Virus record (IMG/VR): IMGVR_UViG_3300032282_000731
Coordinates: 1 to 31,168 of that record
Reading direction: 5' to 3' (one strand)
From: a virus
Length of the DNA: 31,168 nt
Every line of letters begins with the position of its first letter. The stretch's first letter is position 1. This document shows positions 1-31,168 of this stretch, in pieces. The translations under genes and the position numbers were made by a program. The notes under the pieces are model-generated. The model was not told the DNA's origin and made no database searches. It was given only the letters and a program-made list of their open reading frames with translations.

Positions 1-176
1 CTAGGTCTTGGTCTGGGTCTGCGTCTGGGTCTTGGTCTGGGTCTTGGTCTTGGTCTGGGTCTAGGTCTAGGTCTTGGTCTGGGTCTGCGTCTGGGTCTTG
101 GTCTGTGTCTTGGTCTTGGTCTGGGTCTAGGTCTAGGTCTGGGTCTAGGTCTTGGTCTGGGTCTGGGGCTAGATAA
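1..176 (+). CDS. Ser-X dipeptide-repeat protein, copy A (5' end outside window)
   Basis: The reading frame is open from the window edge (first full codon at 3) to a TAA at 174-176, so the start is missing. Nearly every second codon is TCT (Ser). The codon between is GGG, AGG or TGG, with rare GCG and GTG, giving runs such as SRSGSWSGS. The other two plus frames are broken by TAG inside TCTAGG units, so this is the only usable frame. The end matches that of copy B (both finish Gly-Ala-Arg-stop), and a 15-base spacer leads into copy B. I do not recognise the family. The protein would be disordered, positively charged and rich in Trp. It could be a nucleic-acid or membrane-interacting peptide, but nothing in the sequence decides this. 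Confidence 0.55.
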   Translation, partial: RSWSGSASGSWSGSWSWSGSRSRSWSGSASGSWSVSWSWSGSRSRSGSRSWSGSGAR

Positions 177-178
177 AA

Positions 179-254
179 CAGAAAGTTCCTTATGCAAAAA
201 AACTCTCGTTTTAAAAAAGTAGCATTGATGTCGTCTGGGTCTAGGTCTGGGTCT
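179..254 (+). repeat. 76-bp direct repeat, first copy (second at 419-494)
   Basis: Positions 179-254 and 419-494 are identical as read by eye, offset by 240 bases. The repeat covers the 13 bases before the start codon, the conserved 15-codon leader and the first repeat units of copies B and C. Identity in both the spacer and the leader points to a recent tandem duplication or to gene conversion. Confidence 0.9.
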
Positions 255-416
255 GAGACTTGGTCTGGGTCTGGGTCTAGGTCTAGGTCTGGGTCTATGT
301 CTGGGTATTGGTCTTGGTCTAGGGCTGCATCCAGGTCTAAGTCTAGGTCTGGGTCTTGGTCTAAGTCTAGGTCTGGGTCTTGGTCTGGGTCTTGGACTGG
401 GTCTGGGGCTAGATAG
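192..416 (+). CDS. Ser-X dipeptide-repeat protein, copy B
   Basis: This 74-aa protein has a conserved basic leader, MQKNSRFKKVALMSS, followed by about 58 residues in which Ser alternates with Gly, Arg, Trp or Lys. A few changes break the pattern (Glu-Thr near residue 22, Tyr, Ala). The leader and its upstream bases are repeated exactly 240 bases downstream in copy C, so the gene is one unit of a tandem duplication. No strong ribosome site is visible; the bases before ATG are CAGAAAGTTCCTT. A frame kept open through hexamer repeats, with the same start context twice, supports real coding. The function is unknown. The composition recalls eukaryotic RS domains only superficially. An alternative is that the DNA repeat itself is what is selected. 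Confidence 0.6.
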   Translation: MQKNSRFKKVALMSSGSRSGSETWSGSGSRSRSGSMSGYWSWSRAASRSKSRSGSWSKSRSGSWSGSWTGSGAR

Positions 417-418
417 AT

Positions 419-494
419 CAGAAAGTTCCTTATGCAAAAAAACTCTCGTTTTAAAAAAGTAGCATTGATGTCGTCTGGGTCTAGGTCTGGGTCT
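419..494 (+). repeat. 76-bp direct repeat, second copy
   Basis: Second copy of the repeat at 179-254. It contains the start of Ser-X copy C. The two copies diverge just after this block, where copy B reads Glu-Thr and copy C reads Arg-Ser. Confidence 0.9.
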
Positions 495-578
495 AGGTCT
501 AAGTCTAAGTCTAAGTCTAAGTCTAAGTCTGGGTCTTGGTCTGGGTCTAGGTCTTGGTCTAGGTCTTGGTCTAGATAG
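432..578 (+). CDS. Ser-X dipeptide-repeat protein, copy C (short)
   Basis: This 48-aa gene begins with the same leader as copy B (MQKNSRFKKVALMSS) and ends at TAG 576-578. Its repeat part is shorter and has a block of five Lys-Ser pairs (AAGTCT units), then Gly-Ser, Trp-Ser and Arg-Ser pairs, ending in Arg. The Lys block is absent from the visible parts of A and B, so the copies share the leader but differ in repeat length and in the X residue. That is the pattern expected from slippage or recombination between units, with selection keeping the frame. Function is not recognised. It is followed by a 10-bp palindrome (CTTAATTAAG, 590-599) and the next gene. Confidence 0.55.
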   Translation: MQKNSRFKKVALMSSGSRSGSRSKSKSKSKSKSGSWSGSRSWSRSWSR

Positions 579-620
579 AACAACGATTAACTTAATTAAG
601 CAAAATAAAGGAAACATAAA

Positions 621-794
621 ATGACTGTATATCTATGTCGGTATCGTATTAAGGGACGGTTGGTAGAAGAAGACGTTACTGCTTCGTCTCCCTTTCAAGC
701 TCAGAGAATCGTTGAGGCCAAGTTCGCCGGATCCGATTTCAAATGGGCAACGTTGCCTAATCCCAGTCAAAACTGTATTCGTTGGATGCGCTAA
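621..794 (+). CDS. Small hypothetical phage protein (57 aa)
   Basis: The start at 621 has a good ribosome site, AAAGGAA, about eight bases upstream, and the frame ends at TAA 792-794. The protein begins MTVYLCRYRIKGRLVEEDV and continues with a segment rich in Ala, Gln and Glu (SSPFQAQRIVEAKF), ending in a Trp-containing tail. The pattern of a beta strand and turn followed by an amphipathic helix resembles small conserved proteins of T4-like marine phages that start with a YRIKG-type strand, but I cannot assign a family. It lies between the Ser-X genes and the tRNA cluster on the same strand. Codon use looks ordinary for this genome, unlike the repeat genes before it. Confidence 0.65.
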   Translation: MTVYLCRYRIKGRLVEEDVTASSPFQAQRIVEAKFAGSDFKWATLPNPSQNCIRWMR

Positions 795-935
795 ATAGTA
801 TTTGAGTTTGTCCTTGCGAATAACCTCATAGTAGAGGGATATCGGATAGTAGCTGATCCTCCGAGCTCAGTGTCAGTGAAAATAATTAGCAGAGTGTGGG
901 AATGACTTCCACCGACAAGGACAATACCAGAATTC
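795..935 (+). other. Non-coding gap before tRNA cluster, possible structured RNA
   Basis: No open frame of note is present. A 9-bp inverted repeat, TTGTCCTTG (808-816) and CAAGGACAA (916-924), encloses about 100 bases. Inside are smaller stems: CCTC/GAGG (824-837), GGAT/ATCC (844-859) and a bulged hairpin at 896-912 (GTGG-g-AA with TTCCAC). This could fold as a multi-branched RNA. It is not a recognisable tRNA because no T-loop motif is present. It may be a processed leader of the tRNA transcript or a small RNA. Confidence 0.3.
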
Positions 936-1011
936 GCCGATGTAGCTCAATTGGCAGAGCGGCAGTTTTGTACACTGCATGTTGGAGGTTCAATTCCTCT
1001 CGTCGGCTCCA
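936..1011 (+). tRNA. tRNA-Thr (anticodon UGU)
   Basis: Full cloverleaf: acceptor GCCGATG (936-942) pairs with CGTCGGC (1001-1007), with one G-T pair. The D stem is GCTC/GAGC and the anticodon stem is GCAGT/ACTGC. The loop TTTGTAC gives anticodon TGT (969-971). The T arm is GGAGG-TTCAATT-CCTCT. The discriminator is T and CCA is encoded (1009-1011). It reads ACA codons. Confidence 0.95.
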
Positions 1012-1016
1012 AATCT

Positions 1017-1090
1017 GCGACTGTGGTATAGAGGTTGTGCCCTGGCCTTCCAAGTCAGAGACGTGGGATCGTTTCCCACCAGTCGCTCCA
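1017..1090 (+). tRNA. tRNA-Gly (anticodon UCC)
   Basis: Acceptor GCGACTG (1017-1023) pairs with CAGTCGC (1080-1086). The anticodon stem is CTGGC/GTCAG, and the loop CTTCCAA gives anticodon TCC (1049-1051). The discriminator is T, as usual for bacterial tRNA-Gly, and CCA is encoded (1088-1090). Only five bases separate it from tRNA-Thr. It reads GGA, a common Gly codon in the structural genes here. Confidence 0.93.
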
Positions 1091-1097
1091 ACTATAT

Positions 1098-1172
1098 CGG
1101 GGAGTATGTCAGCGGTAGACGGCGTGCTTTGGGAGCATGAGGTCGGAGGTTCGATCCCTCTCTCCCCGACCA
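1098..1172 (+). tRNA. tRNA-Pro (anticodon UGG)
   Basis: Acceptor CGGGGAG (1098-1104) pairs with CTCCCCG (1162-1168). The C1-G72 pair with A73 is the bacterial tRNA-Pro identity signature. The anticodon stem is CGTGC/GCATG, and the loop TTTGGGA gives TGG (1130-1132) with G at position 37. The T arm contains GGTTCGATCC. CCA is encoded (1170-1172). Seven bases separate it from tRNA-Gly. Confidence 0.95.
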
Positions 1173-1176
1173 AAAT

Positions 1177-1202
1177 TTGACTTTAGATAATATAGTATAA
1201 TA
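1177..1202 (+). promoter_or_regulatory. Candidate sigma70-like early promoter for rnh
   Basis: TATAAT (1196-1201) lies six bases before the rnh ATG. A TTGACT (1177-1182) lies only 13 bases upstream of it, too close for a standard -35 box, so the element may act through the extended AATATAGTATAATA sequence (1189-1202). The same 14 bases occur before gene 45. No Shine-Dalgarno sequence separates the -10 box and ATG. Confidence 0.45.
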
Positions 1203-1207
1203 TTAAT

Positions 1208-2038
1208 ATGCCTATTCTAGTGGATTTGAATCAGGTTGTTATCTCTAACCTGATGCAGCAAATAAATATCACCAAAAACGAACAGGTCGAAGAAGCCTTT
1301 CTTCGACACATGATTCTAAACTCTTTGCGTTCCTTTAAGAACAAGTTCGGCGAAGAGTATGGCGATATGGTCATTTGTAATGACACCACCAACTATTGGC
1401 GCAAGAAGATCTTTCCTTATTACAAAGCCAATCGAAAGAAGTCTCGAGACAATTCAATCTTTGATTGGAATGTCATCTTTCAGATCTTGAACAAGATCAA
1501 GGACGAGATTCGAGATAACTTTCCCTACCGTTATATCTCTGTTGCTTCGTGCGAAGCAGACGACATCATCGCCACTCTTACTAAGAAGTCTTGTAAAGAA
1601 GAAAAGGTTCTTATAGTGTCTGGTGACAAAGACTTCGTTCAGCTATTCAAGTATCCCAACGTCAAACAATATTCTCCTGTTCAAAAGAAGTTCGTAGAGG
1701 AATCCGATCCCGTTGAATTCTTACGACAAAAGTGTATCTATGGTGATGCCGGAGACGGAGTTCCTAATATTGCATCCGATGATGATACGTTTGCCACAGG
1801 CAGAAGACAGGGACGGGTGACTCAAAAGTTGATTGAACAGATGCAATCTAATCCCAGAATCAAACAGAACTGGGAAAGAAACCTGCGACTGATCTCCTTT
1901 GAGTACATCCCTCCCGAAATAGAGGAAGCAATTCTGTTGGCATACAACGAACCGATTCAGGGGTCTCATAAGAAGTTATATTCCTATCTGATAAATAATA
2001 AGATGAAAGTCCTTTTGACTGCATATGGAGAATTTTAA
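1208..2038 (+). CDS. rnh: RNase H / 5'-3' exonuclease (T4 Rnh-like)
   Basis: This 276-aa protein belongs to the FEN/5'-nuclease family. In T4, Rnh (305 aa) removes RNA primers from lagging-strand fragments. Visible motifs are the N-terminal LVDLN with the metal ligand Asp6, the acidic cluster CEADDII (residues 115-121; Glu116, Asp118, Asp119), VSGDKDF (137-143) and the helix-three-turn-helix region GDAGDGVPNI (179-188). The bridge region around residues 66-80 is rich in Lys and Arg (RKKIFPYYKANRKK). It stands first in the replication block, directly after the tRNAs, and its stop overlaps the next start as TAATG. No Shine-Dalgarno sequence precedes ATG 1208; a TATAAT box sits six bases upstream. 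The assignment is firm at family level. Confidence 0.93.
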   Translation: MPILVDLNQVVISNLMQQINITKNEQVEEAFLRHMILNSLRSFKNKFGEEYGDMVICNDTTNYWRKKIFPYYKANRKKSRDNSIFDWNVIFQILNKIKDEIRDNFPYRYISVASCEADDIIATLTKKSCKEEKVLIVSGDKDFVQLFKYPNVKQYSPVQKKFVEESDPVEFLRQKCIYGDAGDGVPNIASDDDTFATGRRQGRVTQKLIEQMQSNPRIKQNWERNLRLISFEYIPPEIEEAILLAYNEPIQGSHKKLYSYLINNKMKVLLTAYGEF

Positions 2039-2475
2039 TGTCTTACTTGAAATCACCTGTTGAGATCTTACAACAAGCAAATGATATCGAAAACGTAAAG
2101 GAGCGAGCCGACTTTCTGCGACCTCATATGAGACCAGTGATGCGTGTTCTTCTTGCGTGCGTCTATAACGAGAATATCAAGTTCCCTGACTATTCAGACG
2201 TGAAGTATAAAGTGTTGAAGAATCCTAGAGGAATCGTCGATACAACATTAGACCACGAGGCACGTAGACTGTATATCTTTACAGATTCTGCTCAACTTCC
2301 ACTTCAACGTAAGAAAGCCAAACTGATTCAGATCCTGGAAGGTTTACACGAAGAAGAATCTGATCTTCTATTCAATTACATTGTCAAGAAGAAACTGCCA
2401 TGGTCTAAGATCACTCACTCGTTCATCACAAAATCTTTCCCTGAAATATTGAATTCAAATATTGCGCCTCGGTGA
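2038..2475 (+). CDS. Conserved T4-like phage protein (DUF6433-like)
   Basis: The start codon overlaps the rnh stop (TAATG), so the two genes are probably translationally coupled. The 145-aa product is mostly helical: an N-terminal region ending in LRPHMRPVMRVLLACVYNENIKF, then a middle part (YKVLKNPRGI...) and a C-terminal part that ends FITKSFPEIL. Proteins of this shape sit between the nuclease gene and the sliding clamp gene in T4-like cyanophages, and I associate them with DUF6433 from memory. No catalytic motif is visible. The position suggests a replication accessory role, but that is only inference. Confidence 0.75.
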   Translation: MSYLKSPVEILQQANDIENVKERADFLRPHMRPVMRVLLACVYNENIKFPDYSDVKYKVLKNPRGIVDTTLDHEARRLYIFTDSAQLPLQRKKAKLIQILEGLHEEESDLLFNYIVKKKLPWSKITHSFITKSFPEILNSNIAPR

Positions 2476-2491
2476 AAAATATAGTATAATA
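2462..2491 (+). promoter_or_regulatory. Candidate promoter for gene 45
   Basis: TTGCGC (2462-2467) and TATAAT (2485-2490) are 17 bases apart, the classic spacing. The -10 box lies in AATATAGTATAATA (2478-2491), identical to the element before rnh. The first part overlaps the end of the upstream gene. The predicted start of transcription falls near 2497, at the ribosome site AGGAG (2496-2500). Confidence 0.5.
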
Positions 2492-2510
2492 GTATAGGAG
2501 CTAATTTATA

Positions 2511-3173
2511 ATGAAACTTGATTCGTTTACACATGCTGTTCTTTCTAACTTCTCTTCGATTAACAATTCGATTGTTATTTCTGAGGGAACTGAATTGCGA
2601 ACAATGCCTGAGAATAAGACTATTCTCGCCGAGGCGACTGTTCCTAATAACTTCGATAAGACCTTTGGTATCTACGATCTTCGTAAGTTACTTGGTTGTT
2701 TGTCGTTAACCAAAGACCCTGAGATCAAACTAGAAGATAAGCATCTTGAAATCTCTTCTGGGGATAACAAGATCAAGTACCTTTATACGGAGCCTTCTCG
2801 TATTGTGAGTCCGTCGAAGCGTATCAACCTCCCTTCTGCTGACGTTTCTTTCTCGCTGCCGTCTTCTATCTTGTCTGATATTCTAAAGGCATCGCAGGTT
2901 CTTTCTGTTGATGATCTTTGTATCACTTCGCAGAACGGAGAAGTTACAGTTACTGTGATGGATAAAACAGATCCAACATCAAATACTGCGTCGTTCTCAG
3001 TAACCGGAAGTGCCAAGGGAACGTTCAAAGCGTTCATGAAGATTGCTAACTTGAAGCTCATTACGGATGATTATGAAGTTAAGCTGTCATCGAAGGGTAT
3101 CTCTTTGTTTCAATCCAAGAACCACGACTTGAAGTATTACATTGCGGTTGAATCTGATTCGTCGTTTGAATAA
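2511..3173 (+). CDS. 45: DNA polymerase sliding clamp (gp45)
   Basis: This 220-aa protein (T4 gp45 has 228) is the trimeric processivity clamp. In T4 it tethers gp43 polymerase to DNA and also contacts gp33 and gp55 to activate late promoters. The sequence shows a repeated beta-alpha pattern, with features such as TFGIYDLRKLLGCLSL near residues 50-65 and a C-terminal strand ending DLKYYIAVESD. There is a clear ribosome site, AGGAG, ten bases before ATG. It is followed by the two clamp-loader genes in the standard T4 order 45-44-62-regA. If late control works as in T4, this gene links the plus-strand replication arm to the NATAAATA promoters of the minus-strand arm. Confidence 0.93.
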   Translation: MKLDSFTHAVLSNFSSINNSIVISEGTELRTMPENKTILAEATVPNNFDKTFGIYDLRKLLGCLSLTKDPEIKLEDKHLEISSGDNKIKYLYTEPSRIVSPSKRINLPSADVSFSLPSSILSDILKASQVLSVDDLCITSQNGEVTVTVMDKTDPTSNTASFSVTGSAKGTFKAFMKIANLKLITDDYEVKLSSKGISLFQSKNHDLKYYIAVESDSSFE

Positions 3174-3201
3174 CCTGTTGTCCTGATAAGGAACCTATAT
3201 T

Positions 3202-4143
3202 ATGTTTGAGAACTCTTTGTGGGTCGAAAAATATCGGCCGCAAGTGATTAATGATTGTATTCTACCTGAAGATCTGAAGAAGTCGTTTACTAAGTTCGTA
3301 GAGAACAACGACATTCCCAATATGATTCTTACAGGAAAGCCAGGAATGGGTAAGACTACCATTGCCAAGGCATTGTGCAATGAGATGTCGTGCGATTTCA
3401 TTGTCATTAATGGATCTGACGAAAGCGGGATCGATGTCCTTCGTAATAAGATTAAGTCGTTTGCGTCGACCGTTTCGTTATCCGGTGGGTTGAAGGTTGT
3501 TATTATCGATGAGGCGGATCATCTCAACCCTCAGTCTACTCAACCTGCCATGCGTAACTTTATGGAGGAGTTCTCAAACAATTGTAGGTTCATTCTAACT
3601 TGTAATTATCGGCGCAAGATCATCGAGCCGTTAATTTCTCGATGTACAGTATTCGAATTCAGCATCCCTTCTTCTCAGAAACCCAAAATTGCAACGTCTT
3701 TATTAAAACGTATTAGTAAGATTCTGGAGACAGAGGGTGTTGAATTCGATAAGAAGGTGGTTGCGGAAGTCATTATGAAGTTCTTTCCTGACTTCCGCAA
3801 AACCATCTCTGAGTTCCAGAGGTATTCAACACAGAACGGAAAGATCGACGTTGGATTGCTGTCTTCTATTCAGGATGTATCAGTCAAAGAATTGATTGAC
3901 AATTTGAAGAAGAAAGATTTCGCTGGTATGCGTAAGTGGGTCAACGAGAATCTAGACAGCGATCCAACACAAATCATCCGTGTACTGTTCGATTCTATAG
4001 AGGATCATCTTCAACCTGCTTCTATCCCTCAGGCTATCATTATTCTTGCTGACTATTCATACAAATCTGCGTTCGTGGCAGACCACGAATTAAATTTGTC
4101 GGCTATGTTGATTATGTTGATGGCTGAATGTTTGTGGAAATAA
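3202..4143 (+). CDS. 44: Clamp loader large subunit, AAA+ ATPase (gp44)
   Basis: This 313-aa protein (T4 gp44: 319 aa) uses ATP to open and load the gp45 clamp, working as a 4:1 complex with gp62. Visible motifs are WVEKYRP at the N-terminus, Walker A GKPGMGKTT (residues 45-53), Walker B IIDEAD (101-106), sensor 1 in LTCN (132-135) and the SRC motif (146-148) that supplies the arginine finger. The C-terminal half is the helical collar domain. The ribosome site AAGGA lies about ten bases before ATG. Only one base separates its stop from the gp62 start, so the two subunits are probably translated together. Confidence 0.96.
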   Translation: MFENSLWVEKYRPQVINDCILPEDLKKSFTKFVENNDIPNMILTGKPGMGKTTIAKALCNEMSCDFIVINGSDESGIDVLRNKIKSFASTVSLSGGLKVVIIDEADHLNPQSTQPAMRNFMEEFSNNCRFILTCNYRRKIIEPLISRCTVFEFSIPSSQKPKIATSLLKRISKILETEGVEFDKKVVAEVIMKFFPDFRKTISEFQRYSTQNGKIDVGLLSSIQDVSVKELIDNLKKKDFAGMRKWVNENLDSDPTQIIRVLFDSIEDHLQPASIPQAIIILADYSYKSAFVADHELNLSAMLIMLMAECLWK

Positions 4144-4144
4144 T

Positions 4145-4528
4145 ATGCCAGAACTCGGGGATATTCTAAAATCCATTAATCAGACCAAAGATCACGATCT
4201 ACTCGATGAGTATAATCAAGGGGACTATGTCCCCTTTGTCATCAATCGTACCATGTCGTTTCACGTAGATACTATTCTGGCAGCGAACGAGTTAAATCAA
4301 CGTCCTGGATTAGACAAGAGAATTCAGTATAAATACTACCTGAACGCAGTCAGGAAGAAGTATCGATATTCTCCATGGTTGAAGTATAAGCTGCCGTCTG
4401 ATGTGCAGCTGATCAAAGATTATTATGGCTACTCTACCAAGAGAGCCAAAGAAGTTCTTCCACTGTTTTCTAAAGATGATTTGGCGCACATTAAAGCCGA
4501 ATTGGATAAAGGTGGAATAAAGAAATGA
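4145..4528 (+). CDS. 62: Clamp loader small subunit (gp62)
   Basis: This 127-aa protein starts one base after gene 44 and ends in an ATGA overlap with regA. Position and sequence (PELGDILKSINQTKDHDL near the start, RKKYRYSPWLKYKLPSD around residues 70-86) mark it as the small clamp-loader subunit that bridges the gp44 ring. It is clearly shorter than T4 gp62 (187 aa), as I also expect for marine T4-like relatives. An 8-bp hairpin lies at 4218-4236 in its 5' third. A TATAAATA at 4328-4335 inside the gene has no start codon at the usual distance and is probably chance. Confidence 0.85.
   Translation: MPELGDILKSINQTKDHDLLDEYNQGDYVPFVINRTMSFHVDTILAANELNQRPGLDKRIQYKYYLNAVRKKYRYSPWLKYKLPSDVQLIKDYYGYSTKRAKEVLPLFSKDDLAHIKAELDKGGIKK
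4218..4236 (+). repeat. 8-bp hairpin inside gene 62
   Basis: AAGGGGAC (4218-4225) and GTCCCCTT (4229-4236) are perfect inverted repeats with a three-base TAT loop. The stem is GC-rich. A short TTT overlaps its 3' side, but there is no real U-tract, so it is a weak candidate for pausing or attenuation. Confidence 0.6.
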
Positions 4529-4932
4529 TTGATTCTTTGATCGAAGTAACACTGGAATCAAGAGACGATTTCCTAAAGGTAAAGGAAACTCTTACTCGTA
4601 TTGGTATTGCGTCTAATAAGGATAGGAAACTGTATCAGTCTTGTCACATTCTACACAAGCGTGGCAATTATTATATCGTCCACTTTAAAGAATTATTCGC
4701 TCTAGATGGTCGCGCGGCAACCCTTGACGAGTCAGATATTGCTCGTCGTAATTCGATCGCGAGACTACTCCAAGAGTGGGGATTGTGTAACATTGTTGGA
4801 AAGGAAGGCGACACATACCCTTCCAAGATGCAAGTGTTCTGTCCCTATAATAAGATTAAGATATTATCCTTTGACGAAAAGGATAGCTGGGAACTAGTTT
4901 CTAAGTACTCTATAGGCAAAAAGAAGTTCTAG
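4525..4932 (+). CDS. regA: Translational repressor RegA
   Basis: The start overlaps the gp62 stop in ATGA, so translation is probably coupled. The 135-aa protein (T4 RegA: 122 aa) begins MIDSLIEVTLESRDDFLKVKETLTRIGIAS, a typical RegA N-terminus. It contains LYQSCHILHKRGNYYIVHFKELFALDG (about residues 34-60) and the helix-rich stretch RRNSIARLLQEWGL. In T4, RegA binds the initiation regions of early mRNAs, including those of genes 44 and 45, and blocks translation. The gene order 45-44-62-regA is conserved. The C-terminal tail here is slightly longer and ends in Lys-Lys-Lys-Phe. Confidence 0.94.
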   Translation: MIDSLIEVTLESRDDFLKVKETLTRIGIASNKDRKLYQSCHILHKRGNYYIVHFKELFALDGRAATLDESDIARRNSIARLLQEWGLCNIVGKEGDTYPSKMQVFCPYNKIKILSFDEKDSWELVSKYSIGKKKF

Positions 4933-4935
4933 CTT

Positions 4936-5292
4936 ATGTATAGGCCAACTGTTAGGGGTGTGAAAAGAAATTACACACAACTTAATAGAACTGTCTTTAA
5001 CGGAGAGTTACCGCCTTCTTCCGAGGTTGTGTTTGAAGTTAAGTGCGGATTGCCTACAGACTGGTGGGCATATTGCGAGTACAAAGATAAACAATTTTAT
5101 ATTAAACTACGGCCCAATTATACCAATCGTAAATTCTTCATTACCATCTTAGCCCATGAAATGGTCCATGTGTGGGAGCAGATAAACTACTCCCGGATGA
5201 CACATGGACCACGTTTCTTCGAGATGAAAGAGGCGTTTGCCGAACACGGCCTGGATCTATTTACAGGATACGACGACAAGCAGTTTATTTAG
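4936..5292 (+). CDS. SprT-like zinc metallopeptidase
   Basis: This 118-aa protein carries HEMVH (residues 74-78; zinc ligands His74 and His78, catalytic Glu75) and a downstream MTHGPRF with the probable third ligand His90. That is the minimal SprT/Spartan catalytic core, without the C-terminal zinc ribbon or DNA-binding region of cellular relatives. Spartan proteases cut proteins crosslinked to DNA; a role in clearing DNA-bound proteins during phage replication would fit the neighbours, but this is inference. It begins three bases after regA. Its last eight bases overlap the end of the convergent minus-strand gene. A long hairpin (5162-5211) covers the coding region of the metal motif. Confidence 0.85.
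   Translation: MYRPTVRGVKRNYTQLNRTVFNGELPPSSEVVFEVKCGLPTDWWAYCEYKDKQFYIKLRPNYTNRKFFITILAHEMVHVWEQINYSRMTHGPRFFEMKEAFAEHGLDLFTGYDDKQFI
5162..5211 (+). repeat. Long hairpin spanning the SprT zinc motif
   Basis: TGGTCCATGTGT (5162-5173) and ACACATGGACCA (5200-5211) form a perfect 12-bp stem. An inner stem GGGAG (5174-5178) pairs with CTCCC (5190-5194) around an 11-base loop, leaving a five-base bulge (5195-5199). The outer stem encodes Val-His-Val of the HExxH region on one side and Thr-His-Gly-Pro with the third ligand on the other. It lies about 75 bases before the convergent gene ends. Confidence 0.75.
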
Positions 5293-6358
5293 ACTTCTTC
5301 GCTCTGTCTGCCTTAAAGCTGGCAAACATGTCTCTTGGTTGTCCCTTTGGTTTACAAACATAATTGTAGTACATTACTTCTTTCATGTTCGTCATACCTT
5401 CAGGTGTCGCGGCATAATAACCAATAGTGCCGTTCTTTTTAACATACAAGTACCCATCAAATTTCTTCTTCTTGGCATACGTCAATCCCAAAGCACTCAA
5501 CCAATTCAGCTTAAATTCTTCTGTGCCAATACTATTGATGAGGGTCTTTACTAGAGATGCATCTGCGTTTTGGAATAGTTCGTTTATGTATTTTACAACA
5601 GCTGGGTTCTTTCTTAGAGAAGGAGCTGCTGTAGCGAAGTCTGCCACTGTTACGTTTTCTGTTGCTTTTACTGCTGTAATGAATGCTTGGTTGGTTTTTT
5701 TATCTATTGTCGGGAATACGGAAGGATCGTAGATCCTTCCGCCTTCTCCCTTAATTTCGATCTTTCTACCTCTAATAACAATATCCCCGCCGATTTCTTC
5801 TGGTGTAGCTGCAACAGAAGAAGGAAAGTAGATATTCTTAGAGATAACAGCAAGAAATACTTCTCCCGGACCCGCGTCCGTCTTAGATCCAAGTTTAGCT
5901 GAATATGCAATTTTGTACAACTCAGTTAAAAACGAGTCGACAGCAGGAGAAGTGTTTTTGTCTTTTAACCATAAATCTGGGATCTGCGTAAGAGCAGCAC
6001 CCTTTGTGGGTGTTAGTAACTTATCAATGTTGATGAATTCTTTTCCTTGAGCAAAGCTATCACAAAATTCAGCAATTCCTTTATAATTAGATTGTCTGAA
6101 CCCAATCTGATCTAACACATCCACAAAGAAATTGATAACATATTTGTCGATGTCCTTATCGAATTGCGCTCCGCGGACCTTAAACGATCCTTGGACGGAG
6201 TCAACCCAATCTTTATCGCCCGAATATTTCACTAAGATGTTTTCGATCTTATTGAAGATGTCATCGTCCGAGGTTCTTGTTCTAAGTTGAGCAAGAATTT
6301 GCTGCTTAATATCTAATTTTTTTTCTGCTTCTGTTAAAAAGTTTTTAAATGATAGCAT
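5285..6358 (-). CDS. Putative capsid-targeted PD-(D/E)XK-type nuclease
   Basis: This 357-aa protein has no firm family assignment. Its N-terminus, MLSFKNFLTE followed by Ala, matches the T4 capsid-targeting pattern (MKTYQEFIAE|A of the internal proteins) in length and in the gp21 cleavage consensus (L/I-x-E). The body contains PGEVFLAVI (residues 164-172) and GGDIVIRGRKIEIKGEGGRI (190-208). Asp192 and Glu201-Ile-Lys203 fit the D...ExK catalytic core of PD-(D/E)XK nucleases, with Glu166 on a preceding helix. The C-terminus is basic (FKADRAKKSK). It is last in the minus-strand arm and overlaps the SprT-like gene tail to tail. A ribosome site AGGAAAA precedes ATG, one base after the upstream stop. 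The nuclease call is inference; the targeting signal is better supported. Confidence 0.55.
   Translation of the reverse strand: MLSFKNFLTEAEKKLDIKQQILAQLRTRTSDDDIFNKIENILVKYSGDKDWVDSVQGSFKVRGAQFDKDIDKYVINFFVDVLDQIGFRQSNYKGIAEFCDSFAQGKEFINIDKLLTPTKGAALTQIPDLWLKDKNTSPAVDSFLTELYKIAYSAKLGSKTDAGPGEVFLAVISKNIYFPSSVAATPEEIGGDIVIRGRKIEIKGEGGRIYDPSVFPTIDKKTNQAFITAVKATENVTVADFATAAPSLRKNPAVVKYINELFQNADASLVKTLINSIGTEEFKLNWLSALGLTYAKKKKFDGYLYVKKNGTIGYYAATPEGMTNMKEVMYYNYVCKPKGQPRDMFASFKADRAKKSK
5719..5741 (-). repeat. Perfect 10-bp hairpin in nuclease-like gene
   Basis: CGGAAGGATC (5719-5728) and GATCCTTCCG (5732-5741) are perfect inverted repeats with a three-base loop. The sequence encodes the end of the putative ExK region (Gly-Gly-Arg-Ile-Tyr-Asp-Pro-Ser). 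No T-tract follows on either strand. Confidence 0.75.
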
Positions 6359-6359
6359 C

Positions 6360-6917
6360 TTATTTTCCTAAGAGGTATTTAGCCAACAGTTCAAGAGTGT
6401 TGTCTGTTGTATCTTCGTCGTGCTTTATTCCAACTCCACCTGCAAGGTTCCACTTGGCAATATTTACACCATAGTCGTCTACCAGAATATCGCCCTTCTT
6501 TGCATACTTGGCCTTGTTCTCTTCGAAGTTTGCCTTCACATTGCCCAGTCCATGGGCTTCTAACCATTTTGTTTTGCCGCTGATAGATCCTTCTCTATCC
6601 GACCCGAGTGGAGTCGATAAGATTTGAAACGGGGTGTCATTGTCTCTCAGAAAATGTACAATCTTCTTCCCGCCAGGAAGGGGCTTTAACGTCGCAAAGA
6701 ATTCTTCGGCGTTCGGAAGGGTTGCAAGTTCTTTGTCTCTTACGTTCTTGGGAATCTTTTTCAGATCTTCCCAGGATTCAGCCGCGTACATTTTCTTGGC
6801 GTTCTTCTTATGAAACTCCCACCAAGCTGCAAAGAAATCGCAGAGCACACCATCCATGTCAAGATACACCATGGGTTTCTTTTTAGCTTCTGTTAGAAAT
6901 TCTTTAAAGGATAGCAT
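6360..6917 (-). CDS. HAD-family 5'(3')-deoxyribonucleotidase-like, capsid-targeted N-terminus
   Basis: This 185-aa protein belongs to the HAD superfamily. Motif I is YLDMDGVLCDF (Asp20 nucleophile, Asp22), motif II is STPLG (101-105), Lys115 or Lys117 fits motif III, and GDILVDD (142-148) supplies the motif IV acids. This layout matches the NT5C-type nucleotidases that dephosphorylate dNMPs. The first 11 residues, MLSFKEFLTEA, repeat those of the downstream gene and match the T4 capsid-targeting sequence with an L-x-E|A cleavage site. The enzyme core begins only at residue 16, so removal of the leader would leave it intact. The start overlaps the upstream stop (TAATG). It may act in nucleotide metabolism or as a packaged enzyme. 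Confidence 0.8.
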   Translation of the reverse strand: MLSFKEFLTEAKKKPMVYLDMDGVLCDFFAAWWEFHKKNAKKMYAAESWEDLKKIPKNVRDKELATLPNAEEFFATLKPLPGGKKIVHFLRDNDTPFQILSTPLGSDREGSISGKTKWLEAHGLGNVKANFEENKAKYAKKGDILVDDYGVNIAKWNLAGGVGIKHDEDTTDNTLELLAKYLLGK

Positions 6918-7417
6918 TATAGCGTCTCTACCTTATAGTAGGAATATTGGAAGGTTGCTTCTGTAGTAATAGGCTGGGCTGGTGCGATTTGAGCGTCGTA
7001 TGTCAATGGAGCCAGAGAGGTCGGCCAACAGTCGACAAACGTGACTCTCATGATTGGATTGTACTTATTAGATAGTACGGTAAGTTGAGCGTCGGAATAT
7101 CTATTTTGATTAGCAGCTTTATATGCTTTATATTCTTCGGTTGAAGTTGTACGGCTGATTCCTGTCATCCAGTTGAATACTTCAATATAGTTTGCCAAAT
7201 TTTCCTGAACAATAAAGTTTACAGTCAGGGGATCGAAATTCAACTTATCGCCAGGAATAGGTCTATCTCTTACGGGTGTTGGCTGAAGGATTGCGTTCAA
7301 GTTTACTCCAGGAAGAGCAATAGAATATGACATGTATACCACGTTCGGGAGCTTGTCGAACGTCAGCTTAAACAGCGCCGGATTTGATTGGTCGTATGTT
7401 GATGGTGTAAATGCCAT
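6917..7417 (-). CDS. Tail-tube-like structural protein (gp19/gp54 fold)
   Basis: This 166-aa protein has the pattern of T4-type tail tube proteins: an N-terminal FKLTFDKLPNVVYMSYSIALPGVNL (residues 16-40), then LNFDPLTVNFIVQENLANYIEVFNWMTGI (about 79-107), and a C-terminal strand with TTEATFQYSYYKVE. The features PG-V near residue 36, a central LTVxF strand and a FxWM helix also appear in the plus-strand gene at 30823, so the two are probably distant paralogues. It may be the tail tube protein gp19, a tube-initiator paralogue or another tail part; length (gp19 has 163 aa) favours a tube subunit. Its stop overlaps the HAD start. Confidence 0.55.
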   Translation of the reverse strand: MAFTPSTYDQSNPALFKLTFDKLPNVVYMSYSIALPGVNLNAILQPTPVRDRPIPGDKLNFDPLTVNFIVQENLANYIEVFNWMTGISRTTSTEEYKAYKAANQNRYSDAQLTVLSNKYNPIMRVTFVDCWPTSLAPLTYDAQIAPAQPITTEATFQYSYYKVETL

Positions 7418-7693
7418 TTAGTCCATCTCTCTTATCTTTAAACTAAGCGTTCCTGATCCGCGCCATAATCTATGAAACTGCATAGAAGGGATGAACCAGT
7501 TATCGCCGACTTTAAGTTCAAACGGAAGTTCGTTGTCGAACTGCAGCTTCCAGCCTTCTCCTGCAATAACATATATGTTTCTAGACTTATAATCTCGGTG
7601 CCAAACAAGGTCTGCTTCTTGTATGTCTTCTTTAAAGTCGCGAATAAAATACTCTACCCCGCAAGGAGTGTCGTTATAAATCAATTCTACCAA
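7418..7693 (-). CDS. Cupin-like small protein, probable TTG start
   Basis: The frame is open up to 7750, but the longer form would overlap the upstream gene by 64 bases and also needs a TTG start without a ribosome site. I chose TTG at 7693-7691 because GGAGG (7707-7703) lies nine bases upstream and the start nearly touches the upstream TAG. This gives 91 aa. The C-terminal half, GEGWKLQFDNELPFELKVGDNWFIP followed by MQFHRLWRGSGTLSLKIRE, has the strand, Gly-Asp, Ile-Pro, His and Gly-x-Leu spacing of a cupin barrel. Related one-domain cupins occur among small T4-like phage genes. The substrate is unknown and the typical metal-binding set is incomplete. Confidence 0.6.
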   Translation of the reverse strand: MVELIYNDTPCGVEYFIRDFKEDIQEADLVWHRDYKSRNIYVIAGEGWKLQFDNELPFELKVGDNWFIPSMQFHRLWRGSGTLSLKIREMD

Positions 7694-8217
7694 AAGAAAT
7701 TTCCTCCGCCGCTTAATCCCAGAGACTTGGCATAATGTGGCAAACGACAACTCCAGTATCCAGGTGTAGTCTTATCTTTTTTCTGATCGCACTTATGTCT
7801 AGCCACAAAAGACTTCCGAGCTGCCGGATTACTAATCTTCTCTTTTAGTCCAGAAGTATCACCGAACGACACTTTGATTATGTTTCCTGACGAGTTCTTC
7901 ACATACACATAATATTTCTTGGGACCACCGCGTTTGGGTTTATCTAACTCTACGTTCTTACCGTGATATTCTGCCTCAGAGAGCATAGGGAAATCCAGAG
8001 GAACTTCTTTTCCTTCATAGATTCCAACAGTTCCGATATCAGTAGCCAGGAGTTCTTTATCTGTATCTGAGAGTTCGAGGCAGTCTTGTAACTGCCTCGC
8101 CTCGTTAATCAGATCAAAGTGTCCCTGGGATCCGTATCTGAATACTGACTCAGACAGAGGAATCTTGTTCTCCAGGTGATATGCTAATGACTTAGAATAT
8201 TCGGAAAAGGATTTCAT
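7687..8217 (-). CDS. DUF5872-like conserved phage protein
   Basis: This 176-aa protein ends in a conserved block: PKKYYVYVKNSSGNIIKVSFGD (about residues 99-120), then NPAARKSFVARHKCDQ and GYWSCRLPHYAKSLGL. The KVSFGD, RKSFxARHxC and YWSCR motifs are those of the small domain I know as DUF5872 in many phages; the two Cys and one His could bind metal. The N-terminal part, MKSFSEYSKS... to PLSESVF, is reminiscent of the capsid-targeting leaders downstream and has an L-x-E site at residues 21-23, though not in the same position. AATAAATA (8223-8230) ends five bases before ATG and no ribosome site is present. Function unknown. Confidence 0.7.
   Translation of the reverse strand: MKSFSEYSKSLAYHLENKIPLSESVFRYGSQGHFDLINEARQLQDCLELSDTDKELLATDIGTVGIYEGKEVPLDFPMLSEAEYHGKNVELDKPKRGGPKKYYVYVKNSSGNIIKVSFGDTSGLKEKISNPAARKSFVARHKCDQKKDKTTPGYWSCRLPHYAKSLGLSGGGNFFW
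8076..8099 (-). repeat. Perfect 9-bp hairpin inside the DUF5872-like gene
   Basis: CGAGGCAGT (8076-8084) and ACTGCCTCG (8091-8099) are perfect inverted repeats around a six-base loop. They lie in the coding region of the N-terminal part and no T-tract follows. Confidence 0.6.
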
Positions 8218-8222
8218 AATAC

Positions 8223-8230
8223 TATTTATT
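8223..8230 (-). promoter_or_regulatory. Late promoter AATAAATA, five bases before ATG
   Basis: On the minus strand AATAAATA is followed by GTATT and then the ATG at 8217. It fits the NATAAATA late promoter described for cyanophages. By T4 geometry (+1 six bases after the box) transcription would begin on the A of ATG. It overlaps the stop of the upstream gene. Confidence 0.6.
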
Positions 8231-8780
8231 GATTTACAAACGCATACTTACAAAGATAAAACGAATCCACGATATCAGAGATAGGAGAATCAATCTTCGT
8301 TGATCGGCGTGATGCAGAGGTAAAAATCATAGAGCTGAGGTCTATCTTCTCTTCTTTCAGAAACTGTTCGTACATTAGTTCTTTGGTAGCATTCCCTTTG
8401 CCAGTAACCCATTTCTTCAGCGATGTCGGTGGGATCTTCTTGTACTTCTTTGCGTTTCTCCATAGATTGTACTGTAGGACCTCCGTATTTTCTGCGATAT
8501 GAAAGACTTTTCCCTTGGACCCCAGCGAGTAGTCTTCTATTAGAATATTGTCGGCCACGATCAGATCCGATCTATAGAAGTGATTAGCTATATTATGATA
8601 TCTCTCGTCTGAGACTTCCCACTTACAGTGAGGAAATATGGATACGTTCTTACAAAGATTAGTAACTTTCTTGTCGGAAAGTACATCGAAAGAACAGTTT
8701 TGAAAACAAAAAGGGTGTGCATCATTGTAGACGCACACCGCTGGGGAGGTTAAAGAATAATCTATTCCTGCATGAATCAT
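8226..8780 (-). CDS. RuvC-like Holliday junction resolvase (RNase H fold)
   Basis: This 184-aa protein starts MIHAGIDYSLTSPAV, the first strand of the RNase H fold with the catalytic Asp7. Glu82 in ILIEDYSLGSKGKVF and the pair Asp169/Asp172 in SPISDIVDSFYL complete a D-E-D-D set as in RuvC. The segment IPPTSLKKWVTGKGNATKELM (116-136) matches the RuvC loop-helix region with the Pro-x-x-x-Lys and Lys-Gly-x-x-x-Lys spacing. It would cut branched DNA before packaging, the job done in T4 by the unrelated gp49 (endonuclease VII). It sits among late tail genes, which suits late use. A CATAAATA late promoter ends five bases upstream. Confidence 0.8.
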   Translation of the reverse strand: MIHAGIDYSLTSPAVCVYNDAHPFCFQNCSFDVLSDKKVTNLCKNVSIFPHCKWEVSDERYHNIANHFYRSDLIVADNILIEDYSLGSKGKVFHIAENTEVLQYNLWRNAKKYKKIPPTSLKKWVTGKGNATKELMYEQFLKEEKIDLSSMIFTSASRRSTKIDSPISDIVDSFYLCKYAFVNQ

Positions 8781-8785
8781 ACAGG

Positions 8786-8793
8786 TATTTATG
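8786..8793 (-). promoter_or_regulatory. Late promoter CATAAATA, five bases before ATG
   Basis: Minus-strand CATAAATA is followed by CCTGT and then the ATG of the RuvC-like gene. The same five-base spacing occurs at 8223 and 30345. The box overlaps the upstream stop codon, and there is no Shine-Dalgarno sequence. Confidence 0.55.
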
Positions 8794-9220
8794 GAGTCAG
8801 GATTTCTGTGGCTCTTTCTGTGGTCAGCAAACCAACAGATACCAGGTACTGAATGCCTTGAATGGTTGCAGGATTGGTGATATCGATATTTTCCGCCGCG
8901 TCGAAGTTCTTCTGAATAGTATTGAGAGTTGCCTTCGTGGTTGCGTCTAGTACTGGATTAAAGCCAGAATTATCGATAGAAAGCAATTCAGGAAGGGTGA
9001 ATTTAGATCGGAATTGGAACTTAGTGAATACTGTTACGGGAGGAGGTGTAGTTGGAGGCGGAGGCGTAAACGTATCATTGGAATAGGTCCATCCGATTCC
9101 AGGTTCTGGTGTCAGATTATCTACTCGAATATATCCAGGAAATTCATATGTATACTGTTCGTCGCAAAGAACGACGTTAATTACAGTGTTGTCTTGTAGT
9201 TGCGCTAATCGGAATGTCAT
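8789..9220 (-). CDS. Small tail-associated protein with proline linker
   Basis: This 143-aa protein has two parts. An N-terminal half (MTFRLAQLQDNTVINVVLCDEQ to GWTYSNDTFTPP) ends in the WTYSNDTF-type strand often seen in small phage tail or fibre-assembly proteins, followed by a run of Pro and Thr (about residues 52-61). The C-terminal half, from FQFRSKFTLPELLSIDN to the end, is helical and resembles the short helical bundle found after such linkers. The start overlaps the stop of the upstream gene (TAATG), and GAAGG gives a ribosome site. It is co-transcribed with the fibre and adhesin genes, so a tail accessory or fibre-assembly role is likely but not proven. Confidence 0.55.
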   Translation of the reverse strand: MTFRLAQLQDNTVINVVLCDEQYTYEFPGYIRVDNLTPEPGIGWTYSNDTFTPPPPTTPPPVTVFTKFQFRSKFTLPELLSIDNSGFNPVLDATTKATLNTIQKNFDAAENIDITNPATIQGIQYLVSVGLLTTERATEILTP

Positions 9221-9585
9221 TATAATACACCTTCAGGAATAAATCTTAGATCTGCTGAAACCTGCCATCCTATGTATCCACCAACGTATGTTAACTTAAA
9301 GTTCGCATTAGGAACATCGCAGTTCATATGTTCCTTCTCTCCCATGATTAGATTACCGTTCCGGTGAATTTTTACTGGGAACCATTTGGTCGAAGCATTA
9401 CCGTCTGCGAAATATATAGTAGTACCTACTTCTGGTGTTGGAGGTAATACAAACATAGCCTCTTTATCAAAAGACGATAGGTTATAGTGTCCGCCATTGA
9501 CCACATATGTATAGTCGTACTCTTCTCCAGATTTAATGTGAGGAGAAAAGAAACTGGTGTGAATTTGTTGGTGGATAGGTAGCAT
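9220..9585 (-). CDS. Tail-fibre-like domain protein
   Basis: This 121-aa protein contains FVLPPTPEVGTTIYFADGNASTKWFPVKIHRNGN (about residues 45-78) and then a strand with NANFKLTYVGGYIGWQV. This is the beta-strand signature of the distal domains of many marine phage tail fibres: LP-x-P-x-VG-x-x, F-x-D, NGN, and a closing GW-x-V. Here the domain stands alone as a short gene. It lies between the Gly-rich putative adhesin and the proline-linker protein, with a two-base gap upstream and a one-base overlap downstream. It is probably a receptor-binding or decoration part of the tail; host receptor unknown. Confidence 0.55.
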   Translation of the reverse strand: MLPIHQQIHTSFFSPHIKSGEEYDYTYVVNGGHYNLSSFDKEAMFVLPPTPEVGTTIYFADGNASTKWFPVKIHRNGNLIMGEKEHMNCDVPNANFKLTYVGGYIGWQVSADLRFIPEGVL

Positions 9586-9587
9586 GA

Positions 9588-10259
9588 TTATCCCAAATAG
9601 TATACAATGGCTAATCCGCTGCCGCCGGAAGTTGGCCCGCCGGTCGGACCTCCGCCGCCTGCTCCAGTATTCGAAGCTCCACTATTGCCGCCGTTGGCAC
9701 CTGGACCGAAAGAACCGCCGCCGCCACCACGACCAGAACTTCCTGTTCCTCCTGCGGATCCTTGGTACAAACAGGCTCCCCCGTTCGTTGATCCACCACT
9801 ACCATATCCACCACCTCCGCCACCGAACACGGTCCCAGATGCAGACCCTGCTGCTCCTTTATCAGATGTGGTTGCTGCGCCTGCTCCTCCTATACCAGTT
9901 CCCCCGCCTCCCATCGCACCAGCGTCAGTCAAAGTTCTGGTCCCTCCATATGCAGTAACAGTGACACCTTGATTAGTTGTCATGGTAGTATTGGCACCGT
10001 CGCCCACATCTCCTCCTTGTCCAGCGCCGACCGATATAGTAGAATTTCCAGTTAAATATACAGGAATCAGAATCACTTCCCCTCCGCCACCGCCACCGCC
10101 GTTGGCGGAACCACCATTATACGATCCGCCTCCAGCCCCAACTAGTAGCGCCTTTACCCACGAAACATTGGCAGGCTTAGTGAACGTGTTCGAGCCAGTT
10201 CCGGTGAAGTAGCTTACTTTCGGAGAAGAACCGCCAAGAAATGAAGATAAGTTTGACAT
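9588..10259 (-). CDS. Glycine-rich putative tail adhesin
   Basis: This 223-aa protein begins with a short unique part and the strand YFTGTGSNTFTKPANVSWVKALLVGAGGG (about residues 17-45), a typical start for Gly-rich tail proteins. It continues with blocks such as NGGGGGGGEVILIPV, AMGGGGTGIGGAGAA, FGGGGGGYGSGG and GRGGGGGSFGPGANGG, ending in LAIVYYLG. Poly-Gly blocks in phage adhesins such as Salmonella phage S16 gp38 fold into a sandwich of polyglycine II helices that holds receptor-binding loops. The Gly-rich layout fits that plan, though the gene is not a clear gp38 homologue. The opposite strand of this gene encodes only artefactual Pro-rich frames. Between-block loops are the likely variable host-contact sites. 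Confidence 0.7.
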   Translation of the reverse strand: MSNLSSFLGGSSPKVSYFTGTGSNTFTKPANVSWVKALLVGAGGGSYNGGSANGGGGGGGEVILIPVYLTGNSTISVGAGQGGDVGDGANTTMTTNQGVTVTAYGGTRTLTDAGAMGGGGTGIGGAGAATTSDKGAAGSASGTVFGGGGGGYGSGGSTNGGACLYQGSAGGTGSSGRGGGGGSFGPGANGGNSGASNTGAGGGGPTGGPTSGGSGLAIVYYLG

Positions 10260-10266
10260 ATAATAT

Positions 10267-10274
10267 TATTTAGA
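10267..10274 (-). promoter_or_regulatory. Weak late-promoter-like box TCTAAATA
   Basis: Minus-strand TCTAAATA differs from TATAAATA by one base and lies seven bases before the ATG of the Gly-rich gene, which has no ribosome site. It overlaps the stop of the upstream gene. Support is weak. Confidence 0.25.
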
Positions 10275-11082
10275 TGTAAGTTGTACCAGATCGTGTGACT
10301 GTTGGGGATATCGAAGAAGAAGTTCCTTGATAGAACGTGCCTGTTCCGCCGCTAACAGAACCTCCTGCGCTGTCAGTGACACTGACAGAACAGCTAGAAC
10401 CTCCCTGCCAAATCCACCAGGCATTCGGAAATTCGTATGTTGTTCCATTAGTAATAGAAAACGAGTTAATTGCGGTGTACCTAGCAGTATAAATTCCGCT
10501 CCAAGTTGGTGTGTTTACTCCAGAAGGAGGATACGGAAAAGAAAAACTCTTACTAGAAGATGGGGTCGCTCCAGAATTCCAAGAAGTATCAATGTATGGA
10601 ACCGTTAATACTATTGTTGCTCCTGCCCCTGTATCGATAGTATCGCTAACCGCAACAACATAGCCAATATATTGAGAAGTGTCCGGGTCCTGGAAGTAAT
10701 ACGTATCTGCGCCCCATCCGTAACCAGAACCGGATATACTAAGACTAGCAATATTCCAGGATCCTGTAAATACGTTATTAAACGTAATGTTTCCGTATGT
10801 ATTTCCGTCGCCGCCACTTAGCGATATGTGCCCGTTCGACGCTCCTGTGGTAGAAAGGGTTGGATATACATAACTAGTTCCGGTTGTTTTGGCTTTCCAG
10901 TTTGCGAATTCGCTGGCTGAATTTGGATTTGAATTAGTTAACGAACCACCAACGTCGTTTGCGTTGTTGGCATACGCCGCCGATTCCATAGAATGGATTG
11001 AATAGGATCCGGAGTAACTAGCATATGTAGAAAGAAGGTTTCTAATATCTGAGAACTTTATGTCTGTCGTTCCAATTCCCAT
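10270..11082 (-). CDS. Hypothetical tail structural protein (270 aa)
   Basis: The start region MGIGTTDIKFSDIRNLLSTYAS contains the IKFSDIR-type opening that many phage tail proteins use. The rest is rich in Ser, Gly, Thr and Tyr and predicted all-beta, for example SLSISGSGYGWGADTYYFQDPD near the middle and WSGIYTARYTAINSF further on. The C-terminal part (SSCSVSVTDSAGGSVSG) is a Ser/Gly-rich tail. There are no transmembrane or catalytic motifs. A ribosome site AGGAAAG precedes ATG, one base after the S74 fibre stop. Position between a chaperone-bearing fibre and the Gly-rich adhesin suggests a fibre or baseplate attachment protein. A 9+1+9 palindrome lies at 10370-10388. Confidence 0.5.
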   Translation of the reverse strand: MGIGTTDIKFSDIRNLLSTYASYSGSYSIHSMESAAYANNANDVGGSLTNSNPNSASEFANWKAKTTGTSYVYPTLSTTGASNGHISLSGGDGNTYGNITFNNVFTGSWNIASLSISGSGYGWGADTYYFQDPDTSQYIGYVVAVSDTIDTGAGATIVLTVPYIDTSWNSGATPSSSKSFSFPYPPSGVNTPTWSGIYTARYTAINSFSITNGTTYEFPNAWWIWQGGSSCSVSVTDSAGGSVSGGTGTFYQGTSSSISPTVTRSGTTYI

Positions 11083-11083
11083 G

Positions 11084-12628
11084 TTAGTTCTTTCCTATCT
11101 TTGCGTCCAATTCTTTGATGCCTTGAATCAACAACGCAACAATCCTATCGTATTTAACTGCGAGATATCCTTCTGATCTTTCTACAACTAGTTCAGGTAA
11201 CACAGTTCTAATTTCCTGAGCGATTACCCCGACGTCTCTTTTTCTCATGAACATAGGATCTTCGCCGCCGTGGGCGTTGATATACTCGTCGTTCCAATCA
11301 AAAGTAACACCACGAATCAACGCAATTTTATCCAGCGCGTTCGGGATTTCTGAAACATTATCTTTGAATCTAGCGTCAGACGAATAGAATGCTGTAATGT
11401 CTCCGGTGGCTCGAATTTCTCCTGACCCAGCGCCTGTGGCTCCTACGTTCAACCCTCCTCCTCCCATGTATACATTTTTAAAGGAGACGATGCCGGTGGC
11501 GCCAATGTTTGTCATTGTAGCGGAACCAGATACGTTCAACGTCGAATTAAAAGTAACAGCTCCGGTGGCACCAAATGTTCCACCAACTGTAGTATTATTG
11601 TGTATTGTTGCTGTAGATTTAAAGGTAACTGCGCCGGTTGACCCCAATGTTCCGATAATAGTAGTATTACCAGTTACATCTAGAGTACTTTTAAAAGTTA
11701 CCGCGCCAGTTGCCCCAAGAGTATACCCAATCGTAACTGCGCCAGTCGCTCCAATATTTCCAGTAGAAAGAGAAGCAATAACACCAAGAGAAGTAATATT
11801 AGGCTGCGCGGCGGTGCTTATCGTTCCTACCAATGTTGCGCCAGTTACAGCGCCACTAGCAGTTAAAGCTGTTGCGCTAAGACTGGAAGATAGAGTCACA
11901 GCCCCAGCAACAGCAAGAGTACCTGTTCCTGTTATGGATACGTTCCCGTTTACTGTTAATGAACTCAGTGTACCAATAGTTGTCAACGATGGCAGCGAAG
12001 TCACAGTACTAGAAAGTAATGTACCAGAAGTTGGTAATGTTACGCTAGTATTTCCAGTCGAAATTAGTGTGACGTCTGACGAACCAGACAATGTAAAATT
12101 GCCACCAAGACTTACTGCTTTGTTGGCTATAGTGAATCCTGTGCCAACAGATGCATTATCAACGCTTAATGTCTGTGTGGTAGAATTGAATGTGAATCCA
12201 GTTGCTCCAGCAAATCCGGTTGCTCCTGCATGAAATTGTACTTGTCCAGAAACACCAGCGGGAGGAGTTACAAATTTGGCCCTTACTTTTTTAATAGAAC
12301 CAGAATTATAGATTAATAGATAATCCGATTCTATAGAAGCAAACTGAGTGAGTTCGGTCTTGCCTGTAATGGCAGCAGATTGTAAGGTGAATGTTGCTGT
12401 TGGCGAAGAACTAGTAACAATGGAGGTAACCTGTACGTCGCCTGTCGCTGTATAATTGCCCCACGCAGTTCCGAATACAGCAATCTGATTTGCTGTTGTT
12501 GTTCCATTAGAAGTAATACTTCCACTGACCTGATTGAAACTCTCGAACGACTCGGCTAAGGAGTTTACCTTTTCTGCCCATTGAACAAGAGAATCTGTAC
12601 TTTTTAGTCTACTAATTGTGGATGCCAT
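11084..12628 (-). CDS. Tail fibre with C-terminal peptidase S74 chaperone
   Basis: This 514-aa protein is a trimeric-fibre type. The N-terminal 30 residues are helical (ISRLKSTDSLVQWAEKVNSL), the middle is a long repetitive beta region with the unit GATGAVTFKST and its variants (residues about 285-395), and the last 99 residues (from 416) are an S74 intramolecular chaperone starting SSDARFKDN. In that family the chaperone helps trimer folding and cuts itself off just before the Ser of SDxRxK; Ser417 and Lys422 are in place. Further chaperone features are VGVIAQEIRTVLPELV and the helical end LLIQGIKELDAKI. The mature fibre should be about 416 residues. Confidence 0.85.
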   Translation of the reverse strand: MASTISRLKSTDSLVQWAEKVNSLAESFESFNQVSGSITSNGTTTANQIAVFGTAWGNYTATGDVQVTSIVTSSSPTATFTLQSAAITGKTELTQFASIESDYLLIYNSGSIKKVRAKFVTPPAGVSGQVQFHAGATGFAGATGFTFNSTTQTLSVDNASVGTGFTIANKAVSLGGNFTLSGSSDVTLISTGNTSVTLPTSGTLLSSTVTSLPSLTTIGTLSSLTVNGNVSITGTGTLAVAGAVTLSSSLSATALTASGAVTGATLVGTISTAAQPNITSLGVIASLSTGNIGATGAVTIGYTLGATGAVTFKSTLDVTGNTTIIGTLGSTGAVTFKSTATIHNNTTVGGTFGATGAVTFNSTLNVSGSATMTNIGATGIVSFKNVYMGGGGLNVGATGAGSGEIRATGDITAFYSSDARFKDNVSEIPNALDKIALIRGVTFDWNDEYINAHGGEDPMFMRKRDVGVIAQEIRTVLPELVVERSEGYLAVKYDRIVALLIQGIKELDAKIGKN

Positions 12629-12634
12629 TTGTTG

Positions 12635-12880
12635 TTAAACGCTTCCTTTATCAGAAATATACGTTAGTAGGAGAGACTTCAATTCAGATATCTCGTGTTG
12701 TACTGTATTCTGAATATCATTAACTGCTTGCTTTAGAGTATTTATCTCAGATTGTATATGCTGCTTCTCAGCCGCTCTGTCAAGGAACTCTCGTTTAGCT
12801 GCAGAATTGTCGACAAATACCAATGCTTTAGAATGAGGGTCTCGGAGGACACCTGGCGCTTCTGTTTTAATGTATGGCAT
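12635..12880 (-). CDS. Short coiled-coil tail-associated protein
   Basis: This 81-aa protein starts MPYIKTEAPGVLRDPHSKALVFVDN and then forms one continuous amphipathic helix from about residue 28 to 75 (AAKREFLDRAAEKQHIQSEI and INTLKQAVNDIQNTVQHEIS), with heptad-like spacing of Ile, Leu and Val. Short proteins of this form, with an N-terminal strand that reads like (M)YIK-x-E...AL, lie among baseplate genes of T4-like marine phages. It sits between the giant DUF4815-like gene and the S74 fibre, so it may be a connector or chaperone for one of them. A TATAAAGA box ends five bases before ATG. The role is inferred from position only. Confidence 0.6.
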   Translation of the reverse strand: MPYIKTEAPGVLRDPHSKALVFVDNSAAKREFLDRAAEKQHIQSEINTLKQAVNDIQNTVQHEISELKSLLLTYISDKGSV

Positions 12881-12885
12881 ATTAC

Positions 12886-12893
12886 TCTTTATA
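12886..12893 (-). promoter_or_regulatory. Late-promoter-like box TATAAAGA, five bases before ATG
   Basis: Minus-strand TATAAAGA has one mismatch to TATAAATA and is followed by GTAAT and then ATG 12880. It shares the five-base spacing of the stronger boxes at 8223, 8786 and 30345. It overlaps the stop of the upstream gene. Confidence 0.35.
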
Positions 12894-15800
12894 TTGTAAC
12901 AATTGTTCTTAAGTCTGCAACTCTAGGGATATTACAAGTATTATCCGACAACATAACAATCTTGATTGCATATTCAATAAAGTTATGATACGTTGCTCCA
13001 TTTGTATACTTGATTGCCAATGGAGAATTCTCTACTTGCGTTGAAGCAGGAACGTATACATATTCCAAGAATTCGTTTGGATCGGTTGTCACCTTGCTGG
13101 CGTCGGGTGAATCCTGAGTCATTTCCGTCCAGCTTCTGCTATCTAAAGTAGAACTGTCTTCAGAAGATCTAACTTTATAGTAAACTTTGACGGTAGTTCC
13201 ATAAGGTTTATTGGCTGTTAGGTAAACCTTCATGTAGCTGGAATTATCAGCAAGAGTGACCTTCCTTGTGATATATCTTGCCCACGCATTACCACCAGAA
13301 CCAGAGGACTGGGTTTCGTTTGTATAATCGTTGTTGATGATATTTTCTACCTGCACAACAGACTGTCTAGTTGCGTTAATAACAGGAGATACATGTTCTG
13401 AAGAAGTAGAGAAATAGATCTTCTTTCTAAATGATTCCATTGCAGGTTCCACGTTATGAATAGATGTATATTGATAGTTTTTATTTACAGGAACGTCGAC
13501 CCAAGAAACCGTATTTACATCGAACGATCCCGGTCCGGTTGCTCCCTTGACAGACTGAGTTACTGAGCAAGAAGAGAATGGATTAAACACAGCATTAGGA
13601 ACCATGATTACGTTACTGATTGCAGTTCCTTCTGGCTTTCTCTTAAATGTAATAGCAGTTCCTGCAGGAACAGTGGCCGTGATATCGTTACTCATAACAA
13701 TAGTATTATCGAATATCGAGCCGCCAGTTACCGTGGTGTTGGAATTATTGATACCAACTGTACCAGTAACCTTGGATCCATATACAACATTGTTTGTCAA
13801 TAATGAGTCAAGATATAGTACCTTGGCGCCAGTTCCGCTCAGAGTATGTGTTCCGCTAAACGTTCCGGTCGCGCCGACATATGTTGTTCTACCGCTATCT
13901 GAATATAATTTCAAATAGTCAGCATTGATTCTTTCAACGTAATATGTACCAGAAGTTCCCATACCAATATTAACGCTACCAGTATATGTCACTACAGATC
14001 CAGTTGCATATGGATTGTATGGAACTTTAATTATGCCATTTACCCCGCCAACCCCAGTAGCACCAGTAATCGAGTTTGTTGCCGACGTCGCTCTTACTGT
14101 AGAAAGGGTTACAATATTCTCTGCGTCAGTTTCGTCCCAGTCACTACATTCTACTGTGAAGTTTCCTGTAGTGAACTTACACTTATACAACTTGAACGTC
14201 AGGTCTTGTGTTTGTTCTGCGGTCCATGTTGATGCATTTTGAGACTTGAATAATGAACCAACATACGGCTGCGAGGAAATAATATCTTGGTTTCCTCCTA
14301 CCTGAGCTTCTCCAATTTGCGCGACCCACGCTTCATAATTGTTCGAATTCGCCATTAGAACAATAGCATATTCACCTGGCGAGAGGTATACAACATTAGG
14401 GAACGTAACTGTAGTTGCCAAAGAAGCATCGTCAGATGTATTAATCGACGCAGAAGGCACTACTGTATCAACAATAACATTGGTCGAAGATGGATATCCA
14501 TTCAGAGTTTCTCTGATTTGTACTGTCAAACCAACAGAAGAATCCTTGGTTTTGAAATATAGATCCACCTTTGGTATAAAGATTCCTTCCGGATAGATAA
14601 CTGGATCAACAAAGAATGTTTGTGCCAGAGGGTCGACCGGTCTTGGAGGAGTCGGAGCGTTTCTCCAGAAAGGAGAGTTAGGATCTGGCAACGAAACAGG
14701 AATATCTAGGGTGGTTGTTTGTTCCTCTAATCCGTGAGCAACATATTTGCTTTCAGCGCTGGTTGATTCTTGCGCGCGATTTCCAGTAGAAGAATCCGTC
14801 AACAAGAATATTCTATCGCCAACAAAGAACTGTCCCGCTGGAATAGCAAACGAACCGGAAATATTGCCGTTATTGTCAGTGGTTGCACTATTAAAAGTTA
14901 CATAGCTACTAACATTCTTACCATCAAAGAAAGGATATACAGTAGTATTGGGCTTCATTCCAACTGCGCTAAACACAATTGTCTTCGGTCTGATATATTC
15001 AGACATACTAACATCGGCCACAATATTCCCGGACTGCAGAGTTGTTAATTTAATTGGCGGAGGAGTCGGAACGGTTACTGTTTCAGTGATCGGCCGCTGA
15101 GAAGTTGTAGCAGGAATTACCTGAGTGAATGGAGTCAAAATCCAGGCACCTGGTTGAGCAGAACTGTTCTCAGGAATTGTAACTGTACCGCTTGAATTCT
15201 GTCCTGTATCAGCAATAGAAGTGATGTCGGTTGAATTTGCAGTTCCTGCAGGAATCAGATTTCCAGCTGGAACGAATTCAACATGAGTGCCGCTCCAGGT
15301 TTGTTCAGGAATACTGACTTCCTCAAATCCAGTCGTGACTGTTTCTGTCCCAAACCACATTGAATTCCATTGGTTAAACAATGTACCAAAAGGATTCTTT
15401 CCTGCTGTGACGTTATCTAACGCGCCAGATGGGTTGTTGACGTTTCTTGGAACAAGTTTAGTATCTTTCCAGAAATCGTTATTTGGAGAAAGAGTAACCT
15501 TGCCGATCCAATTAAACACAGAGAAAGGATTAACATTTACAGATCTGGACGCAACGGTTTGCGTAACGAAACTAGTTGCGCCATAACTTGCTGTAATTAA
15601 ATTACCAACTCCAGTTGCTCCTGTAAACGAAACAGGAGTTAACTTATATCCCTTCTGTCTGAACTCTGGTCTTAGTTCCTGAGCCTGAATATCCATGGAG
15701 CAATGGTAATCAGCATTAGATACGTCTCCGATATTATGTCCAGAGAAAGAATCGACAAGGATTCCGTTTTTAAATCTATCTGTACCGGCTGTATCCTTTA

Positions 15801-18570
15801 CATTAAACAACGCAGTATTTTGTTCTAGCGCAGAAAGAGATGTATAGTATTCAACGTTCTCGATTCTCTTTTCTAATTTACCGATATCCCTCATTGTATA
15901 TCGTTTATTTTCAATGAACTTCATTATGACAGAGTCGGGAGTATAAGTATATGCCGGAATATACATTTGATACATCGTCATTCCGTTGTCAATATCCTTA
16001 GGAACTTTAGGAGTCAGTGAAGGGATCCCCTGGATATTTGTGAACGTACCATCCACTGTTACAGCAATCTTATCGATTCTCGGTAGATAGTATGTAACAT
16101 CAGCAGAATATGTGCTATTAACTTTAGGGATAATAACCGGAGAAGAGAACGTCGTAGAGTTTGTCTTAGTGGGTCTGCAATCGATAGCGTTCAACAAATT
16201 GATCTTGTTTTTGTTGGAGTCGATATAAATTTGTGGATTGCTTGCGTCCGCTGCTGGATAAGAATTCGCAACAAACATTCCGCCATTGATGGTATGACTG
16301 TAGTATTCGAAGAAAATAGCAACAGGTCCAGGAACCGTCTGTCCTGCTATTAACGATACCGAAGCAAGATCATAATAATTGTCTCGCTGACCATTGTCAA
16401 AGACAAATTTATTAGTTACGTTCTTAGATTCGTCGAACCAATCGTTCATAGTTGGGCTAGAAACATTGGATAGAATCTTTACTATTTTAATTCCATCTGC
16501 CTTACCCAAAGAAATCGCGCCTGTTGTTGTCGCTGAATACTGTACTCCTGTGGCTAAATCAGCTGTGCCAGCAGTAAACGCAGGACAAATCTTATAATAA
16601 TCTGTAACTCCGGCGGTGATGGTAGGACCAGTACCATCTAACGTAACAGTTTTTGTGGTTTGATTATACCCGACAATATCATAAAATGTTGTCAGGCTTT
16701 TGTTGGGTCCGGAAGTTACAACCAACTTCCCGTTTTTATAGAAATCAACGTCGGTGCCGTTCGCGGTATTCTTTAATGTAACACTATGCGAATTAGTGGA
16801 ACTAGCTGCAAAATATCCTTCAGCAGCACGCACCGACACTCTGGTCTTTGAGTTAATTGTTGGGTTGCCATTAAATATTTTCGCAACGACTTTACAACTA
16901 GTAAAGCTGGCGCTAAACGATAATATGACGTCTCTGCCTCCATTAGTGGGGGTAGGGGTTGAAGAAGGAACGATTTTAGTTCCTGCGTTATTGATTACAT
17001 AATAATCAGACGCGCTGCTAGAATATGTTCCAGAACCAACACTCAGAGTAGAAAGCGTAATAGTGTATGGACCGCTTCCAGAAACTGTAGAAATAGATTG
17101 ATAATAAGAGTAACTGAAATTATAATCAGCTAAACTGGAAACTGCTCCATATCCTAGATTATAAACCAGAGGAGTTTGTTCAGGTTTGGTTAGTACTGAG
17201 GAAGCAATTGTTCCGTAACATGTTCCGCTGTTGTATGTAGAGGTATGATTGGATATTTTGGTAACATCCGTGAACGCATAACCTGTATCCATTACTACAT
17301 CGAACAGATAAAAATTGAATGTAGCCGAAGTAACAAAATCTATATCTCTTACTTTAGCAGATCCGATTTTTACGCTGCTGACATTATACAGATAAAAATT
17401 CATACCAGGCGCGGAAGAAGGTCCGGTATTACCGTTATTAATGTCTGGCAATCCAGCAACAATTGCAACCTGCACATAATTACCGTATGTGATAGAGACG
17501 CCTTTATTATTTTCGCTGGCAGTTGTTCTTGCCTTTGGAACATCCAATTCCTGGGTGGTAATTGTTTCTACTTCATAACCCTTTACATATGCCTTACCCT
17601 TAGAAATTCTAGCGACTAAGTTGGTACTATCTGTTTGGTCGCTCTCCAGGTTCAGGATGAAAGGCTTGACTGTATAGTCTCCTGACTCGTCGAAAGTTCT
17701 ACGAGCAAGGGTTTTCATAATCTCAGAATAGGAAGGACGAGGAATTTGTTTGTATAGTTGGCCTTCCCTCGCTTCTAATAATTGAATGAAGGTATCAGAA
17801 GTGTATCCAACTTCTTGAGACTGCAAGGTCAAATCAATCTTTAGACGGTGCGCACCAGGAGCAGCATAATTATAGGAACCGTTTGCGTTGTCTAGTAAAG
17901 TATCGTCATCGATGTCGTCGATGATATTTACTGAAGAATCTAATCCTGCTAATTTGTTTGGAGAGTTTGTATACTTATCTAACCAGGTTGTTTGAGCAGA
18001 ATTAATTACAAATATTCCTTGGGTGAAGAAAATCCCTGAATCGATAGAAACAGTAGAAGATGGTCCCATCGATGAATACGTGGCCGAGTCTTCTGCTATA
18101 AAAGACGAACTACGAACCGTGGCCATCGAAACCGATTCTACGGAAAGAGTGTCCGAGGTTGTGAAAGAATATCCATTAAGAGGTTTGTAGATTAGAGTCT
18201 TAGGAACAGTTGCATCGGTTCCGTCGTCTACTGCTACAACTAGACCCTGGGCCGAATTGGTAGAACCAACAATCACCTTTCCTAAAAATTCATTAACATT
18301 TACTGCTGCACTATTATATGTGTCGGCGATAGTAATATATCTAGGAGTCTGACAGTCAACGGTTGTCTGTCCGCCCACAACAATGGATCCGTCCTTGAAG
18401 ATATGATTCCCGAATCTTTCCACTTGAGTTTGGAGGATGGACTGCATCTGGTTCAATTCTCTGGCTTGTACAGCATAACCAGGTCTGAACAGAATTCGTA
18501 GGAAGTCTTTATCTTCTGGAGAATAATCGTCAAAATATGGTGCAGAATTTAGTTGTTTGATAACGGACAT
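12889..18570 (-). CDS. Giant virion protein, DUF4815-like (1893 aa)
   Basis: This is the largest gene in the window. The N-terminus APYFDDYSPEDKDFLRILFRPGYAVQARELNQMQSILQTQVERFG (residues 10-54) has the RPGxAVQARELNQ...QVERFG signature of DUF4815 phage proteins. A long beta-rich middle follows, and a region from about residue 1311 (DPLAQTFFVDPVIYPEGIFI) with a jelly-roll-like stretch is seen in T4-like cyanophage baseplate or fibre proteins. The C-terminal part (about 1700-1893) is another beta domain ending in NIPRVADLRTIVTI. It follows gp8, where T4 has genes 9, 10 and 11, so it may replace these as fibre socket and peripheral baseplate. It contains four GATG motifs. A TATAAATA late promoter and an AGAGG ribosome site precede ATG. 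Confidence 0.8.
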   Translation of the reverse strand: MSVIKQLNSAPYFDDYSPEDKDFLRILFRPGYAVQARELNQMQSILQTQVERFGNHIFKDGSIVVGGQTTVDCQTPRYITIADTYNSAAVNVNEFLGKVIVGSTNSAQGLVVAVDDGTDATVPKTLIYKPLNGYSFTTSDTLSVESVSMATVRSSSFIAEDSATYSSMGPSSTVSIDSGIFFTQGIFVINSAQTTWLDKYTNSPNKLAGLDSSVNIIDDIDDDTLLDNANGSYNYAAPGAHRLKIDLTLQSQEVGYTSDTFIQLLEAREGQLYKQIPRPSYSEIMKTLARRTFDESGDYTVKPFILNLESDQTDSTNLVARISKGKAYVKGYEVETITTQELDVPKARTTASENNKGVSITYGNYVQVAIVAGLPDINNGNTGPSSAPGMNFYLYNVSSVKIGSAKVRDIDFVTSATFNFYLFDVVMDTGYAFTDVTKISNHTSTYNSGTCYGTIASSVLTKPEQTPLVYNLGYGAVSSLADYNFSYSYYQSISTVSGSGPYTITLSTLSVGSGTYSSSASDYYVINNAGTKIVPSSTPTPTNGGRDVILSFSASFTSCKVVAKIFNGNPTINSKTRVSVRAAEGYFAASSTNSHSVTLKNTANGTDVDFYKNGKLVVTSGPNKSLTTFYDIVGYNQTTKTVTLDGTGPTITAGVTDYYKICPAFTAGTADLATGVQYSATTTGAISLGKADGIKIVKILSNVSSPTMNDWFDESKNVTNKFVFDNGQRDNYYDLASVSLIAGQTVPGPVAIFFEYYSHTINGGMFVANSYPAADASNPQIYIDSNKNKINLLNAIDCRPTKTNSTTFSSPVIIPKVNSTYSADVTYYLPRIDKIAVTVDGTFTNIQGIPSLTPKVPKDIDNGMTMYQMYIPAYTYTPDSVIMKFIENKRYTMRDIGKLEKRIENVEYYTSLSALEQNTALFNVKDTAGTDRFKNGILVDSFSGHNIGDVSNADYHCSMDIQAQELRPEFRQKGYKLTPVSFTGATGVGNLITASYGATSFVTQTVASRSVNVNPFSVFNWIGKVTLSPNNDFWKDTKLVPRNVNNPSGALDNVTAGKNPFGTLFNQWNSMWFGTETVTTGFEEVSIPEQTWSGTHVEFVPAGNLIPAGTANSTDITSIADTGQNSSGTVTIPENSSAQPGAWILTPFTQVIPATTSQRPITETVTVPTPPPIKLTTLQSGNIVADVSMSEYIRPKTIVFSAVGMKPNTTVYPFFDGKNVSSYVTFNSATTDNNGNISGSFAIPAGQFFVGDRIFLLTDSSTGNRAQESTSAESKYVAHGLEEQTTTLDIPVSLPDPNSPFWRNAPTPPRPVDPLAQTFFVDPVIYPEGIFIPKVDLYFKTKDSSVGLTVQIRETLNGYPSSTNVIVDTVVPSASINTSDDASLATTVTFPNVVYLSPGEYAIVLMANSNNYEAWVAQIGEAQVGGNQDIISSQPYVGSLFKSQNASTWTAEQTQDLTFKLYKCKFTTGNFTVECSDWDETDAENIVTLSTVRATSATNSITGATGVGGVNGIIKVPYNPYATGSVVTYTGSVNIGMGTSGTYYVERINADYLKLYSDSGRTTYVGATGTFSGTHTLSGTGAKVLYLDSLLTNNVVYGSKVTGTVGINNSNTTVTGGSIFDNTIVMSNDITATVPAGTAITFKRKPEGTAISNVIMVPNAVFNPFSSCSVTQSVKGATGPGSFDVNTVSWVDVPVNKNYQYTSIHNVEPAMESFRKKIYFSTSSEHVSPVINATRQSVVQVENIINNDYTNETQSSGSGGNAWARYITRKVTLADNSSYMKVYLTANKPYGTTVKVYYKVRSSEDSSTLDSRSWTEMTQDSPDASKVTTDPNEFLEYVYVPASTQVENSPLAIKYTNGATYHNFIEYAIKIVMLSDNTCNIPRVADLRTIVTI

Positions 18571-18590
18571 TCTTTTGATCGCCTCTTAGT

Positions 18591-18598
18591 TATTTATA
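18591..18598 (-). promoter_or_regulatory. Late promoter TATAAATA for the 1893-aa gene
   Basis: A perfect TATAAATA on the minus strand lies 20 bases before the ATG, in the 31-base gap after gp8. It predicts a 14-base leader that includes an AGAGG ribosome site, so this promoter would give a normally led mRNA, unlike the close-set boxes elsewhere. Confidence 0.7.
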
Positions 18599-18601
18599 CT
18601 A

Positions 18602-20161
18602 TTAGTATTGAATAATAACTTTAACGTCTTCTATCTGATCTGGATATCTAGTAATAGCTTTTCTATTTTCCAAATACATCACGTCTCCGGATAATGTCAC
18701 CATTCTAGGATTGGTAACGGCGACACTAGTGGCCGTCCCAGCTCCACTGATAGCAGAAGTATTAAACGTACCGCTAACAGAAGTTAAATAGATTTTATTA
18801 GTAGTTGAATCATATTTGGCAATTTTACCGCTGGCACCAGAGGACGATTGATTAATTGTGCCGTCTAAAGCAAACGATCCGGAAGGACTGGTCATTGTCA
18901 ATATTGTGGTTTGATTCAAGGACGTGGCCTTGGTAATAAACCCATAAGTTGATGCTGTTGTTGGTATAACATCCCAGGTAGTCCCAGACTTTAGAGTAAC
19001 AACACTCGTTGCATAACTTGCTATTTCTCTAATCTGTCCCTTTCCTGGACCAGAAATAATAACGATCTTTGTACCAGCATTAGGATAATACAACAAAGAA
19101 GTATCAGACCCGAACGCCGTAACGTGGGTGGCGTTTAAATTCAACGTTGTGCTAGTAGAAGTTCCGGTAGGAGAATATACAGATCCAGTGGCCACAGGAT
19201 TAAGCACCAATGAAATCTGCCTATAGTCATTTGTGTCGACGATCTCTCCGCCTTCGTTTCCAGAAACTCTAACCTTAACCATTAAGTTTGTGGCATGTAA
19301 TTCCTTGACCACATTGGCTCCATGATACGGAGAGGACCCGGATTCAGCTGCAGCCTGTACTGTCCACTGAGTTGATCCATCGTCGGAGGACAATGTTTTG
19401 ACAGGAATCCAATTGGAATTATAGAATTTCTCTGCGTCTGCGGAAGAAACCGTGTATAAGTATTTCCATTGATAACTATCTGCTGTGGTTAGTGTTGCAG
19501 TTACAGGAGAAGGAACAGTTGGTTTGACTGTGGATAAACCGCCGCTATTGTTGCCAATACACTTAAAGACGTTAAGGTCGTCTGTAATTACATAAAAGGG
19601 TTTTAAATCAAACGGCGTTGTTGTAATGGCTGATGGAGCTGCAATTGTTACTGTAGGAGCAGTAGTATATCCGGAACCAGGAGAGGTCAACGTAAACCCA
19701 ATAACCGACCCAGAGGATATAATAGCTGTAGCAGTTGCCGATCCAGAAATTGTCACGCTTGGAACAGAAGTATATTCTGTTCCAGGATTAGTAATACTAA
19801 ACCCTGATACAACTCCACTTCCGCTAATAATAGCGGTGGCTGTTGCAGTAGAATATGTCTTAGTTCTAATCAGATTATTAATGTCTTCAGTGCCAGAATA
19901 TTGTTGATACCTAGAACCCGACACCCATGCATTATTTCTAATTACACGAGAAGCGTTGGAAGAAGTTAGTCGTTTGGCGTACAACATATCACTAAAACAA
20001 TCGCTAGTGATATTATAGTTATCTATTGGGCTGTCCGGAATGGTAGGATCTGTCCAATCGATTGGATTAGAGAACCCGAAATAAACACTTTCATTGGTAA
20101 TAGTATCTAAGAAATTCTGTACATTTTTATGTCTTAGATTAGATGTTAAAATATTTGGCAT
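18602..20161 (-). CDS. 8: Baseplate wedge protein gp8
   Basis: This 519-aa protein matches T4 gp8 (334 aa) at both ends. Near the start it has IDWTDPTIPDSPIDN...DMLYAKRL, and it ends VTNPRMVTLSGDVMYLENRKAITRYPDQIEDVKVIIQY, comparable to the T4 ending (SGEMIYMENRPPI...DQTEEINILF). DSYQWKYLYTV in the middle parallels the T4 GYVWEYLFEI strand. The extra length includes two tandem modules at residues 104-178 (ATATAIISG, SGFSITNPGTEYTSVPSVTI and a second copy), placed between the two halves of the fold. In T4, gp8 is a wedge dimer contacting gp7, gp6 and gp10. A ribosome site AAAGG precedes ATG. Confidence 0.88.
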   Translation of the reverse strand: MPNILTSNLRHKNVQNFLDTITNESVYFGFSNPIDWTDPTIPDSPIDNYNITSDCFSDMLYAKRLTSSNASRVIRNNAWVSGSRYQQYSGTEDINNLIRTKTYSTATATAIISGSGVVSGFSITNPGTEYTSVPSVTISGSATATAIISSGSVIGFTLTSPGSGYTTAPTVTIAAPSAITTTPFDLKPFYVITDDLNVFKCIGNNSGGLSTVKPTVPSPVTATLTTADSYQWKYLYTVSSADAEKFYNSNWIPVKTLSSDDGSTQWTVQAAAESGSSPYHGANVVKELHATNLMVKVRVSGNEGGEIVDTNDYRQISLVLNPVATGSVYSPTGTSTSTTLNLNATHVTAFGSDTSLLYYPNAGTKIVIISGPGKGQIREIASYATSVVTLKSGTTWDVIPTTASTYGFITKATSLNQTTILTMTSPSGSFALDGTINQSSSGASGKIAKYDSTTNKIYLTSVSGTFNTSAISGAGTATSVAVTNPRMVTLSGDVMYLENRKAITRYPDQIEDVKVIIQY

Positions 20162-20176
20162 TTCTTATTTGACCTT

Positions 20177-23100
20177 TTAGATAATGTTGATTTCTGATTC
20201 TGGAAGGGAATTCGTCGCCTTACCAGTTGTCTTATAATAGACTATCCCAGTAGCTCCGCTTACAGGAATATTTATACCATTATAATTGATAGTGGAATAA
20301 TCGAAATCTGGCGAACCGAAATCCTTTTTGATATACAACAAGTTCGCTGAGCGATCCCAGTAGTCTACAGTTCCCATTGCATATATTCCAGTTGCTCCGG
20401 TTGTTTGTAGTTGAATAACTCTGTCCCCGGATTTAATTCCGGGTTCTTCTATTTCAACCATAGGAGCAGATATATATCCGCTACCTGCGTTTGTCATGAC
20501 GATATTGCTGACCTGTCCATTGGTAACTGTTGAACTTGCTGCTGCTCCAGTTCCTTCTCCGCCAGTGAAATATACTCTAGGAGAAGAAAAATATCCATTT
20601 CCATTAGTTGTTATGTCACAACTAACAACACTCCTCAGAACATTATGAGCATCTTGTGTCGACCCCACGACTTCTACCAACATTCCGGAAGAATGCGCCG
20701 CCGCTGTTGTACCATCATATCCTCGGAGTACTTTAAAGACGTTCTGTACATTGTCATAATCCGATAATAATAATAGCTTTTCGTTCTCTATCTGAACAAC
20801 ATCGAACGCATTTAAGACTGAACTGCTCTGGACTCTGATATATATTCCTGTAGAATCCATGGCAGTGGTTAGCCTGGTGGTTTTATTTTGTAGGGTAGCC
20901 GAAGCCTTAGCAGGAACAAACGCCGTGGCACCAGATGGAATATATAGAACAGTTCCACCAAGTTCTGAGAACTTCATATAATCAGAAGAAGGAGAATTTG
21001 TATTGTTTAGGCTTGCATATGCATATGCTGTTCTTAGAATGCCTGTTGCTCCTAGTTGAGTAAATGTTACGTTAGGAGCGAATAGGTAGTATTTTCCTGC
21101 GTCATATACCGTGACGGCAGTAATTACACCGCTCACTACAGTGGCTGTGGCACCAGCTGCTTTTGCATATCCAGTTCCGGTGGCTCCAATCGGCGCTGTA
21201 ATATCTACACGAACACCATATCCAGCACCTGTTACATAACCAGAACCTCCGTTCGAAACATTAATAGAAGAAATACCAGTAGATCCGGTTGTATAATACC
21301 CGTCGTTACCAGCACCGGTTGCTCCAGCAAAATCTGGTAACAGGTAATATGTAGAATTTGTTGTAGGGGCAGTTGCGCCGGAAGCGTGTAAAGTATATGC
21401 AGTAGAATATGTTAAGACTCCGGTCGCTCCATACGCAGTTACTTTCCCAAATTGTCCAGCGGCTGGACCAGAAGTAATATAGATTCTCCAGCCAAGATAT
21501 CTATGATCTGTAGTATTATAGGCTGTTGCGCCTTTGGTGTGAGTGGCGGGGGAGGTACCGGATGCGGCTCTCGTCACGCTTAGATTTAATACTCCTGTTG
21601 CACCTTTTGTCCAGTTGACAATCATCTTCTCTGAATCTACCTGGATGACATCCCCGACCTTGACGTTTAGTGTATCTGATAGGTCCAGTACAATCCCAGT
21701 AGATCCAGTATCAGTTGCGGCCGACAACACAGAAGAGACGTTGTTTGTAAATGGAATGTATCTCATAGGATCCAACGAAGAAAGCGTCATTTTCTTGTTG
21801 GTATAATCCATAGAGGCAATTCTATAATTCTGAATCAGTCTATATGTAATCGGCGAAGAAGAAGGAGTGAACGCCGAATCCAAAGTAATGACTTTGGTAC
21901 TTGTATTATATGCTGTGACGTATCTATAGAATGTATTAGAACCTTCTGTGATAATTACAGAGAAGTTTAAATATTCGTCGCTATTATTAGAAAACCTGGC
22001 GGTGTCAGAAATATCAACTGTTGACTGAGAAACCAATGATACAGAAACAGTTGATGTGAAATCTACGTATGGAACAGGATATGTAACGGCTTTGTTCAGA
22101 TCGATATCCAAATTAATTGGGCCCAGGGAATATGCACTCGGCGATAACTCGCTCACAAATTCTTCGTCTGCAAAGTTGATAATATTAGTTTCGTTATTCA
22201 GAACCTGTTCGTCAAGAGCAGCAGCAGAAGACAATGTAATCTTAATGAAGTATCTTAATCCAGCTGGATGGAATAGATTTTCGACGACGTTCTTAAACGA
22301 TTTAATCGATTCTTCCGATTGTAATTCATACGAAAAATCTTGATAGTACGTCGAATCCTGGATTCGTTTTCTTGAAGAAGGCTGACCTTCGTCAGAAAGA
22401 TAATACCCCTGTCCAAGAGTCAGGACCTTTCCATTATATACATAAGTTGATCCTAACAGTTCTTGTATACCTGTGATTGGATAATTATAGACTTTCTTGG
22501 ATCCGGATTCGTTAAACGTACCATTAATATTTGAGATCGTTAGTGCAATATAATCTACTGTGGAAACCGTGATTTTATCCACTGCTTCAATAATCGCAGT
22601 AGCACCAGATTCTTCCAGAATTCTCTTGCCCACATACTGATCTCTGAACGTCAGGTAATCTATACTAGAAGACAAGTATATCTTACGGTCGATATTCCAT
22701 CTTCCGTCCGACACTCTCAGCATATCTGTTTTGGGATAATAGAAATCGACAGTTGTGTTAAACAGAATACGGTATAGAAATCTGATAGAATTTTCGATAC
22801 CAGCAGAATTATAGAACTGTTTAATAAACTTGACAAACTTCTCCACTTCAACCGACGCAGCCGTCGATGAATACAACTTAGCAGGGAAAGTAGGAATATA
22901 TTCGTTTTCAAGAAACGTCGTTAATAATGCAACTTCTTGATCTATGTCTCGCGAGCTGAGAACCTGGACAACAGCCGGATTGACATTACCCAGATCTCTG
23001 ACAATTATTGGTTCCGCCGCTGCGCCTGTACCAGTAGAATCCTCTATATAAACAGTGACTTCGTCTTCTGTGTCGTATCCGGATCCATAATTTGTGACCA

Positions 23101-23374
23101 GGATCTTTTCTAGTCTTCCATTACTTACATATGCTTCCAGTTGAGCCGGATCCGAAGACGCGTCTGCCAGTCCATTAATTCGTAATTGAACAACAGGAGA
23201 CGAAGAATAATTCTTTCCCTGATCAGATACCGTCACGGCAATGATCTGTCCAACTGTTCTATCCAGATAATTATAATATTCCTTCAAGAAATTGAGGAAC
23301 AGCGGATACTCTTCTCGAATATATTGAGGGATTAATTTATCGAGGAATAGTCTTCTAGAATATGGATTGGTCAT
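20177..23374 (-). CDS. 7: Baseplate wedge protein, gp7-like (1065 aa)
   Basis: Position between gp6 and gp8 and length close to T4 gp7 (1032 aa) support the call; direct similarity to T4 gp7 is not evident by eye. The N-terminus YSRRLFLDKLIPQYIREEYPLFLNFLKEYYNYLDR is a helical opening that I know from cyanophage wedge proteins. It carries repeated modules with G-SGY...P-V-I, at residues 43-125, about 700-775 and 915-987, the same type of module found in gp8. Seven GATG tetrapeptides and several GATA variants occur in the second half. Its start follows the gp6 stop by two bases. In T4 gp7 is the core of the wedge that joins the other wedge proteins. Confidence 0.75.
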   Translation of the reverse strand: MTNPYSRRLFLDKLIPQYIREEYPLFLNFLKEYYNYLDRTVGQIIAVTVSDQGKNYSSSPVVQLRINGLADASSDPAQLEAYVSNGRLEKILVTNYGSGYDTEDEVTVYIEDSTGTGAAAEPIIVRDLGNVNPAVVQVLSSRDIDQEVALLTTFLENEYIPTFPAKLYSSTAASVEVEKFVKFIKQFYNSAGIENSIRFLYRILFNTTVDFYYPKTDMLRVSDGRWNIDRKIYLSSSIDYLTFRDQYVGKRILEESGATAIIEAVDKITVSTVDYIALTISNINGTFNESGSKKVYNYPITGIQELLGSTYVYNGKVLTLGQGYYLSDEGQPSSRKRIQDSTYYQDFSYELQSEESIKSFKNVVENLFHPAGLRYFIKITLSSAAALDEQVLNNETNIINFADEEFVSELSPSAYSLGPINLDIDLNKAVTYPVPYVDFTSTVSVSLVSQSTVDISDTARFSNNSDEYLNFSVIITEGSNTFYRYVTAYNTSTKVITLDSAFTPSSSPITYRLIQNYRIASMDYTNKKMTLSSLDPMRYIPFTNNVSSVLSAATDTGSTGIVLDLSDTLNVKVGDVIQVDSEKMIVNWTKGATGVLNLSVTRAASGTSPATHTKGATAYNTTDHRYLGWRIYITSGPAAGQFGKVTAYGATGVLTYSTAYTLHASGATAPTTNSTYYLLPDFAGATGAGNDGYYTTGSTGISSINVSNGGSGYVTGAGYGVRVDITAPIGATGTGYAKAAGATATVVSGVITAVTVYDAGKYYLFAPNVTFTQLGATGILRTAYAYASLNNTNSPSSDYMKFSELGGTVLYIPSGATAFVPAKASATLQNKTTRLTTAMDSTGIYIRVQSSSVLNAFDVVQIENEKLLLLSDYDNVQNVFKVLRGYDGTTAAAHSSGMLVEVVGSTQDAHNVLRSVVSCDITTNGNGYFSSPRVYFTGGEGTGAAASSTVTNGQVSNIVMTNAGSGYISAPMVEIEEPGIKSGDRVIQLQTTGATGIYAMGTVDYWDRSANLLYIKKDFGSPDFDYSTINYNGINIPVSGATGIVYYKTTGKATNSLPESEINII
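20269..20276 (-). promoter_or_regulatory. Intragenic TATAAATA, possible late promoter for gp8
   Basis: A perfect TATAAATA on the minus strand lies inside the 3' end of the gp7-like gene, about 108 bases before the gp8 start. It could add gp8 transcript, or be a chance match in AT-rich codons (Gly-Ile-Asn-Ile). Confidence 0.25.
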
Positions 23375-23376
23375 GG

Positions 23377-25197
23377 TTAGGCTTCTTTAACATCAACGAT
23401 AATATCTGTGTCGATCATGGTCAATATATTGTTTCTATAAGAAGATATATCGCCGATTGAATATTCAGCAGGCTTACAAACTATGTCAATAGTATTGTCT
23501 GAATTGACCTGAGAAGGCTTAAACTTATCCAGTGTAACCACACCTAGCGCATAGTCGACGGTTCCTGCGTTTGCGTTCAGAATAATCTTGGTCCCTGTAT
23601 TATCTTCTGCATATTTAAAGATACGGATCTTGCCGTTTTCGTCGTCGTCCAATTGCAAAGAAGCTGTTGTATTACCAAGAGTCGGGTCGTTTTCTGCCTT
23701 GAACGCATATTTGGATGTAACAGACCCAGGGTGAATCTGATTCTGGAATGTAAACATATAAGTCAGAGCTGTATTGACTGTTACGTTCATATTCTTTCTC
23801 AGGGATATTCTTGTAATATTACCCAAAATTGAACTGTCCGATTCGTCGATCAATGTAGTAAACTTGGAATAAGAGAAGTTGGTTCCAAATTTGGTAAGTG
23901 TTGTGGTATTATAATTCTGAATTGTAGATACAACTTTAGATTTAATCTGAGCGGCTGTCAGAATTGTCGCGTTCGGATTAAACTTTACAGAAGAATCTAT
24001 TTGAATGAATGTGTATTCCGGGTCTACAATTTCTGGAATAACAGAGACCATATTTTTATTGCTGATAATATTGTCCAATATATTCTGCTTTGCCGCCTGA
24101 GAAATAAAGAATTCTCCGTCAGGTTTAAAAGAGATAAAGACTTTACCATAGATAGGATACGGTTCGTTGTCTTGTCCACCCCAAACTGAAACGGTCTGAG
24201 CCAGAGGATAATCCCGTTCAATGAAGAATTTGTAGTCAGCAGCAGTTACTGCACGACCCTGGGTTCTAAAATTCTGAAGAGCATTTAGTCGGATCGAATC
24301 CAAAGATTCTTCTGAATCCCCGCCATAAGAAGTCACGACGTTGGTGAAATCTAGATCGCCATAGGTAAATCTGCTGTCGATACTATTGGAAAGAGTGAAC
24401 GCCGAGCAATTATTTCCATCAGAACCAGAAGAAGTCTGGTAAGTAATATTGACAATATTCCCAGCTGTCAGTTTCTTTCCTAGAACTCCGTCACCGAATT
24501 GAATCTGGAAAGATCTGCTTGTTGTTTCGAATAGATAGAAGATATTCGAATCTGGAGTCAAAGTTGTAATATCTGATATTAAATCGAAAGTAGTAATATT
24601 AGTGTCTGATACTGAATTCTGAACCGTTACTTGGATCGACTCTAGATCGATATCGAAATTATTGATCAAGAACTTCTCGGACGCGGCTCCTGTTACAGTA
24701 TACTTGATGGTAACATAGGAACCTTCTCGAACCTTTACGTCAGAGAAAGTATATTTGCCGCTGGAAGAAACGGCAGATACAGATTCAATCGGAGAAAAGA
24801 TATAGGTAATTCCGTCTACAACTCCAGTGAAATAGTTAGACTGTTCCAGGAAAATAGTATTCCCGTTCTGTTTGGCGGTGACCGGTTCGTCGATAGTAAA
24901 CGAAAGTTCGGCTATAGAAGACTTCTTGGAACGTGGAGTATACCCAAAGTTCTTGGCGAGCGAAACAATAGAACTTCTGGTCTGGGCCGTGTCAATGAAG
25001 TTCTCGTTGATTGCCATATTCAGATATACGGCATTATAGTGAGTGTTGTAGGCCAGAAGATCCGTGATAAAAGAAAGCCCAGATCCCTCGAAGTTATAGT
25101 CGGTGAAGTCAGAATTATTTGCAATGAACGCTGACAGATTGGATTTAATCGCCTCGAAATCCAACTGAGAGATTATCTTGGTTGTGTTATCAGCCAT
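23377..25197 (-). CDS. 6: Baseplate wedge protein gp6
   Basis: This 606-aa protein (T4 gp6: 660 aa) has the J-protein/gp6 opening: IISQLDFEAIKSNLSAFI (residues 8-25), DYNFEGSGLSFITDLLAYNTHYNAVYLNMAINENFIDTAQ (33-72) and SIVSLAKNFGYTPRSKKSS (76-94). Around residues 318-350 it has AVTAADYKFFIERDYPLAQTVSVWGGQDNEP, the second conserved block of this family. In T4, gp6 dimers form the inner ring that holds the wedges together and triggers sheath contraction. It is followed by the gp7-like gene two bases later and preceded by gp25, the same 25-6-7-8 side-by-side arrangement as in many T4-like marine phages. Confidence 0.93.
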   Translation of the reverse strand: MADNTTKIISQLDFEAIKSNLSAFIANNSDFTDYNFEGSGLSFITDLLAYNTHYNAVYLNMAINENFIDTAQTRSSIVSLAKNFGYTPRSKKSSIAELSFTIDEPVTAKQNGNTIFLEQSNYFTGVVDGITYIFSPIESVSAVSSSGKYTFSDVKVREGSYVTIKYTVTGAASEKFLINNFDIDLESIQVTVQNSVSDTNITTFDLISDITTLTPDSNIFYLFETTSRSFQIQFGDGVLGKKLTAGNIVNITYQTSSGSDGNNCSAFTLSNSIDSRFTYGDLDFTNVVTSYGGDSEESLDSIRLNALQNFRTQGRAVTAADYKFFIERDYPLAQTVSVWGGQDNEPYPIYGKVFISFKPDGEFFISQAAKQNILDNIISNKNMVSVIPEIVDPEYTFIQIDSSVKFNPNATILTAAQIKSKVVSTIQNYNTTTLTKFGTNFSYSKFTTLIDESDSSILGNITRISLRKNMNVTVNTALTYMFTFQNQIHPGSVTSKYAFKAENDPTLGNTTASLQLDDDENGKIRIFKYAEDNTGTKIILNANAGTVDYALGVVTLDKFKPSQVNSDNTIDIVCKPAEYSIGDISSYRNNILTMIDTDIIVDVKEA

Positions 25198-25200
25198 TTC

Positions 25201-25596
25201 TTATCTAACTCTTTCTAGGTTTAACTCTACAGAAACCGGGTTTGGTAGATTGATAATATTGAAATAGATATTAACGTACAAACTATTAGTGTCTGGGAGT
25301 TCTTTTATGGTGACGTTCAGAAGTTTTGCTCTTGGTTCAAAATTATTTATGACATCTTTAATCGATCTGGTAATTCTGATCCTGGATTCCTGGGTGAAGT
25401 TGTCGAACAATGTACTGTATATCGCCGATCCGATCTCAGGATGAAACGGTCTCTCGGAGAAATTGGTAAGCACCAGCAACTTAACTGATCTCTTTACAGC
25501 TTCGATATCTTTTAACTCGTAAAAGTCTGAAGTCTTTGGATTTTTTCTGAAAGAAATATCCAAATCTTTATATCTGTTCTGAATAGTTGAAGCCAT
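25201..25596 (-). CDS. 25: Baseplate wedge protein gp25
   Basis: This 131-aa protein (T4: 132 aa) is the gpW/gp25 family wedge subunit. Diagnostic stretches are DISFRKNPKTSDFYELKDIEAVKRSVKLLVLTN (residues 13-45) and the core motif RPFHPEIGSAIYSTLFDNFT (49-68). It ends in a VELNLERVR strand. gp25 starts sheath polymerisation by offering the same handshake strands as the sheath protein. A perfect TATAAATA late promoter ends six bases before ATG, with its TAA serving as part of the upstream stop, and there is no Shine-Dalgarno sequence. Three bases separate it from gp6. Confidence 0.95.
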   Translation of the reverse strand: MASTIQNRYKDLDISFRKNPKTSDFYELKDIEAVKRSVKLLVLTNFSERPFHPEIGSAIYSTLFDNFTQESRIRITRSIKDVINNFEPRAKLLNVTIKELPDTNSLYVNIYFNIINLPNPVSVELNLERVR

Positions 25597-25602
25597 AGAT
25601 AG

Positions 25603-25610
25603 TATTTATA
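25603..25610 (-). promoter_or_regulatory. Late promoter TATAAATA for gp25
   Basis: A perfect minus-strand TATAAATA is followed by CTATCT and ATG 25596. The stop codon of the upstream coiled-coil gene (TAA, 25608-25606) lies inside the box. T4 geometry puts +1 one base before the start codon. Confidence 0.7.
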
Positions 25611-26013
25611 TGATGCTAGGAATACTGGGAAGACTTGGAATCTTGGGAAGTTTTGGAATATCTAAAGTCGATCCACGAGTATAAGACTTCTTATCCTTTA
25701 ATTTTTTGATATTATCTTCGATCTGTTTCTTCAGATTTAAAAGTTTCTCTTTCTCCATTTTTAACGAGGCCTTGACGTCGGTGGGTTTAACGTCAGGAAC
25801 ACCGAAGTCTGATGTAAAAGAAATGGCAGGAGGCGTTGGTAGTCCATTGACAATATCAGTATATTTTTTGGCCTTTTCAATTTCTGCCTGAATATCCTGC
25901 ATTCGTTTATCGATGATTCTTTTTTGTTTCTCGGCTTCAGCAATTGCTTTCTGTAATTTTGCAGGAACAGGAATTGCAGGTATAGAAGGGATAGAAGGTA
26001 ATGGTAGGTACAT
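25606..26013 (-). CDS. Coiled-coil protein with Pro-Ser-Ile ends
   Basis: The frame is open to a GTG at 26046, but that start overlaps gp5 by 23 bases. I chose ATG 26013, ten bases after the gp5 stop, which gives 135 aa. The N-terminus is MYLPLPSIPSIPAIPVP and the C-terminus IPKLPKIPSLPSIPSII, so both ends are built from PSIP-like repeats. Between them are two helical stretches rich in Lys, Glu and Gln (about residues 19-50 and 78-108) with heptad-type spacing, joined by a non-helical segment with PTPPAISFTSDFGVPDVKPTD. I do not recognise it. Position between gp5 and gp25 suggests a hub or wedge accessory, perhaps like T4 gp26 or gp51 in role, but there is no sequence link. Confidence 0.65.
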   Translation of the reverse strand: MYLPLPSIPSIPAIPVPAKLQKAIAEAEKQKRIIDKRMQDIQAEIEKAKKYTDIVNGLPTPPAISFTSDFGVPDVKPTDVKASLKMEKEKLLNLKKQIEDNIKKLKDKKSYTRGSTLDIPKLPKIPSLPSIPSII

Positions 26014-26023
26014 ATTATCTTTC

Positions 26024-27238
26024 TTATGTCCAGAACGGATTACCACCTCTTGTCACGGAAGGAGCCAGACAAGAAATGGAAGCAGAGGCTACTGTTTTGA
26101 CAGAGGTAAGTGCCTGAATATCTATTAATCCTCCACCAACTGATAATAGAGCAGATGCTTGAAGACCGACAGCAGATCCTGCCAGAGTCAAAGAACCTGT
26201 AGAAGCGACTTTAGTCTGACCAACAGAAGTGACTTCAGCCGACGCTGCGCCGCTCATGGCTGCTGTTACTAATGCAATCAGACTAGTATTGTTGGCCTGT
26301 ACTGCAAAATCTCCTCCCACCCCGATACTAAAATCACCACCAACTTGAAGATTGAAATCCTGTCCAACAAACATATCCATCTGACCATAGACCTGAAGAT
26401 CCGCGTCTTCTCTCACCAGGACTTTGGCGTTTTGGTTGACTTCAATATTAGCCGATCCGCCGCAGAGAATATTGCAGTCACCGTCGACGGTAAGGTTTAC
26501 CGCTCCCCCGACCCACACAAAACCGTTTCCATAGATCAGTTCATAATTATCCTGGACTACTTTAGTTACTTTTGTTCCATCCGATTGTATTTCGGTGAAC
26601 GTTCCTTTCTTATGATATTCGTGTAGGCGTTCATTATTTGGAGTATCGTCGACTTCTTTATAGTGTCCAGACTCTGATTGATAGACATGATTAAAAGGAT
26701 AAATGGCATTATATCCAGGAATCGGTTCGCTCCAAGGTTCAGAATAATCTAGAGCTACAGGAATTTCTGTTTTAAGATTATCCTGTTTATATTGAACAAT
26801 TGTTTGTTCAATCGATTCATTTCTGGCTAGACGGTTAATATCTGGATCTAGAATAAATTCAGGTGACTTAGGATAATTTGCATTGGGATCTTCGAACCCC
26901 AACACAGGCTTGGGAGCTCTCTGCGGGATGCCAGTCATCGTGCCCATTATGACTGGCTCCTGGCAATTCTGGCCGTCTCTGAAGAATCCAACAACCCATG
27001 TGCCTTCAACCGGTCCCATGGGTGTATATCCAATTCCGTTCATGGAGGCAGAATTAACAGGGGAAATAGGATATGCCCAGGGTAGATCCTCGGTTGGAAT
27101 CTCTGTCTTATTTTCTGTATGTAGTCCAAGAATACGGACACGAACTCTTCCAAGTTTCTCAGGATCGATCCGATCTTCTACTACACCCTGGAACCAGACA
27201 AACCCGTCGAATCCGATAAATCCTGTGGTACTATTCAT
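26024..27238 (-). CDS. 5: Baseplate hub spike gp5 without lysozyme domain
   Basis: This 404-aa protein has the gp5/VgrG layout. An OB-fold domain covers about residues 10-105, with FQGVVEDRIDPEKLGRVRVRILGLH, DLPWAYPISP and VEGTWVVGFFRDG...PVIMGTMTGIPQ. A linker follows to about 230, and then a C-terminal triple-stranded beta-helix (about 230-404) with repeats such as LTVDGDCNILCGGSANIEV and FNLQVGGDFSIGVGGDFAV. T4 gp5 (575 aa) has a lysozyme domain between OB-fold and helix; here the linker of roughly 120 residues has no room for it and shows no catalytic motif. The trimer forms the membrane-piercing spike at the tube tip. The start follows the hub gene stop directly (TAAATG). Confidence 0.92.
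   Translation of the reverse strand: MNSTTGFIGFDGFVWFQGVVEDRIDPEKLGRVRVRILGLHTENKTEIPTEDLPWAYPISPVNSASMNGIGYTPMGPVEGTWVVGFFRDGQNCQEPVIMGTMTGIPQRAPKPVLGFEDPNANYPKSPEFILDPDINRLARNESIEQTIVQYKQDNLKTEIPVALDYSEPWSEPIPGYNAIYPFNHVYQSESGHYKEVDDTPNNERLHEYHKKGTFTEIQSDGTKVTKVVQDNYELIYGNGFVWVGGAVNLTVDGDCNILCGGSANIEVNQNAKVLVREDADLQVYGQMDMFVGQDFNLQVGGDFSIGVGGDFAVQANNTSLIALVTAAMSGAASAEVTSVGQTKVASTGSLTLAGSAVGLQASALLSVGGGLIDIQALTSVKTVASASISCLAPSVTRGGNPFWT
26930..26957 (-). repeat. 9-bp hairpin inside gene 5
   Basis: GCCAGTCAT (26930-26938) and ATGACTGGC (26949-26957) are perfect inverted repeats around a ten-base loop, in the codons for the end of the OB-fold (Pro-Val-Ile-Met-Gly-Thr-Met-Thr-Gly). No T-tract follows. 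Confidence 0.5.
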
Positions 27239-28588
27239 TTATACATTCCTTGTATAATCTTCTACATTAAGTGTCAATGATTCCTTGGCACATCTCATGG
27301 ACATTCTATAGTTCTCAGAAGAAACGAAATTATGACTGATGCCCGTAACCAAATAATCTCCATTGTAGAACGTATCGTAGATCTCTCTCTGAGAATTATT
27401 TAATGATTCCGGAGACTTGAACGCGAACTTTATCTTAGAACCAGAATAGATTTTACCATCTCCAGGAACCAGAAGATTAATTACAGCTGCATCAATGGAA
27501 GCTACTTGTGATGATCTTCTGTTGGATATCTTTTCGATATAGTTATTTCCGGTGGCGTTTCCGGTTGAATGCATATAGATTTTAGAATCTGGATAGGAAT
27601 TAAATGTATTCCCTAGGGAATCTGGAACGCCCTTGTACAATTTCCCGTTACTGTTGTGATTCCAAAGAGGGAATGCCTTATAATAATCGTGGTCGTATTT
27701 CTTCCATTCCTTCTTTGCAATGTCATGGGTTATTAAACTGTTTGCAAACAATCCAGCATCTATATTTCCAAAGGTATCATAACCTTGTTCCACTTCATAA
27801 TTTATAGCTCTCAGAAATCTGGAGTTATCGTTCTGATCGACGTTTGCCAGACCAAAGTTAATAGTCTTAATAGGCTCCAATCCTAGCATATAATCCAAAG
27901 AAGCATACCAAAATTTGGTGGTGATTATACCAGGCACCGAATCTGGGGAGTATAAAGACTGGAAAAAAAAGAAAGTCGGAGAATTATTGACAATAGAAAT
28001 GGATCTAGAAGCCAGCCAACCAATAGCCTTTAACGGTCTCCAATTGGGAATAACCAGACTCAGCAGGTTAATTGTCTTCTCGAAATATGGATTGGGAGAA
28101 GAAGAATTCAGAGTAGAAAAGATCTTAGCTGCAATATCCGAAGGAGTTCCTTTAAACGATTTAGAAACTTTGAGGTTCTCAGAAATAATTAGTTCTTCAG
28201 AACAAAATTCGATGAGGTAAGTTTGCGCCTTATCGTTTAGTGCGTTTCTATTTTTAATTGCAGTTATTCTACCCACAAATAGAATCGGATTATCTTTAGG
28301 AATATATTGATCTTTAGATGCCATCGAATTCCCGGGAACGCTCTCGAAATATGTGGGAAGATCCATATTGATCACCAGTATTTCGTTCCCCATTAATGGC
28401 AGTCCAACGCTACCTGAGATCAAATTCAGAGTATCTGTGACTATTATATGTCCGGTGATCGTAGAATGAAAGATCGATTCGGTCAGGTTCATCTCGACGA
28501 AAATGTCTTTGATGTCGATAGTCTGACCGGATTCGGCAACTATACTAATATGTTTTAGATTATACTTCCCTGGTTGAATGATGGGCAT
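27239..28588 (-). CDS. Baseplate hub protein, gp27-like
   Basis: This 449-aa protein precedes gp5 in the same operon, the place of the hub ring that holds the gp5 spike. It begins with beta strands (YNLKHISIVAESGQTIDIKDIFVEMNLTESIF) as in gp27/VgrG-type tube-domain proteins. The middle has YLIEFCSEELIISENLKVSKSF. The C-terminal region, DYLVTGISHNFVSSENYRMSMRCAKESL, fits the last strand pair of the hub fold, where a 'V-x-x-I-x-H' strand is typical. T4 gp27 has 391 aa, and direct similarity is faint, so the call rests on layout and these features. It starts two bases after gp53. Confidence 0.75.
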   Translation of the reverse strand: MPIIQPGKYNLKHISIVAESGQTIDIKDIFVEMNLTESIFHSTITGHIIVTDTLNLISGSVGLPLMGNEILVINMDLPTYFESVPGNSMASKDQYIPKDNPILFVGRITAIKNRNALNDKAQTYLIEFCSEELIISENLKVSKSFKGTPSDIAAKIFSTLNSSSPNPYFEKTINLLSLVIPNWRPLKAIGWLASRSISIVNNSPTFFFFQSLYSPDSVPGIITTKFWYASLDYMLGLEPIKTINFGLANVDQNDNSRFLRAINYEVEQGYDTFGNIDAGLFANSLITHDIAKKEWKKYDHDYYKAFPLWNHNSNGKLYKGVPDSLGNTFNSYPDSKIYMHSTGNATGNNYIEKISNRRSSQVASIDAAVINLLVPGDGKIYSGSKIKFAFKSPESLNNSQREIYDTFYNGDYLVTGISHNFVSSENYRMSMRCAKESLTLNVEDYTRNV

Positions 28589-28590
28589 GA

Positions 28591-29211
28591 CTATTTTCTA
28601 ATTAACGTATTGAATTCTTCCACAAACGATTCAATATATTTCTTCTCGAGAACCAGAATATTTCGTTTGAGTTCGTTCTCCTCTACTTCATAATCATAGG
28701 AAGAAATCGATGTCTTCATTAGAACGCCGTTAGAATATAATGGATAAGTTGCATACGTATAGTCAACGTTGTCGATTGTAAACTCATATGGAACCTGGAT
28801 GAAGTTTGTTCTTCTGTCTGATCCTGGGTCAGACTTGTAATTATCTGTGACCTTGGTTACATTTGGTCTAATATAATACAACAGAGAGCTCCTGGCAGCG
28901 GCGGAGGATCCATACTTTTCTTCAATATAATCGTCCAGCTGAGTAGAGGTCAACGGGAAATCGTACTGAACATCGAATCTATCGTTTACAAGCATGATGG
29001 TCCAGTAGTAATCAACCTTACCATAGATCTTGTAGGAAACAGATTCAGGAGTTTCTCCTTCCAACATCACATAATTATAGAAAAGTGCGCGATCGTTTTC
29101 TAGATAATTCTTCCTTACAACTCTATTGGTGATGTTCTGAAGGATTAGATAATTATTCGGATCCTGGAAATTCGGGTATAGAACATAATTAAACGAGGAG
29201 AAATATGACAT
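28591..29211 (-). CDS. 53: Baseplate wedge protein gp53
   Basis: This 206-aa protein (T4: 196 aa) has the family core ETPESVSYKIYGKVDYYWTIMLVNDRFDVQYDFPLTSTQLDDYIEEKYG (about residues 53-100), with the conserved YG...Y-W...N....D-PL pattern. The N-terminus YFSSFNYVLYPNFQDPNN and the stretch FIQVPYEFTIDNVDY also fit. In T4, gp53 clamps gp6 and gp25 in the inner baseplate. A ribosome site AAGGA lies seven bases before ATG, three bases after the gp48 stop. Confidence 0.92.
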   Translation of the reverse strand: MSYFSSFNYVLYPNFQDPNNYLILQNITNRVVRKNYLENDRALFYNYVMLEGETPESVSYKIYGKVDYYWTIMLVNDRFDVQYDFPLTSTQLDDYIEEKYGSSAAARSSLLYYIRPNVTKVTDNYKSDPGSDRRTNFIQVPYEFTIDNVDYTYATYPLYSNGVLMKTSISSYDYEVEENELKRNILVLEKKYIESFVEEFNTLIRK

Positions 29212-29214
29212 AAA

Positions 29215-30339
29215 TTATCCTTCCCCCTGAGTGATTGTATCAGTAATAGAATATCCAAATTTTTGGTTGAACAGAGATTCGATTCTGTTCTTGGTGAGGA
29301 TTTCGGTTTCCTTGAACTGCAGAGTCAGGTCGAGTGCGGCGGGAGCGCCGTCCTGGTGAGTCAAGAATGGACCACCACCGGAGTAATTTACAGTTACTCC
29401 TTGTAAAACACAGGTAGAAATAAAGTCCATATATGGATTCTGAATACCACCAAAATAGAATTCAATATCAAATTCCGAGGGTAGGGTAAAGAATCTAGCT
29501 GCATTGCCAGAAACTTCGGGATGCATGTGGAACTTAAGAAGGTTAATGATTTCAGAAATTTGATTAGACTCAGTGGCGGAAGTTGGCATTAACTTATACA
29601 CAAAGTTAAATTCTCTATAGTTGACGCCTTTAAACAATAATTCTTGGTATGGGTTCTCAGCAATTCCAAGTTTCAACATTGCAAGTTGTTTGGCAATACC
29701 TGTTAGATCAGACCCTTCCTTGGAAATTCCACCCGAGATACCTTTAACAATATTATTGATAAAGCTGTTTTTGCTACCTGAGAATATAGCTCCGGCAATT
29801 CCCGCCATTCCTTGAGAGAGTACTTCTCCTGCTAATTGAACGCCAGAAACCATAGCCAGGTTTCTCAAGTCAGTGAGCACCCCGGATTCTCCTTGTTCGC
29901 TAAGTAATCCCATTGCAGAACCAAGCGCACCAAGACCCAGGCCGTCGTAAGATACTCCGAAGTTAGAAGTGATATTATCCGGAATATGAAGAGCAATAGA
30001 AGTAAGGGTTCTTCTGGTTGAGTTATTGATTCTTGGAGTATACTCTCCTGTCTGAGAAGAAGGAACACCAAGCGTGGTCGGTTTTCCGTTTGTATCCACG
30101 ACAGGCGTGCCGCCAGAAACGGCGTTACTATAAGACCCCGATGTCGTCTTCTGTTCGTTTATATGGATTACCATATAATTGCTACCATACTTAGTCGAGT
30201 CTATAATATCGTTTGGAAACTTGACGAAGCTATTGGTCGCAGTAGCAATACCCTGTCGAACAGCCGTGTCGAAAGCTCCCGCAATGGATGTAGGTGCTTC
30301 TAGGTAGTAAGGAATGGTTGGATCTGTTTCTGCTGCCAT
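29215..30339 (-). CDS. 48: Baseplate tail tube cap protein gp48
   Basis: This 374-aa protein (T4 gp48: 364 aa) starts at ATG 30339. The N-terminal third carries VKFPNDIIDSTKYGSNYMVIHINEQK, the middle is a Gly/Ala-rich, partly helical stretch (about residues 125-220, with GLGLGALGSAMGLLSEQG), and the last part is a tube-like beta domain: KGVNYREFNFVYKLMPTSATESNQISEIINLLKFHMHPE, then IQNPYMDFISTCVLQGVTVNYSG and APAALDLTLQFKETEILTKNRI. In T4, gp48 and gp54 sit on the hub and start tube assembly. It is the first gene of the minus-strand arm, and a TATAAATA ends five bases before ATG. There is no ribosome site. Confidence 0.88.
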   Translation of the reverse strand: MAAETDPTIPYYLEAPTSIAGAFDTAVRQGIATATNSFVKFPNDIIDSTKYGSNYMVIHINEQKTTSGSYSNAVSGGTPVVDTNGKPTTLGVPSSQTGEYTPRINNSTRRTLTSIALHIPDNITSNFGVSYDGLGLGALGSAMGLLSEQGESGVLTDLRNLAMVSGVQLAGEVLSQGMAGIAGAIFSGSKNSFINNIVKGISGGISKEGSDLTGIAKQLAMLKLGIAENPYQELLFKGVNYREFNFVYKLMPTSATESNQISEIINLLKFHMHPEVSGNAARFFTLPSEFDIEFYFGGIQNPYMDFISTCVLQGVTVNYSGGGPFLTHQDGAPAALDLTLQFKETEILTKNRIESLFNQKFGYSITDTITQGEG

Positions 30340-30344
30340 ACTAT

Positions 30345-30352
30345 TATTTATA
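30345..30352 (-). promoter_or_regulatory. Late promoter TATAAATA for gp48 arm
   Basis: A perfect minus-strand TATAAATA is followed by ATAGT and ATG 30339. It shares two base pairs with the plus-strand TATAAATA at 30351-30358. T4 geometry puts the start of transcription at the A of ATG. Confidence 0.75.
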
Positions 30353-30358
30353 TAAATA
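30351..30358 (+). promoter_or_regulatory. Late promoter TATAAATA for gp4 arm
   Basis: A perfect plus-strand TATAAATA lies 14 bases before ATG 30373, giving a predicted leader of about nine bases without a Shine-Dalgarno sequence. It overlaps the opposite promoter for gp48 by two base pairs. Confidence 0.7.
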
Positions 30359-30372
30359 TTCTAGAATACATT

Positions 30373-30810
30373 ATGGCATACTCTGGAAAGTTCTACCCAA
30401 AGAATCCTCACAAATACAAAGGCGACATCAACAACATCGTCTGGAGATCCACGTGGGAACGTCGGCTAATGAAGTTCCTAGACGAAAACGACAATGTCCT
30501 AGAATATGGATCAGAAGAAATCGTAGTTCCATATTATTCTCCCGTCGACGGCAGGCCGCATAGATATTTTGTAGACTTCTACGTGAAGCTACGGGATAAG
30601 AACGGGGATATAAAGGTCTACATCGTCGAGGTCAAACCGTTCTCTCAGACTCTGCCTCCGAAGAAAAGATCCAAGATGACTCCGGCATACATGAAGGAAT
30701 GTCAAACGTATGCTGTGAACCAGGCAAAATGGGACGCGGCCAGGAAATTCGCCGAGCATAATGGAATAGAATTTATTGTATTGACCGAGAAACAATTGTT
30801 TGGAAAGTAA
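30373..30810 (+). CDS. 4: Head completion protein gp4 (TnsA-like nuclease fold)
   Basis: This 145-aa protein (T4 gp4: 150 aa) has the strands and residues of the gp4 family: GKFYPKNPHKYKGD near the start, WRSTWERRLMKFLDEND (residues 24-40, Glu29), RYFVDFYVKLRDKNG (64-78, Asp68) and VYIVEVKP (82-89, Glu86 and Lys88). The E-D-ExK set is the PD-(D/E)XK core shared with TnsA. T4 gp4 (also called gp50) is needed to finish DNA-filled heads so that tails can attach. In T4 gene 4 lies next to gene 53; here it stands back to back with the 48-53 group. Confidence 0.92.
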   Translation: MAYSGKFYPKNPHKYKGDINNIVWRSTWERRLMKFLDENDNVLEYGSEEIVVPYYSPVDGRPHRYFVDFYVKLRDKNGDIKVYIVEVKPFSQTLPPKKRSKMTPAYMKECQTYAVNQAKWDAARKFAEHNGIEFIVLTEKQLFGK

Positions 30811-30816
30811 TAAATA
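30809..30816 (+). promoter_or_regulatory. Late promoter AATAAATA before the last gene
   Basis: AATAAATA begins at the gp4 stop codon and is followed by CTCTAT and ATG 30823. The six-base spacing and the lack of a Shine-Dalgarno sequence match the gp25 promoter on the other strand. Confidence 0.55.
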
Positions 30817-30822
30817 CTCTAT

Positions 30823-31168
30823 ATGCCAAAATCTCTAACAGACTTCCTAGCAGACATCAAGGTCCGTGGTACAGTTAAAAGCGCCAGGTTCGATCTGATC
30901 GTCAAAGAGAAGTTAGCTGCAGATTTGCCTCTTAAAACTCCTGGTCTTGTCAATTCATTCTCTCAATCCAACCCACTAACAATCAGATGCGAGAACGTAC
31001 ACATTCCTGGCATTCAAATTCTGACTCAAGAATATAAGACATACGGCGGGTTGCCTCCCGTATCCGTTCCAACTTCAAGAGTCTACGATCCGATTCAATG
31101 CACGTTTTTAGTCTCTAGATCGTTCGTGGAGAAACAATACTTCGAGAATTGGATGCACCAAATAACCA
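30823..31168 (+). CDS. Tail tube or tube-initiator-like protein (gp54/gp19 fold), 3' end outside window
   Basis: ATG 30823 opens a frame that runs to the window edge (115 codons). The protein begins MPKSLTDFLADIKVRG, then LADLPLKTPGLVNSFSQSNPLTIRCENVHIPGI (residues about 32-65), LTQEYKTYGGLPPVSVPTSRVYDPIQCTFLV and FVEKQYFENWMHQIT. The IPG loop, Y-G near residue 74, an acidic or Asp-Pro turn before a TFLV strand, and the FENWM helix are the marks of the tail-tube fold. T4 gp54 (320 aa) and gp19 (163 aa) are both options; the true length is not visible here. The gp54 choice is favoured by nearness to gp48, its partner in T4. Confidence 0.65.
   Translation, partial: MPKSLTDFLADIKVRGTVKSARFDLIVKEKLAADLPLKTPGLVNSFSQSNPLTIRCENVHIPGIQILTQEYKTYGGLPPVSVPTSRVYDPIQCTFLVSRSFVEKQYFENWMHQIT

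Follow-up and report, generated by a model that had tools for sequence, protein, structure and literature searches.

Sm/LSm proteins, which include the spliceosomal SmB, D1 and D3, Lsm1-7, archaeal SmAP and bacterial Hfq, share a fold that also serves in protein complexes, and SmB, D1 and D3 bear tails of Arg-Gly dipeptides. In SR proteins, which are RNA-associated splicing factors, the Arg-Ser domains place Ser at every second position together with Arg. Among other arginine-rich sequences, the dipeptide repeats poly-GR and poly-PR of C9orf72 condense with RNA through electrostatic and cation-pi contacts (PMC8096919), and contacts of the same two kinds underlie the phase separation of an RG-rich coilin segment with RNA (PMC10881997).

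The phage genes analysed here resemble each of these systems in part. They encode arrays of Ser-X dipeptides, and the protein usually encoded next to them has a predicted fold in common with Sm/LSm proteins and a pattern that partly resembles Sm1; however, this partner is a viral protein of acidic pI with no canonical Sm2 Arg-Gly, and its Arg-rich counterpart is encoded by another gene, with Arg alternating with Ser and Trp also present. Arg stickers and Gly spacers are shared with the C9orf72 repeats and the coilin segment, but the former are disease products and the latter is a domain of a large protein, whereas the phage peptides are encoded by dedicated genes and have the form (Ser-X)n, with X a random 1:1:1 choice of Gly, Arg and Trp. 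Unlike SR proteins, the phage peptides carry no RRM and contain Trp and Gly as frequently as Arg, and we do not claim homology between the two.

Ser-X genes at the start of the window

The window, the whole stretch of 31,168 nucleotides that was analysed, is a linear contig of 31 kb from IMG/VR, derived from a T4-like phage, with genes for an exonuclease/RNase H family protein, a sliding clamp, a clamp loader and a RegA-type repressor. Translation of positions 1-578 bore out what an earlier note, made from the letters alone, had described as a tandem gene family in a single frame, with one partial and two complete copies consisting almost wholly of alternating Ser and X. Copy A (1-176, plus strand; read from base 3, stop codon TAA at 174-176) is the 3' part of a gene cut by the contig start, while copies B (192-416, plus strand; 74 aa) and C (432-578, plus strand; 48 aa) are complete and share the leader MQKNSRFKKVALMSS. 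The 76-bp exact repeat that the note had pointed out, comprising spacer, start and leader, lies at 179-254 and again, offset by 240, at 419-494 (both plus strand), and the five Lys-Ser pairs reported for copy C are present. The X residues of the three copies are G 21, W 15, R 15, K 7, A 2, V 1 and M 1.

On its right side, the Ser-X insertion is bordered by a 57-aa gene (621-794, plus strand; SPFQAQRIVEAK) without a family match, which precedes the tRNA/RNase H region and is kept in T4-like relatives (L006-L009). A DNA search with the window region returned tRNA matches only. Directly past the Ser-X cluster, at 936-1172, are tRNA genes for Thr (UGU), Gly (UCC) and Pro (UGG); the tRNA-Gly UCC is able to read GGG, the near-exclusive Gly codon of the Ser-X arrays.

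Coding evidence for the Ser-X frame

The statement in the earlier note that only one frame is open did not survive inspection, as a Pro-Arg and an Asp-X frame on the minus strand run through positions 1-578 without any stop (205 and 194 aa, both running off the end of the contig). Since the GGTCTN hexamer gives stops in some frames only, several frames of such an array are intrinsically open, and an open frame is by itself no coding evidence. IMG/VR was therefore scanned for seven GGTCTN units, and the matches listed that had enough flank, 115 viral arrays, were compared. Among these listed arrays, 95 of 115 had, in the Ser-X frame, an in-frame ATG no more than 75 nt upstream, and in 94 there was in addition a stop within 90 nt past the array; in the five other frames, the same ATG test was positive for 3-13 arrays per frame. 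In GGTCTN arrays of cellular genomes an in-frame ATG was found in 7 of 69. The variable base N had a median entropy of 1.54 bits in the viral arrays, which is nearly maximal for three residues. Cellular hexamer microsatellites share the GGTCTN unit and tandem growth and loss with the phage arrays, but they are monotone, near-perfect copies of one hexamer (0.0 bits) and are not tied to a start codon. Thus, the claim that these are real genes holds through the comparison of starts, stops, codons and X composition rather than through the open frame, and the Ser-X frame almost certainly codes for protein.

An explanation at the level of DNA or RNA would make the array a microsatellite or a set of regulatory sites and the ORF incidental. 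The hexamer is indeed open in several frames, and Gly and Arg at X are nearly always encoded by NGG, so the DNA unit is homogenised. However, ATG and leader occur in the Ser-X frame only, the genes overlap that of the partner, Ser is specified by TCN codons in some genes and AGC in others at equal X composition, and the cellular arrays of the same hexamer behave differently; this explanation is thus very improbable.

Two origins of the arrays were rejected. A pure microsatellite does not agree with the frame preference and non-uniform units of the viral arrays, unlike the cellular ones. As to an assembly artefact, such arrays are carried by a contig near-identical to the window (L004) and by another that is 97.5% identical (L005), and Ser-X genes are also present in two complete circular GenBank phages. 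The earlier note would have taken the absence of a homologous leader or of an open frame from every related genome as a refutation. The proposal withstood this test, since both features are widespread.

Association with a predicted Sm-like protein

Directly upstream of the Ser-X genes there is usually a member of one of two protein families, type I (about 85-90 aa; ...YIYTGKLxGVN...IVYETGxF...IESFG) or type II (about 110 aa; ...IRTVT...ASWVADSGRF...EVEP...), which are homologous to each other (hhalign probability 97.3). Neither has an above-threshold match in PHROGs or Pfam, and a sequence search of the PDB was likewise empty. AlphaFold models (pLDDT 92.5 for type I and 89.7 for type II) predict an N-terminal helix followed by a strongly bent five-stranded barrel, and Foldseek searches against the PDB gave Sm/LSm proteins as all 50 top matches for type I and as almost all for type II, with modest E-values (~1e-3). 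By eye, alignment A1 contains an Sm1-like G-x-L-x-G-V-N-x pattern (GKLxGVN, with G32 invariant), with a hydrophobic or other residue where the motif normally has its Asn. The canonical Sm2 Arg-Gly, or the KH of Hfq, is absent from the same alignment, where the sequence of the last strand is xxxIESFG, Glu79 being invariant, and Glu-Ser stands in the place of Arg-Gly; therefore, we speak of an Sm-like fold and not of a canonical Sm protein. The partner is small and acidic (median pI 5.0) and is predicted to fold like Sm/LSm proteins, and an acidic barrel without the Sm2 Arg-Gly may not bind RNA itself.

A partner-first search that ignored the arrays yielded 306 (type I) and 381 (type II) viral relatives, the best 80 of each being examined. 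Among the untruncated loci of these best 80, a Ser-X ORF starting with ATG lay within 300 nt downstream at 61 of 72 (type I) and 64 of 78 (type II), and with GTG starts counted a Ser-X neighbour was found at 67 of 72 and 69 of 78, about 90%; these values are to be read with the queries in mind, which were alignments built from array-selected loci, and related loci among the matches do not count as independent. The two genes overlap by 4 nt at 63 loci (25 type I, 38 type II), and the upstream gene was co-directional with the Ser-X gene in 66 of 70 cases. A module holds one to five Ser-X genes in tandem, whose peptides join 8-55 Ser-X dipeptides to a short leader. The leader follows the type of the partner: it is basic and KQK[WY]-like after type I and [LM]RxG[FY]D-like after type II, so that a net charge of at least 3 occurs in 44 of 49 leaders after type I vs 6 of 56 after type II, and a G[FLYWH][DEN]/NE-type motif in none of 49 vs 36 of 56. 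Within a type, partner and leader covary weakly (Mantel rho 0.18-0.20), which could reflect shared ancestry. These genomic comparisons indicate, with high confidence, that the Ser-X gene and the Sm-like gene constitute a two-gene module, and on balance they favour a physical pairing of the two products.

The putative partner gene occurs at hundreds of viral loci, so the phenomenon is not specific to the window; the module is common to hundreds of uncultured phages of unrelated kinds and is unnamed in the libraries searched. Two phages from Manatee Spring with complete circular genomes in GenBank both carry it; in one (MW202573) the pair is annotated as two hypothetical proteins (UOF78857 and UOF78858), and in the other the partner and the first Ser-X gene are unannotated. 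Open full-text literature contained no match to Ser-X motif strings and nothing on a phage module of Sm-like protein and repeat, and the pairing thus appears to be undescribed. With regard to hosts, neither partner type occurred in the 398 genomes sampled from one phylum, an empty result that alone proves little, and the type I partner was found in one of 240 sampled genomes of another phylum, on a small contig. A 12-kb contig binned to a Patescibacteria MAG (L182) carries a complete type I partner and a Ser-X gene; it is probably a phage contig, and a possible hint of Patescibacteria as host.

The architecture of the module also bears on a toxin-antidote-like or membrane-active pair, in which the peptide would act at the membrane to harm the host or block rival phages and the Sm-like protein would hold or neutralise it. 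The opposite charges (pI 5 vs 12), the overlapping genes with the acidic partner first, and the several Ser-X copies per genome are consistent with such a pair, as is the Arg/Trp-rich composition, which recalls cationic antimicrobial peptides. The peptides, however, have neither a hydrophobic face nor a signal peptide, Gly makes up 30% of X and Ser about half of the repeat, no PADLOC or NCBIfam model is matched, and some Ser-X genes are found without an adjacent partner; overall, we regard this possibility as rather unlikely.

Composition and order of the Ser-X peptides

In 222 distinct Ser-X ORFs, Ser occupied 90% of the Ser positions, encoded by TCT (64%), TCG (21%) and AGC (9%), then TCA and others, and the X residues were Gly (30%), Arg (30%) and Trp (27.5%). 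The ratio of Gly, Arg and Trp was close to 1:1:1 whatever the dominant Ser codon, with counts of 1144/1134/1055 for TCT, 364/365/342 for TCG, 59/55/57 for TCA and 159/163/130 for AGC (homogeneity p = 0.90, ORFs pooled). It was also unaffected by the switch of the Arg codon at X, mainly AGG with TCT and mainly CGG with TCG, and a free NGG codon would be expected to give 50% Arg, vs the 30% observed. The order of X residues was random to first order, all nine X-X transitions having observed/expected ratios of 0.96-1.05 (n = 3652). As judged from these sequences, conservation extends to composition but not to order or length.

Overall, the peptides consist of S 39%, R 14.5%, G 14% and W 12%, with a pI of 12.0 and a median charge of +10, and have the hallmarks of sticker-spacer polymers, namely low complexity, Arg and aromatic stickers, and Gly/Ser spacers. 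Charge, composition and array turnover agree with the cationic, Trp-rich and rapidly changing peptides of the earlier note, and its remark that no such phage protein family is known is in line with searches of PHROGs, Pfam, NCBIfam and PADLOC, which were empty or gave chance matches. Against PHROG, Pfam and NCBIfam models, the Ser-X proteins gave composition-driven sub-threshold matches only, and the PADLOC anti-phage defence models did not match the module. A homology search in annotated phages returned no homologues of the Ser-X proteins because low-complexity filters mask them; automatic annotation likewise mostly skips these genes as low-complexity sequence.

Strong positive charge, Arg content and small size would also suit a protamine-like peptide that coats or packages DNA. 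This role is quite unlikely, however, as in the two complete genomes the genes lie among early and not structural genes, a Trp share of 28% among X residues would be unusual in a protamine, and the translational coupling to an Sm-like protein implies no packaging role.

Turnover of the arrays

Near-identical phages differ in their arrays. Ser-X proteins of 77 and 61 aa (L331/L333) and of 55 and 27 aa (L269/L270) are encoded between flanks that are 100% identical, and those of L335/L339 (63 vs 61 aa) between flanks that are 99.8-100% identical; in L037/L047 the array length is the same and much of the X order is changed. The length differences are in-frame gains or losses, an unusual instance of very fast turnover between otherwise identical phages. 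In two further near-identical contigs (L424, from G003, and L425, from G002), Ser-X copies flank the Sm-like gene on both sides, as 2+1 and 1+2, which suggests that whole Ser-X genes, besides hexamers, are gained and lost.

Such turnover could reflect an arms race if the variable polycation, borne by the Sm-like protein, served as a counter-defence decoy or shield, covering the nucleic acid of the phage or blocking host nucleases or guide RNPs. Besides the fast change in otherwise identical phages (L331/L333, L269/L270), the patchy, mobile distribution and the neighbouring genes fit this proposal, the latter (ssDNA-annealing proteins, exonuclease, SSB and DNA methyltransferases, in a plain listing and not as an enrichment) marking an early DNA-handling region. 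Apart from the partner, there was no frequent conserved neighbour, and DNA recombination, methylase and replication genes were mixed. Constant composition with random order is unlike the specific recognition of a changing target, and both the shield and the arms race carry a low probability in our assessment.

Proposed function

The best reading of these data is an oppositely charged two-component module that is probably directed at RNA, to which we assign a probability of roughly 0.4. The leader would dock on the Sm-like barrel or its assembly, and the disordered polycation would bind nucleic acid in trans, RNA being the most likely target, in a multivalent and sequence-unspecific manner. Arg and Trp would serve it as cation-pi stickers, separated by spacers of Ser and Gly, and their equal shares are what such a polymer would be expected to have; the polycation would in this respect resemble the Arg-rich tails of eukaryotic Sm proteins. 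The benefit to the phage may lie in mRNA control, RNA condensates or counter-defence. In the T4-like lineage of the window, Ser-X copies can also sit apart from the partner. RNA is proposed as the target because the predicted fold is Sm-like, an argument that is weakened by the absent Sm2 Arg-Gly, and action of the module on RNA is accordingly put forward as a tentative suggestion. If only composition matters, the hexamer arrays could gain and lose units in frame without constraint. A more specific possibility, which we consider doubtful, is that an Sm-like ring and a partner-specific leader recruit the random sticker-spacer polymer into RNA condensates in infected bacteria; it is just as doubtful that, in such condensates, polymer composition would be under selection and sequence free. 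Of the three activities guessed at in the earlier note, nucleic acid binding is the most plausible, with DNA coating and membrane action as rivals. The statistically random order and tightly held composition offer a natural test of composition versus sequence in disordered RNA-binding proteins.

Ser-X genes in T4-like relatives of the window

The partner of the window's array was not seen, and was missed by the earlier note, because the contig starts inside the array; a window-like contig reaching left of the array was not found. Both the near-identical L004 (no difference over 5 kb) and L005 (97.5% identity over 5 kb) have an array of the window's kind, that of L005 with the related leader MKKTSRFKKAVLMPS. 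Remoter T4-like contigs (66-69% DNA identity) have no array at this site, and several of them keep the 57-aa gene, which indicates that the array is a lineage-specific insertion.

Other T4-like phages show further arrangements. In G009, whose clamp loader gp44 is 71% identical to that of the window, a type I partner is followed by three tandem Ser-X genes. In L430, a type I partner is followed by the leader MTKKSRLKRIVY and more distally by MRKKSRYKRGVW and MTKKSRFKRVVW, nearest among these to the window's MQKNSRFKKVALM. L128 (clamp loader 73%) has a single Ser-X gene between gp45 and gp44 with no adjoining partner, and the two genes thus need not occur together at every locus. From these layouts, the tandem copies of the window most probably form the distal portion of a cluster of this kind.

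A repeat of another kind was observed in the tail/structural genes on the minus strand of the window. The genes at 11084-12628, 12889-18570 and 20177-23374 contain 7, 4 and 7 scattered occurrences of Gly-Ala-Thr-Gly, respectively, vs ~0.09 expected from shuffled sequences; their codons are varied, and thus it is the peptide, and not the DNA, that repeats.
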